Both the position numbers and the translations under genes were made by a program. A stretch of DNA of 64,000 bases, from positions 62,001-126,000 of the forward strand of contig NZ_NESG01000007.1 of the NCBI RefSeq assembly GCF_002778275.1, read 5' to 3'. Below are positions 1-64,000 of the stretch, piece by piece (the stretch's first letter is position 1; the number at the start of each line of letters is the position of its first letter). The notes under the pieces are model-generated. The model worked only from the letters and a program-made list of their open reading frames with translations, searched no databases and was not told the DNA's origin. This DNA comes from Limnohabitans sp. G3-2. Its GTDB lineage: Bacteria; Pseudomonadota; Gammaproteobacteria; Burkholderiales; Burkholderiaceae_C.

Positions 1-459
1 CCTTACCGCTGGCTCACCAGCGTGCTGACCGCCGTCATGCCCGCCCATGTGATCTACAGCAAGGTCGACAGCCGCCCTGCGGGCTTCTCATCGCGCTGGC
101 TGCAAGACATCCTGCGCGCCCAACTGGGCTTTCAGGGCGTGGTGTGCACCGACGATTTGTCGATGGCGGCGGCCCGTCAATTGGACGGCCGCACCCTCAG
201 CTACACCGAGGCGGTGATCACCGCGCTGCAAGCCGGGTGCGATCTGGCGCTGCTGTGCAACCGCTCGGCGGTGAATGAGGGCGCCGAACTGGACGAGGTG
301 CTGGACCAGCTGGCCGAGGCCCAACTCAAAGGCCACTGGACACCGAGCGACATCAGCGAAGAGCGGCGCTTGAACCTTTTGCCTCGGTCACCCGCCCGCC
401 CTTGGGACGAGTTGGTGCGCTCGGCCGACTACATGCACGCGCTCGACCGCTTGCCTTGA
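1..459 (+). CDS. nagZ: Beta-N-acetylhexosaminidase NagZ, C-terminal part (5' end outside window)
   Basis: Last 152 residues of a glycoside hydrolase family 3 enzyme that removes GlcNAc from anhydro-muropeptides in cytoplasmic cell-wall recycling. The reading frame is open from base 1 without a start. Seen in the fragment: VIYSKVDSRPAGFSS, then LGFQGVVCTDDLSM, which matches the NagZ stretch carrying the catalytic aspartate of the DDLSM motif, and the usual downstream segment GCDLALLCN. The next gene follows after 19 bases and is probably co-transcribed. Identity is fairly sure; substrate range cannot be judged from the fragment. Confidence 0.9.
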   Translation, partial: PYRWLTSVLTAVMPAHVIYSKVDSRPAGFSSRWLQDILRAQLGFQGVVCTDDLSMAAARQLDGRTLSYTEAVITALQAGCDLALLCNRSAVNEGAELDEVLDQLAEAQLKGHWTPSDISEERRLNLLPRSPARPWDELVRSADYMHALDRLP

Positions 460-478
460 CCAACCACAGGACACCAGA

Positions 479-805
479 ATGAACTGGATTGCACGCATCA
501 TCATGGGTCTGCTTGGACTGGGTTTCTTGGCGGCCTTGCTCTTGGGTTTGCTGTGCTACATCGTTTATGCGACGGTGCGTTGGTTGTTGACAGGCCGCAA
601 ACCTCAGGTGGTGATGGTTTGGCAGCAGTTCAAGGCCATGCGCCAGGGCTTCCAACAGGGTGGTTTCCGTGCAGGCGCCGCACAAGGCTTTGAGCCCCCC
701 AGAGCCCAAGGTGCCCCGTTTCCCCATGACGACCAGGTGGTCGATGTGGAGGTGCGTGAGGTGTTGGAGGATGCTCCGCGCTTGCCGCCCCGCCAGCGGG
801 ATTGA
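479..805 (+). CDS. Small membrane-anchored protein of unknown function
   Basis: 108 residues, not recognised as a named family. Residues about 5-38 form one long hydrophobic stretch (GLLGLGFLAALLLGLLCYIV) that would make one membrane span or a tight hairpin. The rest is a polar tail rich in Q, G, P and acidic residues near the end (DDQVVDVEVREVLED). The ATG lies 19 bases behind the nagZ stop with a weak AGGA Shine-Dalgarno, so it reads as the distal gene of the nagZ operon. A hairpin terminator follows. Real as a gene by codon use and spacing; function unknown. Confidence 0.7.
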   Translation: MNWIARIIMGLLGLGFLAALLLGLLCYIVYATVRWLLTGRKPQVVMVWQQFKAMRQGFQQGGFRAGAAQGFEPPRAQGAPFPHDDQVVDVEVREVLEDAPRLPPRQRD

Positions 806-824
806 ATTTTGATTTTCCCAAAGA

Positions 825-848
825 CAAACCCGGCCGAGGCCGGGTTTG
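825..848. terminator. Hairpin terminator between converging genes
   Basis: An 11-base perfect inverted repeat, CAAACCCGGCC / GGCCGGGTTTG, with only two bases between the arms. It lies between the stop of the small membrane protein and the stop of lysS, and T-rich sequence flanks both sides, so it may serve both directions. Confidence 0.6.
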
Positions 849-867
849 TTGTTGGCGCTTGGGCCAT

Positions 868-2421
<1,554 letters not shown>

Positions 2422-2474
2422 GTGGGGCGGTGGTTGGGCTCAGGGCGCGTGGCGGGTGTGAGCCTGGATTGCGG

Positions 2475-2522
2475 AAAAAAATAGAGAGCGTTGCTGCGCC
2501 AAGGCGCGTCACCCTCTATTTT
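2475..2522 (-). terminator. Rho-independent terminator behind the Lon-domain gene
   Basis: On the minus strand the end of the Lon-domain gene runs into an imperfect hairpin: outer arms ATAGAG / CTCTAT and an inner helix GCGCC-TT-GGCGC, followed by a run of seven T. It separates that gene from lysS. Confidence 0.6.
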
Positions 2523-3207
2523 AAGAGTTTGCAGGGGGCTTTTGGCCTTGGCTTGCTGGGCTTGTTGCCGAAGGCTTGGCGCCGCTCACCATGTCCCCGA
2601 TCAGCTCCAAGCGCAGCAAGGGCTCCTGCAGGGCAAACAGGCGGTATTTCATCTGCAATGGCAAGGGCAGCAATTCGCCCCAGCGGTGGGACAACCAGCT
2701 GCAGTCCTGCAAACGCCAGGCCTCGGCCCAGTGGGGCACCACGCTGGCTTGCTCGCTCAGTTGGCTCAGCACTTCGTGCATGTGTGTGGACAGGTGTTGC
2801 AAGTCTTCAGGCACTTGCACGGCGGGCTCGGGCGGCAGGGCTTGCACTGGGCCCGTCCACAGACCGTCGCTGCGCTGCTGCGGGGTCTGGCACCTGAATT
2901 TCTCCATGCCGCGGCACCAAACCATGACCAAACCGGGCTGGGGCCGTTCGATGCGCTCGATGTTGACCCGTGTCCCGATGGTTTCAAACTGCTCTTGGGC
3001 CGCCCCGGGTCGGTGGACTTCACGCCCTTGGGTGAGCGTCACCACACCAAAACCGCTGCCTTGGCGTTCACATTCACCGATCATTTGCAGGTAGCGCAGT
3101 TCAAACAATTGCAGGGGCAAGAGAGCGCCGGGAAACAGCACGGTGCCCAGGGGGAACAGGGGCAATTCCTCCCATGGCGCGGGGGATGGGGTGGGCACTG
3201 AACTCAT
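2521..3207 (-). CDS. LON substrate-binding-domain protein (stand-alone Lon N-terminal domain)
   Basis: 228 residues resembling the N-terminal substrate-recognition domain of Lon protease without the ATPase or peptidase parts. The hallmark is LPLFPLGTVLFPGALLPLQL near residue 18, followed by FELRYLQMI and a beta-rich core (GFGVVTLTQG). Such stand-alone proteins are common in proteobacteria; the exact role is not settled. I chose the ATG at 3207; an in-frame TTG at 3240 would add 11 residues but overlaps the divergent gene's ATG. The two genes start only about 32 bases apart. Confidence 0.85.
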   Translation of the reverse strand: MSSVPTPSPAPWEELPLFPLGTVLFPGALLPLQLFELRYLQMIGECERQGSGFGVVTLTQGREVHRPGAAQEQFETIGTRVNIERIERPQPGLVMVWCRGMEKFRCQTPQQRSDGLWTGPVQALPPEPAVQVPEDLQHLSTHMHEVLSQLSEQASVVPHWAEAWRLQDCSWLSHRWGELLPLPLQMKYRLFALQEPLLRLELIGDMVSGAKPSATSPASQGQKPPANS

Positions 3208-3239
3208 CTGGGTATCATCGCACGAGCAGGAGATGTGCA

Positions 3240-3788
3240 ATGTGGTTTCAAATGGTCAGCATGGTTTTGGATGTGGTCGCTGGTTTGGTGGCGGGCACCT
3301 GTTTGCTGCGTTTCCTGATGCAGTGGCAGCGCATCTCGTTTCACCAACCTTTGGGTCGATTCGTGTTTGCCATGACCGATTGGTTGATCATGCCTCTGCG
3401 CAAAGTCATTCCTGCTTGGACGAACTGGGATTTGTCCAGCTGGGTGGGCGCTTGGTTGGTCAAGTTGGTGCAATTTTTGTTGCTGTGGCTCATTGCCGGC
3501 GGTTCTGGGTCTTTGGCTTGGTTGCCCTTGTTCAGCTTGGTCGGCTTGGCCCAGATGGTGGTGTCGGCCTTGAGTGCCTTGGTGCTGGTCTTGGCCATCA
3601 TGTCTTGGGTCAACCCGGGCTCTCCCATGTACGCCCTGACCGTTCGTTTGTGTGACCCTTTCCTGCGCCCTTTTCAGCGCTGGGTGCCCTTGATCGGTGG
3701 CATCGACCTGTCACCCTTGGCCTTGCTTCTGCTCTTGCAAATGCTGGGCATGCTGCTGGCAGGCCTGCAGATGGGCTGGATGCGCTGA
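3240..3788 (+). CDS. YggT family integral membrane protein
   Basis: 182 residues with four or five hydrophobic segments arranged as two YGGT repeats. Each repeat has the family pattern of a helix, then a P-rich amphipathic stretch: RVFxMTDWLIMPLRKVIP-like near 40-60 and LCDPFLRPFQRWVPLIGGID near 140-160. YggT proteins are inner-membrane proteins linked to osmotic stress and cell-division gene neighbourhoods; the molecular role is unknown. The ATG at 3240 has a good AGGAG 8 bases upstream. Its promoter must lie inside or against the divergent Lon-domain gene. Confidence 0.87.
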   Translation: MWFQMVSMVLDVVAGLVAGTCLLRFLMQWQRISFHQPLGRFVFAMTDWLIMPLRKVIPAWTNWDLSSWVGAWLVKLVQFLLLWLIAGGSGSLAWLPLFSLVGLAQMVVSALSALVLVLAIMSWVNPGSPMYALTVRLCDPFLRPFQRWVPLIGGIDLSPLALLLLLQMLGMLLAGLQMGWMR

Positions 3789-3805
3789 GCCCTTGGACGA
3801 CCCGC

Positions 3806-3843
3806 CCCATGAAAAAGCCCTCTGATGAGGGCTTTTTCATGGG
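3806..3843. terminator. Bidirectional rho-independent terminator between yggT and accD
   Basis: A perfect 17-base inverted repeat (CCCATGAAAAAGCCCTC and its complement) around a TGAT loop. The A5 and T5 tracts lie within the stem, so a terminator forms in either direction. It closes both the yggT unit and the long minus-strand operon ending in accD. Confidence 0.85.
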
Positions 3844-3864
3844 AGATGCTGGCCTTGTTGGGGT

Positions 3865-4737
3865 TCAGCTGACGGCATCGGCCGGCTGGCGCTGCAGCAT
3901 GGCCAGGGTGCTGGCAATGGTTTTGCGCAGTTCGCGGCGGTCGCAGATGAAGTCCACCGCCCCCTTGGTTTGCAAAAACTCGGCGCGCTGGAAACCTTCG
4001 GGCAGGGTCACGCGCACGGTGCTTTCGATCACGCGGGGCCCTGCAAAGCCGATCAGGGCTTTGGGTTCGGCAATCACCACATCGCCCAAAAAGGCGAAAC
4101 CCGCCGAGACACCACCCATGGTCGGGTCGGTCAGCACGCTGATGTAGGGCAGGCCTTTTTTGGCCAGACGGGTCAGGGCGGCGTTGGTCTTGGCCATTTG
4201 CATGAGCGAGAGCAGGCCTTCTTGCATGCGGGCGCCGCCTGTGGCGGTGAAGCAAACAAAAGGCACTTTTTGCGCGATCGCGGTCTCGACACCGCGCACA
4301 AAGCGCTCACCCACGACGGAGCCCATGGATCCGCCCATGAAGTCGAACTCGAAACAGGCTGCCACCAATTCAATGTTGTGCACGGCCCCACCCATGACCA
4401 CCAGGGCGTCTGTTTCGCCCGTGTTGTTCATGGCTTCTTTCAGGCGTTCGGGGTATTTGCGGCTGTCCTTGAACTTCAAGGCATCAACGGGCACCACTTC
4501 TTGACCGATTTCGTAGCGGCCTTCGCCGTCCAGGAAGGCATTGAGGCGGGCGCGCGCACCGATGCGCAGGTGGTGTGAGCAACCGGGGCAGACGTTCTGG
4601 TTTTCTTCCAGGTCGTTCTTGTAAAGCACCGTCTCGCAGCTGGGGCACTTGACCCACAAGCCTTCAGGCACCGAGCGGCGGTCGGCCGGGTCGGTGTGCT
4701 GGATCTTGGGGGGGAGCAGTTTTTCGAGCCAACTCAT
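3865..4737 (-). CDS. accD: Acetyl-CoA carboxylase carboxyltransferase subunit beta
   Basis: 290 residues. Beta subunit of the carboxyltransferase that moves CO2 from biotin to acetyl-CoA, the first step of fatty acid synthesis; it works with AccA, which is not in this window. The N-terminal zinc ribbon is visible as CPSC near residue 32 and CPGC about 20 residues later. The crotonase-like core contains [20 protein letters not shown] and [23 protein letters not shown] lies just before the ATG and a GATAAT box upstream may give it its own promoter. It is 51 bases behind trpA. folC, which often follows accD in proteobacteria, is absent; a terminator follows instead. Confidence 0.97.
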
Positions 4738-4788
4738 GAGGGGTTCTCCTTGTGCGACGAATTATCGTTGAAACGTCGGCCGGCTTGT

Positions 4789-5598
4789 TCAGGCGTCCAG
4801 GGCTTGGCGGATGCCGCGCAAAAAGTCAGAGGCCACGGCGTTGATGTCGGTGTCCTGGGCCGCGTCGATCAGCTGGATCAGGCGCGAACCGATCACCACC
4901 GCGTCCGCCACGCGGCTGATCGCTTGGGCCGTTTGGGCATCGCGGATGCCAAAGCCCACGCCAACGGGCACGCTGACGTGCTGGCGAATGCGCGGCAGCA
5001 TGGCTTCGACCGCGTCGGTGTCGAGGGTGCCCGAGCCGGTCACGCCCTTGAGCGACACGTAATACACATAGCCGCTGGCCACTTGGGCCACCTGCTGCAT
5101 GCGCTCGTCGGTGCTGGTGGGGGCCAGCAAAAAGATCAGGTCCATGTGGTGGGCGCGCAGCTTGGCGGCAAATTCGACGCATTCTTCGGGTGGGTAGTCC
5201 ACGATCAACACGCCGTCCACGCCCGCCGCCGAGGCGTCGCGAATGAAGCTGTCAGCGCCGTGTTTTTGGTCATAGCGCTCCACCGGGTTGGCGTAACCCA
5301 TCAGCACCACCGGGGTGGTGGTGTTGGTTTGGCGGAATTCGCGCACCATGGCCAGCACCTGCACGGTGCCAATGCCCAGTGCCAGGGCTTTGTCGCCTGC
5401 TTTTTGGATGACCGGGCCGTCGGCAGACGGGTCCGAAAACGGCACCCCCAGTTCGATGATGTCGGCCCCGGCGCCGGCCATGGCATGCATCAGGGGCACG
5501 GTGGTGGTTTTTTGGGGGAAGCCTGCCGTGACATACGGGATCAGGGCTTTGCGGCCCTGGGATTTCAGGGTGGAGAGGGTGGCGTCGATGCGGCTCAT
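4789..5598 (-). CDS. trpA: Tryptophan synthase alpha chain
   Basis: 269 residues. Cleaves indole-3-glycerol phosphate to indole and glyceraldehyde 3-phosphate; indole is passed to TrpB. Catalytic Glu49 lies in [12 protein letters not shown] and Asp60 in SADGP; the phosphate-binding loop VGFGIRD is near the C-terminus. The start is the ATG at 5598 (MSRIDATL): the longer open frame upstream runs through a palindromic repeat and is not conserved-looking. The 100-base gap to trpB is filled by that REP-like element, so the two subunits are not translationally coupled as in many bacteria. Confidence 0.97.
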
Positions 5599-5616
5599 GG
5601 CTGACCTTGTAGGAGT

Positions 5617-5691
5617 GTGGGAGCGAGCCCCTGCTTGCGAATGAACGACAGGCTTTGACGGGTCCATTCGGCCGCAGGGGCCGCCTCCCAC
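5617..5691. repeat. REP-like palindromic repeat, copy A
   Basis: Fills the trpB-trpA gap. Left arm GTGGGAGCGAGCCCCTGC and right arm GCAGGGGCCGCCTCCCAC are near reverse complements around a 39-base middle. The right arm, with its preceding ATTCGGC, is almost identical to that of copy B at 12538-12600, about 7 kb away, which marks it as a dispersed intergenic element. Confidence 0.75.
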
Positions 5692-5697
5692 GAGGGT

Positions 5698-6981
5698 TTA
5701 TTTGACGAAGTTGACGGGCTGCTCGCCACCTTTGACCGATTGGCCTTGGCAGCTGGGGCGGCAATAAAAATCGGCGTTCGACAAATCGGCCACGGTGCCG
5801 ATGTCTTTGTCGCCGCGCCCGGACAGGTTGACCAAAATGCTTTGCTCAGGGCGCATGGTTTTGGCCAATTTCATGGCGTAGGCCACGGCGTGGCTCGATT
5901 CGAGGGCCGGGATGATGCCCTCGGTGCGGCACAGGTAGTGGAAGGCCTGCAGGGCTTCTTGGTCGGTGATGCCCACGTACTCGGCGCGGCCAATGTCCTT
6001 CAAGAAGGCATGCTCGGGGCCGACGCCGGGGTAGTCCAAGCCAGCGCTCACACTGTGCGTCTCGGTGATTTGGCCGTTTTCGTCTTGCAAGATGTAGGTG
6101 CGGTTGCCGTGCAGCACGCCCGGTGTGCCCAGTTGCAGCGAGGCGGAGTGCTTGCCGGTGTCCAGACCTTCGCCCGCAGCTTCCACACCGATCAGGCGGG
6201 TTTTGTCGTGCGGGATGTAGGGGTAGAAAATGCCCATGGCATTGCTGCCGCCGCCCACGCAGGCGATCACGGCGTCGGGTTGCTGCTCTGCCATTTGGAG
6301 CGTTTTGAACAGCTCGGGCATTTGCGTGAGGCACTCCTCGCCGATCACGCTCTGGAAATCTCGCACCATCATGGGGTAGGGGTGGGGTCCTGCCACGGTG
6401 CCGATGATGTAGAAGGTGTTGTCCACGTTGGCCACCCAGTCGCGCATGGCTTCGTTCAGGGCATCTTTGAGGGTTTTGCTGCCGGACTCCACGGGCACCA
6501 CGGTCGCGCCCAAGAGCTTCATGCGGTAGACGTTGGGGCTTTGGCGCTTCACATCTTCTGCGCCCATGTACACCACGCATTCCAGACCGTAACGGGCACA
6601 GATGGTGGCGGTGGCCACACCGTGCTGGCCTGCGCCCGTCTCGGCAATGATGCGCGGCTTGCCCATGCGCTTGGCGAGCATGGCCTGGCCGATGGTGTTG
6701 TTGATCTTGTGGGCGCCCGTGTGGTTCAGGTCTTCGCGCTTCAAGAAGATTTGTGCGCCGCTCATCTCACGGCTCATGCGGGCCGCGTGGTAAATGGGGG
6801 AGGGGCGACCGACAAAGTGCGCCAGCTCCGACTTGAATTCGGCGATGAAGGCCGGGTCGTGTTGGTATTGGGCGTAGGCGGCTTTGAGCTCGTTGATGGC
6901 GTGCGTCAGGGTTTCGCTGACGAAACTGCCGCCATAGATGCCGAAATGGCCTTTGAGGTCGGGTTGTTGGTAATCGAACAT
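5698..6981 (-). CDS. trpB: Tryptophan synthase beta chain
   Basis: 427 residues. PLP enzyme joining indole and serine to tryptophan. The PLP lysine is K92 in [11 protein letters not shown]; the phosphate-binding GGGSNAMG and the C-terminal LSGRGDKD are present. The protein runs about 25 residues past the usual GDKD-(I/M)-x-T-V end, with a tail containing CRPSC and ending VNFVK. It stands between trpF and trpA on the minus strand, 87 bases behind trpF. Confidence 0.97.
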
Positions 6982-7068
6982 GGTGATGGCCTTGGTGGGG
7001 GGCGGGTGTGCTCGGTGCTCGCAGTGCTGAACGTTGCAAAGGGAGCCGAGGCCAGCGCGGGGAATGCT

Positions 7069-7764
7069 TTAAAGGGAGATTGCGTTGTCTGCGGTGCGCA
7101 CCGCTTGGACAAACTGCCGCATTTTGTCGGCATCTTTGAGGCCCTTGCCTGCTTCGATGCCGGAGCTCACGTCAACGGCCAGAGACAGGCCGTGCGTGCG
7201 CAGTGCCCGAATGCCATCGCCCACGTTTGCAGGTGTGAGTCCACCAGACAAAACGAGGTGAGCATTGACGTTTGGTGGCAGGAGTGACCAATGGAATGTT
7301 TTTCCGCCGCCGCCGTATCCGTCGACGTGGGCGTCGAGCAAGAGGGCTTGGGCTGATTGATGAAAGTGTGCAAATTCTAGCAAGTCGAAGTCATGGACCT
7401 CGGACAGGGGAATTCGGGCGGCTTTGAGGTGGGGGCGGCCCGTGCGCTGCGACATGTCTTGGCAGAAGTCGGCCGTCTCGTCGCCATGAAACTGCAGCAA
7501 GGCGCCGGGCACGGCGGCGCAAGCGGCCTCAATGCGCTCGGGCGTTTCATTGACGAAGAGCAGCACGGGCGTCACAAAAGCCGGCAGCAGGCGAGCCAGC
7601 TCGGCGGCGCGCTCCGTGCTCACGCTGCGCGGACTCGGCGGGTAAAGCACAAAACCGATGGCGTCGGCACCGAGGGCGCAGGCGGCCAGCACATCGGCCT
7701 CGCGGGTGAAACCGCACATCTTGATGCGCGTGCGTTGCTGCGGGGCGGGGCTGATCAGCGTCAT
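7069..7764 (-). CDS. trpF: Phosphoribosylanthranilate isomerase
   Basis: 231 residues. Amadori rearrangement of N-(5-phosphoribosyl)anthranilate in tryptophan synthesis. The catalytic cysteine lies in RIKMCGFT near the N-terminus and the acid in LLDAHVDGYGGGGKTFHW; the closing phosphate site is SGGLTPANV. The start is the ATG at 7764, whose ATGA overlaps the truA stop, rather than a TTG nine bases upstream. trpE, trpG, trpD and trpC are not in this window, so the pathway is split on the chromosome. Confidence 0.95.
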   Translation of the reverse strand: MTLISPAPQQRTRIKMCGFTREADVLAACALGADAIGFVLYPPSPRSVSTERAAELARLLPAFVTPVLLFVNETPERIEAACAAVPGALLQFHGDETADFCQDMSQRTGRPHLKAARIPLSEVHDFDLLEFAHFHQSAQALLLDAHVDGYGGGGKTFHWSLLPPNVNAHLVLSGGLTPANVGDGIRALRTHGLSLAVDVSSGIEAGKGLKDADKMRQFVQAVRTADNAISL

Positions 7765-8546
7765 GGCAACCAATCAAAAGCAGGGGTGGTGTCGGGCAGG
7801 CCCCATTCGGGGCTGTAGATGGGGCCTGCAAAGTACAGCCCATCGGGGGAAAAGGTGGGCGCTGCCGCATCTCGGCATTGGGCCCGCAGCACCTCACGCA
7901 TCCAGTCGGGGGACTGTTGCCCTTGGCCGATGGTCACCAAGCAGCCCATGATGTTGCGGATCATGTGGTGCAAAAAGGCGTTGCCTTCAAACTCGAAGCG
8001 CCAATAAGCGCCGTGCCGGGAGATGCGGATGTGCCGCAGCGTTTTGACAGGCGACAGGGCCTGGCAACTGCTGGCCCGAAAAGAGGAGAAATCGTGCTCA
8101 CCCAGCAGGTGCTGACTGGCTTCTTGCATCGGCGCCTCGGCCAGTGGGCGGTACACCCAGCCCACGCGTCCGGCCTCTAGGCTGGGCCTGACGGCTGAAT
8201 CGAGCAGCACGTAGATGTAACGCCTGCCCGTGGCGCTGGCGCGGCAATGGAAAGTGTCGGGCACGATTTGCGCCCATTGCACCGCAATGTCAGAGGGCAG
8301 GTAGCGGTTGGTGCCGCGCAGCCAAGACTGTGGCTCGCGCTTCAGGTCGGTGTCGAAATGCACGACCTGCATGAGCCCGTGCACACCCGCATCGGTGCGC
8401 CCCGCACACAAAGTGCTGACCCGGGGCACATCGGCAAATTTGGACAAAGCATTTTCGAGTTTGTCTTGCACCGTTTGGCCCGTGCTTTGGCTTTGCCAGC
8501 CTTGGTAGGCGCTGCCCAAATAGCCAACACCGAGGGCGACTCTCAC
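7761..8546 (-). CDS. truA: tRNA pseudouridine(38-40) synthase TruA
   Basis: 261 residues. Makes pseudouridine at positions 38-40 of the tRNA anticodon arm. The catalytic Asp52 sits in the family motif AGRTDAGVHG. Further family signatures are FHCRASATGRRYIY and NAFLHHMIRNIMGCLVTIGQG. It overlaps the fimV-like gene by ATGA at its start and trpF by ATGA at its end, so its translation is probably coupled to both neighbours. This fimV-truA-trpF order is widespread in beta- and gammaproteobacteria. Confidence 0.97.
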   Translation of the reverse strand: MRVALGVGYLGSAYQGWQSQSTGQTVQDKLENALSKFADVPRVSTLCAGRTDAGVHGLMQVVHFDTDLKREPQSWLRGTNRYLPSDIAVQWAQIVPDTFHCRASATGRRYIYVLLDSAVRPSLEAGRVGWVYRPLAEAPMQEASQHLLGEHDFSSFRASSCQALSPVKTLRHIRISRHGAYWRFEFEGNAFLHHMIRNIMGCLVTIGQGQQSPDWMREVLRAQCRDAAAPTFSPDGLYFAGPIYSPEWGLPDTTPAFDWLP

Positions 8547-10030
8547 GTTGTGGGGCCTGCCGCTGGGTCCGCCTCAGGCGCGGGGCGCGTTGCGGGCGTG
8601 GGCGTCAGGTTCAGGTCGAGGTTGGCAAACTGCGGCGGCAAACCGGAAGGCAAAGGCGGACGTTCAAGCTGAACTTCATGCTGCGGGCCTGTGGTGAAAG
8701 ACGCGCCCGGTTGACGCGGTAAACCGCTGGCAGCATGCTCGGCAAACAAGGGATGGCTGCTGCTTGGGCGTCGTCTGGCCCACCACACCCAGCCCAACAT
8801 GCCGCTGAAAAGCGCCAGAGCCCAAGCCCAGATGGCCGAGCTGGCGCTGATTTTTTCCAACAAAGATGAGGGCTGCGTTGTCGCGACAGCCAGGGGCACG
8901 TTGGGGGCGGAAGTCTGGCGCTCAGTCGGGGCACTCGCCTGAGCTGGATCGGCCACAGGCGGGCTGGAGGCCGACAAGGACTTGAGTGTGTCCAGGTTTT
9001 TTTTGAGCGCTGCCAGTTGTTCTGTTTTGTCCTGAATTTCTCTTTCAACGGCCAATCGGGCTTCGTCGGAATCCTTGCCGGCTTCACGTTTGCTGAGCGT
9101 CAAGGTGTCTTTGGCCGCAAGCGGCGCCGTCGGTGTGGGCTCAGCGGGGCTGAGTTTGCCAGCCATTTCACGGCTGGCCGTGTCGGGCGCTTTGAGCGCC
9201 GATTGCGCCAGCCGGCGGGCATAAGCCACAAAATCCACGGTTTGCGCCACCACGGTTTGCCGGGCTTCTTCGGCTGAAATTTGAGCGGCTTCTTGCGCAC
9301 TGGGCCGTTGAACTTGAGCGCCTTCACGCAACAGGTTCACATTGCCCTCTATGAAGGCCTCTGGGTTGGCACGCACCATGGCCAAGAGCATTTGCTCCAG
9401 CGTGACGCCCGCAGGCAAAGGGCGCACAAGCAGGCCGGTGGCGGTATCCCCTGCCCGCACCTTGACGGTTTCTGGGGGACGCGGGTTGTCTGCCCGCGCG
9501 ACAGGGTTGGCCACGGCGGCCAAAGCCAGTGGGGCGACCACAGGGGAGGTGACCTCTCCCTCCGATGGCGTTGGGGCGGGGCGTTGGGCGACGGCGCCAA
9601 CGGGGGAGACCAGCAAGGTGTAATTCCTGGCCAAGCGGCCCGAAGGCCACTGCGCCTCCACAATCACATCGATGAAGTGCTCGTTGACGGGTGTCAACCC
9701 TGTCAAGGCGATGAAGGGTTTGCCGTCGCCGCGAAACTCGAGGCTGGTCTGCAAACCGTTCAAGGCAGGATGGAAGGCCATTTGGGCCTGCTCGTAGCTG
9801 GCCAAGGAGGCTGGCTGCAGCTTGAGCCTGCGTAAATCCTCGACCTTGTACTGCGTGATTTCAATCGCCGCCCGAAGCGGCTGTCCGATGCCCGACTCCA
9901 CCGACACCTGACCCAATGTCAAAGCCAGCGCGCACGGGCTGGCCATGGCCATGGCCAAAGTCAATCCCAGGCGCAGGCCCAACACCTGCGGATCAGGGGG
10001 TGGTCGCAGACGCATCGGCCGAAAAAGCAT
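8543..10030 (-). CDS. fimV: FimV-like protein (short form)
   Basis: 495 residues. FimV family proteins are inner-membrane, peptidoglycan-binding scaffolds needed for type IV pilus assembly and polar organisation. Seen here: an N-terminal signal peptide to about residue 37, the conserved FimV N-terminal domain (LTLGQVSVESGIGQPLRAAI), a LysM-like stretch (RAGDTATGLLVRPLPAGVTL), a coiled coil near 345-375 and one membrane span at about 400-418 (IWAWALALFSGMLGWVWWAR). The long acidic TPR-type cytoplasmic tail of Pseudomonas FimV is missing; only about 75 Pro-rich residues follow the span. The ATG at 10030 overlaps the asd stop as TGATG. Confidence 0.88.
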   Translation of the reverse strand: MLFRPMRLRPPPDPQVLGLRLGLTLAMAMASPCALALTLGQVSVESGIGQPLRAAIEITQYKVEDLRRLKLQPASLASYEQAQMAFHPALNGLQTSLEFRGDGKPFIALTGLTPVNEHFIDVIVEAQWPSGRLARNYTLLVSPVGAVAQRPAPTPSEGEVTSPVVAPLALAAVANPVARADNPRPPETVKVRAGDTATGLLVRPLPAGVTLEQMLLAMVRANPEAFIEGNVNLLREGAQVQRPSAQEAAQISAEEARQTVVAQTVDFVAYARRLAQSALKAPDTASREMAGKLSPAEPTPTAPLAAKDTLTLSKREAGKDSDEARLAVEREIQDKTEQLAALKKNLDTLKSLSASSPPVADPAQASAPTERQTSAPNVPLAVATTQPSSLLEKISASSAIWAWALALFSGMLGWVWWARRRPSSSHPLFAEHAASGLPRQPGASFTTGPQHEVQLERPPLPSGLPPQFANLDLNLTPTPATRPAPEADPAAGPTT

Positions 10031-11187
10031 CAAGCGTCCAACAAGATGCGCAGCATGCGACGCAGCGGCTCGGCCGCGCCCCACAGCAGCTGGTCACCGA
10101 TGGTGAACGCGCCGACATACTCTGGGCCCATGGCCAGTTTGCGCACACGGCCCACGGGAATGGTCATGGTGCCGGTCACGGCCACAGGGGTCAGGTCCTG
10201 GAGGGTGGCTTCGCGGGTGTTGGGCACCACTTTGACCCACGCGTTGTCGGCGGCGATCATGGCTTCGATGTCGGCCACAGGCACGTCTTTTTTCAGTTTG
10301 AAGGTCAGGGCTTGGCTGTGGCAGCGCATGGCGCCCACGCGCACGCAGAAACCGTCCACGGGAATGGCCGCCGAGTTGAAACCCTCGCCCAGACCCAAGA
10401 TCTTGTTGGTTTCGGCCATGCCTTTCCACTCTTCCTTGGACGTGCCCCAACCGGCTTCGTCCCGGTTTTTGCCGATACCCAGGTCCTTGTCGATCCAAGG
10501 GATCAGCGAGCCGCCCAGTGGCACGCCAAAGTTGGCGGTCTCGGCGCCTGTCAGGGCGCGTTGCTTGGCAATGACTTTGCGGTCGATTTCCAAAATAGCG
10601 CTCTTGGGGTCGTCCAGCAGGGCTTTGACTTCGGCGTTCAGCGTGCCGTATTGGGTCAGCAACTCGCGCATGTGCTGCGCACCACCGCCCGAAGCCGCTT
10701 GGTAAGTCTGGGTGCTCATCCATTCGACGAGGCCGGCTTTGTACAAAGCGCCCACGCCCATCAACATGCACGAGACGGTGCAGTTGCCGCCCACCCAGTT
10801 GTTGCCGCCGTGCGCCAAGGCGTTCTTGATCACGGGCATGTTGACCGGATCCAAGATGATCACGGCGTCTTTTTCCATGCGCAGGGTCGATGCGGCATCG
10901 ATCCAGTGGCCATTCCAGCCGGCAGCGCGCAGCTTGGGGAACACTTCAGAGGTGTAGTCGCCGCCTTGGGCGGTGATGATGATCTCGCAGCGCTTGAGCT
11001 GCTCGATGTTGAAGGCGTCTTGCAGCGTGGTTTCGTTCTTGGCCATCGAGGGGGCTTTGCCGCCCGAGTTCGATGTGGAGAAGAACAAGGGCTCGATCAG
11101 GTCAAAGTCTTTTTCCTGAATCATGCGGTCCATCAGAACCGAGCCGACCATGCCGCGCCAGCCAACCAAACCTACCAACTTGCTCAT
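10030..11187 (-). CDS. asd: Aspartate-semialdehyde dehydrogenase
   Basis: 385 residues, the long proteobacterial type. NADPH-dependent reduction of aspartyl phosphate to aspartate semialdehyde, the branch point to lysine/diaminopimelate, threonine, isoleucine and methionine. NADP-binding [11 protein letters not shown] at the N-terminus; catalytic Cys136 in [11 protein letters not shown]; the active-site His lies in [13 protein letters not shown]. The Shine-Dalgarno AAAGGG is 6-11 bases upstream. The 90-base leader upstream follows a short Thr/Ile/Lys-coding ORF and can form alternative hairpins, which suggests attenuation. Confidence 0.97.
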
Positions 11188-11207
11188 TTCATTGCCCTTT
11201 CAAAGTT

Positions 11208-11298
11208 AAACAGTGTGAGACCTGACTGTTTGCCCCGGCTCGTCTGGCCGGGGAGGGCGCACGACGAACCAGAGCCCTTAGCCCTTAATGGTCGTCGT
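11208..11298 (-). promoter_or_regulatory. Putative attenuator leader of asd (alternative hairpins)
   Basis: Between the leader peptide and asd the minus-strand RNA can form mutually exclusive pairs. The Thr codons ACGACGACC (complement of 11290-11298) pair with GGUUCGUCGU (11261-11270). The GUUCGUC part of that segment can instead pair with GACGAGC (11236-11245 region). GACGAGC overlaps the GC hairpin CCCCGGC / GCCGGGG (arms 11247-11253 and 11233-11239). A further hairpin AAACAGU / ACUGUUU (11225-11231 and 11208-11214) sits just before the asd Shine-Dalgarno. No clear U tract follows the GC hairpin, so control could act on translation rather than by intrinsic termination. Confidence 0.5.
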
Positions 11299-11379
11299 TT
11301 TGATGGTGATTGCACGCACACCGACAGCCACTGCAGCGGCAGTGTTGACGTTCAGGGAGAACAGGTGTGCGTGGAACAT
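11278..11379 (-). CDS. Leader peptide upstream of asd (33 codons, Thr/Ile/Lys-rich end)
   Basis: A 33-residue ORF starting MFHAHLFSLNV and ending AITIKTTTIKG, stop TAA 90 bases before the asd ATG. Nine of the ten residues before the final Gly, counting ITIKTTTIK, are Thr (4), Ile (3) or Lys (2), exactly the amino acids made downstream of aspartate semialdehyde. This composition and position resemble attenuator peptides such as ThrL. No Shine-Dalgarno is visible; a TACAAT box lies 7 bases before the ATG, so a transcript could begin at or next to the start codon. Recognition is by composition and context only. Confidence 0.6.
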   Translation of the reverse strand: MFHAHLFSLNVNTAAAVAVGVRAITIKTTTIKG

Positions 11380-11435
11380 GGGCGAAATTGTAATGGATGC
11401 GGCCTGAGTGCTTCCTGACAGCATCCTTGGGTGGT

Positions 11436-12521
11436 TCAACCCAGTGCTTTGACCACGGCATCGCCCATTTGTGCGGTGCCCACCTTGGTGGTGCCTTCGC
11501 TCCAGATGTCGCCGGTGCGCAGCCCCTGGGCCAGCACTTTTTGCACCGCGGCTTCGATGCGCTGGGCAGCTTCGGGCTGGTTCAGGCTGAAGCGCAGCAT
11601 CATCGCCGCCGACAAGATGGTGGCCAGTGGGTTGGCCACGCCTTTGCCCGCGATGTCGGGGGCGCTGCCGTGGCTGGGCTCGTACAGGCCCTGGTTTTTC
11701 GTGTTGAGGCTGGCCGAGGGCAGCATGCCGATCGAGCCGGTGAGCATGGAGGCTTCGTCGCTCAGGATGTCGCCAAACATATTGCCCGTGACCACCACGT
11801 CAAAACGCTTGGGTTCTTTGACCAGTTGCATGGCGGCGTTGTCCACATACATGTGGTCCAGCGCGATGTCGGGGTATTCTTTGCCGACTTCGGTGACCAC
11901 GTCTTTCCAGAACTGGAAGGTTTCCAGCACGTTGGCTTTGTCCACGCTGGTCACACGGCCTTCTGTGCCGGCGGCTTTGCGCTTGCGCGCGGCCTGGAAG
12001 GCGACGTGCGCGATGCGTTCGATCTCGGGCTTGGAGTAGCGCATGGTGTCAAACGCTTCTTCGGCGCCGGGGAAGTGGCCATCGGTGGCGATGCGGCGGC
12101 CGCGCGGCTGGCCAAAGTAGATGTCGCCCGTCAGCTCGCGGATGATCAGGATGTCCAGACCCGAGATCAACTCGGGCTTCAGGCTCGATGCCCCCACCAA
12201 CTGCTCGTAGCAAATGGCCGGGCGGAAGTTGGCGAACAGGCCCATGTTTTTGCGCAGGCCCAAAATGGCTTGCTCGGGGCGCAAAGGCCGGTCGAGCTTG
12301 TCGTATTTCCAGTCGCCCACCGCACCAAACAGCACGGCGTCACTGTCCATGGCCAGCTTGAGCGTGGCTTCGGGCAGGGGGTGGCCATAGGCGTCGTAGG
12401 CGGCACCACCGACCAGGGCGGTTTCCATCTCGAACTTCAGCCCGAGGGTGTTGAGGACTTTGACGGCTTCGGCGACGATTTCGGTGCCGATGCCATCACC
12501 GGGGAGGACTGCGATTTTCAT
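11436..12521 (-). CDS. leuB: 3-isopropylmalate dehydrogenase
   Basis: 361 residues. Oxidative decarboxylation of 3-isopropylmalate to 2-oxoisocaproate in leucine synthesis, NAD-dependent. Seen: [16 protein letters not shown] at the N-terminus, the substrate-binding [14 protein letters not shown], and the metal/NAD region [20 protein letters not shown] followed by [14 protein letters not shown]. The ATG at 12521 is chosen; the open frame upstream runs through the REP-like element. It follows leuD after 93 bases. Confidence 0.97.
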
Positions 12522-12537
12522 GTTCACTGACTCTGCT

Positions 12538-12600
12538 GTGGGAGGCCGCCCCTGCGGCCGAGATATGGGCGTGCATTCGGCTGCAGGGGCAGCCTCCCAC
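12538..12600. repeat. REP-like palindromic repeat, copy B
   Basis: Lies in the leuD-leuB gap. Left arm GTGGGAGGCCGCCCCTGC, right arm GCAGGGGCAGCCTCCCAC, 27 bases between. The right arm differs from copy A (5617-5691) at two or three positions. Both copies sit inside amino acid operons, between genes and not in them. Confidence 0.75.
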
Positions 12601-12614
12601 AAGGGGTGCTTGGG

Positions 12615-13262
12615 TCAATGGGCGGTGTGGGCCAGCCAAGGCTTGGTGACCAGGCGCTCGGCTTCATAGGCCTTGATCTTGTCGGCGTGGCGCAGGGTCA
12701 GGCCGATGTCGTCCAAGCCGTTGAGCAAGCAGTATTTGCGGAAAGCTTGCACTTCAAACGGGATTTCCTGGCCTTGAGGGCGCACCACGACCTGGCGTTC
12801 CAAGTCGACGGTGAGTTCGAAACCGGGAAAAGCCGCGACTTCGTCGAACAGTTGGGCCACCACGGCTTCGGGCAGCACAATGGGCAGCAGGCCGTTCTTG
12901 AAGCAGTTGTTGAAGAAGATGTCGGCAAAGCTGGGTGCGATCACGCAGCGAAACCCGTATTGGTCAATCGCCCAGGGCGCGTGTTCGCGCGAAGACCCGC
13001 AGCCGAAGTTTTTGCGGGCCAGCAAAATGCTGGCGCCTTGGTAGCGGGGCTGGTTCAGCACGAAGTCCGGGTTGGGCTTGCGGCTGGCCGGGTCTTGGCC
13101 GGGAAAGCCCACGTCCAGGTAGCGCCATTCGTCGAACAGGTTGGGACCAAAGCCGGTTTTGCGGATCGATTTGAGGAACTGCTTGGGGATGATGGCGTCG
13201 GTGTCCACGTTGGCGCGGTCCATCGGGGCCACCAGGCCTTTGAGGAGGGTGAATTTCTGCAT
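12615..13262 (-). CDS. leuD: 3-isopropylmalate dehydratase small subunit
   Basis: 215 residues, swivel-domain subunit pairing with LeuC in the isomerisation of 2- to 3-isopropylmalate. Typical blocks: [20 protein letters not shown] near residue 10, [20 protein letters not shown] near 80-100, and [15 protein letters not shown]. It follows leuC closely on the minus strand (20 bases) and leads into leuB. Confidence 0.97.
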
Positions 13263-13282
13263 GTTGTGGTTCCTCGAACGCT

Positions 13283-14734
13283 TCAGGCGAATTGGCGGAT
13301 GTCAACAAAGTGGCCGTGCACGGCCGCGGCGGCGGCCATGGCGGGGCTGACCAAGTGGGTGCGGCCCCCCGCGCCCTGACGGCCTTCGAAGTTGCGGTTG
13401 GACGTCGATGCGCAGCGCTCACCGGGCTCCAAGCGGTCGGCGTTCATGGCCAGGCACATGGAGCAACCGGGCTCGCGCCACTCAAAGCCTGCGGCTTTGA
13501 AGATCTCGTGCAGGCCTTCACGCTCGGCTTGTTCTTTGACCAAGCCCGAACCCGGCACGACCATGGCCAGCTTGACGTTCTTCGCCACTTTTTGGCCGAG
13601 CTTTTTGACGACGGCCGCCGCTTCGCGCATGTCTTCGATGCGGCTGTTGGTGCATGAACCAATGAACACTTTGTCGATGGTGATGTCGGACAGCGCTTTG
13701 CCGGGCTGCAGGCCCATGTAAGTCAGTGCGCGCTCAATGGCGTCGCGCTTGACGTCGTCTTTTTCTTTGTCCGGGTCGGGTGTGAAACCGTCAATGCCCA
13801 GCACCATCTCGGGCGAGGTGCCCCAGGTGACTTGCGGCACGATGGCGCTGGCGTCGAGTTCGACAACGGCGTCAAAGTGCGCACCCGGGTCGGACTGCAA
13901 GGACTTCCAGTAGGCCACGGCGTGGTCCCACTCGGCGCCACCGACAAACTGGCCCGTTTTCGGGTCAGTGCCTGGTGAGAGCAAACGGCCTTTGACGTAC
14001 TCGATGGTTTTGTCGTCCACCGCCACCAGGCCAGCGCGCGCGCCGCCTTCGATGGCCATGTTGCAGACCGTCATGCGGCCTTCCATGCTGAGTGCCCGGA
14101 TGGCCGAGCCTGCGAATTCGATGGTGTAGCCGGTGCCGCCCGCGGTGCCAATCTTGCCGATGATGGCCAGCACGATGTCTTTGCCGGTCAGGCCTTTGGC
14201 CAGCGTGCCTTCCACCTTGACCAGCATGTTTTTGGCTTTTTTGGCCAAGAGCGTTTGCGTGGCCATGACGTGCTCGACCTCGGAAGTGCCGATGCCATGG
14301 GCCAGTGCGCCAAACGCGCCGTGCGTGGAGGTGTGCGAGTCGCCACAGACCACGGTCATGCCGGGCAGGGTGGCGCCGTTTTCAGGGCCGATGACGTGCA
14401 CGATGCCTTGGCGCTTGGACAAGAAGGGGAAGAAGGCGGCCGAGCCCGATTCCTTCATATTGGCATCGAGCGTGGTGATTTGTTCTTTGCTGATCGGGTC
14501 GGTGATGCCGTCGTAGCCCAGTTCCCAGCCGGTGGTGGGGGTGTTGTGGTCGGCGGTGGCCACGATGGAGCTGACACGCCAGACTTTGCGGCCGGCTTGG
14601 CGCAGGCCTTCAAAAGCCTGGGGGCTGGTGACTTCGTGCACCAAGTGGCGGTCGATGTAGAGGACGGAGGTGCCGTCTTCTTCGGTGTGGACGACGTGTT
14701 CGTCCCAGATCTTGTCGTAGAGCGTGCGTGCCAT
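13283..14734 (-). CDS. leuC: 3-isopropylmalate dehydratase large subunit
   Basis: 483 residues. Iron-sulfur large subunit of isopropylmalate isomerase. The cluster cysteines are visible in [14 protein letters not shown] and GCSMCLAMN; the substrate loop [12 protein letters not shown] and [18 protein letters not shown] are also present. GGAAC precedes the ATG at 14734. It is the first leu gene of leuC-leuD-leuB; a TAAAAT box about 30 bases upstream may be its -10 element. leuA is not in the window. Confidence 0.97.
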
Positions 14735-14822
14735 GGAGGTTCCTTGCTGTGCAGCCTGCCATTTTATGCGGATAGGCGGCCTTCATTGGGCCTTCTGTCA
14801 TGGCGTTTTGGTCGCTGCGGTG

Positions 14823-14915
14823 ACTTGAGCGGCCGGGGTCCGGGGCTGCCAGGCCTCATCAGTCGCTTCGCGCCAGCAAATCGGCCTGACAGCCCCGGGC
14901 CCCAACCGCTCAAGT
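14823..14915. repeat. Long inverted repeat between gltA and leuC
   Basis: Arms of about 33 bases. The left arm begins ACTTGAGCGG and ends CCGGGGCTGCCAGGCC; the right arm starts GGCCTGACAGCCCCGG and ends CCGCTCAAGT. There are about four mismatches, mostly G-U compatible, around a 27-base loop. It stands between the gltA terminator and the leuC promoter region. It is not obviously the same family as the copies at 5617 and 12538. Confidence 0.7.
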
Positions 14916-14931
14916 GCTGGTGGTCCTGATG

Positions 14932-14957
14932 AAAAAAGCCCGCACAGGGCGGGCTTT
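14932..14957 (-). terminator. Rho-independent terminator of the sdh-gltA operon
   Basis: Minus-strand hairpin AAAGCCCGC / GCGGGCTTT with a five-base loop, extended by further T residues. It lies 22 bases behind the gltA stop. Confidence 0.85.
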
Positions 14958-14978
14958 CGCGGTTCGGGTGTTGACCGA

Positions 14979-16277
<1,299 letters not shown>

Positions 16278-16319
16278 GGTGGGTTTCCTCAAAAATTCAG
16301 GGGGTTGAACCTGTTCGGT

Positions 16320-16628
16320 TCACGCTCTCAACATGTCCAGGACTTCACGCACCTCTTCGGTGCTGATCTCAGGCTGCAGCTCCTTGCGGCGCAACAGCAA
16401 GTCCATGAGATCGTTGTCAGACAGGTCCATCAGGACATACATCCCCCGGGCTTGGCCAACCGACAAACTGCTCGCGTGTTGGTTGAAAAAGCGCTCGATG
16501 AACAAATCATTCTCGAGCAGACCCCGGCGGCTGCGCCAGCGCAGCTTGCTGAGTGACCGCTCGCTCAAAGGCGCGAGGCGGTCAGCGCCAACCAATGACG
16601 CGTCTTCCAGGATAGGGGTGACGGTCAT
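16320..16628 (-). CDS. sdhE: FAD assembly factor SdhE
   Basis: 102 residues. Promotes covalent attachment of FAD to SdhA. The family motif appears as RSRRGLLENDLFIERFF at about residues 32-48 (RGxxE core). Its ATG overlaps the sdhB stop as TGATG, so it is coupled to the complex it matures. The first 30 residues before the motif are longer than in E. coli. Confidence 0.93.
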   Translation of the reverse strand: MTVTPILEDASLVGADRLAPLSERSLSKLRWRSRRGLLENDLFIERFFNQHASSLSVGQARGMYVLMDLSDNDLMDLLLRRKELQPEISTEEVREVLDMLRA

Positions 16629-17332
16629 CAGACGGCGCGGCGGACCATCATCTCTTTGATCTTGCCGATGGCCTTGGTGGGGTTCAGACCCTTGGGGCAG
16701 ACATCGACGCAGTTCATGATGGTGTGGCAGCGGAACAAACGGTAGGGATCTTCCAGGTTGTCCAAACGCTCAGCGGTGGCTTCGTCGCGGCTGTCAGCGA
16801 TGAAGCGGTAGGCTTGCAGCAAACCGGCTGGACCCACGAACTTGTCGGGGTTCCACCAGAAGCTGGGGCAGCTGGTCGAGCAGCTGGCGCACAAAATGCA
16901 TTCGTACAATCCGTTCAGCTCGTCACGCTCTTCCGGGCTTTGCAGGCGCTCGGTCTCAGGTGGGATGGTGCTGTTGATGAGGTAGGGCTTGATCGAGTGG
17001 TACTGCTTGAAGAACTGGGTCATGTCCACGATCACGTCGCGGATCACGGGCAGGCCGGGCAGGGGCTTCAACACAATCGTGCCGGGCAAGGTGTTCATGT
17101 TGGTGAGACATGCCAGACCGTTTTTGCCGTTGATGTTCATCGCATCCGAGCCGCAGACGCCTTCACGGCAAGAGCGGCGGAAGGAAATGGAGGGGTCCAC
17201 GGCCTTGAGTTTCATCAAAGCGTCGAGCAGCATGCGCTCGTTGCCGTCCAGTTCAACCTGGATGGTTTGCATGTAAGGCTTGGCATCCTTGTCAGGATCG
17301 TAGCGGTAGATCTGGAATGTGCGTAGGGTCAT
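16628..17332 (-). CDS. sdhB: Succinate dehydrogenase iron-sulfur subunit
   Basis: 234 residues. Carries electrons from SdhA to the quinone site. Three cluster motifs are visible: 2Fe-2S in CREGVCGSDAMNINGKNGLAC-type spacing near 60-80, 4Fe-4S in CILCASCSTSCP near 145, and 3Fe-4S in CHTIMNCVDVCPKG near 205. It lies 64 bases behind sdhA. Confidence 0.98.
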   Translation of the reverse strand: MTLRTFQIYRYDPDKDAKPYMQTIQVELDGNERMLLDALMKLKAVDPSISFRRSCREGVCGSDAMNINGKNGLACLTNMNTLPGTIVLKPLPGLPVIRDVIVDMTQFFKQYHSIKPYLINSTIPPETERLQSPEERDELNGLYECILCASCSTSCPSFWWNPDKFVGPAGLLQAYRFIADSRDEATAERLDNLEDPYRLFRCHTIMNCVDVCPKGLNPTKAIGKIKEMMVRRAV

Positions 17333-17396
17333 GAAAGAACTCCTGATGTGTTCGGTGGGTCGACCGCCACCCTGAGGTGAGCGGTCTTGGCAAAAC

Positions 17397-19202
17397 TTAG
17401 AAGGTGCGAACCTTTGGGGGGACGGAGTCCACAGTCAGAGGCTTGAGCTTGACGGGCTTGTAGGTCAAGCTGTTCGACTCGCTGTGCCAGAGGGTGTGCT
17501 TCATCCAATTGGCGTCGTCACGGCCCAATGGCGCGACGGCATCGTCCACGGGGCGCTCATAGTCGCTCACGGTGTGGGCGCCACGGCACTCACGGCGGGC
17601 GGCAGCAGACACCATGGTGGCTTGCGCCGCTTCGATCAGGTTTTCCACTTCCAGCGCTTCGATGCGGGCGGTGTTGAACACTTTGGACGTGTCCTTCAGG
17701 CCGATGGCATTGACGCGATCGCGAATCGCCGCGATCTTTTGGACACCTTCGTCCATGGCGGCTTGTGTGCGGAAAACGCCAGCGTGCAGCTGCATGGCGG
17801 CGCGCATGTCGTTGGCCACGTCTTGGGCGTACTCGCCGCCACGGCCTTCGAGTTTGTTCAGGCGCTCCAGCGTGCGGTCTGTGGCATCGGCTGGCAAGTC
17901 TTTGTGTGACTTGGTTTTGGATGCGAAGTCCACGATGTGGTTGCCGGCTGCCCGGCCAAACACCAACAAGTCGAGCAGCGAGTTGGTGCCCAGGCGGTTG
18001 GCGCCGTGCACCGACACGCAAGAGCACTCGCCCACAGCATACAAACCGTTGACCACAGCGTTGTTGTCCGTGGCGTTCTGGGTCACGACCTGGCCGTTGA
18101 TGTTGGTGGGGATGCCGCCCATTTGGTAATGGATGGTGGGCACAACAGGGATCGGCTCTTTGGTGATGTCGACGTTGGCGAAGTTGACGCCGATTTCGTA
18201 CACCGAGGGCAGGCGCTTGTGGATGGTCTCTGCACCCAAGTGGTCCAGCTTGAGCATCACGTAATCTTTGTTCGGACCGCAGCCGCGGCCTTCTTTGATT
18301 TCCTGGTCCATGCAGCGGGACACGAAGTCACGCGGTGCCAGATCTTTCAATGTGGGCGCATAGCGCTCCATGAAGCGTTCGCCATTGCTGTTGAGCAAGA
18401 TGGCGCCTTCGCCGCGGCAGCCTTCCGTCAGCAACACGCCAGCACCCGCCACGCCGGTGGGGTGGAATTGCCAAAACTCCATGTCTTCCAGCGGGATGCC
18501 CGCGCGTGCGGCCATGCCCAAGCCGTCGCCCGTGTTGATGAAGGCGTTGGTGGAAGCCGCATAAATGCGGCCCGCACCACCTGTCGCCATCAGCACCGTT
18601 TTGGCGTGCAGAACATGCAGGTCACCGGTTTCCATCTCCAGCGCCGTCACGCCCACGACATCGCCTTCGGCATCGCGGATCAAGTCCAGCGCCATCCACT
18701 CCACAAAGAAGCTGGTTTTGGCGGCGACGTTTTGTTGGTACAGGGTGTGCAGCATGGCGTGACCTGTGCGGTCAGCAGCGGCGCAAGCGCGTTGCACGGG
18801 CTTTTCGCCGTAATTGGCGGTGTGGCCGCCAAAGGGGCGCTGGTAAATTGTGCCATCGGGGTTGCGGTCGAAAGGCATGCCCATGTGCTCCAGGTCGTAC
18901 ACGACCTTGGGCGCTTCGCGGCACATGAATTCGATCGCATCCTGGTCGCCGAGCCAGTCGGAGCCCTTGATGGTGTCGTAGAAGTGGTAGTGCCAGTTGT
19001 CGTCGGACATGTTGCCGAGCGAAGCACCGATGCCGCCTTGGGCCGCGACGGTGTGTGAACGGGTGGGGAACACTTTGGACAGGACGGCGACATTGAGGCC
19101 CGCGCGGGCCAATTGCAGCGAGGCACGCATGCCCGAACCACCGGCGCCGACGATCACGACGTCAAACTTGCGGGTGGTGATTTTGTCTTTGGTATAGCTC
19201 AT
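17397..19202 (-). CDS. sdhA: Succinate dehydrogenase flavoprotein subunit
   Basis: 601 residues. Oxidises succinate to fumarate. The dinucleotide fold VIVGAGGSGMRASLQLARAG is at 16-35; the covalent flavin histidine is H50 in PTRSHTVAAQGGIGASLGN; GANRLGTNSLLDLLVFGRAA and an Arg-rich C-terminal domain (RRECRGAHTVSDYERP) complete the family pattern. Peripheral, on the cytoplasmic face of the inner membrane. Confidence 0.98.
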   Translation of the reverse strand: MSYTKDKITTRKFDVVIVGAGGSGMRASLQLARAGLNVAVLSKVFPTRSHTVAAQGGIGASLGNMSDDNWHYHFYDTIKGSDWLGDQDAIEFMCREAPKVVYDLEHMGMPFDRNPDGTIYQRPFGGHTANYGEKPVQRACAAADRTGHAMLHTLYQQNVAAKTSFFVEWMALDLIRDAEGDVVGVTALEMETGDLHVLHAKTVLMATGGAGRIYAASTNAFINTGDGLGMAARAGIPLEDMEFWQFHPTGVAGAGVLLTEGCRGEGAILLNSNGERFMERYAPTLKDLAPRDFVSRCMDQEIKEGRGCGPNKDYVMLKLDHLGAETIHKRLPSVYEIGVNFANVDITKEPIPVVPTIHYQMGGIPTNINGQVVTQNATDNNAVVNGLYAVGECSCVSVHGANRLGTNSLLDLLVFGRAAGNHIVDFASKTKSHKDLPADATDRTLERLNKLEGRGGEYAQDVANDMRAAMQLHAGVFRTQAAMDEGVQKIAAIRDRVNAIGLKDTSKVFNTARIEALEVENLIEAAQATMVSAAARRECRGAHTVSDYERPVDDAVAPLGRDDANWMKHTLWHSESNSLTYKPVKLKPLTVDSVPPKVRTF

Positions 19203-19255
19203 GGTTTATCTTGGTTGGTAGGGAGTCAGCGCAATGAACAGCGGTGATGGGCGGC

Positions 19256-19621
19256 TCAAAGGCGCCACAGTGCCTGAACGGACCAGCCAGCACAGCCGAT
19301 CAGCCAGACAAGGGTGAAAACGTGCAAAGCCAGGCGCACAGCCAAGGGTTTGACATAGTCCATCCAGATGTCACGCATGCCCACCCAGACGTGGTACAGC
19401 AGGGAAAGGATCACGCAGAAGGTCAAGACCTTCATCCATTGGGAGGCAAAAATGCCTGCCCACTCTTCGTAACCGATGGGTCCGGTGGTGAAGATCACCT
19501 GGGCCAACAAGACCACGGTGAAGAGGGCCATCAAAGTGCCGGTGACGCGTTGTGCGAGCCAGTCACGAAAGCCGTAGCCAGCGCCGGTCACGATGCGTTT
19601 GGAGCCGAAGTTCACGGACAT
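19256..19621 (-). CDS. sdhD: Succinate dehydrogenase membrane anchor SdhD
   Basis: 121 residues with three hydrophobic segments (about 25-45, 60-80, 92-115). The family pattern GSKRIVTGAGYGFRDWLAQRV and LYHVWVGMRDIWMDYVKP, which holds a heme or quinone-site histidine and Asp/Tyr, is seen. The ATG at 19621 has AAGGAAAC upstream and is preferred over a start ten codons earlier. 33 bases behind sdhC. Confidence 0.93.
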   Translation of the reverse strand: MSVNFGSKRIVTGAGYGFRDWLAQRVTGTLMALFTVVLLAQVIFTTGPIGYEEWAGIFASQWMKVLTFCVILSLLYHVWVGMRDIWMDYVKPLAVRLALHVFTLVWLIGCAGWSVQALWRL

Positions 19622-19654
19622 AAATCTGTTTCCTTTTTGTTGTGATGGCAAAAA

Positions 19655-20086
19655 TCAGTACAAACCAAACAGCTTGGCGCCCAGCACGGCGGTCAAGCCA
19701 ATGCTCAGGACCAGGGTGACGATGGCCGAAGACTTGCCGAACTCCTTGGTCACAGCATGGAACATGTCCATGTACAAGTGGCGCAGGCCTGCAATGAAGT
19801 GGTGCAGGTAAGCCCAGATCAAGGCCAATGCGACCAGCTTCATGAACCAACCCGGCACAAAACCCAGGCCGATGTTGAAAGCTGCCGACAATTTGGCAAA
19901 TGAAATTTCAGAAGTGATGGAGCTGTCAAACATCCAAATGATGAGTGGCATCAGCAAAAACATGAGGAAGCCGCTGATTCGGTGAAGAATCGACACGATG
20001 CCCGCCGCGGGGAGGCGGTAAGTGGGTAAATCTTTCAGGGCGTTGATGTTGCGGAATTCAGGCCGCTTGCGCGCGAGTTCGGTCAT
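19655..20086 (-). CDS. sdhC: Succinate dehydrogenase cytochrome b556 subunit SdhC
   Basis: 143 residues, three membrane spans. Family motifs: RPEFRNINALKDLPTYRLP before span 1, SILHRISGFLMF in span 1, and HHFIAGLRHLYMDM with the heme-ligand histidine. First gene of the sdh operon. A TAGAAT box (20139-20144, minus) about 50 bases upstream may be the -10 element; no good -35 is seen. Confidence 0.95.
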   Translation of the reverse strand: MTELARKRPEFRNINALKDLPTYRLPAAGIVSILHRISGFLMFLLMPLIIWMFDSSITSEISFAKLSAAFNIGLGFVPGWFMKLVALALIWAYLHHFIAGLRHLYMDMFHAVTKEFGKSSAIVTLVLSIGLTAVLGAKLFGLY

Positions 20087-20215
20087 GTGGGTACTTTCTG
20101 GATGGATGCGTTTGAGTTATTGGGATCAAATCCGTCTGATTCTATTGCAACGCAGCAAACTGACATGAGCATTGCACACGGAGGTGACAGGGTGATTTTC
20201 GAGGGCCGAAGGGAC

Positions 20216-21019
20216 TCAGCTCAGGGCGTTTCGGTAGTGATGGTTTTCTGTGCTGTAAAAGCCTCGGCGCAGCTCCATGGGCGTGTCTTTGTAGGTGTAA
20301 GCCACGCGCTCAACGCTGAGCAAAGGGGTGCTGGGGCTGACTTTCAGCAGCTGGCTTTGGGTCGCATCGGGCAAAACGGCACGGATTTTTTCATCCGCAC
20401 GGACCATGCGTACCCCGAACTCGGTTTCAAACAGGGCATACATGGGGCCATGGTAATCGGCCAGTCGCTCGGCGGTCAGGCCTTTGAAGGGGGCTGCAGG
20501 CAACCACAAGTCTTCCAAAATCGTGGGCGTGTTGCCAAAAGACAGCACGCGCCGCACTTGGAGCACGGCGTCACCGGTGCGAAGCGCCAAGGCTCTGGCG
20601 ATGTCGGCGTTGGCCCGGGAGCGTTTGCAGTCCACAATGTCCCGCTGCGCAGGCCCCTCTGAGTCCAAGTCACCGCGGTCGGGCATCAGTTTCAAAAAGC
20701 GGTACTGCACGTGGTCTTCCGCATGCGTGGCCACAAAGGTGCCTTTGCCTTGCCTGCGCACCAGCAAGTGGTCGCTGGCCAATTCATCAATCGCTTTCCT
20801 CACGGTCCCTTGGCTGACCCGATAACGGGCGGCCAGCTCCATCTCGCTGGGGATGGACTCAGCGGGCTTCCATTCGCCCGATTGCAGGCTTTGCAAAATC
20901 AGCCCTTTGATCTGCTGATACAGCGGACTGAACGCAGGCGTTGGCACGCCAGCAGAGACGGCTGCTGCGCTGGAGTCGGCCATGGGGGAGTTGTTGTTCA
21001 TGGGTGGGAAATGACGCAT
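20216..21019 (-). CDS. GntR-family (HutC/UTRA type) transcriptional regulator of the TCA block
   Basis: 267 residues. An N-terminal winged helix-turn-helix (SPLYQQIKGLILQSLQSGEW to VSQGTVRKAIDELASD to RRQGKGTFVATH, about 32-100) is followed by a UTRA ligand-binding domain (about 115-260) ending LRRGFYSTENHHYRN. It lies between sdhC and the divergent mdh and probably controls one or both. Its own promoter overlaps the palindrome TCTTATATAAGA, which implies autorepression. Start uncertain: ATG 21019 or ATG 21001, neither with a Shine-Dalgarno. The effector is unknown; a TCA intermediate is a reasonable guess. Confidence 0.9.
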   Translation of the reverse strand: MRHFPPMNNNSPMADSSAAAVSAGVPTPAFSPLYQQIKGLILQSLQSGEWKPAESIPSEMELAARYRVSQGTVRKAIDELASDHLLVRRQGKGTFVATHAEDHVQYRFLKLMPDRGDLDSEGPAQRDIVDCKRSRANADIARALALRTGDAVLQVRRVLSFGNTPTILEDLWLPAAPFKGLTAERLADYHGPMYALFETEFGVRMVRADEKIRAVLPDATQSQLLKVSPSTPLLSVERVAYTYKDTPMELRRGFYSTENHHYRNALS

Positions 21020-21044
21020 GGGTCAGTGTGGCGTCAGGTGTCGC

Positions 21045-21072
21045 ATCATATCTTATATAAGACATAAGACAA
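21045..21072 (-). promoter_or_regulatory. gntR promoter with embedded 12-bp palindromic operator
   Basis: Minus-strand -35 TTGTCT (21067-21072) and -10 TATGAT (21045-21050), 16-base spacer. The spacer starts with the perfect palindrome TCTTATATAAGA (21051-21062), directly abutting the -10 box. A protein bound there would block the regulator's own promoter. The same palindrome abuts a -10 box at 38468-38485. Confidence 0.65.
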
Positions 21073-21073
21073 A

Positions 21074-21103
21074 TTGACCCCTGAGGGTTTTCGCGGGTAC
21101 ACT
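21074..21103 (+). promoter_or_regulatory. mdh promoter
   Basis: -35 TTGACC (21074-21079) and -10 TACACT (21098-21103), 18-base spacer, pointing at mdh. The palindrome at 21051-21062 ends 11 bases upstream of the -35, a place suited to an activator or to looping rather than direct blocking. Confidence 0.55.
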
Positions 21104-21235
21104 CAGAAGCTGTTTGCGCATGTTTTCCGCTGAATTTTTGAGCGGCAAGCGTGGGTCCGCACCGCCGGACAGGCCTGGCAACGCTTTGTGTTGTGGACTG
21201 CAACCCCTCTTTTCAACCTTCTGGAGTTATCCACC

Positions 21236-22222
21236 ATGAGCAAAAAGCCCGTCCGAGTTGCCGTTACCGGCGCAGCAGGTCAAATTGGTTACGCATTGTT
21301 GTTCCGCATCGCCTCTGGCGAAATGCTGGGCAAAGACCAGCCCGTCATCTTGCAATTGCTGGAAGTACCTGTCGAAGGCCCACAAAAAGCGCTCAAGGGC
21401 GTGATGATGGAATTGGAAGACTGCGCATTCCCATTGCTGGTGGGTATGGAAGCGCATGGCGACCCCATGACCGCCTTCAAAGATGTCGATTACGCCTTGT
21501 TGGTCGGTTCGCGTCCACGCGGCCCTGGCATGGAGCGCGCTGAATTGCTGGCCATCAACGGTGCCATCTTCACCGCCCAGGGCAAGGCCTTGAACGCGGT
21601 GGCTTCGCGCGACGTGAAAGTGCTGGTTGTCGGCAACCCCGCCAACACCAACGCCTACATCGCCATGAAGGCAGCGCCGGACCTCAAACCCGGCAACTTC
21701 ACCGCCATGCTGCGCCTGGACCACAACCGCGCAGCTTCCCAGATCGCTGCCAAAACCGGCAAAGCTGTGGCCGACATCGAAAAACTGTGCGTGTGGGGCA
21801 ACCACTCGCCCACCATGTACGCCGACTACCGTTTCGCCACCATCCAGGGCGAGTCTGTCAAGGCCATGATCAACGACCAGGAATGGAACGCCAACGTGTT
21901 CTTGCCCACCGTGGGCAAGCGCGGCGCGGCCATCATCGAAGCGCGTGGCCTGTCCTCGGCCGCTTCGGCTGCCAATGCCGCCATCGACCACATGCGCGAC
22001 TGGGCCTTGGGCACCAACGGCAAGTGGGTCACCATGGGCATCCCATCGCAAGGCTGGTACGGCATCCCCAAAGATGTCATGTTTGGCTTCCCTGTTACCT
22101 GCGAAAACGGCGAGTACAAGGTCGTTGAAGGTCTGGAAATCGATGCCTTCAGCCAAGGCTGCATCGACAAGACCCTCAAAGAGTTGACCGACGAGCAAGC
22201 TGGCGTGGCCCACCTGATCTGA
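21236..22222 (+). CDS. mdh: Malate dehydrogenase
   Basis: 328 residues. NAD-dependent oxidation of malate to oxaloacetate. Of the cytosolic-MDH-like type common in betaproteobacteria: nucleotide site [20 protein letters not shown], substrate arginines in [15 protein letters not shown], the catalytic pair in RLDHNRAA (Asp) and [12 protein letters not shown] (His). The ATG at 21236 has CTGGAG upstream. It starts the plus-strand run mdh, lyase, unknown, acnB, transcribed away from the GntR regulator. Confidence 0.97.
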
Positions 22223-22241
22223 TTCAGGCTGAGAAGTCCAA

Positions 22242-23249
22242 GTGAGCCATCCTCGCGACGTCCTGTTGGGAGCACAAGCCGGGCGCTTTCAGCTGCCGGT
22301 TTGTGACCATTACAGCGGTGTCGAGGCGAGGATGCGCAAAAGCTTGCAGCTGCAAGCTGAAATGACGCAGGAGTTTGGAGCCTGCGTCTTTGATGTGACC
22401 CTCGATTGCGAAGATGGCGCTCCCGTGGGTGGCGAGGCGGAGCACGCCGCCCGGGTCACCGAGCTGGCGCTGGGCGCGGCACCCGCTGCCCATGTGGCCG
22501 TGCGTGTGCACCCCGTGGATCACCCCAGTTTCCAGGCCGACATGGCCACCATTGCGGGCCAGGCCGCCCAACGCTTGACGCACATCATGGTGCCCAAGGT
22601 CGAGTCGGTGGCCGATGTGCAGTTGGCCGAGCAGGCCTTGGTTCAGGCGGGTGCGCCCAGTTTGCCTTTGCATGTGCTGATCGAGTCGCCCGCTGCCGTG
22701 CACCGCGCCTTTGACATCGCTGCCCACCCGCGTGTGCAGTCGATCAGCTTTGGCCTGATGGATTTTGTGTCGGCCCATGGCGGCGCGATCCCCGCCGACG
22801 GCATGGGCGTTGAGGGGCAGTTCACCCACCCGCTGGTGCTGCGCGCCAAGCTCGACATTGCCAGTGCCTGCCACGCCCATGGCAAGGTGCCCTCGCACTG
22901 CGTGGTCACCGAGTTCAAGAACACCGATGCCATCCGCATGGCGGCCCAAAAAGCCGCACGCGAGCTGGGTTACACCCGCATGTGGAGCATCCACCCCGAT
23001 CAGATTCGACCCATTCTTGAGGCGATGGCCCCCAGTGAGGCTCAGATTGAGCAGGCCAGCGCGATCATTTTGGCTGCGCTCGCTGCGGAGTGGGCGCCCA
23101 TCAGCCACGCTGGACAGTTGCATGACAGAGCCAGTTACCGTTTCTTTTGGCAATTGATCGAGCGCGCCCACCAAACCGGTTGTCGCTTGCCGCAAGAGCT
23201 GCAGTCATTTTTTGTGGCCGTCGCCCCACCCAACAGGCTTGCACCATGA
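22242..23249 (+). CDS. HpcH/HpaI aldolase / CitE-like CoA ester lyase family protein
   Basis: 335 residues, GTG start 19 bases behind mdh. TIM-barrel lyase of the citrate lyase beta/malyl-CoA lyase superfamily. Seen: [10 protein letters not shown] with the acidic metal-site segment near residue 55, [24 protein letters not shown], and [14 protein letters not shown]; the C-terminus has [17 protein letters not shown] as in malyl-CoA lyases. Family members cleave or form beta-hydroxyacyl-CoA esters such as malyl-CoA or citramalyl-CoA; which one applies here is not clear. Its place between mdh and acnB suggests a C4/C5 acid role. Confidence 0.85.
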
Positions 23250-23827
23250 TGAAGCGTTTGCATTCAATGGCTCTGGGCACGCGCCAGCACCTGCGCTTTC
23301 AAGCGCTTTGTGCCGCGATTTTGTGGTGCATGGGGTCTGGTTCGACCTGGGCCCAAGCGAGCGCCGAAACCACGGCGAGCACGGCGTCCAAGAACAAGCC
23401 TGCACAAGTGAAGAACGCCAAGGCCCAGGCCAAAAAAAAACCTGCCCCGGCGGAGCCCGAGACCTTGATGGGCCCCGATGAGCTGGCCATTGCAGAACGC
23501 GTGCACAAAGGCCAGTTGCCTTGTGAGCTGGGCACCACGGTGCGCTTGGAGGCCGATGTGTCGCAACCTGGCTATTTCTATTTGCATGGCAAAGGCTTCC
23601 GATACCGCATGCACCCTGTCGCCACCACCACGGGGGCGATCCGCCTGGAAGACCGCAAAGCGGGTGCTGTTTGGTTGCAATTGGCCAACAAATCGATGTT
23701 GATGGACCAGAAAAAAGGCCGCCGTCTGGCCGATGAATGTGCCAATGCCGAACAAATGGCCTACGCCGCCGATATGAAATCCAACCCTCCGCCCAGCCTG
23801 ATCGACACGACAGGCATGGGGCGATAA
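23246..23827 (+). CDS. Secreted protein of unknown function
   Basis: 193 residues. The ATG at 23246 overlaps the lyase stop as ATGA (a second ATG follows at 23249). A signal peptide to about residue 36 (FQALCAAILWCMGSGSTWAQA) is followed by a Lys/Ala/Pro-rich linker (NAKAQAKKKPAPAEPE). The C-terminal domain has a conserved-looking Cys pair (LPCELGTTVRLEA and GRRLADECANAEQM) and a stretch AGAVWLQLANKSMLMDQKKG. The Cys spacing and late MLMDQ...C faintly recall MliC-type lysozyme inhibitors, but I would not assign that. Periplasmic, function unknown; co-transcribed with TCA genes. Confidence 0.75.
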   Translation: MMKRLHSMALGTRQHLRFQALCAAILWCMGSGSTWAQASAETTASTASKNKPAQVKNAKAQAKKKPAPAEPETLMGPDELAIAERVHKGQLPCELGTTVRLEADVSQPGYFYLHGKGFRYRMHPVATTTGAIRLEDRKAGAVWLQLANKSMLMDQKKGRRLADECANAEQMAYAADMKSNPPPSLIDTTGMGR

Positions 23828-23860
23828 ATCTTGAAACCTTGACTGACAGGAGAAAAAACC

Positions 23861-26452
23861 ATGTTGAAAGCCTACCGTGAACATGCAGCAGAACGCGCTG
23901 CGCTGGGCATTCCGCCATTGCCGCTGGATGCCAAACAAGTGGCCGATCTGATCGAGTTGATCAAGAACCCACCCGCTGGCGAAGACGCCTTTTTGATGGA
24001 CCTGCTCACGCACCGCGTGCCACCGGGTGTGGACGATGCCGCCAAAGTCAAAGCCTCTTTCTTGGCCGCGGTGGCCCACGGTGACTTGAGCGTCGCCTTG
24101 GTCTCCAAAGCCAAAGCCACCGAATTGCTCGGCACCATGGTGGGCGGTTACAACGTGCACCCCCTGATCGAGTTGCTCGACAGCGCGGAAGTCGCCGCCG
24201 TGGCCGCTGAGGCCCTGAAGAAAACACTGTTGATGTTTGACTTCTTCAACGACGTCGCCGAAAAAGCCAAGGCCGGCAACGCCAAAGCCAAAGAGGTCAT
24301 GCAAAGCTGGGCCGAAGCCGAGTGGTTCACCACCCGCCCCGCAGTCGAGAAAAAAATCACCGTCACCGTGTTCAAGGTGCCCGGTGAGACCAACACCGAT
24401 GACCTGTCGCCCGCGCCCGACGCCTGGAGCCGCCCCGACATCCCCTTGCACTACCTGGCCATGCTCAAGAACACCCGCACCGGCGCAGCGTTCACGCCCG
24501 AAGAAGACGGCAAGCGCGGCCCCATGCAGTTCATCGACGACCTGAAGAAAAAAGGCCATTTAGTGGCCTACGTGGGCGACGTGGTCGGCACCGGCTCCAG
24601 CCGCAAGTCGGCCACCAACAGCGTGATCTGGGCCACCGGCCAAGACATCCCGTTTGTGCCCAACAAGCGTTTTGGTGGCGTGACCTTGGGTGGCAAGATC
24701 GCCCCCATCTTCTTCAACACCCAAGAAGACTCGGGTGCCTTGCCGATCGAAGTGGACGTGTCCAAGCTGGAGATGGGCGACGTCATCGATATCCTGCCCT
24801 ACGACGGCAAGATCATGAAGAACGGCGCCACCCTCACCGAGTTCAAACTCAAGAGCGACGTGCTGTTTGACGAAGTGCGCGCTGGTGGCCGTATCAACCT
24901 GATCATCGGTCGCAGCTTGACCGCCAAGGCCCGCGAGTTCTTGGGCCTGCCCGCGTCCAGCGTGTTCCGCTTGCCCGCACCCCCTGCCGCCACCAAAGCC
25001 GGCTTCACACTGGCCCAGAAAATGGTGGGTCGTGCGGTCGGTTTGCCAGAAGGCCAAGGCGTGCGCCCCGGCACGTATTGCGAACCCAAGATGACCACCG
25101 TGGGTTCACAAGACACCACCGGCCCCATGACCCGCGACGAGTTGAAGGACTTGGCTTGCTTGGGCTTCTCGGCTGACATGGTCATGCAGTCCTTCTGCCA
25201 CACAGCGGCGTACCCCAAGTCGGTTGACGTGAAAACACACCGTGAGCTGCCTGCGTTCATCAGCAACCGCGGTGGCGTGGCCCTGCGCCCCGGTGACGGC
25301 GTGATCCACAGCTGGCTCAACCGTTTGTTGTTGCCCGACACCGTCGGTACCGGTGGCGACTCGCACACCCGTTTCCCCATCGGCATTTCCTTCCCCGCCG
25401 GCTCCGGTCTGGTGGCTTTTGGCGCCGCCACCGGCGTGATGCCCCTGGACATGCCCGAGTCCGTGTTGGTTCGCTTCAAAGGCGAAATGCAGCCCGGCGT
25501 GACCCTGCGCGACTTGGTGCACGCCATTCCGCTGTACGCCATCAAGAAGGGCCTGCTGACCGTGGCCAAGTCCGGCAAGATCAATGAATTCTCTGGACGC
25601 ATTTTGGAAATCGAAGGCCTGCCCAACCTGAAGGTCGAGCAAGCATTTGAATTGTCCGATGCGTCCGCCGAGCGCTCGGCGGCGGGTTGCACGATCAAGC
25701 TCAACAAAGAGCCGGTCGAGGAATACCTGAAGTCCAACATCGTGCTCATGAAGAACATGATCGCCGACGGTTACGCCGACGCCCGCACGCTGGCTCGCCG
25801 CATCGAGAAAGTCGAAGCTTGGTTGGCCAAGCCCGAGCTGCTCGAAGCCGACAAGGACGCCGAATACGCGCACGTCATCGAAATCGACATGAACGAGATC
25901 AAAGAGCCGATCCTGTGCTGCCCCAACGACCCGGACGACGCCAAGTTCTTGTCCGACGTCGCCGGCACCAAGATCGACGAAGCGTTCATCGGTTCGTGCA
26001 TGACCAACATCGGTCACTTCCGCGCCGCGGCCAAGCTGCTCGGCGGCAGCCGCGACATCCCCGTCAAGCTGTGGGTGGCCCCACCGACCAAGATGGACGA
26101 GAGCGAGCTGATCAAAGAAGGCCACTACGCCAACTTCGGCGCCGCCGGTGCCCGCACCGAAATGCCAGGCTGCTCGCTGTGCATGGGCAACCAAGCCCAG
26201 GTGCGCGAAGGCGCCACGGTGGTGTCCACCAGCACTCGCAACTTCCCCAACCGATTGGGCAAAAACACCAACGTGTTTTTGGCCAGTGCCGAATTGGCCG
26301 CGATTGCGTCCAAGCTGGGTCACATCCCCACCGTGGCCGAATACCACGAAGCCATGGGCATCGTGAACAAAGACGGCGCGGCGATCTACAAGTACCTGAA
26401 CTTCAACCAGATCGACGAGTACGTTGAGAACGCCAAAGGCGTGACCGCCTGA
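23861..26452 (+). CDS. acnB: Aconitate hydratase B
   Basis: 863 residues, matching AcnB length. Isomerises citrate to isocitrate and in many bacteria also hydrates 2-methylaconitate or binds mRNA. AcnB domain order is clear: N-terminal HEAT-like helices ([19 protein letters not shown]), swivel domain with [19 protein letters not shown], then the cluster domains with [34 protein letters not shown] and [12 protein letters not shown] holding the 4Fe-4S cysteines. A strong AGGAG lies 8 bases before the ATG. A good terminator follows. Confidence 0.98.
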
Positions 26453-26472
26453 TTCTCCTCGCGTGGAGAGTG

Positions 26473-26505
26473 AGCCCTGTCAGCGAAAGCTGGCGGGGCT
26501 TTTTT
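26473..26505 (+). terminator. Rho-independent terminator of acnB
   Basis: Stem AGCCCTGTCAGC / GCTGGCGGGGCT (12 pairs, two G-U) with a GAAA tetraloop, followed by T6. It begins 20 bases behind the acnB stop. Confidence 0.9.
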
Positions 26506-26618
26506 GCGCCCCATCGTGTGCGGCAATACCCCTGTGTTGACCGTGGGCAATGTGGGCCCAGGGCAAGAAAAAAGGCGGCCCGCGTATTCTGAGAATTCAT
26601 TTTTCAGGAGACACCGTG

Positions 26619-27581
26619 ATGTTCAACCGCCGTCATTTTTTGGGTACAGGCATTGCCGGTGCCGCTGCGCTGACCTTTTCTTCCGTCTGGTCGCAAAATA
26701 CCCCGCAGTTCGGCGCGCCTGAATTGCCCTCGGTGGGATTTAAGCGGATGAAGTTGGGCACCATGGAAATCATTGCCCTGAACGATGGGGCTTTGCGTCG
26801 CCCACTGGGGCAAGAATTTGTGCCCGCTGTGCCGCTCGACCAAGTCAAGGCGCTTTTGGCCACACAAAACCTGCCCACCGATTACATCGATATTCCCTTC
26901 ACCCCGTTCCTGCTGATCAACGGCAACCAGCGCTATTTGTTTGACACCGGTTTTGCCGACAACGGCCCCCCCACCACGGGCAAGCTGCTGGGCAATTTGG
27001 CCGCTGCGGGTTTCAAGCCGGAGGACATCAACAACGTGGTGCTGAGCCATTTTCATGGCGACCACATCAACGGCTTGCGCTTCAAAAACGGCAACCTGGT
27101 CTACCCGAACGCCCGCGTGCATGTGCCCGCCCCCGAGCACGCCTTCTGGACAGATGAAGCCCGTATCGCGGCAGCACCAGCGCCCATGCAAGGTGCTTTT
27201 GGGGCTGTCAAACGTGCCTTGACTGGCTTGACCGCAGACCAATTGGTCAAGTTCGAACCGGGCGCCCAAGTGGCCCCAGGCATCCAGTCGGTCGCCGCTT
27301 TTGGCCACACCCCGGGCCACACTTTGTTCACGGTGCGCTCTGAGGGCCAGTCCTTTGCCTACGTGGCCGACATCACCAACGTGCCATCCCTGTTTGCCCG
27401 CAACCCCGACTGGGCGGTGCTCTTTGACATGAACCCGGAGATGGCCCGCCAAAGCCGCCGCAAAATCTTTGACATGCTGGTCAAGGAAAAAATGGTGGCC
27501 GGTGGTTTCCACTTTCCCTTCCCGGCTTTTGGCGCCATCACGCCCTCGGGCAATGGGTACCAGTTTGTGCCGATGGCCTGA
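26619..27581 (+). CDS. Metallo-beta-lactamase-fold hydrolase, Tat-exported, methyl parathion hydrolase-like
   Basis: 320 residues. N-terminus FNRRHFLGTGIAGAAALTF is a twin-arginine signal. The metal site is LSHFHGDHINGL (HxHxDH), with later metal residues in GHTPGHTLF and YVADITN. Sequence layout, including LGTMEIIALNDGAL, LLINGNQRYLFDTG, and the end HFPFPAFGAI...GYQFVPM, resembles the organophosphate/methyl parathion hydrolase branch of the MBL superfamily; related enzymes are often lactonases or esterases. Periplasmic. CAGGAG lies 8 bases before the ATG. It has its own terminator and no obvious operon partner. Confidence 0.85.
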   Translation: MFNRRHFLGTGIAGAAALTFSSVWSQNTPQFGAPELPSVGFKRMKLGTMEIIALNDGALRRPLGQEFVPAVPLDQVKALLATQNLPTDYIDIPFTPFLLINGNQRYLFDTGFADNGPPTTGKLLGNLAAAGFKPEDINNVVLSHFHGDHINGLRFKNGNLVYPNARVHVPAPEHAFWTDEARIAAAPAPMQGAFGAVKRALTGLTADQLVKFEPGAQVAPGIQSVAAFGHTPGHTLFTVRSEGQSFAYVADITNVPSLFARNPDWAVLFDMNPEMARQSRRKIFDMLVKEKMVAGGFHFPFPAFGAITPSGNGYQFVPMA

Positions 27582-27606
27582 TCCGCCACACCCGAAGTAG
27601 TTCTTC

Positions 27607-27636
27607 AGCCCGCGCACAACAGCGCGGGCTTTTTTG
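27607..27636 (+). terminator. Rho-independent terminator behind the metallo-hydrolase
   Basis: Perfect 9-base stem AGCCCGCGC / GCGCGGGCT with ACAACA loop, then T6. Confidence 0.9.
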
Positions 27637-27745
27637 TGTCCGTTTTGGACAGTGGCGTCCCGGCTGCTTGGCTACGATGTGCACTTTGTTCAGCGTCAAG
27701 TCCCCAAAAGGGCTTCGCATTCCCAGTTTTTCCGGAGTCACCAGC

Positions 27746-28741
27746 ATGAAAACCACCACCTTGGGCAAAAGCCCCCTGAAAGTCTCGCGCCTGTGCCTGG
27801 GCACCATGATGTTTGGCGACCAGACGCCGCTGGAAGAGGCGCGCGCCATCGTGGCCGATGCACAAGACAAGGGTTGCAACTTCATCGACACCGCCGATGT
27901 GTACACGCTGGGGAAATCCGAAGAGATCGTGGGTCAGGTGCTCCAGGGGCAGCGCCACCGCTGGGTACTGGCCAGCAAGGTGGGCAACGCCATGTCGGAT
28001 CTGCCCAACCACCAGGCTTATTCGCGCAGCTGGATGCTGCGGGCCTGCGAAGACAGTCTGCGCCGACTGGCCACCGACCACTTGGACATTTACTACCTGC
28101 ACCGCGACTACAACGGCATGAACCTCGAAGAGCCCTTGCGGGCCATCGAAGCCTTGTTGCGCGACGGCAAGATCCGCTACTGGGGTGTGTCCAATTTCCG
28201 GGGCTGGCGCATTGCCGAGATGGTCAACATGGCCCGCCAGATGAACATGCCAGCTCCTGTGGTGTGCCAGCCTTATTACAACCTGCTCAACCGCTTGCCC
28301 GAGGTGGAAATTTTGGAGGCCTGCGGGCATCACGGCCTGGGCGTGGTGCCCTACAGCCCGATTGCACGTGGCGTGCTCACTGGCAAATACGCACCCGGCC
28401 AAGCCCCTTCGGAGGGCAGTCGTGCTGCGCGGGGTGACAAGCGCATTCTGGAGACCGAGTTCCGCGAAGAGTCGCTGCAGATTGCGCAAACCCTGCGCCA
28501 GCACTGCGAGGCCAAAGGCGTGTCGCTGGCGCACTTTGCCACCGCCTGGGTGCTGGCCAATCGCCATGTGAGCGCTGTGATTGCCGGGCCGCGCACGCTG
28601 GCGCAGTGGCAAGACTACGCAGGCGCATTGGAGGTGGACATCACCGCCGAAGACGAAGCCCTGGTCAACAGCCTGGTGGCACCCGGGCACCCGTCCACAC
28701 CAGGCTACAACGACCCGTCTTATCCCTTGAACGGGCGCTGA
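27746..28741 (+). CDS. Aldo/keto reductase
   Basis: 331 residues, NADPH-dependent reductase of aldehydes or ketones, YajO-like branch. The catalytic tetrad is visible: Asp and Tyr in NFIDTADVYTLGKSE, Lys in VLASKVG, His in DIYYLHRDY. The C-terminal cofactor site reads AVIAGPRTLAQWQDYAGA. The ATG at 27746 has TCCGGAG upstream. The substrate cannot be told from sequence. Monocistronic by context. Confidence 0.92.
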   Translation: MKTTTLGKSPLKVSRLCLGTMMFGDQTPLEEARAIVADAQDKGCNFIDTADVYTLGKSEEIVGQVLQGQRHRWVLASKVGNAMSDLPNHQAYSRSWMLRACEDSLRRLATDHLDIYYLHRDYNGMNLEEPLRAIEALLRDGKIRYWGVSNFRGWRIAEMVNMARQMNMPAPVVCQPYYNLLNRLPEVEILEACGHHGLGVVPYSPIARGVLTGKYAPGQAPSEGSRAARGDKRILETEFREESLQIAQTLRQHCEAKGVSLAHFATAWVLANRHVSAVIAGPRTLAQWQDYAGALEVDITAEDEALVNSLVAPGHPSTPGYNDPSYPLNGR

Positions 28742-28950
28742 CATCGGCGTGTCAGTTGGTCTTTGGCGGTCGAAGCGGGCATGGCTGGGCCAAGGGATTC
28801 ATGGACACAGGCCGTTAAATTGCTGTGCAGCCTGCAGGGCCATCAAGGCCTTGGCCATGTCAGAGACCCCGCCAGATGGTCTCGAACAAGCCCGCTCATT
28901 GAAGCGAGGTGGTGTTCTGGCCCATTTGGGGCTTCGCGCACAATGGATAC

Positions 28951-30144
28951 ATGACAAGCAATGAGCGCAAACAGGTGGTGATTGCAGGCGGCGGCATTGG
29001 CGGCCTGGCCGCTGCGCTGGCGTGTGCGCAGCGTGGCGTGCCCGTGCAGTTGATCGAACGCGCAGCGCAGCTCAGCGAGGTGGGTGCGGGCATTCAGATG
29101 GGGCCGAATGTGACGCGCATTGTGCAGGCCTGGGGGCTGGGCGAGGCGCTGGCGCAGGTGGCCGCTTTTCCGCAGCAGCTGCAAGCGCGTGACGCCCAGA
29201 CGGGGCAGGTGCTGGGCACCTTGCGTTTGGGCGAGCGGGCGCAGCTGCGCTATGGAGCGCCTTACGCCACCATCCACAGGGCCGATTTGCAGGGCTTGCT
29301 GCACCGCGCAGTCCAAAGCGCGGGGGTGAACATCCGGCTTGGCCAAACCGTGCAGGGTTGGCGCGACACCGCTGAGGGTTTGGAAGTCAGCACGGCCGAA
29401 GGTGACAGCGTGCAAGTCGAGGCCTTGATCGGGGCCGATGGCGTGTGGAGCGCGGTGCGCCAGCAACTGCTGGGCGATGCCCCAGCCCGCTTTACCGGTC
29501 ACTTGGCTTACAGGGCACTGGTGGCGCAGGCCGATTTGCCAGCGCACTTGCGCAGTGACCAAGTGACCGTGTGGATGGGGCCGCGACTGCATGTGGTGCA
29601 TTACCCCGTGCGCAGCGGCCAATGGCTCAACCTTGTGGCCATCGTGCACGGTGACAAGCCCATCCAGGATCAAGACTGGGACCAGGCAGGTCACACCCAG
29701 GCGCTGATGCAGGCCATGGGCGCGGTGGGCCGCGATTTGAGCGAGCGTTTGGCCTCGGTGCCCGCATGGCGGCAGTGGGCGCTGCACGACCGGGTGCCTG
29801 TGCGTCAGGCCAGTGAAATGGCCCAAGGCCGCGTGGCCTTGTTGGGCGACGCCGCCCATCCCATGCGGCCCTATTTGGCGCAGGGCGCGGGCATGGCCAT
29901 CGAAGATGCACAGGTCTTGGCACAGCGCTTGAGCGCTGGTGGCGCATCGGTCCCTGAGCAACTGCAAGGCTATGCTGCGCAGCGCTGGGCGCGCAATGCC
30001 CGCGTGCAAGCGCGGGCCATCCGCAACGGCCGGATCTTCCACGCCCAAGGCCCTGTCGCGCTGGGGCGCAACCTGTCGCTGCGGCTGATGGGCGAGCGGG
30101 TGATGGATGTGCCTTGGCTGTATGGCCAAGGCCCCGCTGCCTGA
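28951..30144 (+). CDS. FAD-dependent aromatic monooxygenase (salicylate / 6-hydroxynicotinate hydroxylase type)
   Basis: 397 residues. Group A flavin monooxygenase: the FAD dinucleotide motif is VVIAGGGIGGLAAALACAQ at the N-terminus, the DG motif LIGADGVWSAVR is near 160, and the second FAD motif GDAAHPMRPYLAQGAGMAIE near 290. This pattern fits 3-hydroxybenzoate 6-hydroxylase, salicylate hydroxylase and NicC. The start is ATG 28951; a CACAAT box 6 bases upstream and no Shine-Dalgarno raise the possibility of a leaderless mRNA. It converges with the molybdenum hydroxylase genes that could supply a hydroxylated heterocycle. Confidence 0.88.
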   Translation: MTSNERKQVVIAGGGIGGLAAALACAQRGVPVQLIERAAQLSEVGAGIQMGPNVTRIVQAWGLGEALAQVAAFPQQLQARDAQTGQVLGTLRLGERAQLRYGAPYATIHRADLQGLLHRAVQSAGVNIRLGQTVQGWRDTAEGLEVSTAEGDSVQVEALIGADGVWSAVRQQLLGDAPARFTGHLAYRALVAQADLPAHLRSDQVTVWMGPRLHVVHYPVRSGQWLNLVAIVHGDKPIQDQDWDQAGHTQALMQAMGAVGRDLSERLASVPAWRQWALHDRVPVRQASEMAQGRVALLGDAAHPMRPYLAQGAGMAIEDAQVLAQRLSAGGASVPEQLQGYAAQRWARNARVQARAIRNGRIFHAQGPVALGRNLSLRLMGERVMDVPWLYGQGPAA

Positions 30145-30201
30145 AGACCAAACCCCGCCACTGTTGGGCATCGGCAGCGCAGCAGGCCCGGTTTTGAGGC
30201 C

Positions 30202-32469
30202 TTAAATCCCCAGAGGCAAAGCCCGTTGTCGCTTGCCCGTGAGGGCAAACAGCGCGTTGCCCACAGCGGGGGCGATCGGCGGCACGGCCGGTTCGCCCAC
30301 GCCTGCGGGGTGACGGGTGCTGGGCACGATGTGGGTTTCCACTTGCGGGGCCTGGCTGAGCGAGACCATGGGGTAGCTGGGGAAGTTGCCTTGCTGCACC
30401 ACGCCGCCCACGATGTCGATCTTGCCGAAGAGTGCGGCGCTCAAGCCATAGATGACGCTGCTTTCCATTTGCTGGGCCACGGTGCCAGGGTTGACCACGG
30501 TGCCGCAGTCGATGGCGCAAACCACGCGGTGCACGCGGATCTGGCCTTGATCGAGCGAGACCTCGGCCACTTGCGCCACGATGGCGCCAAACGATGCGTG
30601 CAAGGCGATGCCCCGCGCACGGCCTGCGGGCAGGGGCTGGCCCCAAGCCGCTTGGTCGGCGGCCAGCTTCAGCACGGCGGCGTAGCGGGGTGCGTCTTTG
30701 AGCCATTTCAGGCGGAAGGCCAGCGGGTCTTGCTGGGTGGCGGCGGCCAGTTCGTCGATGAAGCTTTCCGAGAAGAAGGCGTTGTGCGAATGGCCCACCG
30801 AGCGCCAAAAACCCACGGGCACGCCCGATTGGGTGGCCACATGGCTCATGTGCTGGCTGGCAAAGCCATAGGGCAAATCGAAGAGCCCTTCGGAGGCGGT
30901 TTTGTCGGGCATGTCGATGGGCCCGGACAGGTGGGGCGCAGCACGCGCCATCCAGCGTGGGGTGATGGCGTCACCGGCCGACTTGATGCGCAGGCTGGTG
31001 ATGTCGCCTTGCTCGTCCAGCGAAGCCTGGAACTTGGCCAGGTGCATGGGGCGGTAAAAGTCATGCGCCATGTCTTCTTCGCGTGACCAGCTCAGTTGCA
31101 CGGGCAGGCCCTTGCAGGCCATGGCCACTTGCACCGCTTGGCCGACGAAGTCGACTTCCAGGCGACGACCAAAACCACCGCCCAATTGGGTGACATGGAC
31201 GGTGACTTGGTCTTTGTCCACCTTGGCCACTTTGGCGGCCATGTCGCGTGCCATTTGCGGCACTTGTGTGGGCACCCAAATTGCCACCTTGCCGTCCTTG
31301 ACTTGCGCGGTGCAGTTCATCGGCTCCATCGTGGCGTGGGCCAGATAGGGGGCTTGGTACAGCGCATCGATGCGGGAGGCCGCGGCTTTTTCGGCTTGGG
31401 TGGGCACGCCTTGTTCGTGGAAGGTGAAGCCGCTTTCGGTGTTCAGGGCCTGGAGCAGATCGGCTTGGATGCGGGCGGTGTCTGCCAGCGCTGTGCTCGG
31501 GTTTTGCCACTGAACTTGCACAGCTTGCGCACCTTGGCGGGCATGCCAGGAGCTTTTTCCAACGACGGCCACACCCGCGGTGCCGCCGCCCCAAGCGTCG
31601 ATTGGCACAACGTGTTCTACGCCGGCGATGGCCAAGGCCGCTTGGCTGTCCATGGACGAGGCCTTGCCTCCCAAGACAGGGCTCATGCGCATGGCTGCAT
31701 ACAGCATGCCGGGCAGGCGCACGTCCAGTCCGAACTGGGCTTGTCCCGTGACCTTGCTGGGGATATCGGTGCGCGCGGTGGATTGACCGATCAGCTTCCA
31801 GTCTTGGCGGGCTTTGGTGCGGATGTCTTGGGGTTGGGCGCCCGCAGCCGCAGCGGCCATGTCTGCGAAAGGTGCGGATTGGCCGCTTGCGTGTCGCAAC
31901 ACGCCTTGGACCACGGTGATGTCCTGGGCCGGTACTTGCCAGGCCAAAGCCGCTGCCTGCACCAAGCTGGCCCGTGCTGTGGCCGCCGCCATGCGCAAGG
32001 GGTCCCACAGGTCGGCCATGCTGGACGAACCGCCCGTGGCATTGATGCCCAATTCACGGGCCAATTTGCCCACCACCCATTCGGCCATTTTGATTTTGGT
32101 GGGTTTTTGTCCGCCTTCGCTGTCCATCGGGTGAAAAGGCAGGCTGGCGACCAGCATCGCCACATTGCCGTAAATGCTGTCGCCACCGGCTTGCTCCAAG
32201 CGCACGCGGCTCAAGGGCACGTCGAGTTCTTCGGCCACCAGCATGGCCAATGCGGTGTGCACGCCTTGGCCCATTTCGCTGCGGGGCATGGCCAAGACCA
32301 CGGCGCCATCCTGGGCGATTTTGATCCAGCCATTCAGAGCGACATCGCCGGCTGTTTGGCGCATGAGCTCGGGCGAGCCCAGGCGCGAGCGTGCGGGCAG
32401 CACGCCCCAGCCAACGACCAATGCGCCAGTGGCACCCAAAGCGCTGAGTAACCAGGTGCGGCGCTTCAT
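30202..32469 (-). CDS. Molybdopterin-binding subunit of an isoquinoline 1-oxidoreductase-like hydroxylase
   Basis: 755 residues, xanthine oxidase family large subunit of the IorB type. Uses molybdopterin to hydroxylate N-heterocycles or oxidise aldehydes. N-terminus [20 protein letters not shown] looks like a Tat signal or anchor. Mo-cofactor segments include [29 protein letters not shown], and the C-terminal [20 protein letters not shown] with [19 protein letters not shown], where the Glu is the active-site base. Coupled to the small subunit by ATGA. No cytochrome domain, so it differs from NicB. Substrate unknown. Confidence 0.9.
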
Positions 32470-32933
32470 GTGGCACCGCCTGACTTCATTGGGGCCGCAG
32501 CGCGGTGGATGGCGGCGCGCACGCGCTGGTAAGTGCCGCAGCGGCACAGGTTGGTCATGGCCGCGTCAATTTGGGCATCGCTGGGGTGGGGTATTTTTTC
32601 CAACAGGGCGGCTGCGGCCATCAGCATGCCGCTTTGGCAGTAACCGCATTGCGGCACTTGTTCGGCGATCCAGGCCGCTTGCAGCGGATGGGGCTTTTCT
32701 GCTGTGCCCAAGGACTCGATGGTCTTGATCGCTTGATGGGCCACCGCAGAAACGGGCATCACGCAAGAGCGCACGGCTTGACCGCCCACGTGCACGGTGC
32801 AGGCCCCGCAAGCGGCAATGCCGCAGCCAAATTTGGTTCCCGTGAGGTTCAGCTCATCGCGCAGCACCCACAGCAAAGGCATGCTGGGGTCGGCGCTCGA
32901 GGTTCGGCTTTGGCCGTTGATGTTCAGTTGCAA
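32466..32933 (-). CDS. 2Fe-2S subunit of the isoquinoline 1-oxidoreductase-like hydroxylase
   Basis: 155 residues, IorA type. The plant-ferredoxin-like cluster is [18 protein letters not shown] plus a later Cys in VRSCVMPV; the second cluster is in [13 protein letters not shown] and [11 protein letters not shown]. Electrons leave the molybdenum subunit through these centres. Its stop overlaps the large-subunit ATG. No signal peptide, so if the complex is exported it must travel with the Tat-bearing partner. An inverted repeat lies 33-50 bases upstream. Confidence 0.93.
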
Positions 32934-32965
32934 GACTTATCCCCTGTGATGGAAGAAGGCATATT

Positions 32966-32983
32966 AGTGCAAATGAATGCACT
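32966..32983. promoter_or_regulatory. Inverted repeat upstream of the molybdenum hydroxylase operon
   Basis: AGTGCA-AATGAA-TGCACT, a perfect 6-6-6 inverted repeat in an AT-rich patch, 33 bases before the small-subunit ATG. Position and symmetry fit an operator for a dimeric regulator; no regulator gene is adjacent. Confidence 0.4.
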
Positions 32984-33020
32984 TGTTTGGCCCTGCCGCA
33001 GACCCCCTGGGTGAGTCACT

Positions 33021-33899
33021 TCACAGTTGCGTGCGCAGCGTCCAAATTTCGGGGAACAACACCACATCGAGCATCTTGCGCAGGTAGCTCACGCCGCCTG
33101 TTCCCCCGGTGCCGCGTTTGAAGCCGATCACGCGCTCCACCGTGGTCACATGCCGAAAGCGCCACAAGCGGAAGGCGTCTTCCAGGTCGGTCAGTTCTTC
33201 GCCCAGTTGGTACAGGTCCCAGTGCTGCTGCGGCTTGCGGTAGACCACCAGCCAGGCGTTTTCGACCGCCTCGCTGGCCGGGTAGGGCTGACGCCAGTCG
33301 CGTTGGGTGTGGGTGCCCGGCACATCCAGACCACGGCGCTGCAACAGGCGCAGGCATTGGTCGTACAGCGAGGGCGCTTCGTAGGCGGCCTGCACAACGG
33401 CCGACAGGTCGCTGCGGTGGGCGTGGGGCTGCAGCATGGCGGCATTCTTGTTGCCCATCGAAAACTCGATGCAGCGGTATTGCCAACTCTGAAAGCCGCT
33501 CGATTGCGCCAAGTAAGGGCGAATGGCGCTGTACTCGGGTGGCGTCATGGTCGCCAGCACGTCCCAGGCGTGGACCAGTTGCTCCATGATCTTGCTGACG
33601 CGGGCGAGCTTTTTGAAGGCGTCGGGCAGTTCGTCGCTGGCGATGTTCTGGATGGCCGCCTGCAGCTCGTGCAGCATGAGCTTCATCCACAGCTCACTGG
33701 TTTGGTGCTGCACGATGAACAGCATTTCGTTGTGCTCGGGCGAGAGCGGTTTTTGGGCGTTCAAGATCGCGTCGAGCTGCAGGTAGTCGCCGTAGCTCAT
33801 GCGTCCGTCAAAGTCGAGCTGGGCTTTTTCATCGTGCACGATGCGCTCGCCTTGGGCGCCGCTGCTTTGAGGGGCGAAGGAGAAAGGGCAGGAACTCAT
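33021..33899 (-). CDS. kynA: Tryptophan 2,3-dioxygenase
   Basis: 292 residues. Heme enzyme opening the indole ring of L-tryptophan to N-formylkynurenine. Characteristic blocks: [18 protein letters not shown] near 34-50, [20 protein letters not shown] near 60-80, [13 protein letters not shown], and the heme-side [20 protein letters not shown] near 250-270. Last gene of kynB-kynU-kynA; ten bases behind kynU. The pathway order here ends at anthranilate. Confidence 0.97.
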
Positions 33900-33909
33900 G
33901 ACGGGCCTT

Positions 33910-35196
33910 TCAAGTCACGGCGTTCTTTTGCGCAAAGCGGGCGTCTTGCCACTCGCCGCTGTCCATCACCTGGCACAGGTGCTCAACGGCCTGCCACACA
34001 TCGGCGTAACCGATGTACAGCGGCGTGAAACCAAAGCGCAGGATGTCGGCGTGCACGCCGCCATCGCCCGCCCTGAAGTCGCCGATCACACCGCGTGCAA
34101 TCAAGGCCTGCACGATGGCGTAAGCGCCTTCGGCGCGGGTCAGGCTCACTTGCGAGCCGCGCAGGGCTTCTTCGGCCGGGGTGGCGATGCCAAAGCCGTG
34201 GCCATGCAGGCGCGTGCGCACCAGCTGCATGAACAGGCCCGTGAGCGCCAGCGACTTTTGGCGCAGCGCGGCCATGCCGCCCAGTGTCTCTGCACTCAAA
34301 AAGGCGTCGAGCCCACAGTCGAGTGCTGTGAGGCTCAAGATGGGTTGCGTGCCGCATTGGTAGCGGGTGATGCCCGCGGCAGGTTGGTAGTCGGGGGTGA
34401 AGGCAAAGGGCGCGGCGTGGCCCCACCAACCGGCCAGCGGTTGCCAAAAGCGGTCGGTGTGCTCTGGGCGCACCCACACAAAAGCCGGTGCACCGGGACC
34501 GCCGTTCAAGTATTTGTAGCCGCAGCCCACCGCAAAGTCGGCCCCTGAGCCGTTCAGGTCGACGGGCACCGCACCCGCGCTGTGCGCCAAGTCCCACACA
34601 GTGAGGATGCCTTGGGCGTGGGCTTGCGCGGTGACGGCCTGCATGTCGTGCATGGCCCCGGTGCGGTAGTTCACATGCGTGAGCATCAGCACCGCCACAT
34701 CGGCTTGCATCGCAGCCGAGATCTCATCGGCCTCGACCAGTTGCAGGGTGTAACCGCGCTCCTTGCACAGGGCTTCGGCGATGTACAGGTCCGTGGGAAA
34801 GTTGCTGCGTTCGCTGACGATTTTGGTTTTGTGGGGGTGGTCGGCTTGGGCGATGTGCAGCGCGGCCGCCAGCACTTTGAACAGGTTGATGGAGGTGCTG
34901 TCTGCGGCCACCACCTCGCCCGCTTGCGCCCCGATGACGCGGGCAATCTTGTCGCCCACGCGCTGGGGCAGGGTGAACCAGCCGGCAGTGTTCCAGCTTT
35001 TGATCAGGTCTTGCCCCCATTCCTGCGTGACGGCATGGGCCACGCGGGCGGGGGCGGTTTTGGGCAGCACGCCCAGCGAGTTGCCATCCAAATAAATCAC
35101 ACCGGGCGGCAAATCGAATTGCGCGCGCAAGGGGCGCAGTGGGTCTTGCAAATCCAGCAGTTCGCAGTCTGGCAAGCTGGGGGTGAGGTTCATCAT
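33910..35196 (-). CDS. kynU: Kynureninase
   Basis: 428 residues. PLP enzyme splitting kynurenine into anthranilate and alanine. Cofactor lysine in [19 protein letters not shown]; other marks are IYLDGNSLG near 30, WVLGHAAPF-type [11 protein letters not shown] and [16 protein letters not shown] chose the first of two adjacent ATGs (35196, 35193) rather than a TTG at 35223 that abuts the kynB stop; the difference is nine residues. Middle gene of the kyn operon. Confidence 0.97.
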
Positions 35197-35219
35197 GGGG
35201 GTGTCTTTCAATTGTGGGC

Positions 35220-35846
35220 TCAAAGTTCGCGCAAGACCGCACGCACAGGGCTGGCGTCGGCGCTCATGAGTTTGAGGGGCAGGGCGATCAGCTCGTAATC
35301 GCCCTCGGGCACGTCGTCGAGCAACAGGTTTTCCAGCACGCGCAGGCCGCGCTGGCGGATGGCTTGGTGGCTGGGCAAGGCTTGGCTGTCAGCCGGGTCA
35401 ATGCTGGCGCTGTCGGTGCCGATCAGCAGCACGCCCAGGTCGGCCAGGTGTTGCACGGTGGCAGGGGCAAAGGCGGTGAGTTGGGCATCGAATTGTGCGT
35501 GCGGGAACTGGCGGTAGGTGCGCACCAGCAGGCGCTCGGGCACGTCGTTCAGGGCGTGTGCCAGGTGGGCGATGGTGATCAAGGGGGCGGCATCGAGGGC
35601 GTGGATGACGCGGCAGCGGCCCAGAAAGGGCCGCAGGTCCAAAGCGCCCACGGCCGCGCCTTGCGGGTCGTAGTGCAAGGGGGCATCGGCATGCGCCCCC
35701 ACATGCGGTGACAGTGTGATGGCGCTCACGTTGACCGGGCAGCTGTCCGACAGCGTGGCTGCCCATTGCTGGGTGTAGGGTGTGTCGCCCGGAAAGACCG
35801 GGCTTTGCGCATCGACAGGGGGTGAGATGTCCCAAATTTTTTTCAT
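35220..35846 (-). CDS. kynB: Kynurenine formamidase
   Basis: 208 residues. Metal-dependent cyclase-fold hydrolase turning N-formylkynurenine into kynurenine. N-terminus KKIWDISPPV and FPGDTPY; metal motif SPHVGAHADAPLHY (HxGxHxDxPxH type) at about 45-60; late IGTDSASIDPADS and ENLLLDDVPEGDYELIALPLK. ATG 35846 is preferred to the longer frame because MKKIWDIS is the typical start. It follows a YkgJ-type gene by 68 bases, and no KynR-type regulator is adjacent. Confidence 0.95.
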   Translation of the reverse strand: MKKIWDISPPVDAQSPVFPGDTPYTQQWAATLSDSCPVNVSAITLSPHVGAHADAPLHYDPQGAAVGALDLRPFLGRCRVIHALDAAPLITIAHLAHALNDVPERLLVRTYRQFPHAQFDAQLTAFAPATVQHLADLGVLLIGTDSASIDPADSQALPSHQAIRQRGLRVLENLLLDDVPEGDYELIALPLKLMSADASPVRAVLREL

Positions 35847-35914
35847 GGTGTGCGAAGGTAGCACCCCACAAAAAACCGTGGTGTCGGTTATTTCCAACAC
35901 CGATCAAAAAGACT

Positions 35915-36223
35915 TCAGACGTTCAGCGCAGGCAGACCCTGGCGGCGGCGCGCTTGCGCGCAAGCGGGGCTGCCTTCTTCAAACTCTCGGCAGGGCGAGG
36001 GTCGCCATTCGTAAATGCCGCAAATGGCTTTTTCACCGGTCTTGCCATACAGCGCTGCGCAGCGCGGCGGGCTGTGGTCGGTGCCGCGCATGCGGCAGGT
36101 GTGCTCGGTGATGGGCGAGGCCAACCCAGCAGGCACCGCACCGCCCCCTTCTTCGTATTCGTACACGGAAAAGTCCACCCTGAAGCTCACGCAGCAAGCG
36201 CCGCAGGTGGTGCAGCCAGACAT
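35915..36223 (-). CDS. YkgJ family cysteine-cluster protein
   Basis: 102 residues with eight cysteines: GCTTCGACC at the N-terminus, EHTCRMRG, PRCAALYG, ICGIYEWRPSPCREF, PACAQ. This spacing is the UPF0153/YkgJ zinc- or iron-binding pattern; the molecular role is unknown. It starts two bases behind the argF stop, so it is in the argD-argF unit, and leads into the kyn genes. Confidence 0.88.
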   Translation of the reverse strand: MSGCTTCGACCVSFRVDFSVYEYEEGGGAVPAGLASPITEHTCRMRGTDHSPPRCAALYGKTGEKAICGIYEWRPSPCREFEEGSPACAQARRRQGLPALNV

Positions 36224-36225
36224 GC

Positions 36226-37164
36226 TCAGGCGTTCACACGGCCCAACAGCAAAAACTCCATGAGTGCTTTTTGCACATGCATGCGGTTTTCGGCTTCATC
36301 CCAGACCACCGATTGGGGGCCGTCAATGACTTCGGCGCTGACCTCTTCGCCCCGGTGTGCGGGCAAGCAGTGCATGAACAGGGCGTCGGGCTTGGCCACT
36401 TGCATCATGGCTTCGTCCACGCACCAGTCGGCAAAGGCCTTTTTGCGCACTTCGTTCTCGGCCTCGTAGCCCATGCTGGTCCAAACGTCGGTCGTGACCA
36501 AATCGGCACCTCGGCAGGCGTCTTGCGGATTCTGGAAAATTTTGTAGCCATCGGCGCTGCGCAAACCGGCCACGCTTTGGTCCACCTCGTAGCCGCTGGG
36601 CGTGCTCAGGTGCACGGTGAAGCCCAGCAGTTCGGCCGCTTGCAGCCAGGTGTTGGCCATGTTGTTGCCATCTCCCACCCAGGCCACCACTTTGCCTGCA
36701 ATCGCACCTCGGTGCTCGATGTAGGTGAAGATGTCGGCCATGATCTGGCAGGGGTGGTATTCGTTGGTCAGGCCGTTGATGACGGGCACACGCGAGTGCG
36801 AGGCAAAGCGCACGATTTTGTCTTGGCCATAGGTGCGGATCATGACCAAATCGGTCATGCGGCTGATCACGCGGGCGCTGTCCTCGATGGGCTCGGAGCG
36901 GCCCAGCTGGCTGTCGCCTGTGGTCAGATGGACCACCGAGCCACCCAGCTGGTACATGCCTGCCTCAAAGCTCACGCGGGTGCGGGTGCTGGCTTTTTCG
37001 AAAATCATGGCCAGCGTGCGGTCGGCCAGCGGGTGGTATTTTTCGTAAGCTTTGAATTTGCGTTTGATCTCGGCGGCGCGGGCGAACACATGCGCGTACT
37101 CGTCGGCGGTCAGATCGGTGAACTGCAGGTAGTGCCGCACGGGCACGGGTGGGGACTGGCTCAT
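36226..37164 (-). CDS. argF: Ornithine carbamoyltransferase
   Basis: 312 residues. Forms citrulline from ornithine and carbamoyl phosphate. Carbamoyl phosphate loop FEKASTRTRVSFEAGM near 55-70, GRSEPIEDSARVISR, FASHSRVPVINGLTNEYHPCQ, and the ornithine-side MHCLPAHRGEEV. The ATG at 37164 overlaps the argD stop as ATGA; an upstream extension of the frame is inside argD and is rejected. Confidence 0.97.
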   Translation of the reverse strand: MSQSPPVPVRHYLQFTDLTADEYAHVFARAAEIKRKFKAYEKYHPLADRTLAMIFEKASTRTRVSFEAGMYQLGGSVVHLTTGDSQLGRSEPIEDSARVISRMTDLVMIRTYGQDKIVRFASHSRVPVINGLTNEYHPCQIMADIFTYIEHRGAIAGKVVAWVGDGNNMANTWLQAAELLGFTVHLSTPSGYEVDQSVAGLRSADGYKIFQNPQDACRGADLVTTDVWTSMGYEAENEVRKKAFADWCVDEAMMQVAKPDALFMHCLPAHRGEEVSAEVIDGPQSVVWDEAENRMHVQKALMEFLLLGRVNA

Positions 37165-38363
37165 GCGGTTTCTGCCAAAAAGGTGGTGATCAGGGGCACC
37201 AAAATCGCGACCACCTCGTCCGCTTCGGCTTCGGTCATGACCAGTGGCGGCACCAGGCGGATCACGCTGTCGGCGGTCACGCTCAGCAGCAGTCCAGCTT
37301 CTGCAGCGCGGCTCCAGATTGGGCCACATGGCCGGTCCAGTTCAATGCCCAGCATCAGGCCCTGGCCGCGCACTTCCTTGACGCCTGCCACGCCCTTCAG
37401 TGCCTGATCCAGTGCCCCGTGCAAATGTGCGCCCACTTTTGCGGCATTGGCCATCAGGCCGTCTTTTTCCATGATGCGGATGGTTTCAACACCCGCGCGC
37501 ATGGCCAGCGGGTTGCCGCCAAACGTGGTGCCGTGGTTGCCGGGCTGGAAGATGTTGGCCGCCTTGGGGCCAGCCACCACCGCGCCAATCGGCACGCCTG
37601 AGCCCAAGCCCTTGGCCAGTGGCATCACGTCGGGCACGATGCCAGCCCACTGGTGGGCAAACCATTTGCCCGTGCGGCCCATGCCGCACTGCACCTCGTC
37701 AATCATCATCAGCCAGTCTTTTTGGTCGCACAGGGCGCGCACTTGCTGCAGGTATTCGATGCGCATCGGGTTGATGCCGCCTTCGCCCTGGATGGTTTCC
37801 ATGAACACCGCCACCACATTCGGATTGCCTTCGGTGGCTTTTTTCAGGGCTTCGATGTCGTTGACCGGCACGCGCACAAAGCCTTCGAGCATGGGGCCAA
37901 AGCCTTTTTTCAGCTTTTCGTTGGCGGTGGCGCTCAGGGTGGCGATGCTGCGGCCATGGAAAGCTTTTTCATAAACCACGATTTCGGGTTTGTCGATGCC
38001 CTTGTCGTGGCCGTATTTGCGTGCGAGCTTGATCGCTGCCTCGTTGGCTTCAAGGCCCGTACAGCAAAAAAACACATTGGTCATGCCCGACAGTTCGACC
38101 AGTTTGGCCGCCAATACTTCCGCGTTGGGCACATGGAAGTAGTTGCAGCTGTGGATCATCTTGCCGAGCTGGTCTTGCAGGGCGGGCACCAGGTCGGGGT
38201 GGTTGTGACCCAATGTGTTCACCGCGATGCCGGCGAGGGCATCCAGGTACTGCTTGCCATTGACGTCCCAAACTCGGCAACCCTGACCATGGCTGAGTGC
38301 GATGGGCAGTCGGCCATAGGTGTTCATGGTGTGCGGTGAGGCGGCTTCAATGTGAGCGGACAT
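37161..38363 (-). CDS. argD: Acetylornithine/succinyldiaminopimelate aminotransferase
   Basis: 400 residues, class III PLP aminotransferase. Glutamate-dependent amination of N-acetylglutamate semialdehyde; family members often also act in lysine synthesis. Seen: CRVWDVNGKQYLDALAGIAV, FFCCTGLEANEAAIKLARKYG, the Asp of LMMIDEVQCGMGRTG, and the PLP lysine in MPLAKGLGSGVPIGA. GCAGGAG lies upstream of the ATG. Its leader holds a terminator-like hairpin. Confidence 0.96.
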   Translation of the reverse strand: MSAHIEAASPHTMNTYGRLPIALSHGQGCRVWDVNGKQYLDALAGIAVNTLGHNHPDLVPALQDQLGKMIHSCNYFHVPNAEVLAAKLVELSGMTNVFFCCTGLEANEAAIKLARKYGHDKGIDKPEIVVYEKAFHGRSIATLSATANEKLKKGFGPMLEGFVRVPVNDIEALKKATEGNPNVVAVFMETIQGEGGINPMRIEYLQQVRALCDQKDWLMMIDEVQCGMGRTGKWFAHQWAGIVPDVMPLAKGLGSGVPIGAVVAGPKAANIFQPGNHGTTFGGNPLAMRAGVETIRIMEKDGLMANAAKVGAHLHGALDQALKGVAGVKEVRGQGLMLGIELDRPCGPIWSRAAEAGLLLSVTADSVIRLVPPLVMTEAEADEVVAILVPLITTFLAETA

Positions 38364-38378
38364 GCGTGAACTCCTGCA

Positions 38379-38406
38379 ATAAAAATCGGCCCATGTTGTA
38401 GGGCCG
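38379..38406 (-). promoter_or_regulatory. Terminator-like hairpin in the argD leader
   Basis: Minus-strand CGGCCC-(8)-GGGCCG followed directly by ATTTTTATT, then the argD Shine-Dalgarno. A TAAAAT box (38417-38422, minus) just upstream could start transcription so that this hairpin is in the 5' leader. It has the shape of an intrinsic terminator placed to attenuate argD. Confidence 0.5.
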
Positions 38407-38467
38407 GTAAGAGAATATTTTAGAGGCTTTGCGTGACGCTGGGATGTCCGCTGTCACAAGTCTGAAG

Positions 38468-38485
38468 TCTTATATAAGATACAAT
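38468..38485 (+). promoter_or_regulatory. Second TCTTATATAAGA operator, abutting a -10 box (DUF3579 promoter)
   Basis: Perfect palindrome TCTTATATAAGA (38468-38479) followed without gap by TACAAT (38480-38485). This is the same order and spacing as in the gntR promoter (palindrome then TATGAT), so the GntR regulator at 20216-21019 is predicted to repress this promoter too. The -35 is poor. Confidence 0.6.
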
Positions 38486-38549
38486 ACTTTCACAAGAAAA
38501 GCAGCGGTGATCCCGGTGCTTTTCGCCAACACTCCTATACCTCTATCCG

Positions 38550-38870
38550 ATGGTCTCCAACTCTGCCAAAGAAGTCTTCATTCAGGGCATCACCCAGGAC
38601 GGAAAGACATTCAGGCCCAGCGACTGGGCTGAACGTTTGGCAGGTGTGATGAGCCAGTTTCGTCCCGGCGGTGCCGTTCCCGGCAGCCACCTGAGTTATT
38701 CGCCTTGGTGCATTCCCACCACGATGGGCAACGTCAAATGTGTGGTGGTGCACCATGATTTACGCGATCACGACGTCATGGCCTGGGATTTTGTGATGAA
38801 TTTTGCCCGCGACAATGGCTTGCAAGTGGCCGAAGCCTGTTTGTTGCCCGATCTTCCCCCTCGAAAATAA
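38550..38870 (+). CDS. DUF3579 domain protein
   Basis: 106 residues. Recognised as the betaproteobacterial DUF3579 family, usually found next to argD/argF and rpsT as here. Seen: ITQDGKTFRPSDWAERLAGV near 14-33, SPWCIPTTMGNVKCVVVHHD and WDFVMNFARDNGLQVAEACL. No membrane segment; no known function. No good Shine-Dalgarno at the ATG; leader of about 60 bases. Predicted target of the TCTTATATAAGA-binding GntR regulator. A short terminator follows. Confidence 0.85.
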   Translation: MVSNSAKEVFIQGITQDGKTFRPSDWAERLAGVMSQFRPGGAVPGSHLSYSPWCIPTTMGNVKCVVVHHDLRDHDVMAWDFVMNFARDNGLQVAEACLLPDLPPRK

Positions 38871-38882
38871 GACTGCACAAGC

Positions 38883-38907
38883 AACCGCTTTTGTGCGGTT
38901 TTTTTAT
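38883..38907 (+). terminator. Rho-independent terminator of the DUF3579 gene
   Basis: Stem AACCGC / GCGGTT, loop TTTTGT, then a T7 run, 12 bases behind the stop codon. Confidence 0.8.
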
Positions 38908-38945
38908 GGGTCCCGAGTTCTTGGGAGTTGGAACTGATGAACCTC

Positions 38946-39026
38946 GCTGAGCTGGGGCCATCGCCGGGCGATGATTTTTACGAGCGAAGCGAGTCATGAG
39001 GAGCCCGGCGATGGCACCAACTCAGC
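38946..39026. repeat. Long inverted repeat between DUF3579 and rpsT
   Basis: 24-base arms, left GCTGAGCTGGGGCCATCGCC (then GGGC) and right GCCCGGCGATGGCACCAACT (then CAGC), two mismatches, about 33 bases between. It lies between two convergent terminators, as dispersed palindromic elements often do. Confidence 0.65.
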
Positions 39027-39071
39027 CTTCGCCAAATGCCCAATACCAACATCAAGTTGCCGATGAGGCAT

Positions 39072-39105
39072 GAAAAAACCGCCAAGGTTTGCACCAAGGC
39101 GGTTC
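39072..39105 (-). terminator. Rho-independent terminator of rpsT
   Basis: Minus strand: AACCGCC paired with GGCGGTT, with an inner GGT/ACC helix, followed by T6. About 80 bases behind the rpsT stop. Confidence 0.8.
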
Positions 39106-39183
39106 AGTGTTCGCGGACAGCGCACCCGTTTCAAACGGCAGCGAGGACTGGGCCTCGCCGGGCTGTTGATCTGTTGGAGCGGA

Positions 39184-39486
39184 TCAGGCTGCGGCGAGGG
39201 CCAAAGTCTTGACTTTGGCGCTCAGACGGCTCTTGTCACGAGCAGCCTTGTTTTTGTGGAAGATGCCTTTGTCGGCAATGATGTCCACCACGGTTTGCAT
39301 TTTGGCAAACAACTCTGTGGCTTTGGCTTTGTCGCCCGCTGCAACGGCTTTTTCAACGTTTTTCACAGCAGTGCGGTATTTGGAGCGCAGCGAAGAGTTC
39401 GCAGCGTTGATTTTGATGTCTTGACGGACGCGTTTACGGCCGGAAGCAAGACGGGGGTTTTTCTTTTTGGGTTTAGCGGATGCCAT
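39184..39486 (-). CDS. rpsT: Small ribosomal subunit protein bS20
   Basis: 100 residues, basic, helical. [20 protein letters not shown] at the start and [19 protein letters not shown] are typical S20. Binds 16S rRNA early in 30S assembly. A TAGAAT box about 45 bases upstream on the minus strand is a likely -10 element. The C-terminus [10 protein letters not shown] is slightly longer than in E. coli. Confidence 0.97.
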
Positions 39487-39654
39487 ATAAAAATTCTTTC
39501 AGTGTCTGAGGATGATGTCCAGCGAACCCAACATTCTAGCAGAGCCGACGCCGCTTTTTGACCCGCCCATTGCACCCTACTCCTGTGGCTTGGGCATGAC
39601 CGTGCCCGGGCAGGCGCTTTGGAGCGAGCAAAGTGGCCGCTACACTCGCCCACT

Positions 39655-41220
39655 GTGAGCCTTTTACGTTCTGCCTCTGTTGTGTCGATTTTCACCCTGG
39701 CCTCCCGGGTGACGGGTTTGGTGCGCGAGTTGCTGATGGCCTCTTTGTTCGGTGCCAGTGCACTGACCGATGCCTTCAATGTGGCGTTCCGAATCCCCAA
39801 CCTGTTTCGTCGGCTGTTCGCTGAAGGGGCCTTCAGCCAGGCCTTTGTGCCGGTTTTGGCCGCCAACCGTGCCCAATATGGCGATGAAGCCACCAAGGAG
39901 GTGATCGACAGCGTGGCCACAGCGCTGGCTTGGTCCGTGCTGGCGCTGTCTGTGTTGGGGGTGCTGGTTTCGCCTTGGCTGGTGTGGGCTTTGGCCAGCG
40001 GCTTGCAGCAAGACGCGCGCGGTTACAGCGCGGCCGTGAACATGACGCGCTGGATGTTCCCCTACATCGCCTTCATGTCCATGGTGGCGTTGTCGGCCGG
40101 CATTTTGAACACCTGGAAGCGTTTTGCAGTGCCTGCGGCCACGCCCGTGCTGCTGAATGTCAGCGTGATCGCCGCGGCCTGGTTCTTGTCGCCCTGGTTG
40201 GCCCAGCAGGGGGTGGAGGCCATCTATGCCTTGCCCGTGGGCGTGATGGTGGGTGGCGTTTTGCAGTTGGCGGTGCAAATTCCGGCCTTGGCCCGGCTGG
40301 GTTTGTTGCCACGGTTGGGCGTTCGGCCCCGCGCCGTCAAAAAGGCTTGGACCAACCCCGCCACCTTGAACATCCTGCGCCTGATGGGCCCGGCCTTGTT
40401 GGGCGTGGGCGTGGCCCAAATTTCCTTGCTCATCAACACCCAGATCGCCTCGCACCTGGCGCCCGGCAGCGTCAGCTGGTTGACCTATGCCGACCGTTTG
40501 ATGGAGTTCCCGACCGCCATTTTGGGCGTGGCGCTGGGCGTGGTGCTGATGCCGCAACTGGCCGCAGCCAAAGCCACGGGCGACAGCGAGCGTTACGCCG
40601 CCATGCTCGACTGGGGCTTGCGTTTGGTGCTGCTGCTGGCTTTGCCGTGCGCGGCGGCTTTGTTGGTGTTTTCGCAGCCGCTGGTGTCGGTGCTCTACCA
40701 CTATGGGGCCTTCACCGACCGCGATGTGCAGCAAACCACCTTGGCCCTGACCGGCTACGGCGTCGGTTTGCTGGGCTTGGTGGCCATCAAGGTGTTGGCG
40801 CCGGGTTATTACGCCAGTCAGGACATTCGCACCCCGGTGCGCATTGCGGTGGCGGTGCTGGTACTGACCCAAATTCTCAACGTGTTGCTGGTGCCCTATC
40901 TGGCCCATGCCGGGCTGGCCTTGTCCATTGGTTTGGGGGCGTTGGTCAACGCCTTGTGGTTGTTGGTGGGCCTGCTGCGCCGGGGGAGCTACAAGCCACA
41001 GCCCGGCTGGTGGCGTTTTGGTTTGCAGGTGCTGCTGGCTACCGCCTTGTTGACCGGCTTGCTGTGGTTCGCAGCGAACCATTTGCCCTGGGTGGCCATG
41101 CGCCAAGAGGCTTGGCTGCGCATCGGCTGGATGTTGGGCGTTTTGCTGTGTTCGGCCTTGCTTTACTTTGGGGTCTTGTGGGCCACAGGTTTGCGGCTCA
41201 AAGCCTTTCTCAAACGCTGA
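39655..41220 (+). CDS. murJ: Lipid II flippase MurJ
   Basis: 521 residues, about 14 membrane spans, MATE-like exporter fold. Moves lipid II across the inner membrane for peptidoglycan synthesis. Start GTG at 39655 gives the family N-terminus SLLRSASVVSIFTLASRVTG; RELLMASLFGASALTDAFNV and FRRLFAEGAFSQAFVPVL follow. TACACT lies 8 bases before the GTG with no Shine-Dalgarno, so the message may be leaderless. 18 bases before the SirB1-like gene. Confidence 0.95.
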   Translation: MSLLRSASVVSIFTLASRVTGLVRELLMASLFGASALTDAFNVAFRIPNLFRRLFAEGAFSQAFVPVLAANRAQYGDEATKEVIDSVATALAWSVLALSVLGVLVSPWLVWALASGLQQDARGYSAAVNMTRWMFPYIAFMSMVALSAGILNTWKRFAVPAATPVLLNVSVIAAAWFLSPWLAQQGVEAIYALPVGVMVGGVLQLAVQIPALARLGLLPRLGVRPRAVKKAWTNPATLNILRLMGPALLGVGVAQISLLINTQIASHLAPGSVSWLTYADRLMEFPTAILGVALGVVLMPQLAAAKATGDSERYAAMLDWGLRLVLLLALPCAAALLVFSQPLVSVLYHYGAFTDRDVQQTTLALTGYGVGLLGLVAIKVLAPGYYASQDIRTPVRIAVAVLVLTQILNVLLVPYLAHAGLALSIGLGALVNALWLLVGLLRRGSYKPQPGWWRFGLQVLLATALLTGLLWFAANHLPWVAMRQEAWLRIGWMLGVLLCSALLYFGVLWATGLRLKAFLKR

Positions 41221-41238
41221 CAAGCATTCGGAATCGCC

Positions 41239-42099
41239 ATGTTGTTGAATTTGTCATCGCCCACCCCGCTCGATTACTTTGCCAGTCTGGTGCAAAGCGA
41301 CGCCCATTTCCCACTGCTGGAAGCGGCGGCCAGCTTGGCGCAAGACGAAGAGCCGAGTTTGGATGTGCAACACGTGCTGGACGATGTGGCGCGTTTGCTG
41401 CGGCGGGTCCAGGCACGCCTGCCTGAAGATGCCGATGACTTGACCCAAATGGCCATTTTGACCCAGGTCTTTTACCAAGAACTGGGCTTTGGAGCCAACG
41501 CCAATGATTACTACGCGCCTGAAAACAGCTATTTGAATGAGGTTCTTCGAACACGCCGGGGCATACCGATTTCTTTGGCTGTGTTGTGGCTGGAATTGGC
41601 CCAGTCCCTGGGGCTGCAAGCGCAGGGCATTTCCTTCCCAGGCCACTTCCTGGTCAAAGTGACCCTGAATGATGGCTTGGTCGTCCTCGATCCGCTGACG
41701 GGTGAATCTTTGGGTCTGGACAACTTGTCAGAGCGGTTGAGTCCGTACCGTGATCCCGCGGACCGGGTGGCTTCGGCCGATTTGGACGAAGGTGAAACGC
41801 CTTTGGGCTTGTATTTGCAAGCTTGCCCGGCCCGTGATGTGCTGGCCCGCATGCTGCGCAATTTGAAAGAAATCTTCCGATCACAGGAAGATTGGCCACG
41901 CATGCTGCAGGTGCTCGACCGTCTGGTGGTTTTGTTGCCAGAGGTCTGGACAGAGCGGCGAGACCGGGGTTTGGTGCATGCCGAGTTGGGGCATGTGCAT
42001 GAAGCCTTACAGGATTTGCGTGTTTATCTGGAAGCCGAGCCTGCCGCGCCAGACACCGTGGCGCTGAAAAACAGGGTGTCTGAACTCGCCGCGCTTTGA
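41239..42099 (+). CDS. SirB1 family protein (transglutaminase-like plus TPR)
   Basis: 286 residues. An N-terminal domain with the SirB1 pattern (LNEVLRTRRGIPISLAVLWLELAQSLGL and GISFPGHFLVKV near 95-140, transglutaminase-like fold) is followed by a TPR-like C-terminus (MLRNLKEIFRSQEDWPRML ... RDRGLVHAELGHVHEALQDL). The family is widespread and often near peptide-release-factor or cell-wall genes; its activity is not established. The murJ neighbour suggests co-transcription. Confidence 0.88.
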   Translation: MLLNLSSPTPLDYFASLVQSDAHFPLLEAAASLAQDEEPSLDVQHVLDDVARLLRRVQARLPEDADDLTQMAILTQVFYQELGFGANANDYYAPENSYLNEVLRTRRGIPISLAVLWLELAQSLGLQAQGISFPGHFLVKVTLNDGLVVLDPLTGESLGLDNLSERLSPYRDPADRVASADLDEGETPLGLYLQACPARDVLARMLRNLKEIFRSQEDWPRMLQVLDRLVVLLPEVWTERRDRGLVHAELGHVHEALQDLRVYLEAEPAAPDTVALKNRVSELAAL

Positions 42100-42102
42100 G
42101 CA

Positions 42103-42122
42103 CGGGCCAAGCACTGGGCCCG
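42103..42122. terminator. Possible hairpin between converging genes
   Basis: CGGGCC / GGCCCG around an 8-base loop just behind the SirB1-like stop, without a T tract. Weak. Confidence 0.3.
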
Positions 42123-42181
42123 CCCTTACCCAGCGGTGTTGCGATGCGTCAGCCATGGCGCACCGACGCCGAAGGGCCAGC

Positions 42182-43234
42182 TCAAGCCACCACCACCTGA
42201 GCCCCGTCACCTTGGGCTGCAATGCGGCCAATCGTGTAGACCTGCTCACCCGCGGCGCGCAAGGTGGCAGCGCAGTTGTCGGCATGGGCCGCGCCCACCA
42301 CCACCACCATGCCGATGCCGTTGTTGAAAGTGCGGTTCATTTCTGTGTCGTCGATGCCTGCCGTGGTTTGCAGCCAAGCAAAGAGTTCCGTCTGCGGCCA
42401 GCTGCCTTTTTGCAGGTGAGCGGCCAGGCCATCGGGCAGTACGCGGGGAATGTTTTCGAGCAAGCCACCGCCTGTGATGTGGGCCAGGGCCTTGATGCCC
42501 GAGGCTTCGTCCGTGTTCGGGTGTTTGGCCAAAGCGTCCAACACATTCAGCACATACAAGCGGGTGGGCGCCATCAGGGCTTGTTTGAAAGGCTTGCCGT
42601 CGAGGGTCGTTGGCGCGTTGCTGCCCGCGCGTTCGATGCATTTGCGCACCAAGCTGAAACCGTTGGAGTGCACACCGCTCGAAGCCAGTCCCAGCACCAC
42701 GTCGCCAGCTTTCACATTCTGGCCCGTGAGGATTTTCGACTTTTCGACCGCACCGACCGCAAAACCCGCCAAATCGTATTCGCCTGCAGGGTACATGCCA
42801 GGCATCTCGGCCGTTTCGCCGCCGATCAGGGCGCAACCTGACAACTCGCAGCCCTTGGCAATGCCACCCACCACGGCCGCTGCCGTGTCCACGTCCAGCT
42901 TGCCGCAGGCGAAGTAATCCAAAAAGAAAAGGGGCTCAGCCCCTTGCACCAGCACGTCGTTCACGCTCATGGCCACCAAGTCGATGCCCACGGTGTCGTG
43001 CATGTTCCACTCAAAAGCGAGCTTGAGTTTGGTGCCCACGCCGTCCGTGCCACTGACCAGCACAGGCTCTTTGAAGCGCTTGGGCACTTCAAACAAAGCA
43101 CCAAAACCGCCGATGCCGGCCAACACGCCTTCACGCATGGTTTTCTTGGCCAAAGGTTTGATGCGCTCGACCAGGGCATCACCTGCAACGATGTCGACGC
43201 CTGCGTCTTTGTAGGAAAGGGGAGTTTGGCTCAT
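42182..43234 (-). CDS. purM: Phosphoribosylformylglycinamidine cyclo-ligase
   Basis: 350 residues. ATP-dependent closure of the imidazole ring to AIR in purine synthesis. Typical: [20 protein letters not shown] at the start, [18 protein letters not shown] near 58-75, [21 protein letters not shown] near 135-155, and the late [16 protein letters not shown]. It is alone on the minus strand between convergent and divergent plus-strand genes. Confidence 0.97.
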
Positions 43235-43392
43235 GGTTTTTGCCCGACTTGGGGCATGTAAATAGAGAAGGAAAGGCCAATAAACGGGCTGGCAGACTAA
43301 AATCAGGGTCTATTTTAAGGGTTGACCCTGACCGCTTGAAATCCCACCACGCCAAAGACGAGCCCCACTTGCAAGCACCTTTGCCATTTTTG

Positions 43393-44484
43393 ATGACCCG
43401 CTTGGCCGCATGGCTGGGCGTGGCCATGGTCGCTGCGCTGATTTTTTGGTTGCTGGCTCCCGTGCTGGCGCCTTTTGTCATTGCCGCTGTATTGGCCTAT
43501 GTCCTTCACCCCTTGGTGCTCCGGCTGGAAGGCTGGACCCAAGGCCGACTGCCTCGGGCCATGGCGGTGGTGCTCATTGAAGCGTTGGCGCTGCTCGCCT
43601 TGCTCGGCATTTTGTTGCTTTTGATTCCGATTTTGGTGCGCGAATGGCCTTTGCTCCAGCAGCAGTTGCCCCTGTTGCTGGACCGATTGGACAACGCCAT
43701 CAACCCTTTGCTGGCCCAGATGGGGCTGAATGTGTCTTTGGATTTGCGTGACCTCAAATCCCATTTGGTGAATTATTTGAGCGCCAACCGCGAAGACTGG
43801 TGGGCGCCGCTCATGTCGTCCCTTAAGTTGGGGGGCAGTGTGGCTTTGGCTGTTGCTGGGTATGCGGTCTTGGTGCCGGTCGCACTTTTTTACATGCTGC
43901 ATGACTGGACGCGCATGGTCAACAGCGTGCTCGAATTGGTCCCGCCCTCTTGGCGCGGGCGCTTCGATGGCTTCATGCACGACTGTGACCAGGTGTTGGG
44001 CGAATATTTGCGGGGACAGTTGTTGGTGATGCTGGCATTGGCGATTTTTTATTCGACCGGACTCAAGCTGTTCGGCCTCGATTTGGCCCTGCCCATCGGC
44101 GTGTTCACCGGTCTGGCCGTGTTTGTGCCCTACTTGGGTTTTGGCTTGGGTTTGTTGCTGGCGCTGCTGGCTGGCTTGTTGCAATTTGCTTCGGCGCAGG
44201 CCCTGGTCATGGTGGCCGTGGTGTTCGGCTTGGGTCAGTTGATCGAAAGTTTTGTGCTGACGCCGCGATTGGTCGGCGAGCGTATTGGCCTGCATCCGCT
44301 GGCCGTCATTTTGGCCTTGATGGCATTTGGGCAAGTTTTGGGTTTTGTGGGCGTCTTGATGGCCCTTCCTGCCAGTGCGGTGTTGCTGGTGGCCTTGCGT
44401 CGACTGCGCCACCAATACCTGCACAGCCAGTTGTATCAAAAAAGCGGTTCAGGCATGGCTGAGCAAGGGCCTGATCAGGCATGA
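43393..44484 (+). CDS. AI-2E family transporter (PerM-like permease)
   Basis: 363 residues from the ATG at 43393, eight predicted membrane spans. Family signs: VLAYVLHPLVLRLE after span 1-2, a long amphipathic middle part, LPIGVFTGLAVFVPYLGFGLG and FVLTPRLVGERIGLHPLAVI near the end. The frame is open further upstream; a TTG at 43336 is possible, so the start is uncertain. The name comes from a TqsA relative; the substrate is not known. Its stop overlaps hda as ATGA, the usual neighbour in betaproteobacteria. Confidence 0.88.
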   Translation: MTRLAAWLGVAMVAALIFWLLAPVLAPFVIAAVLAYVLHPLVLRLEGWTQGRLPRAMAVVLIEALALLALLGILLLLIPILVREWPLLQQQLPLLLDRLDNAINPLLAQMGLNVSLDLRDLKSHLVNYLSANREDWWAPLMSSLKLGGSVALAVAGYAVLVPVALFYMLHDWTRMVNSVLELVPPSWRGRFDGFMHDCDQVLGEYLRGQLLVMLALAIFYSTGLKLFGLDLALPIGVFTGLAVFVPYLGFGLGLLLALLAGLLQFASAQALVMVAVVFGLGQLIESFVLTPRLVGERIGLHPLAVILALMAFGQVLGFVGVLMALPASAVLLVALRRLRHQYLHSQLYQKSGSGMAEQGPDQA

Positions 44485-45167
44485 AGCAGCTGGCTTTGGA
44501 CATTGGCTTGGCATCGACGCCCACCCTTGGCAATTTCTTTGCAGGCCCCAATGAGGCGGCACTGAGCCACCTGCGGTTGTGGACATCTTCCAGCAGTCGC
44601 TCTCCGGTGCCCAGCTATTTATGGGGTGAGAGCGGTTCGGGCAAAACCCATTTGTTGCACGCGGTTCACCATGCGCTCAAAGAGCAAGGCGCTCAAGTCG
44701 GCTGGCTGGATGCCCACACCATGGACCCGCCCGAGTTCAAGGACGACTGGGCCGCCGTGCTGATGGACGATGTGCACCTGTACAACGCCGAGCAGCAGCA
44801 CACCGCCTTCAACTGGTTTGTCAACGCGCTCACGCCCCGCAGCGGTTCGCCGCGCTGGGTTTTGGCCGCCGGTGCTGTGCCGCCGGCCGATCTGAAGCTG
44901 CGCGACGACTTGCGCAGCCGTTTGGGCTGGGGCCACATCGATGCCCTGCAGGTACTGGGCGAGTCCGAGCGCCGCGCCGTGCTGCGCCAAGAGGCCGATG
45001 CCCGCGGCCTGTTTTTGAGCGACGAAGTCATGTCGTACATGCTCAAGCGCTTTTCGCGTGATTTGGGCAGTCTGATGCAGTTGCTGGACCACTTGGATCA
45101 ATATGCTTTGCAAACGCAACGTGCCCTGACCATTCCGCTGGTGCGCGCGATGCTGGAGAACGAATGA
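44481..45167 (+). CDS. hda: DnaA regulatory inactivator Hda
   Basis: 228 residues. With DNA-loaded DnaN clamp it stimulates ATP hydrolysis by DnaA after initiation. The clamp-binding motif QLALDI is at residues 3-8; the AAA+ core shows Walker A GESGSGKTHLLHAV and Walker B AVLMDDVHLY; the arginine-finger/sensor region is DDLRSRLGWG. Coupled by ATGA to the genes on both sides. Confidence 0.95.
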   Translation: MKQLALDIGLASTPTLGNFFAGPNEAALSHLRLWTSSSSRSPVPSYLWGESGSGKTHLLHAVHHALKEQGAQVGWLDAHTMDPPEFKDDWAAVLMDDVHLYNAEQQHTAFNWFVNALTPRSGSPRWVLAAGAVPPADLKLRDDLRSRLGWGHIDALQVLGESERRAVLRQEADARGLFLSDEVMSYMLKRFSRDLGSLMQLLDHLDQYALQTQRALTIPLVRAMLENE

Positions 45168-45832
45168 AACTCGCGCTGTTTGACTTGGACCATACCTTGT
45201 TGCCATTGGACTCTGACCACACTTGGGGCGTGTTCACCACCGAGATGGGGTGGACCGACCCGGTGCTCTTCGGCCAACGCAACGACGAGTTCTACGCCCA
45301 CTACCAAGCGGGTACGCTGGACATTCATGACTATGTGCGCTTTGCCACGCGCGCTGCCCGCGAACGCGGCGCGAGCGAGGCGGCCCAGGCGCATGCCCGG
45401 TACATGGACGAAGTGATCCGGCCGCGCATCACGCCCGAGGCGCTTGCACTGGTACGATCGCACCAGCAGGCCGGCGATACGGTCATGATCGTGACGGCCA
45501 CCAATGAGTTTGTGACCCGCCCGATTGCCCAGGCCTTCGGTGTGAGCGAGTTGATCGCTGTGGACCTCGAGCGTGATTCCAGCGGTTGGATCACAGGCGA
45601 AATCCGGGGGACACCCTCTTTTCGCGAGGGTAAAGTCACTCGGGTGGCGCATTGGCTGAGCCAAAAAGGCCTGGCCTGGGGCGACGTGGAGATGACGTTC
45701 TACTCGGACTCCATGAACGACCTGCCACTGCTGGAAAAAGCCCACCATCCGGTGGCAACGAACCCTGACGCTCGGTTGCGTCAATTGGCCACTGAACGTG
45801 GCTGGCGTATCCTCGACCTCTTTCAAGAATGA
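45164..45832 (+). CDS. HAD-IB family phosphatase
   Basis: 222 residues. HAD hydrolase with nucleophile motif LFDLDHTLLPLDSD (first Asp attacks), motif II in MIVTATNEF, the Lys of REGKVTRV, and motif IV YSDSMNDLPLLEKA. The SerB/HAD-IB branch includes phosphoserine and histidinol phosphate phosphatases; in Burkholderiales relatives are annotated either way. Position after hda and before pcnB is conserved in the order. Exact substrate uncertain. Confidence 0.9.
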   Translation: MKLALFDLDHTLLPLDSDHTWGVFTTEMGWTDPVLFGQRNDEFYAHYQAGTLDIHDYVRFATRAARERGASEAAQAHARYMDEVIRPRITPEALALVRSHQQAGDTVMIVTATNEFVTRPIAQAFGVSELIAVDLERDSSGWITGEIRGTPSFREGKVTRVAHWLSQKGLAWGDVEMTFYSDSMNDLPLLEKAHHPVATNPDARLRQLATERGWRILDLFQE

Positions 45833-47382
45833 TCAAACAATTCATCGACAAGCTGATGGGCAAAACACCCAAGAGCAGCAAACCCCACTTTGGCCGCCGC
45901 ACCGAGGTGCCCGCGTCTGTGCACGGCATCGACCCCAACTTGGTGGACGAACGGGCCATCAACGTCACACGTACTTTGCAGCAGGCCGGATTCGAGGCGT
46001 ATGTGGTGGGTGGCGCGGTGCGTGACTTGCTGCTGGGTTTGCGCCCCAAAGATTTTGATGTGGCCACCAACGCCACGCCCGAGCAGGTCAAGGGCCTGTT
46101 TCGCCGTGCTTTCATCATTGGGCGGCGCTTTCGCATCGTGCACGTGGTCTACGGCCGCGGGCGCGACAACGAGGTGATCGAGGTCTCCACCTTCCGGGCG
46201 CATTTGGACAACGTGGCTGCTGAACAGGTCAAAGGCAACGAGCGCACGAGCAAGCGCCAGCTCGAAGGCATGCAGCATGCGGTGGACTCCTCCGGGCGAG
46301 TGCTGCGTGACAACGTCTGGGGTCCGCAAGACGAAGACGCCACGCGCCGCGACTTCACAGTGAACGCCATGTACTACGACCCTGAGTCGCAAATCGTGGT
46401 GGATTACCACGGCGGCATTCAGGACGCTAAAAAACGCGTTTTGCGCATGATCGGTGACCCGGTGGCGCGTTACCGCGAAGACCCGGTGCGCATCATCCGC
46501 GCCGTGCGATTTGCCGCCAAGCTCAGCCCACTGGGCTTCAAGCTCGAAGCCAAAACCGCCAAGCCCCTGACGACCTCGGCCGCTTTGCTGGCCGATGTGC
46601 CGCAAAGCCGATTGTTTGACGAGATGCTCAAGCTCTTGCAAACCGGGCACGCCTTGGCCTCGATCGCCCAGTTGAAGAACCTGGAACTGGCCACCGGCAT
46701 TTACCCCCTGCTGGATGTGGTGGTGGAGCGGGCCGACAGCGCTTTTGTGCAAGTCGCTCTGGCCGACACCGACCGCCGCGTGGGCGAGGGCAAGCCCGTG
46801 GCGCCGAGCTTTTTGCTCGCTTGCGTTCTGTGGGCCGATGTGCGCGAAGGCTGGGCCAAACGCCTGGCCCGCAAAGAGCACCCACACCCGGCTTTGCAGG
46901 ATGCGATCGACGAGGTGTTTGACGCCCGCATCGGCGATGTGTCTGGCCGGGGCAAGCTGGCGGCTGACATGCGCGAGATCTGGATGATGCAGCCGCGCTT
47001 TGAAAAGCGCGTGGGCAGCACACCTTTTGGCTTGGTGGAGCAGCCACGCTTTCGTGCGGGCTTCGACTTTTTGCGCCTGCGCGCGGACATTGATGAGGTG
47101 GATATTCGCCTGGCCGACTGGTGGCAAGAGTTCAGCATGGCCAGCGATGCAGAGCGCGAAGATCTGGTGCAGGCGGCCAAGGCCGAGCAGCAGGCCTCGC
47201 AAGCGGCCAAGCCCCGCGTGCGCCGAGCACCCCGGCCCGAAGGCGCGCCTGCGCCAGCCGAGAGCCGTCCTGCCGCAGACGCTGAAGGCAGCGAGGACGG
47301 TGCAGTCAAAAAACGCCGCCGCCGTCGCCGCAAGCCCGGCGCCGCGGGGGATCAGGCTGGCGACGGCGGCAGCGCCGCTTGA
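45829..47382 (+). CDS. pcnB: Poly(A) polymerase I
   Basis: 517 residues. Adds 3' poly(A) tails to RNA and so promotes decay. Class II nucleotidyltransferase core: YVVGGAVRDLLLGLRPKDFD with the metal Asp pair near 68-77, RFRIVHVVYGRGRDNEVIEV, RRDFTVNAMYYD, and the RNA-binding helix domain YREDPVRIIRAVRFAAKL. The C-terminal 75 residues are a basic, Ala/Pro-rich tail ending with KKRRRRRRKPG, typical for an RNA-binding tail. ATGA overlap with the HAD gene. Confidence 0.96.
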   Translation: MIKQFIDKLMGKTPKSSKPHFGRRTEVPASVHGIDPNLVDERAINVTRTLQQAGFEAYVVGGAVRDLLLGLRPKDFDVATNATPEQVKGLFRRAFIIGRRFRIVHVVYGRGRDNEVIEVSTFRAHLDNVAAEQVKGNERTSKRQLEGMQHAVDSSGRVLRDNVWGPQDEDATRRDFTVNAMYYDPESQIVVDYHGGIQDAKKRVLRMIGDPVARYREDPVRIIRAVRFAAKLSPLGFKLEAKTAKPLTTSAALLADVPQSRLFDEMLKLLQTGHALASIAQLKNLELATGIYPLLDVVVERADSAFVQVALADTDRRVGEGKPVAPSFLLACVLWADVREGWAKRLARKEHPHPALQDAIDEVFDARIGDVSGRGKLAADMREIWMMQPRFEKRVGSTPFGLVEQPRFRAGFDFLRLRADIDEVDIRLADWWQEFSMASDAEREDLVQAAKAEQQASQAAKPRVRRAPRPEGAPAPAESRPAADAEGSEDGAVKKRRRRRRKPGAAGDQAGDGGSAA

Positions 47383-47411
47383 GCCTGTGATCTGATTCAC
47401 GAGGGGCGATC

Positions 47412-47891
47412 TTGCGAGACCCAGTCACCGCCTGTGTGGCCTTAGGGGCCAATCTGGGCGATGCCCGTGCGGCGGTGCTGCAGGCCTTCGAGGCACTGGC
47501 CAGTTGGCCCGGCATGGAGCTCACAGGCCGCTCCGTGCTTTACCGCACAGCGCCCCATGAAGCACAGGGGCCCGACTTCATCAATGCGGTGGCCCGCATC
47601 GACACGCGCTTGACCGCCCCCGATGTGCTGAATGCTTTGCAAGCCATCGAACACCAGGCGGGCCGTTTGCGCCCCTACGTGAATGCACCGCGCAGCCTGG
47701 ACTTGGACCTGTTGTTTTACGGCGATGCGTGCATGCACAGCCCCCGCCTGACGCTGCCCCACCCACGCTGGCGTGAGCGGGCTTTTGTGCTTTACCCCTT
47801 GGCCGATGTGTGGCCGCAGCGTGTGTTGCCTGAAGACATGGCCCGTGTGGTGGGGCAAGTTATCGAACGCGATGGAGCGGCGCACACATGA
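47412..47891 (+). CDS. folK: 2-amino-4-hydroxy-6-hydroxymethyldihydropteridine pyrophosphokinase
   Basis: 159 residues. Pyrophosphorylates hydroxymethyldihydropterin in folate synthesis. Signature ACVALGANLGDARAAVLQA and APRSLDLDLLFYGD (usual form GPRxxDxDLL), with LPHPRWRERAFVLYPL. Start is TTG at 47412, supported by GAGGGG six bases upstream; no ATG gives a full N-terminus. 29 bases behind pcnB, the common pcnB-folK pair; ATGA overlap with the next gene. Confidence 0.95.
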   Translation: MRDPVTACVALGANLGDARAAVLQAFEALASWPGMELTGRSVLYRTAPHEAQGPDFINAVARIDTRLTAPDVLNALQAIEHQAGRLRPYVNAPRSLDLDLLFYGDACMHSPRLTLPHPRWRERAFVLYPLADVWPQRVLPEDMARVVGQVIERDGAAHT

Positions 47892-48250
47892 CTTTTTTCA
47901 CCAGTTTGCCCGTGTCCCTGCAGACCATTTTGCTGTTGCTGGCCAGCAACGTGTTCATGACTTTTGCCTGGTATGGCCATCTGCGCAACATGTCCACAGC
48001 CCCTTGGTATGCCGCGGCCTTGGTGAGTTGGGGCATCGCCTTGTTCGAATACATGTTCCAGGTGCCGGCCAATCGCATCGGTTATACGCAATTGAGCGTG
48101 GCACAGCTGAAGATCATGCAAGAGGTCATCACTTTGAGTGTGTTTGTACCTTTTGCGATTTTTTACCTCAAAGAGCCTTTCAAGTTGGATTACCTTTGGG
48201 CCGCTTTGTGCATGGTGGGGGCGGTTTATTTCATTTTCAGAAGCCCCTGA
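47888..48250 (+). CDS. DMT-like small membrane protein (DUF486)
   Basis: 120 residues with four spans. FMTFAWYGHLRN near 24-35, WGIALFEYMFQVPANRIGY near 48-66 and LKIMQEVITLSVFVPFAIFY mark the DUF486 family, distant kin of small drug/metabolite transporters. No known substrate. Coupled to folK by ATGA; last gene of the chain that begins with the permease. Confidence 0.9.
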   Translation: MTFFTSLPVSLQTILLLLASNVFMTFAWYGHLRNMSTAPWYAAALVSWGIALFEYMFQVPANRIGYTQLSVAQLKIMQEVITLSVFVPFAIFYLKEPFKLDYLWAALCMVGAVYFIFRSP

Positions 48251-48295
48251 TTCGTGGGTTCTCAATTCCTGGTTTTTGTACGGTTAAACTCGTTG

Positions 48296-48313
48296 CTGTC
48301 ACACCTTTGTCAC
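48296..48313 (+). promoter_or_regulatory. Pho-box-like direct repeat before the phosphate uptake genes
   Basis: CTGTCAC and TTGTCAC in direct repeat with an 11-base period (48296 and 48307), matching the layout and near-consensus of a PhoB box (CTGTCAT repeats). It lies 34 bases before the DUF47 ATG, so phosphate starvation control is likely. Confidence 0.6.
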
Positions 48314-48346
48314 ATTTGACTTTGTACCGTTACCAGGAGCTTTTCC

Positions 48347-48994
48347 ATGCTGTTTGGCAAATTGCTGCCCAAAGAAGGCAACTTCTTCGAACTCTTTAAC
48401 CAACACGCGGACCGGATTGTCGAAGCGGCACGGGCCTTCTCCAACTTGGTGGCCAATTACAACGATGTGCATCTGCGTGAAAAATACAACCGCGATGTGG
48501 ACAACGCCGAGCACGCCGCTGACCGCGTGACCCAGGAAGTGAACCGCCTGATCCACACCACCTTCATCACCCCGATTGACCGTGAGCAAATTCACGCCCT
48601 GATCAACCTGATGGACGATGTGGCCGATCTGATCCAGGACTCAGCGGAAACCATGGCGCTGTATGACGTGCGGCACATGACGGAAGAAATTACCCGTCTG
48701 ACCGATTTGTCCGTCAAGTGCTGCGAGCGCGTGCAGGACGCGGTCAAACTACTGGCCAAAATTGGCGAGCCCTCGGTGGCCGAAGCCGCTTTGAAGACTT
48801 GTGAAGAGATTGACCGCCTGGAGTCCGATGCGGACCGCGTGATGCGCAGCGCCATGAGCAAGCTGTTCCGCGACGAGCCCGATGTCCGCGAGATCATCAA
48901 GCTCAAAGCTATCTACGAACTGCTGGAAACCATCACCGACAAGTGTGAAGACGTGGCCAACCAGATCGAGGGCATCGTCCTCGAGAACTCCTGA
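48347..48994 (+). CDS. DUF47 family PiT accessory protein (PhoU-like)
   Basis: 215 residues, all-helical, PhoU-like. FNQHADRIVEAARAFSNLVA, YNRDVDNAEHAADRVTQEV and the repeat-like RLESDADRVMRSAMSKLF and YELLETITDKCEDVANQIEG match the DUF47 (YkaA) family, which regulates or supports the PiT transporter encoded next. Cytoplasmic. Strong CAGGAG before the ATG; 21 bases to pit. Confidence 0.92.
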   Translation: MLFGKLLPKEGNFFELFNQHADRIVEAARAFSNLVANYNDVHLREKYNRDVDNAEHAADRVTQEVNRLIHTTFITPIDREQIHALINLMDDVADLIQDSAETMALYDVRHMTEEITRLTDLSVKCCERVQDAVKLLAKIGEPSVAEAALKTCEEIDRLESDADRVMRSAMSKLFRDEPDVREIIKLKAIYELLETITDKCEDVANQIEGIVLENS

Positions 48995-49015
48995 TCTAAC
49001 GCGGGAACCTGACGT

Positions 49016-50029
49016 ATGGAAACCGTACAAGCGGCCTTGTGGGTGGTGATTTTGTTGGTCGCCTTGGCGCTCATTTTTGACTTCATGAATGGGTTTCATG
49101 ATGCAGCCAACTCGATTGCGACCGTGGTCTCCACGGGGGTGCTCAAGCCCGCCCAAGCAGTGGTCTTCGCCGCTTTTTTCAACTTCATCGCCATCTTTAT
49201 TTTCCATTTGAGTGTGGCTGCCACGGTGGGAAAGGGCATCGTTCAGCCAGGCATCGTGGACACCCATGTGGTGTTTGGCGCCTTGTTGGGGGCCATCACT
49301 TGGAACGTCATCACCTGGTTTTACGGCATTCCCAGCAGCTCTTCACATGCCCTGATTGGCGGCATTGTGGGCGCTGTCATTGCCAAGGCGGGCGCCGGTG
49401 CGTTGGTGTCCACGGGCATCATGAAAACGGTGGCTTTCATTTTTGTTTCACCCTTGCTTGGCTTCTTGTTGGGCTCTTTGATGATGGTGGCTGTGGCCCA
49501 TATTTTCCGACGTTCCAGACCGTCCAAGGTGGATAAATGGTTCCGTCGTTTGCAGCTTGTATCTGCTGGTGCTTACAGCTTGGGCCATGGCGGTAACGAT
49601 GCGCAAAAAACCATCGGCATCATCTGGTTGCTCTTGATTGCGACCGGTTATGCCACCACTGCTGATGCATCGCCTCCGGGCTGGGTCATCGTCTCTTGTT
49701 ACATGGCGATTGGCTTGGGCACCATGTTTGGCGGCTGGCGCATTGTCAAAACGATGGGTCAAAAAATCACCAAACTCAAACCCGTGGGTGGGTTTTGCGC
49801 CGAAACGGGTGGTGCCATGACCTTGTTTTTGGCCACCACCTTGGGCATACCCGTATCCACCACGCACACCATCACGGGTGCCATTGTGGGCGTGGGCTCG
49901 ACCCAGCGTGCCAGCGCCGTGCGTTGGGGAGTCGCTGGCAACATCATTTGGGCCTGGGTATTGACCATTCCTGCCAGCGCTTTTGTTGCAGCGCTGGCCT
50001 ATTGGGTGAGCTTCCAGATTTTTGACTGA
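49016..50029 (+). CDS. pit: Inorganic phosphate transporter, PiT family
   Basis: 337 residues, about ten spans. Low-affinity uptake of metal-phosphate with protons. The duplicated PiT signature is clear: FDFMNGFHDAANSIATVVST near 21-40 and SLGHGGNDAQKTIGI near 188-202, plus GIPSSSSHALIGGIVGA and GIPVSTTHTITGAIVG. Operon with the DUF47 gene behind a Pho-box-like site. Confidence 0.96.
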   Translation: METVQAALWVVILLVALALIFDFMNGFHDAANSIATVVSTGVLKPAQAVVFAAFFNFIAIFIFHLSVAATVGKGIVQPGIVDTHVVFGALLGAITWNVITWFYGIPSSSSHALIGGIVGAVIAKAGAGALVSTGIMKTVAFIFVSPLLGFLLGSLMMVAVAHIFRRSRPSKVDKWFRRLQLVSAGAYSLGHGGNDAQKTIGIIWLLLIATGYATTADASPPGWVIVSCYMAIGLGTMFGGWRIVKTMGQKITKLKPVGGFCAETGGAMTLFLATTLGIPVSTTHTITGAIVGVGSTQRASAVRWGVAGNIIWAWVLTIPASAFVAALAYWVSFQIFD

Positions 50030-50074
50030 TGTACAAACCGACAGCGTTGGACTAGGGCGCTGTCAGGTCAAGCC

Positions 50075-50109
50075 AAGCCGTCCGCATGAAAGCATCGGGT
50101 GGCTTTTTT
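50075..50109 (+). terminator. Rho-independent terminator behind pit
   Basis: AAGCCGTCCG-(C)-ATG / CAT-CGGGTGGCTT, about 13 pairs with one bulge and G-U pairs, AAAG loop, then T5. A second perfect hairpin GACAGCG / CGCTGTC (50040-50064) precedes it. Confidence 0.65.
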
Positions 50110-50554
50110 ATTGGCTGATCAGGCGCGCCGCTTCGATCTGGTATTCAAAGTAACGTTGTAAGCTGAAGACCAAGCTGGCCATCAAGACGGTGGTGCCTAG
50201 CAGCAAGGCTGTGGCAGTGCCAATGATGGTGCCCCACTGGGTTCTGCCAGCAGCTGCCAGTTCATCGGCGGTCGGGTTGAATTTGGCGTTCCATTTTTCG
50301 ATGGGCATCAGGCCATACACGATGGCATTGAGGGCGCAGCCTGCGATGGTGAAACCCAACAAGGGGATCAGCAACCAGCTGAGGGTGTCGTCCTGGCCCA
50401 ACTTCTGCACGCGCTCGAGGCCATATAAACCCAGCGCTGTGGGCACAGGGAGCAGCCATCCTAAGGTGTCGGTCAAGCCATAGAGGTAAAAGCGGTGCAG
50501 GCCCAATGGGCCCGTCCAAAAAGTCAGCCAAGTTGCAAGGGTTTTGTTTTTCAT
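50108..50554 (-). CDS. TM2-like membrane protein of unknown function
   Basis: 148 residues, about four hydrophobic segments. The start KNKTLATWLTFWTGPLGLHRFYLYG looks like a TM2 domain (G-x-H-R-F-Y-L-Y-G), which occurs in many small bacterial membrane proteins. The rest (WLLIPLLGFTIAGCALNAIVYGL; RTQWGTIIGTATALLLG) is not recognised. The ATG at 50554 is used; the frame upstream overlaps the acetyltransferase end. Function unknown. Confidence 0.8.
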   Translation of the reverse strand: MKNKTLATWLTFWTGPLGLHRFYLYGLTDTLGWLLPVPTALGLYGLERVQKLGQDDTLSWLLIPLLGFTIAGCALNAIVYGLMPIEKWNAKFNPTADELAAAGRTQWGTIIGTATALLLGTTVLMASLVFSLQRYFEYQIEAARLISQ

Positions 50555-50562
50555 CGGCTTGA

Positions 50563-51081
50563 TTATTGCGGAGCCGAGCTGTCGCCAGCGCCCAAAGGCT
50601 TTTCCATCATCACGACATCGAGCCAACGGTCAAATTTCCATCCGCATGACTTGAGGATGCCTACGTGGCTGAAGCCCACGGCGCTGTGCACGCCGATTGA
50701 TCCTGCATTCGCCGAGTCCCCAATCACCGCCAAAAATTTGCGCACCCCTGCGCGTTCGGCCTGGGCGCACAATTCGCCCAGCAGGGCGCGGCCCATGCCC
50801 TTGCGGTGCAGATCGGGGGCCATGTAAATGGAGTCTTCGGCCGAAAAGCGGTAGGCGGGGCGGGGTTTGAACCAATTGCAATAGGCAAATCCCATGACTC
50901 GGTCTTCGTCTTCCAGCACCAAGTAGGGCAGACCTTTGGACAGCACATCGGCGCGGCGGCTGGCCATGTCGGCCTCAGAGGGCGGGTCGATCTCGAAAGT
51001 GCCAGTCCCTGTGAGCACGTGGTGGCGGTAAATGGCCGTGATGGCCGCAACATCTTCGTCGCGGCTGGGTCGGATGAGTGG
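50563..51081 (-). CDS. GNAT family N-acetyltransferase (phosphinothricin acetyltransferase-like)
   Basis: 172 residues from a TTG at 51081 with GGGAG seven bases upstream; the in-frame stretch further upstream runs over the rpsP promoter and is rejected. LIRPSRDEDVAAITAIYRHHVLTGTGTFE at the start, acetyl-CoA loop around YMAPDLHRKGMGRALLGEL and IGVHSAVGFSHVGILKSCGWKF match the PAT/YncA group, which acetylates amino acids or related amines. Substrate unknown. Confidence 0.85.
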   Translation of the reverse strand, partial: PLIRPSRDEDVAAITAIYRHHVLTGTGTFEIDPPSEADMASRRADVLSKGLPYLVLEDEDRVMGFAYCNWFKPRPAYRFSAEDSIYMAPDLHRKGMGRALLGELCAQAERAGVRKFLAVIGDSANAGSIGVHSAVGFSHVGILKSCGWKFDRWLDVVMMEKPLGAGDSSAPQ

Positions 51082-51100
51082 CAAGGCAGAGCTCCCGTTG

Positions 51101-51106
51101 TATAAT
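51101..51106 (+). promoter_or_regulatory. -10 box of the rpsP operon
   Basis: Consensus TATAAT, 115 bases before rpsP. The -35 (TGGCAA, 16-base spacer) is weak. The leader of about 110 bases up to rpsP has no ORF. Confidence 0.55.
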
Positions 51107-51221
51107 GGTGGGCTTTTCAGTGTGTCACTGGCCGGGTGGCCAGTTGCGTGTCTCAAACGCTGAAGGATACCGGGCATCTGGGCAATTGTTCCCAAGATAC
51201 CCAACCACCCAAGGATAAATC

Positions 51222-51473
51222 ATGGTTGTTATTCGTTTGAACCGCGGCGGCTCTAAAGCACGTCCTTTCTTCAACATCGTCGTGGCTGACAAGCGCGTGC
51301 GTCGCGATGGTCGCTTCCTCGAGCGCATCGGTTTCTACAACCCCACAGCCAAAGGTGGCGAAGAAGGCCTGCGCATTGCACAAGACCGCCTGACCTACTG
51401 GAAGAGCGTGGGTGCTCAGGCTTCCCCCACCGTGGAACGCCTGATCCGTCAAGCCGGCAAAGCTGCCGCCTGA
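51222..51473 (+). CDS. rpsP: Small ribosomal subunit protein bS16
   Basis: 83 residues. [20 protein letters not shown] and [16 protein letters not shown] are standard S16. First gene of rpsP-rimM-trmD-rplS, spaced 16, 28 and about 116 bases. Confidence 0.98.
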
Positions 51474-51489
51474 TTGGTCCGCACGGGTC

Positions 51490-52107
51490 ATGCGTCCGCC
51501 TTTGGAAACAGCCGCACTGCCGGCTGACGCCATCGAAATCGGACGCATCACCGATGCCTGGGGCATCAAAGGCTGGTTCAAGGTCTTGCCCCACAGCGCC
51601 TCGCCCGAGGCGCTTTTTTCTGCCAAGCGCTGGTTTTTGTTGCCGCCCGAGCGGCCCATGAAACCTCAACGCGCGACCGAAATGGCGGCCTCTAAAACAG
51701 AACAAGTGGCTTGGACCGAGCCTTTGCTGTTGTGCCTCAAGGAAGTCAAAGACCATTCGGACACCGTGGTCGCCTGTGCCCAAGACATCAACGACCGCAA
51801 CGCCGCCGAGGCTTTGCGCGGCGCACGCATTTTTGTTCCGCGCTCCAGTTTTCCGACCGCTGCAGAGGGTGAGTACTACTGGGTCGATCTGATCGGCTTG
51901 CAAGTGCTCAACCGTGAAGGCATTGATCTTGGCCAAGTGCGCGACCTCATGTCCACCGGTCCACAAACCGTGTTGGTCATTGAAGCCGCTTCTGAGACCG
52001 AAGGCGCCAAACCCGTCGAGCGCATGATTCCGTTTGTGGCGGCCTTCGTCGATGGCGTTGACCTGTCCGCCAAGCGCATCACAGTCGACTGGCAGCCCGA
52101 CTACTGA
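51490..52107 (+). CDS. rimM: Ribosome maturation factor RimM
   Basis: 205 residues. Binds S19 in 30S head maturation. N-terminal barrel with EIGRITDAWGIKGWFKVLPH near 15-35; the PRC-barrel C-terminus starts at YYWVDLIGLQVLNREGIDLG and ends FVDGVDLSAKRITVDW. An insertion of about 15 residues between strands (RPMKPQRATEMAASK) makes it longer than the E. coli protein. Confidence 0.96.
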   Translation: MRPPLETAALPADAIEIGRITDAWGIKGWFKVLPHSASPEALFSAKRWFLLPPERPMKPQRATEMAASKTEQVAWTEPLLLCLKEVKDHSDTVVACAQDINDRNAAEALRGARIFVPRSSFPTAAEGEYYWVDLIGLQVLNREGIDLGQVRDLMSTGPQTVLVIEAASETEGAKPVERMIPFVAAFVDGVDLSAKRITVDWQPDY

Positions 52108-52135
52108 GCGGCCCCGGCCGTGGAGGGCCATCCCC

Positions 52136-52933
52136 ATGCGCTTTGACATCATCACCCTGTTTCCCGAGCTTTTTGCGCCGCTTATGACGAGTGGCATCAC
52201 CCGCCGTGCTTACGAAAGCGGTTTGGTCGATGTGCGCTTGTGGAATCCGCGCGACCACGCCGAAGGCAATTACCGCCGTGTCGATGACCGGTCTTTTGGC
52301 GGTGGCCCTGGCATGGTCATGTTGGCTGAGCCCTTGTTCAAATGCCTGACGGCGATACGTGCCGAGCGCCAAGAGGCCCATCCAGCCCCTTTGGTGTTGT
52401 TTTCTCCCATTGGGCAGGTGCTGAACCATTCGGTGGTCGAGTCGTGGTCGAGCAGCCCGGGGGCCGTGTTGTTGTGTGGCCGCTATGAAGGTGTCGATCA
52501 GCGGTTCATTGACAAGTACGTCGATCGGCAAATCAGTCTGGGAGATTTTGTGCTCTCTGGCGGTGAAATTGCCGCCATGGCGCTGCTCGATGCCGTCGCC
52601 CGTTTGCAACCCGGTGTCCTCAATGACGAAGGCAGCCACCAGCAAGACAGCTTCAACCCTGCATTGGACGGTTTGCTGGACAGTCCGCACTACACCCGCC
52701 CTGAGGTTTGGCAGGACAGTGCCGTGCCCACGGCCTTGATGTCGGGCCATCACGCCCAGATTGCGCGCTGGCGGCGCGAAGAAAGCTTGCGCATCAGTGC
52801 CTTGCATCGGCCGCAATTGCTGGAGCAGGCGCGTCTGTCGGGCAAGCTCAGTCGACAGGACGAAGCGTTCCTCCAGCAGCTTGAGCAGGGCCCATCGGCT
52901 GTTCGCAGCAGTGCGGACTCGAAAAAGCTATAA
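52136..52933 (+). CDS. trmD: tRNA (guanine-N1)-methyltransferase TrmD
   Basis: 265 residues. Makes m1G37 in tRNA with SAM. MRFDIITLFPELFAP at the start, YRRVDDRSFGGGPGMVM, LCGRYEGVDQRFIDKYVDRQ and ISLGDFVLSGGEIAAM (trefoil-knot SAM site), and RPEVWQDSAVPTALMSGHHA. ATG 52136 is the only start giving the conserved N-terminus. Confidence 0.98.
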   Translation: MRFDIITLFPELFAPLMTSGITRRAYESGLVDVRLWNPRDHAEGNYRRVDDRSFGGGPGMVMLAEPLFKCLTAIRAERQEAHPAPLVLFSPIGQVLNHSVVESWSSSPGAVLLCGRYEGVDQRFIDKYVDRQISLGDFVLSGGEIAAMALLDAVARLQPGVLNDEGSHQQDSFNPALDGLLDSPHYTRPEVWQDSAVPTALMSGHHAQIARWRREESLRISALHRPQLLEQARLSGKLSRQDEAFLQQLEQGPSAVRSSADSKKL

Positions 52934-52934
52934 T
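52929..52934 (+). promoter_or_regulatory. Possible internal -10 box for rplS
   Basis: Consensus TATAAT overlapping the trmD stop. It would give an rplS message with a leader of about 108 bases. No good -35 at 16-18 bases. Confidence 0.35.
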
Positions 52935-53049
52935 CAAAGGCTTTTCGATCCTCTACCCGCCGCGATCTGGCTCAGTCATGCACATGCATGGCCTTTACAG
53001 CACAGAACGCCCCTTGTGTAGCGAGGCATGATCGGACGGAGTTCAAAAA

Positions 53050-53433
53050 ATGAATTTGATTCAAACTCTTGAGCAGGAAGAAATTGCCCGTCTGGGTAAA
53101 GTGATTCCTGAATTTGCCCCCGGCGACACCGTGATCGTCAGCGTCAACGTGGTGGAAGGTGCGCGCAAGCGTGTCCAAGCCTACGAAGGTGTTGTGATTG
53201 CCAAGCGTAACCGTGGCCTGAACAGCGGCTTCACTGTGCGCAAGGTCTCCAGTGGCGAAGGTGTGGAACGTACGTTCCAAACCTACAGCCCTGTGATCGC
53301 CAGCATTGAAGTCAAGCGTCGTGGCGATGTTCGCCGCGCCAAGCTGTACTACCTGCGTGACCGCAGCGGCAAGTCGGCACGTATCAAAGAAAAGTTGCCT
53401 CAGCGCAAAGCAGCACCTGCTGCCAAAGCGTAA
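53050..53433 (+). CDS. rplS: Large ribosomal subunit protein bL19
   Basis: 127 residues. [20 protein letters not shown] and [20 protein letters not shown] are typical L19, at the 30S-50S interface. Basic tail [13 protein letters not shown]. Last gene of the ribosomal operon; strong terminator follows. Confidence 0.98.
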
Positions 53434-53451
53434 AGCCTTTTCGGAGATACG

Positions 53452-53490
53452 AAAAAACCGCCCGGGTTTGCGCCCAGGGCGGTTTTTTTT
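53452..53490 (+). terminator. Rho-independent terminator of rplS
   Basis: AACCGCCC / GGGCGGTT with an inner GGG/CCC helix and TTTGCG loop, then T8. Confidence 0.9.
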
Positions 53491-53530
53491 ATGGGCGTTT
53501 CAAATGGGCTCCTGATGGCCTTGCGGCCAT

Positions 53531-53563
53531 GAAAAAAGGTCTTGCCGTTGAGGGCAAGACCTT
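53531..53563 (-). terminator. Rho-independent terminator of the DEAD-box helicase gene
   Basis: Minus-strand AAGGTCTTGCC / GGCAAGACCTT (11 perfect pairs, 6-base loop), followed by T-rich sequence, about 40 bases behind the helicase stop. Confidence 0.85.
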
Positions 53564-53604
53564 CGAGAGGGCCATGAAGTCCTGGTTGCAAGCCAGAACA
53601 ACAA

Positions 53605-55692
53605 TCAACCGCGTGTGATCTTCAGCACGCGGGTGCCGCCGCGCTTGGCAGGGCCTTCGCCAGCTGCGCCGTGGGGTTTGAAGTTGCTGGCACCGAACTG
53701 CTTGGGGCCGCGAGCGAACTTGTCGCCCGCACCTGCTGCGCCACGTGGTGCAGGACGCGCGGCGTTGCGGTTGTCACCACCACGCTCTTCCCAGCGGCCA
53801 CCTTGACGGGGACCGTCTTGACGTGCGTCCTGGCGTTGGGCAGGGCGGCTGTCGCCACGGTCCCAAGGGTGCGCAGGTGCTGCGCGTTGCTCAAAACGGT
53901 CACCGCCTCGGTTCTCACCACGGGGGGCGTCAAAACGACCGCCTTCTTTTCGGACGTCGAAGCGGGGTTCGCTGCGTTGCTCAAATCGAGGTTGCTCGTC
54001 ACGGAAGTGGCCACGTGGGGCGCGGTTGTCAAAACCACCACCGTTGTCGCGGTCGCGGTTGCCACCGAAGTCACGGCCACCAGGGGCGGGACGACCACCA
54101 CGGAAACCACCGCCTGCGTTCGCGTAATTGCGCTCACCACCAAAGCGGTCACCGCCACGGCCCATGGGCTTGCGGGCTTCGGGCATGCGAACCTTGGGCT
54201 CCAAGCCCGGAATCACTTCGGCCTTGAAAGGCTGGCGTGTGTAGGACTCGATGTCGCCAATTTTGCGACGGTCACGGATCTCGGCAAATGTCACGGCCAA
54301 GCCATCGCGGCCAGCACGGCCTGTACGGCCAATGCGGTGGGTGTAGTCCTCGGCCTTCATCGGCAAGCCGAAGTTGAACACGTGGGTGATGGTGGGCACG
54401 TCGATGCCGCGGGCGGCCACGTCGGTGGCGACCAAAATTTGGACCTGGCCATTGCGCAGGGCCATCAGTCGGCGGTTGCGCATGCCTTGGCTCAAGGCGC
54501 CGTGCAGGGCCACAGCCGAGAAGCCGTCTTGCTGCAGATCGGCGGCCAAGCCGTCGCATTCGATTTGGGTGCTGGAGAACACGATGGCTTGGTCGATGGT
54601 GGCGTCACGCAACCAATGGTCAAGCATCTGGCGCTTGTGTTGGGCGTTGTCAGCCCAAAACAGCACCTGCTTGATGTTGTTGTGTTTTTCTTGGGGGTTG
54701 TCGATCTGGATTTTCTGGACCGATGAGCCACCGTCGTGCATCACACGCATGGCCAATTGTTGAATGCGTGGCGCAAAGGTGGCGCTGAACATCATGGTTT
54801 GGCGGCGCTGGCTGGTCATGTCGTTGATGTCAGCCAAGTCGTCCGAGAAGCCCAGGTCGAGCATGCGGTCGGCTTCGTCCACCACCAAGAATTGCACCTT
54901 GTCCAGCTTGATTTGCATGGAGCGTTGCAGATCAAGCAACCGGCCGGGGGTGGCCACGACCAAGTTGGCATTTTGCAGTTTGGCAATTTGCAACTGGTAA
55001 GGAATGCCGCCGACCACGTTGGCCACGCGCAGACCGCGTGTGTGTTTGACCAGCTCAATGGCGTCTTGCGCCACTTGCTGGGCCAACTCGCGTGTGGGGC
55101 ACAAGATCAGCGCACCCGGTGTGGGTGCCTTGAAATTGCGTGGATTGGTGGGGTCTTTGCGCTTGGAGCGCTTGGGTGCTGGCTCGCCCTTGGCGGCAGC
55201 GTCGGCGCATGCTTGGTCAAATTCTGCACGTTCAGCCGCTTCTTGCTCTGCCATCTGCTGGATCAGCGTGTGCAACACGGGCAGCAAAAAGGCGGCGGTT
55301 TTGCCGCTGCCGGTTTGGCTGGAGACCATCAGGTCGGTGTAGCCATTGGATTTGCCGTCTTTGGAGCCGCCCGCTGTGGGCAAGGCCAGAGGAATGGCAC
55401 GCAATTGGACCGCAGTAGGCTGGGTGTAGCCCAAATCGGCCACGGCTTGCACCAGCTCAGGGGCCAGGCCCAGTTCCACGAACCCATTGGGTTCATCGGC
55501 GACAGCGGCCAATTGTTCGGATTCTTCGCTCGCGATTTCAGCGGGCGTTTCAGAGGTGATTTCGGCCGCTGCGGCGACCATGATTTCAGTGGCCAAGTTT
55601 TTCTGGGCGGCTTGCGCAGTCGACTCGGTGGTGATGGATGTGATTTCGGCAGGCGACAAGTCGTCCTGCACTGTGTTCAAAGTGTCGGTCAT
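53605..55692 (-). CDS. DEAD-box ATP-dependent RNA helicase with long RG-rich tail
   Basis: 695 residues, RhlE/DbpA-like group. Helicase motifs in order: Q motif PTAVQLRAIP, I SQTGSGKT, Ia PTRELAQQ, II VDEADRMLD, III FSATF, V ARGIDVP, VI HRIGRTGRAG. Unusual points: an acidic N-terminal extension of about 90 residues, an insertion of about 45 charged residues between motifs I and Ia (near EFDQACADAAAKGEPAPKRS), and a tail of about 170 residues rich in G, R and D (GGDRFGGERN; RDFGGNRDRDNGGGFDNR). Start ATG 55692. A leader of up to 215 bases can fold. Confidence 0.95.
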   Translation of the reverse strand: MTDTLNTVQDDLSPAEITSITTESTAQAAQKNLATEIMVAAAAEITSETPAEIASEESEQLAAVADEPNGFVELGLAPELVQAVADLGYTQPTAVQLRAIPLALPTAGGSKDGKSNGYTDLMVSSQTGSGKTAAFLLPVLHTLIQQMAEQEAAERAEFDQACADAAAKGEPAPKRSKRKDPTNPRNFKAPTPGALILCPTRELAQQVAQDAIELVKHTRGLRVANVVGGIPYQLQIAKLQNANLVVATPGRLLDLQRSMQIKLDKVQFLVVDEADRMLDLGFSDDLADINDMTSQRRQTMMFSATFAPRIQQLAMRVMHDGGSSVQKIQIDNPQEKHNNIKQVLFWADNAQHKRQMLDHWLRDATIDQAIVFSSTQIECDGLAADLQQDGFSAVALHGALSQGMRNRRLMALRNGQVQILVATDVAARGIDVPTITHVFNFGLPMKAEDYTHRIGRTGRAGRDGLAVTFAEIRDRRKIGDIESYTRQPFKAEVIPGLEPKVRMPEARKPMGRGGDRFGGERNYANAGGGFRGGRPAPGGRDFGGNRDRDNGGGFDNRAPRGHFRDEQPRFEQRSEPRFDVRKEGGRFDAPRGENRGGDRFEQRAAPAHPWDRGDSRPAQRQDARQDGPRQGGRWEERGGDNRNAARPAPRGAAGAGDKFARGPKQFGASNFKPHGAAGEGPAKRGGTRVLKITRG

Positions 55693-55754
55693 GTGTGTAA
55701 AAAACTCGCACGGGACAACGACCGCCAACAGAAAAACTGTTGCATCAGGTCTTA

Positions 55755-55796
55755 GCACCGCAAGGTTGAAAAAACATCAACCATCAAACGGTGCTC
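55755..55796 (-). promoter_or_regulatory. Stem-loop in the helicase leader
   Basis: Outer helix AGCACCG / CGGTGCT and inner helix GGTTGA / TCAACC, perfect pairs, with a T-rich apical loop in the mRNA sense. It lies 63-104 bases before the helicase ATG. A CATAAT box at 55906-55911 (minus) could start the transcript. Confidence 0.5.
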
Positions 55797-55951
55797 GCGA
55801 GGGGCGCTGGGCATGAAGCCTGGCCACTGTGAGTGACCCTATCGTTGGGTCAAGGCATGAAGGGAGATGTATGAATTGCCGCACCTGAAATGCAGCAAGC
55901 CCACGATTATGGCACGGCCAAAGAAAAAACGCTAGGGTTTTCCCTGAAAAA

Positions 55952-56542
55952 TCACAATCGGATGAAATGCTCGCGGTAATGCGCCAATTCGTCGATGGAT
56001 TCATGCACATCGGCCAAAGCAGTGTGCTTTTGCTGTTTCTTGAATGAGGAATACACCTCGGGCTTCCAGCGGCGCGAGAGTTCCTTGAGCGTGCTCACGT
56101 CCAAATTGCGGTAGTGGAAAAACGATTCCAGTTTGGGCATGAACTTGACCAAAAAGCGGCGGTCTTGGCTGATCGTGTTGCCGCACAGAGGGGATGCGCT
56201 TTTGGGCACGTACTTTTTCAGGAAAGCCAGGATCTGCTCTTGGGCATCGGCTTCGCTGGTGGTGGAGGCCTTGACCTTGTCGATCAGCCCACTTTTGCCG
56301 TGGGTGCCCTTGTTCCATTTGTCCATTTGGTTCAGCAATTCGTCGCTTTGGTGAATCACCAGGACAGGCCCTTCGATGCGCGGGGTCAGGTGCGGGCCGG
56401 TCACGATCACGGCGATCTCCAGCAAGCGTTCTTTTTCCGGGTCCAGGCCGGTCATTTCGCAATCGATCCAGACCAGGTTCTGATCGGATTTGGCCAGCGC
56501 TGTGGCTTCAGGGGCGGGGGTAGGGTTGTGCTCATCAGACAT
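55952..56542 (-). CDS. orn: Oligoribonuclease
   Basis: 196 residues. DEDDh exonuclease that degrades di- to pentaribonucleotides, including pGpG. Active-site blocks: [12 protein letters not shown] (D, E), [16 protein letters not shown] (D), [14 protein letters not shown] (H, D). GACAAT lies 6 bases before the ATG and no Shine-Dalgarno is seen. Divergent from the M48 protease gene, 94 bases apart. Confidence 0.97.
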
Positions 56543-56636
56543 GGGGGGATTGTCGCCGATGCCATGAACCTGCAGGCAGCATGCTTGAAACGCGGCACAA
56601 CAGAGCGCACTCGGGGACGGCTCCTACAATGCAGGG

Positions 56637-57896
56637 ATGAATGCATCCCTGACTTTGACCCTGACGCTGGTGGTGGCCTTGCTGGCCCATGTGGCGCTCA
56701 AATTTTGGCTGAACGCCCGCCAGGTGCGCCATGTGGCCCGTCACCGTGATGCGGTGCCACAGGCTTACGCCGACACCATGGCCTTGGCCGACCACCAAAA
56801 AGCGGCCGATTACACCTTGGCCAAAGCCCGACTGTCGCAAATCGACATCGCCCTCGATGCGGCGGTGCTGCTGGGCTGGACGCTGCTGGGTGGTCTGGAT
56901 GCGCTCAACCAAGTGCTGTTGGGCTGGATGGGTCCGGGCATGGGGCAGCAAATCGCGCTGGTGTTGGGTTTCATGCTGGTCGGCGGTCTGATCGGATTGC
57001 CGCTGTCGCTCATGCAGACTTTTGGCGTGGAGCAGCGCTTTGGCTTCAACAAAATCACTATCGCTTTGTGGCTGGCCGATGGGGTCAAGGGCCTGGCGCT
57101 GGGTTTGGTGTTGGGCTTGCCGCTTTTGTGGGTGGTGCTGTGGCTCATGCAAGCCGGGGGGCCATGGTGGTGGCTGTGGGCTTGGGGCGTGCTGGTGGCT
57201 TGGCAGCTGTTTTTGATGGCCATTGCGCCCAATGTGATCATGCCGCTGTTCAATAAATTCACACCCCTGGAAGACGAGACGCTCAAGGCCCGCGTCCAGG
57301 CCTTGATGCAACGCTCAGGGTTCACGGCCAAAGGTTTTTTTGTCATGGACGGCAGTCGCCGCTCAGCGCATTCCAATGCATTTTTCACAGGCTTTGGCGC
57401 CAGCAAGCGCGTGGTGTTTTTCGACACCTTGCTCAAGCAACTGAGCCCGGCCGAAATGGAAGCGGTGCTGGCCCATGAGTTGGGCCACTTCAAACACAAA
57501 CACATCGTCAAGATGATGGCCAGCAGCTTTGCCATGACGCTGGCGGGTTTGGCGCTGCTCGGTTGGTTGGCCCAGCAGGTTTGGTTCTACACAGGCCTGG
57601 GCGTGATGCCCCATTTGTCGGGCAGCAACGATGCGCTGGCGCTGGTCTTGTTCATGTTGGTCACGCCCGTGTTCACTTTGTTCTTGGCCCCTGTGTCGTC
57701 CTGGCGCTCACGCCAGCAGGAGTTTGAAGCCGATGCCTATGCCTTGTCGCAAACCCCGGGTAAGGACTTGTCTTCGGCCCTGCTCAAGTTGTACCAGGAC
57801 AATGCCTCGACCCTCACGCCCGACCCTTGGTATGTGAAGTTTTATTACTCGCACCCTCCGGCCAGCGAGCGTTTGCTGAGGATGAAAACCGCATGA
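56637..57896 (+). CDS. M48 family zinc metalloprotease (Ste24/CAAX prenyl protease-like)
   Basis: 419 residues with about seven hydrophobic segments. Zinc site EAVLAHELGHFKHKHIVKMM (HExxH) and the third ligand in RQQEFEADAYALS; the family's FNKFTPLED and SRRSAHSNAFFTGFG are also present. Inner-membrane protease of the Ste24 group, thought to act in membrane protein quality control. TACAAT lies 6 bases before the ATG. ATGA overlap with the next gene. Confidence 0.93.
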   Translation: MNASLTLTLTLVVALLAHVALKFWLNARQVRHVARHRDAVPQAYADTMALADHQKAADYTLAKARLSQIDIALDAAVLLGWTLLGGLDALNQVLLGWMGPGMGQQIALVLGFMLVGGLIGLPLSLMQTFGVEQRFGFNKITIALWLADGVKGLALGLVLGLPLLWVVLWLMQAGGPWWWLWAWGVLVAWQLFLMAIAPNVIMPLFNKFTPLEDETLKARVQALMQRSGFTAKGFFVMDGSRRSAHSNAFFTGFGASKRVVFFDTLLKQLSPAEMEAVLAHELGHFKHKHIVKMMASSFAMTLAGLALLGWLAQQVWFYTGLGVMPHLSGSNDALALVLFMLVTPVFTLFLAPVSSWRSRQQEFEADAYALSQTPGKDLSSALLKLYQDNASTLTPDPWYVKFYYSHPPASERLLRMKTA

Positions 57897-58204
57897 GCAC
57901 GCCAGAAGTTCGCGCCCTCAAACCCACCGAGGTGATCATGGCGCTCAGCCAGGTGTCGGGCTGGCGATTGTCGGGTGATGGCGACAACATCGCCATCGAA
58001 AAGGCCTTTGACTTTGTCGAACACACCCACGCATTGCTCTTCGTCAACAGCGTGGGCTGGTTGTCTGAAAAGCTCAACCACCACCCGGAGCTGGTGCTGA
58101 CCTACCGCCGCTGCGTGGTGCGCTGGAACACGCACGATGTGCGCGGCTTGAGCCGACTGGATTTTGATGCCGCGACCCAGACCGATGCCTTGTTACCGGC
58201 ATGA
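57893..58204 (+). CDS. 4a-hydroxytetrahydrobiopterin dehydratase (pterin carbinolamine dehydratase)
   Basis: 103 residues. Dehydrates the pterin carbinolamine formed by aromatic amino acid hydroxylases, and also occurs in moonlighting roles. The active-site pattern EKLNHHPELVLTYRRCVVRW followed by NTHDVRGLSRLDFD is complete. No phhA is in the window. It sits between the M48 protease and rsgA, overlapping the former. Confidence 0.92.
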   Translation: MSTPEVRALKPTEVIMALSQVSGWRLSGDGDNIAIEKAFDFVEHTHALLFVNSVGWLSEKLNHHPELVLTYRRCVVRWNTHDVRGLSRLDFDAATQTDALLPA

Positions 58205-58210
58205 TGCGGC

Positions 58211-59191
58211 ATGAATAAACCCAAAGCGCGCCCGGCCTTGCCCCTGGCCCACGATCTCGAGCCGGGCTTGGTGGTCGCAACCTATGGCCGCCACTGCCTG
58301 GTGGAAACACCCGAAGGACGGCGCCTGATCTGCCACCCCCGTGGCAAGAAAAACCAAGTGGTGGTGGGTGACCAAGTGCTCTGGCAAATCGCAGGCGACG
58401 AGGGCAGCATCGAAAAATTGCTGGAGCGCCGCAACCTGTTTTACCGGCAAGACGAAATCCGCACCAAATCTTTCGCGGCCAACCTCGACCGCGTGCTGAT
58501 CCTGATCGCTGCCGACCCTGAGTATTCGGAAAGCCAGCTCTCACGGGCCTTGGTGGCTGCTGAGGCCGAGCGCATCACGCCCATCATTGCACTCAACAAA
58601 AGCGATCTGGCCCAAGCCTTTGCCCAAGCATGGGAGCGACTGGCCCCCTATCGCGCCATGGGCTACAGCGTCATGCCCATCAGCCTGAGCCCGCGCAGCC
58701 CGGTGGCCGACGATGGCGTGGCCGCCTTGTGTGGACATTTGCAAGGACTGACCACGCTGGTGCTGGGGCCTTCGGGCAGCGGTAAAAGCACGTTGATCAA
58801 CCGCTTGGTGCCCGATGCGCAGGTGGAAACGGGTGAGATATCGCTGGCGCTCAACTCGGGCAAACACACCACGACGAGCACCCGCTGGTACTGGGTGCCC
58901 GCTCTCGATGCAAGCGCTGCTCAGGGCGCTGGACGAACGGCCTTGATTGATTCACCTGGTTTTCAGGAGTTTGGCCTGCACCACATTGAACCCACCCGCC
59001 TGGCCGACTGCATGCCCGATTTGCGCAAGCACTTGGGGGGCTGCAAGTTTTACAACTGCACGCATTTGCACGAACCCGGCTGTGCGGTGTTGGCGCAAGT
59101 AGAAACCGAGCAGCACGTTGGCACCATCAGCGCACGCCGTCACCGCATTTACGCACAGCTGTTTGAAGAGCTGGGCCAGCAGCGCTGGTAA
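58211..59191 (+). CDS. rsgA: Small ribosomal subunit biogenesis GTPase RsgA
   Basis: 326 residues. Circularly permuted GTPase for 30S maturation. OB fold first (GLVVATYGRHCLVETPEG), then G4 ALNKSDL before G1 LGPSGSGKSTLINRL, G3 DSPGFQEFGL, and the zinc motif GGCKFYNCTHLHEPGCAV. Six bases behind the dehydratase; converges with the CobD-like gene at 11 bases, so no terminator separates them. Confidence 0.97.
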   Translation: MNKPKARPALPLAHDLEPGLVVATYGRHCLVETPEGRRLICHPRGKKNQVVVGDQVLWQIAGDEGSIEKLLERRNLFYRQDEIRTKSFAANLDRVLILIAADPEYSESQLSRALVAAEAERITPIIALNKSDLAQAFAQAWERLAPYRAMGYSVMPISLSPRSPVADDGVAALCGHLQGLTTLVLGPSGSGKSTLINRLVPDAQVETGEISLALNSGKHTTTSTRWYWVPALDASAAQGAGRTALIDSPGFQEFGLHHIEPTRLADCMPDLRKHLGGCKFYNCTHLHEPGCAVLAQVETEQHVGTISARRHRIYAQLFEELGQQRW

Positions 59192-59202
59192 CCCTGTGCG
59201 TC

Positions 59203-60168
59203 TCAGCCCAACAGATTGGCCATGGTCAACAAAGCCACCAGCACCAGCCACATGATGACCGTGCGCCAAACCAGACCCACCACTTGGGCAAAGTGAGCCA
59301 CTTCTGGCGTGCGGCCAGGCGTGCTGCTGCCGCCCGATGGGGGCACCGCTTCCTCGTCTTGTTGGGTGGCTTGCAAGGGGGCGCCACCCAAACGGATGTT
59401 GATCGCGCCAGCAGTGGCCGCCAAGATGACCCCATCGTTGTCTTCCGGAAAGTTTTGCGCATGGTTGCGCCAGCCATCCATGGCGTCTTCAAAACTGCCG
59501 ACAATGGCAAAACCCAAAGCCGTCATCCGCGATGGCAGCCAGTCCAAGGCCAGCCAGGCCCTCGAAGCCACTGAGCGCAGCGCCTCGCTGGCCAAGGCGC
59601 CATCGGCGGCGGGCTCTTGCCAACGCCGTTGCGCCAGTTCAGTGAGGCGATAAACCACGGCGCCCAAGGGCCCCAAGCCCACGATGGACAAAGCCGTGTA
59701 CCAAAAGAACACCCCAAACACATGCCGATGGGCAGCGATCATGGAGTATTCAATGACATGGCGCACGATTTCGCTGCGCGGAATTTGTCCGACCTGCACT
59801 TGTTGCCATTCGGCCAGCTTTTCGCGGGCCTGGTTTTCATCACCGTTTTCGAGCGCTTCGCGAATGGCTGTGAAATGGTGACTGAACTGTCGAAAACCCA
59901 AGGTCAGATACAGCAGCGCCACATTCCAAACCACGGCGAACAACCACCCCAAACCCCACTCTAGGCTCCAGTGCACCACCATGGTCAAAAGGGCGGGTCC
60001 GACGACCGTGATGCCCCAAGTGATCCAGGCTTGGTGCTGAACACCGGCGTCAAATGTGCGGGCACCCCAAGCGATCCACCGGTTCATGGTGGTGTAAATC
60101 ACGTTGACCGGGTTCAGCGGTCGGGCCTGCTCCAGCACCAAGGCCAGCAGAATGGCAAAAAAACTCAT
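59203..60168 (-). CDS. CobD/CbiB family membrane protein
   Basis: 321 residues, four or five spans. LDPVNxIY-like LNPVNVIYTTMNRWIAWGA at 19-37, RSEIVRHVIEYSMIAAHRHVFGVFFWY and LDWLPSRMTALGFAIVGSFEDA match CobD/CbiB, the adenosylcobinamide phosphate synthase family. No other cobalamin genes are near, and betaproteobacteria often carry this CobD-like paralog with the Nudix gene, so its true role may differ. ATG 60168 with GAGGAAG upstream. Confidence 0.85.
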   Translation of the reverse strand: MSFFAILLALVLEQARPLNPVNVIYTTMNRWIAWGARTFDAGVQHQAWITWGITVVGPALLTMVVHWSLEWGLGWLFAVVWNVALLYLTLGFRQFSHHFTAIREALENGDENQAREKLAEWQQVQVGQIPRSEIVRHVIEYSMIAAHRHVFGVFFWYTALSIVGLGPLGAVVYRLTELAQRRWQEPAADGALASEALRSVASRAWLALDWLPSRMTALGFAIVGSFEDAMDGWRNHAQNFPEDNDGVILAATAGAINIRLGGAPLQATQQDEEAVPPSGGSSTPGRTPEVAHFAQVVGLVWRTVIMWLVLVALLTMANLLG

Positions 60169-60175
60169 GGCTTCC

Positions 60176-60901
60176 TCATTGCACTGGGTTGACCACCAGA
60201 AAACGGTAGAAGTTACGAAGCATAGCGGCAGTCGCTCCCCAAATGAAACGCTCCACCGCTTCGCTTTGCCCATTGGGGCCCAAGCGAGCTTCGTGGTAGG
60301 GCATGGAGAACCATTGCCGTTGTTGGCCCTGCCAGTCCACTTGATGGCGGCGGTGGTTTGCCGGGTTCATCAAAAAAGACAGGGGCACCTCGAACACATC
60401 CTGCACTTCGTCTGGATTGGGCGTCAATTCGAAATCGGGCGAGACCAGCGCAATCACGGGTGTCACCCAAAAGGCGGTGCCCGTCACATAGACCGGTAAT
60501 TCACCTAGCACTTGCACATGTTGAGGGGCCAGTCCGACCTCTTCTTGTGCTTCGCGCAGCGCCGTGGCTTGATGGTTGGCATCTTCACGGTCCACCTTGC
60601 CGCCAGGAAATGCAATTTGCCCAGAGTGCGTGCTCATGTGCGTGGCCCGCTGTGTCAGCAAAACGGTGGACTGCGCCACATCTGTCCCCCGCATCACGAT
60701 GGGGACCAAGACGGCGGCTTGGGCTGGGGCCCGGGTGGAGAACGATGTTTCCCTTTCAACCTCGGGCTGCCAAACGGGGGGCTTGGCAAACCGCGCTCGC
60801 AGAGCATGAGGCGACAGGTGTGCAGACGGCACGGCCGGCATATCGTGGTCGATGCGCCAAACAGGAACATTGCGGGGATCAAAAGACGGTGGGGAAGACA
60901 C
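60176..60901 (-). CDS. Nudix hydrolase, CoA pyrophosphatase-like
   Basis: 241 residues. The Nudix box GGKVDREDANHQATALREAQEEVGL-type is at about 101-125 (G5-E7-REx2EE). LTQRATHMSTHSGQIAFPGG just before it is the CoA-pyrophosphatase (NudL) signature. Start GTG 60901; TATAAA lies 8 bases upstream with no Shine-Dalgarno. It precedes the CobD-like gene by seven bases. Confidence 0.92.
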   Translation of the reverse strand: MSSPPSFDPRNVPVWRIDHDMPAVPSAHLSPHALRARFAKPPVWQPEVERETSFSTRAPAQAAVLVPIVMRGTDVAQSTVLLTQRATHMSTHSGQIAFPGGKVDREDANHQATALREAQEEVGLAPQHVQVLGELPVYVTGTAFWVTPVIALVSPDFELTPNPDEVQDVFEVPLSFLMNPANHRRHQVDWQGQQRQWFSMPYHEARLGPNGQSEAVERFIWGATAAMLRNFYRFLVVNPVQ

Positions 60902-60998
60902 AGTCGGTGTTTATAACCGACACAGACGCGGCCCGCTTTAAAATGGCCCTTGCTGCATTTTTTAGCAGCGCTATTTTTTATTGATTTAGGTTTACAGC

Positions 60999-61901
60999 AT
61001 GAAGCGTGACTATTTTTCGCACAACACCTCGTCCGAGCGCCGTTTTGGCGAACACCGCTCCGGCACCTGCATGGCGCTCATCGATGGTCGGTTTTTGATT
61101 TGGATGGCCCAGCAAGGCGCCGTGGGCACCACGGGCGAGACGGTCAATCGCCAGGGCTTGCTCAGCTTGCTCTCACAAGCGCTGGCACATGCCGGATTGG
61201 ATGTGGATTTGCGCCGAATTTATTGGTACAGCGACCGCTCGGACGGGCTGATCATCGACGACCAGATTGTTCGTTTGGTGCAAACCCACGATGCCGACGG
61301 CGGTGCTTCATTGCTGCGCTCTCTCGGTCACGACCTGAAACAGCTGGCCGAACACCATGCGTGTGACCACGTGCTGGTGGCCAGCGATGACGAGCGCTTC
61401 TTGGCCACCATCGATGAAGCCCAACTCAGTGGCGTGAGCGTGCATTTGCTGGCCGACGAGTCCGCCCGCAACATGCCACAAATGGTGCGTACCGATCCGG
61501 GTTGGGCCCGCTTGTTGGCGCAGGCAGACCGTCGCGTCATGGTCAACTCGCAGGCGCTGGCCGACATGCTGCAGGGCAAGCTGCCCACGGGCATGGGCTT
61601 GGCTGTGGAGGATGTGGAAGAACTGCGCAAATCGATGCACGAAGTCATCACCGCTTGGTGGGCCGATGAGCCCGAGGATTTGCGCGAAGACTTGCGTGAC
61701 GCATTGCAAGTGAGCCGAGGCGTACCGCAAGAGGTGGACCGTCAGCTTTTGCTGCGCATGCGTCAGCGTTTGGCCCGTGCCTTGAGCTTGCCCGAGAAGA
61801 AAATGCTGCGTGAAACCCTGCGCGCTGTGGTTTCTGACCCTGCGGTGGGCGCAGCGCCTGCATCCTCTGGCGATGGGTTCCCGCCAGACAGCGAAGCGTG
61901 A
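60999..61901 (+). CDS. NYN domain protein (PIN-like ribonuclease fold)
   Basis: 300 residues. The N-terminal part (about 20-170) has the NYN/LabA pattern: MALIDGRFLIW with a first Asp, IYWYSDRSDG, and VLVASDDERFLATIDEAQLSGVSVHLL with the later acidic pair. The C-terminal 130 residues are helical and charged, ending Pro/Ser-rich. NYN proteins are often RNA-processing nucleases; no direct evidence here. A TAAAAT box lies about 55 bases upstream. Clear terminator behind. Confidence 0.85.
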   Translation: MKRDYFSHNTSSERRFGEHRSGTCMALIDGRFLIWMAQQGAVGTTGETVNRQGLLSLLSQALAHAGLDVDLRRIYWYSDRSDGLIIDDQIVRLVQTHDADGGASLLRSLGHDLKQLAEHHACDHVLVASDDERFLATIDEAQLSGVSVHLLADESARNMPQMVRTDPGWARLLAQADRRVMVNSQALADMLQGKLPTGMGLAVEDVEELRKSMHEVITAWWADEPEDLREDLRDALQVSRGVPQEVDRQLLLRMRQRLARALSLPEKKMLRETLRAVVSDPAVGAAPASSGDGFPPDSEA

Positions 61902-61936
61902 TTCAGCACGCAAGCCCATGGCTTGCGCCCATGAAA

Positions 61937-61978
61937 GTCAAAAGGCCCCTGACACGCCAGCGTCAGGGGCCTTTTGAC
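61937..61978. terminator. Bidirectional terminator between the NYN gene and fbp
   Basis: Perfect 17-base inverted repeat GTCAAAAGGCCCCTGAC around an 8-base loop, between two convergent stops. Confidence 0.85.
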
Positions 61979-62015
61979 GGGTGAGCTGCATCCGCCAAGC
62001 GGCACAGCCCAGCGC

Positions 62016-63023
62016 TCATGCCTTCGCGTGGTAGGCCGTCACGCGATCGACTTCGTTCTTGGAGCCGAGGATGACACTCACGCGTTCGTGCAATTGGCCC
62101 GGTTGCAGGTCGAGAATGCGGGTTTGGCCGTTGGTCGATGCGCCGCCGGCTTGCTCGATCAGCCAGCTCATGGGGTTGGCCTCGTACAGCAGGCGCAGTT
62201 TTCCAGGTTTGTGCGGCTCGCGCTTGTCCCAGGGGTACATGAACACACCGCCGCGGGTCAGGATCCGGTGCACATCGGCCACCATGGAGGCGATCCAGCG
62301 CATGTTGAAGTCCTTGCCGCGCGGACCATCCTTGCCTTGCAGACATTCGTCGATGTAGCGGCGCACCGGCTCGTCCCAGTGGCGCATATTGCTCATGTTG
62401 ATGGCAAATTCCTTGGTGTCTGCAGGCACTTGCACATTTTCTTGGGTGAGCACAAAAGAGCCTTGTTCGCGGTCCAGGGTGAACATGGCCACGCCATCGC
62501 CCACCGTGAGCACCAGCGTGGTTTGGGGGCCGTACACGCAATAGCCTGCGGCCACCTGGTTCTTGCCGGGTTGCAAAAAGTCTTGCTCGGTCACGCCTTG
62601 GCTGTCATCGGCTTTTTTCAGCACGCTGAAGATGGTGCCAATGCTGACGTTCACATCGATGTTGGACGAGCCGTCCAGTGGGTCAAACATCAGCAGATAC
62701 TCGCCCTGAGGATAGCGGTTGGGCACCAGATAGATGCTGTCCATCTCTTCGCTGGCCATGGCGGCCAGATGCCCACCCCATTCGTTGGCTTCGAGCAGCA
62801 CTTCGTTGGCGATGATGTCGAGTTTCTTTTGGACTTCACCCTGCACGTTCTCGCTGTCAGCACTGCCCAGGACGCCGCCCAATGCGCCCTTGTTCACCGC
62901 GTGGCTGATGCTTTTGCAGGCCCGGGCGACCACTTCCAGCAAGAGGCGCAAATCGGCCGGGATATGGCCTTTGTCGCGTTGCTGTTCGACCAGGTAGCGG
63001 GAGAGGGAAATTTTGCTGCTCAT
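62016..63023 (-). CDS. fbp: Fructose-1,6-bisphosphatase class I
   Basis: 335 residues. Gluconeogenic (and, if present, Calvin-cycle) hydrolysis of fructose 1,6-bisphosphate. Metal and substrate site [20 protein letters not shown] near 110-130 and [28 protein letters not shown] near 255-275. Start ATG 63023: AAGGA is seven bases upstream; the ATG six bases earlier would have no spacing to it. Gap of 28 bases to pepN. Confidence 0.97.
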
Positions 63024-63051
63024 GTTCATTCCTTGGCTTGAAGCTGCGCGA

Positions 63052-64000
63052 TCAAGCCGCACTCAGCGCACGGCTGATGACTTCGCGCACGTCGTTGGAG
63101 AGATCCGCTTTGGCCGCCACGCGCTCGATGGCCACCTTGGCCGCACTTCGATAGGGTTCGGCCAGTCGGCTCCAGCGGTCCATGGCGCGGGCCAGGCGGG
63201 CGGCCACTTGCGGGTTGATGGCGTCCAGCGCCAGCACCTGTTCGCTCCAATACACATAGCCCGCAGCATCGGCGCGGTGAAAACCTGCCGGGTTGGCGCT
63301 GCAGTAGCTGAAGATCAGGCTGCGCGCGCGGTTGGGATTGCGCAGGCTGAAGTCGGCATGTTGCATCAGCTGGCGCACCCGAGGCAGCACGTCGCCTGCA
63401 CGGTCGGGGGCGCTGGCTTGGAGCGCAAACCATTTGTCGATGACCAAGGCTTCTTGTTGAAATTGTTTGTGGAACAGGGCCAATGCGTCTTGCGCCAAAG
63501 CATGGCCGCTGACCACCAAGGCCGACAGGGCATTGAAGCGGTCCGTCATGTTGCCCGCATCTTTGAACTGTTGGTAGACCCGACCGGGTGTCACGGCGTC
63601 GCCGCTGCGCGCAGCAGCCACACACAGCATGCCCATCGCCAAACCAGCCAAGGCGCGGCGCCCGCTGGACTTCGCGTCGGGCGAGTAAGCGCCGTTGTTC
63701 TTGTGCGCGTCCCATGCCCATTGCCAGTCGGCCTGCAAGGCTGTGGCCAGTTGCAGTCGCATGGTTTCCCGCAAGGCATGCACGCGCTGCGGGTCCACCA
63801 CATCCAGCTGGTCGGCGATGTAGTTTTCCGAAGGCAGGGTGAGCGCCAAGTCCTTGAAGGCGGCATCCAACTCGGGGTGGCGCAACACATTGCGCAAGGC
63901 GGCCACCAAGGCGTCGGACAGCACGGGCATTCCGGTCAGGTCCTTGTTTTGCTGGATGGCCCCCAAGGCGCTTTGCAGCATCAGGCGTTGACCGGCTTCC
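63052..64000 (-). CDS. pepN: Aminopeptidase N, C-terminal part (5' end outside window)
   Basis: Last 315 or so residues of an M1 aminopeptidase; the catalytic HExxH part lies right of the window. This helical repeat domain of bacterial PepN is recognised by [53 protein letters not shown] and the closing [28 protein letters not shown]-type segment (split here for length). fbp follows on the same strand. Confidence 0.93.

Follow-up and report, generated by a model that had tools for sequence, protein, structure and literature searches.

A conserved Thr/Ile/Lys-codon leader before asd in the Comamonadaceae, a predicted translational attenuator whose codons close the leuB gene in many relatives

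Why should a short reading frame that ends in a run of Thr, Ile and Lys codons lie directly in front of asd in Limnohabitans sp. G3-2? The window (the whole 64,000-nucleotide stretch of DNA that was analysed) carries on its minus strand, to which all feature coordinates below refer, the gene order leuC, leuD, leuB, leader ORF, asd, fimV-like gene, truA, trpF and trpB; all eight proteins encoded by the named genes score above the cut-off of the same-named NCBIfam models. leuB (11436..12602; TIGR00169 leuB above cut-off) ends here in ...GDAVVKALG and a stop codon, without a control tail, and asd (10030..11187; TIGR01745 asd_gamma above cut-off), the gene proposed to be regulated, encodes an aspartate-semialdehyde dehydrogenase of 385 aa. 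Threonine, isoleucine, lysine and methionine all derive from the Asd product. The leader ORF (11278..11379) extends from an ATG at 11379 to a TAA at 11280-11278, consists of 33 codons that translate as MFHAHLFSLNVNTAAAVAVGVRAITIKTTTIKG, and is separated from the asd ATG (11187) by 90 bases (11277-11188). Its control codons, ATC ACC ATC AAA ACG ACG ACC ATT AAG (11284..11310), specify I T I K T T T I K. An earlier note on this DNA had described the ORF, its TAA, its distance from asd and the nine consecutive Thr, Ile or Lys residues, and both the positions and the translation bear this out.

A -10-like promoter box, TACAAT (11387..11392), is found 7 nt 5′ of the leader ATG. Among 112 loci with a separate leader, a TANNNT box is present 6-9 nt before the start in 107 (86 of these as TACAAT) and missing in 5, whereas at a control offset of 16-19 nt before the candidate start such a box occurs in 6 of the 112. 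The spacing of 6-9 nt predicts a transcript start at or beside the ATG, and with a transcript that starts there no Shine-Dalgarno (SD) sequence is expected on the leader. SD-like bases precede 2 of 107 leaders, in agreement with the absence of an SD that the earlier note had held against the ORF. As judged from the box spacing, the leader ORF is probably leaderless, i.e. translated from an mRNA whose predicted 5′ end coincides with the A of its ATG or adjoins it.

The extent to which the element is conserved was examined in a DNA search of 100 genomes, including the window's own, of which 57 matched and 30 of these were retrieved; the close alignment (n = 31) comprises the window's own sequence, 29 relatives from this search and locus L032. 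The TACAAT box, the ORF and the downstream segments are kept in 31 of 31 aligned sequences. The peptide end KTTTIKG is present in 29, and the two others differ by exchanges among Thr, Ile and Lys only (KTTTITG in L019, KTTTTKG in L030). The middle of the leader peptide varies freely and its end is conserved, and TGA, TAA and TAG all serve as the stop codon. In these aligned sequences the conservation of the ORF and its run is far beyond chance. On a wider scale, the window's family is represented by 349 genomes; a covariance model (R1) detects the element in 215 of them, spread over 103 of 141 genera, and across 250 genomes of the order it gives 7 matches, every one of them in that family. As far as genome comparison reaches, the element is a family-wide feature rather than a local oddity, and in many relatives it is the end of leuB itself. 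A search with the exact tail pattern had matched 2 of 399 genomes and missed the window itself, which is attributed to the demand for TKTTTIKG and to only 12 rows of the draw lying in the window's family; it was replaced by R1 and by a pattern without the tail. Three separate leaders (L129, L130 and L133) are unusually distant from asd (146-159 nt). The element is also carried by contigs titled Anaerolineae (L197), Chitinophaga pinensis (L227) and Akkermansia muciniphila (L254), and their bins or titles are therefore probably contaminated or wrong.

Codon content was counted over 133 loci that were found via R1 or DNA similarity and freed of duplicates, 112 with a separate leader and 21 in which the run is a LeuB tail. 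In the nine codons before the last, Thr accounts for 48.4%, Lys for 21.2% and Ile for 18.0% (together 88%), compared with 13% for the three residues together in the background of residues -30 to -13. Lys is present in the run of 133 of 133 loci, Ile in 132 and at least three Thr in 131, and Met is absent from it save for one M among the 133 final decamers. Frameshifts or random replacement of the Thr, Ile and Lys codons, named beforehand as the observations that would speak against a leader, are not what is found: none of the 31 aligned sequences has lost the frame, and T, I or K account for 790 of the 798 residues that fill the six positions ahead of the final one in the 133 loci. In this count the stop with the most T/I/K codons was chosen and the loci came from a model that includes the tail, and the count was therefore repeated on a tail-blind scan, whose pattern uses the RNA segments only and ignores the control codons except for the last GGC and the stop. 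At least 120 loci were returned. Among the matches listed, 101 precede asd, and 101 of 101 contain 5-9 T/I/K codons of nine (5 in 2 loci, 6 in 5, 7 in 33, 8 in 43 and 9 in 18); elsewhere, 17 of 17 among those listed contain 0-2 of nine, and 2 more matches are incomplete. Named hosts of the asd-linked matches include, under Comamonadaceae, Limnohabitans, Hydrogenophaga, Acidovorax, Comamonas testosteroni, Curvibacter, Ramlibacter, Simplicispira, Malikia, Variovorax, Polaromonas and Rhodoferax, and in addition Xylophilus, Brachymonas and Tepidimonas. A short ORF in which codons for the pathway's products follow one another, as in amino acid leader-peptide attenuators of the thr/trp/his/leu kind, is thus present in both counts, and its conservation at the level of codons suggests that it is translated.

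The residues of the run come in many orders. Over the 133 loci there are 82 distinct final decamers in which T, I and K are permuted (ITKTITKG, TTKTKITTG, ITKKTTKG etc.), which indicates that codon content, and not one arrest peptide, is conserved. The same permutations weigh against the alternative that stalling is brought about by the nascent peptide itself, in the manner of TnaC, with a free metabolite as the signal instead of uncharged tRNA. Such an arrest would be in keeping with the Gly that is the last residue in 127 of 133 loci and with the common ending KTTTIKG, but it would have to tolerate 82 different ends and, where the run is a LeuB tail, an unrelated nascent chain leading up to it, and we regard it as very unlikely.

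Downstream of the run, folds, alignment and pair comparisons define the RNA segments of the element. Segment 1, ACGACGACCA (11289..11298), is a potential partner of segment 2, CUGGUUCGUC (11263..11272), and segment 2 can form a 10-bp helix with segment 3, GACGAGCCGG (11235..11244), which is common to this 2:3 helix and to the 3:4 hairpin CCCCGGC...GCCGGGG (11233..11253). The anti-SD segment GCGCCCU (11254..11260) pairs through its GCCCU with AGGGC (11198-11194) in the asd SD, GAAAGGGC (11194..11201), and a second hairpin, AAACAGT...ACTGTTT (11208..11231), adjoins the SD. The two pairings proposed in the earlier note, of the Thr codons with GGTTCGTCGT (11270-11261, downstream of the leader stop) and of GGTTCGTCGT with GACGAGC (11244-11238) inside the GC hairpin (11253-11247 / 11239-11233), were both located. 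Its arrangement of classic 1:2, 2:3 and 3:4 helices holds in part: 2:3 and 3:4 are supported, and helix 1:2 is strong in the minimum-energy fold of the window, but on average it is weak in the family (about 2.6 expected pairs). This weakness bears on the alternative that the locus is a conserved RNA element which binds a ligand or a protein, the T/I/K codons being a by-product of segment 1 pairing. Segment 1 does overlap the control codons and the RNA is strongly conserved, yet the run exceeds segment 1 in length, its replacements remain T, I or K, and frame and stop are kept with three different stop codons; given the weak 1:2 pairing as well, this alternative appears highly improbable.

Helix 2:3 is conserved across the family, with standard pairs in 1319 of 1330 cells in an anchored count over the 133 loci (a structural alignment was too gappy and was left out of the pair counts). 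In its variable column the pairs are U:G in 47, C:G in 69, U:A in 14 and G:G in 3 loci, and C:A never occurs; wherever segment 3 carries A (14 loci), segment 2 carries U, and L115 shows a double change from C-G to U-A. When partners were shuffled, pairs 6-10 reached 660 of 665 in the real loci, and none of 2000 shuffles exceeded 658. The core five pairs gave no support (659 of 665, with shuffles averaging 658 and reaching 660), and shuffling is uninformative here because the core pairs hardly vary. The same segment 3 base pairs in the variable column of helix 3:4 as G:C in 99, G:U in 18 and A:U in 13 loci, with A:C in 1 and 2 unread. RNAalifold detected no double changes among 27 pairs in the 31 close sequences, which are too similar for this purpose. 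For anti-SD:SD a locus was counted if GCC follows segment 2 and GGC lies within the SD window, which holds for 121 of 133 loci; of the 12 loci not in register, 11 are without GGC at the SD position set by the assumed asd start codon. Compensated changes in the anti-SD:SD helix occur in L011 and L029, and at the pair beside its core 16 loci have A in the SD, with the matching U in 4 and C in 12. Covariation is weak, own partners giving -11.48 kcal/mol and swapped partners -11.26 kcal/mol; swaps were as good as own partners in 1 of 500 overall, in 4 of 500 for the separate class and in 123 of 500 for the 21 LeuB-tail loci. Own partners are far better than letter-shuffled segments (-11.48 versus -8.42 kcal/mol). 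Compensatory changes, which had been suggested as support for the pairings, are therefore a mixed result, being present in helix 2:3 (L115, and A always with U), not detected by RNAalifold in the 31 close sequences and weak in anti-SD:SD. The predicted sequestering structure is a three-way junction, whose closing helix, anti-SD:SD, encloses the 3:4 hairpin together with the second hairpin adjoining the SD.

What would such a switch act on? The note had pointed out that the GC hairpin has no clear U tract, and this extends to the family: 0, 1, 2 and 3 U are found in the nine bases 3′ of the 3:4 hairpin at 31, 87, 12 and 3 of 133 loci, respectively. With no U tract there is no intrinsic terminator, and the element is not classed as a transcription attenuator; a readout on translation, which is the likely one, makes a U tract unnecessary. 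To follow the RNA ahead of the ribosome, folds were computed for each A-site codon at the 112 separate-leader loci and at 20 LeuB-tail loci (L120 was left out). When codons -5 to -2 (in the common form Thr, Thr, Ile, Lys) occupy the A site, helix 2:3 is present with at least 5 bp in 85, 83, 83 and 74% of the 112 loci, and this falls to 16% at the last codon and to 0% at the stop. The anti-SD:SD helix (at least 3 expected bp) takes the opposite course, from 12-21% at codons -5 to -2 to 80% at -1 and 91% at the stop, and in the stalled state the asd SD is mostly free in the predicted folds. Mutually exclusive helices chosen by ribosome position are therefore present in the computed folds. Opening the SD costs on average 4.39 kcal/mol more at the stop than in the stalled state, with 89% of the 112 loci above 1 kcal/mol, whereas dinucleotide shuffles of this class give a mean of 0.01 kcal/mol and 23%; because the loci are related, no P value is given as a probability. 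Against this, with 30 nt of asd included instead of 6, the median SD costs differ by just 1.2-1.7 kcal/mol in the separate class. For the 21 LeuB-tail loci the mean difference is 2.41 kcal/mol (71% above 1) as compared with 0.32 (32%) for shuffles. Exposure of the SD that depends on the stall is in this sense a computed property of the element, seen in the folds of the separate class and weak in the LeuB class, with weak covariation of the anti-SD:SD helix.

The folds also define how the OFF state would have to arise. Without a ribosome, RNAs of the separate class are predicted to be mostly ON, as helix 2:3 persists in 67% of the 112 loci and anti-SD:SD forms in 29%, and OFF would thus depend on kinetic trapping or on a ribosome positioned at the stop. 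For the LeuB class a mostly OFF state is predicted even when stalled, with helix 2:3 in 20% of 20 loci, and switching in this class may need co-transcriptional folding. In the alternative modelled on E. coli thr, transcription would end before asd when amino acids are plentiful, either at the 3:4 hairpin or, once translation is lost, through Rho. The order of the 1:2, 2:3 and 3:4 helices resembles that of attenuators of the thr/trp type, and the C-rich untranslated RNA between the leader stop and asd could load Rho; against this stand the 0-3 U in nine bases at 133 of 133 loci and the prediction that this state also buries the asd SD, and termination is on balance unlikely. From the folds, the readout is probably sequestration of the asd SD and not transcription termination. 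The attenuator type given in the earlier note is hence retained as regards the leader and the exclusive helices, and changed as regards the probable readout.

Taken together, we infer with a probability of roughly 0.77 that the element is a ribosome-mediated attenuator that would sense charged tRNA for Thr, Ile and Lys and act on the initiation of asd translation. This agrees with the proposal of the earlier note that a Thr/Ile/Lys-codon leader controls asd via competing hairpins, a proposal supported by sequence comparison and folding, with a predicted response to starvation. In the window, the promoter 7 nt upstream would give a leaderless mRNA that begins with the leader ORF. When Thr, Ile or Lys is short, the ribosome would stall in the run, segments 2 and 3 would pair and the asd SD would be open (ON). 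In good supply, the ribosome would reach the final Gly or stop codon and cover segment 2, segment 3 would join the 3:4 hairpin, and the GCGCCC segment would pair with the SD (OFF). Where asd follows leuB without a leader of its own, the last leuB codons would be the control codons and LeuB itself the leader peptide.

This second architecture is a feature of the sequences themselves. A separate leader is missing from 21 of the 133 loci, and there the run forms the end of LeuB (...EMGDAVVAAITKTTIKG, ...AITKTITKG or ITKTTIKG, each followed by the stop) before segments 2, anti-SD, 3 and 4 and asd; among the matches listed, 15 of 101 asd-linked tail-blind matches have this form. LeuB-tail loci were called by an in-frame motif, and one full LeuB with a tail (G030) was compared with the family model. 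Further cases came from a sample of 20 of the 134 family genomes that R1 does not match, in which asd was matched in 19 and the upstream DNA was readable in 17 (1 without an asd match, 2 on truncated contigs). A LeuB tail, taken as at least 5 T/I/K in ten residues, is present in 9 of the 17 readable genomes and degenerate in 1 (L157), and no T/I/K tail was found in 7 (L149, L154, L155, L159, L161, L162 and L163). Six of these seven show a plain LeuB end 16-64 nt before asd, and none was seen in L162. In the window's genus, four species carry the tail, namely G771 (one of the nine) and G001, G006 and G030, which were counted apart from this sample and end in ...GEAVVKAITKTTKS and the stop. The loci with a LeuB Thr/Ile/Lys tail before asd are L105-L108, L111-L113, L116, L117, L119, L120, L122, L123, L125, L127, L128, L131, L132, L134, L137, L138, L144-L148, L150-L153, L156, L158 and L160.

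The tail might instead be a feature of the LeuB protein, with its link to asd accidental, and it is indeed translated as part of the enzyme. However, its codon set and the downstream segments 2, anti-SD, 3 and 4 match those of the separate leaders, and LeuB-like ends are short and plain in 25 of 30 loci from other families (one per family). Of the 375 residues of the full G030 LeuB, the family model takes in 16-364, which leaves the run ITKTTKS in the C-terminal remainder. A role confined to the protein consequently seems rather improbable for these loci. Conversely, the leuB end was not found upstream, by the motif test, in 51 of 111 readable separate-leader loci; a free leader that travels with asd in the absence of leuB is expected if the leader exists for asd. 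One of these 51, L002, has other DNA upstream. On an asd gene tree (199 rows, FastTree), at least 16 changes between the architectures are needed, compared with a mean of 24.6 and a minimum of 21 for shuffled labels; as the asd tree splits the family, neither the number nor the direction of switches is claimed. We consider it fairly likely that the C-terminal LeuB tail (ITKTTIKG and variants) makes ribosomes test the supply of Thr, Ile and Lys at the end of leuB and so sets asd translation, and that in evolution this form and a separate, leaderless leader ORF of the same codons have replaced each other on more than one occasion.

A T/I/K leader ORF was also present in one of the 30 loci from other families (L168). 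In this second family, all three genomes (L168, L317 and L318) have T/I/K-rich ORFs before asd with different helices. The run of L168 also codes for Met (IITKTVMKG), and the SD-like AGGAAGA precedes its leader. This leader looks like an independent or strongly diverged solution.

The nearest familiar system is ThrL, the attenuator of the enterobacterial thr operon, which likewise combines a run of Thr and Ile codons and alternative hairpins with genes of the aspartate family. The asd element differs from it in the missing U tract, the predicted translational readout, the additional Lys codons, the target gene asd, the absence of a leader SD and the lack of an Rfam match: an Rfam 15 covariance-model search of 10900-11700 gave a chance-level snoRNA match only, and no Thr_leader or other family. 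In erm/cat translational attenuators a stalled leader ribosome likewise exposes the SD of the next gene, whereas the asd leader would sense amino acid supply through its codon content and not an antibiotic. The part of PMC7298713 available to us describes Sinorhizobium meliloti trpL as leaderless, the transcript 5′ end being the ATG of the leader peptide ORF; the start is alike, but trpL has Trp codons and transcription attenuation. For rph-pyrE of E. coli, the available text of PMC2784333 describes how translating the end of the upstream enzyme gene affects the next gene, through a uracil-linked coupling of translation to the attenuator loop, and that text does not describe amino-acid control codons in the upstream gene. 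An actinobacterial LEU element, a Leu-codon leader paired with the SD, and tRNA-sensing T-boxes that sequester the SD are predictions in the available portion of PMC1262725; structure and taxon differ from those of the asd element, and codon sensing is deemed unlikely there for LEU. The term 'asd' is absent from the main text of PMC2965389 as available, and a literature search (titles and abstract starts, partial coverage) returned neither a Thr/Ile/Lys leader before asd nor a LeuB-tail leader.

Amino acid leader peptides, attenuators that expose an SD, leaderless leaders and effects of gene-end translation on the next gene are already known. What appears to be new, being absent from Rfam 15 and from the literature search within its partial coverage of titles and abstract starts, is a combined Thr, Ile and Lys leader before asd with a probable translational readout, and above all an enzyme tail as the putative leader. 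If this is true, a single attenuator would monitor three end products of one branched pathway simultaneously and act on translation, and LeuB would be an enzyme whose last residues serve gene regulation and not the enzyme. The control of asd, the way LeuB ends are annotated and the production of amino acids by Comamonadaceae would thereby become testable, and the family would offer a natural series of forms, from in-gene to free-standing leader.
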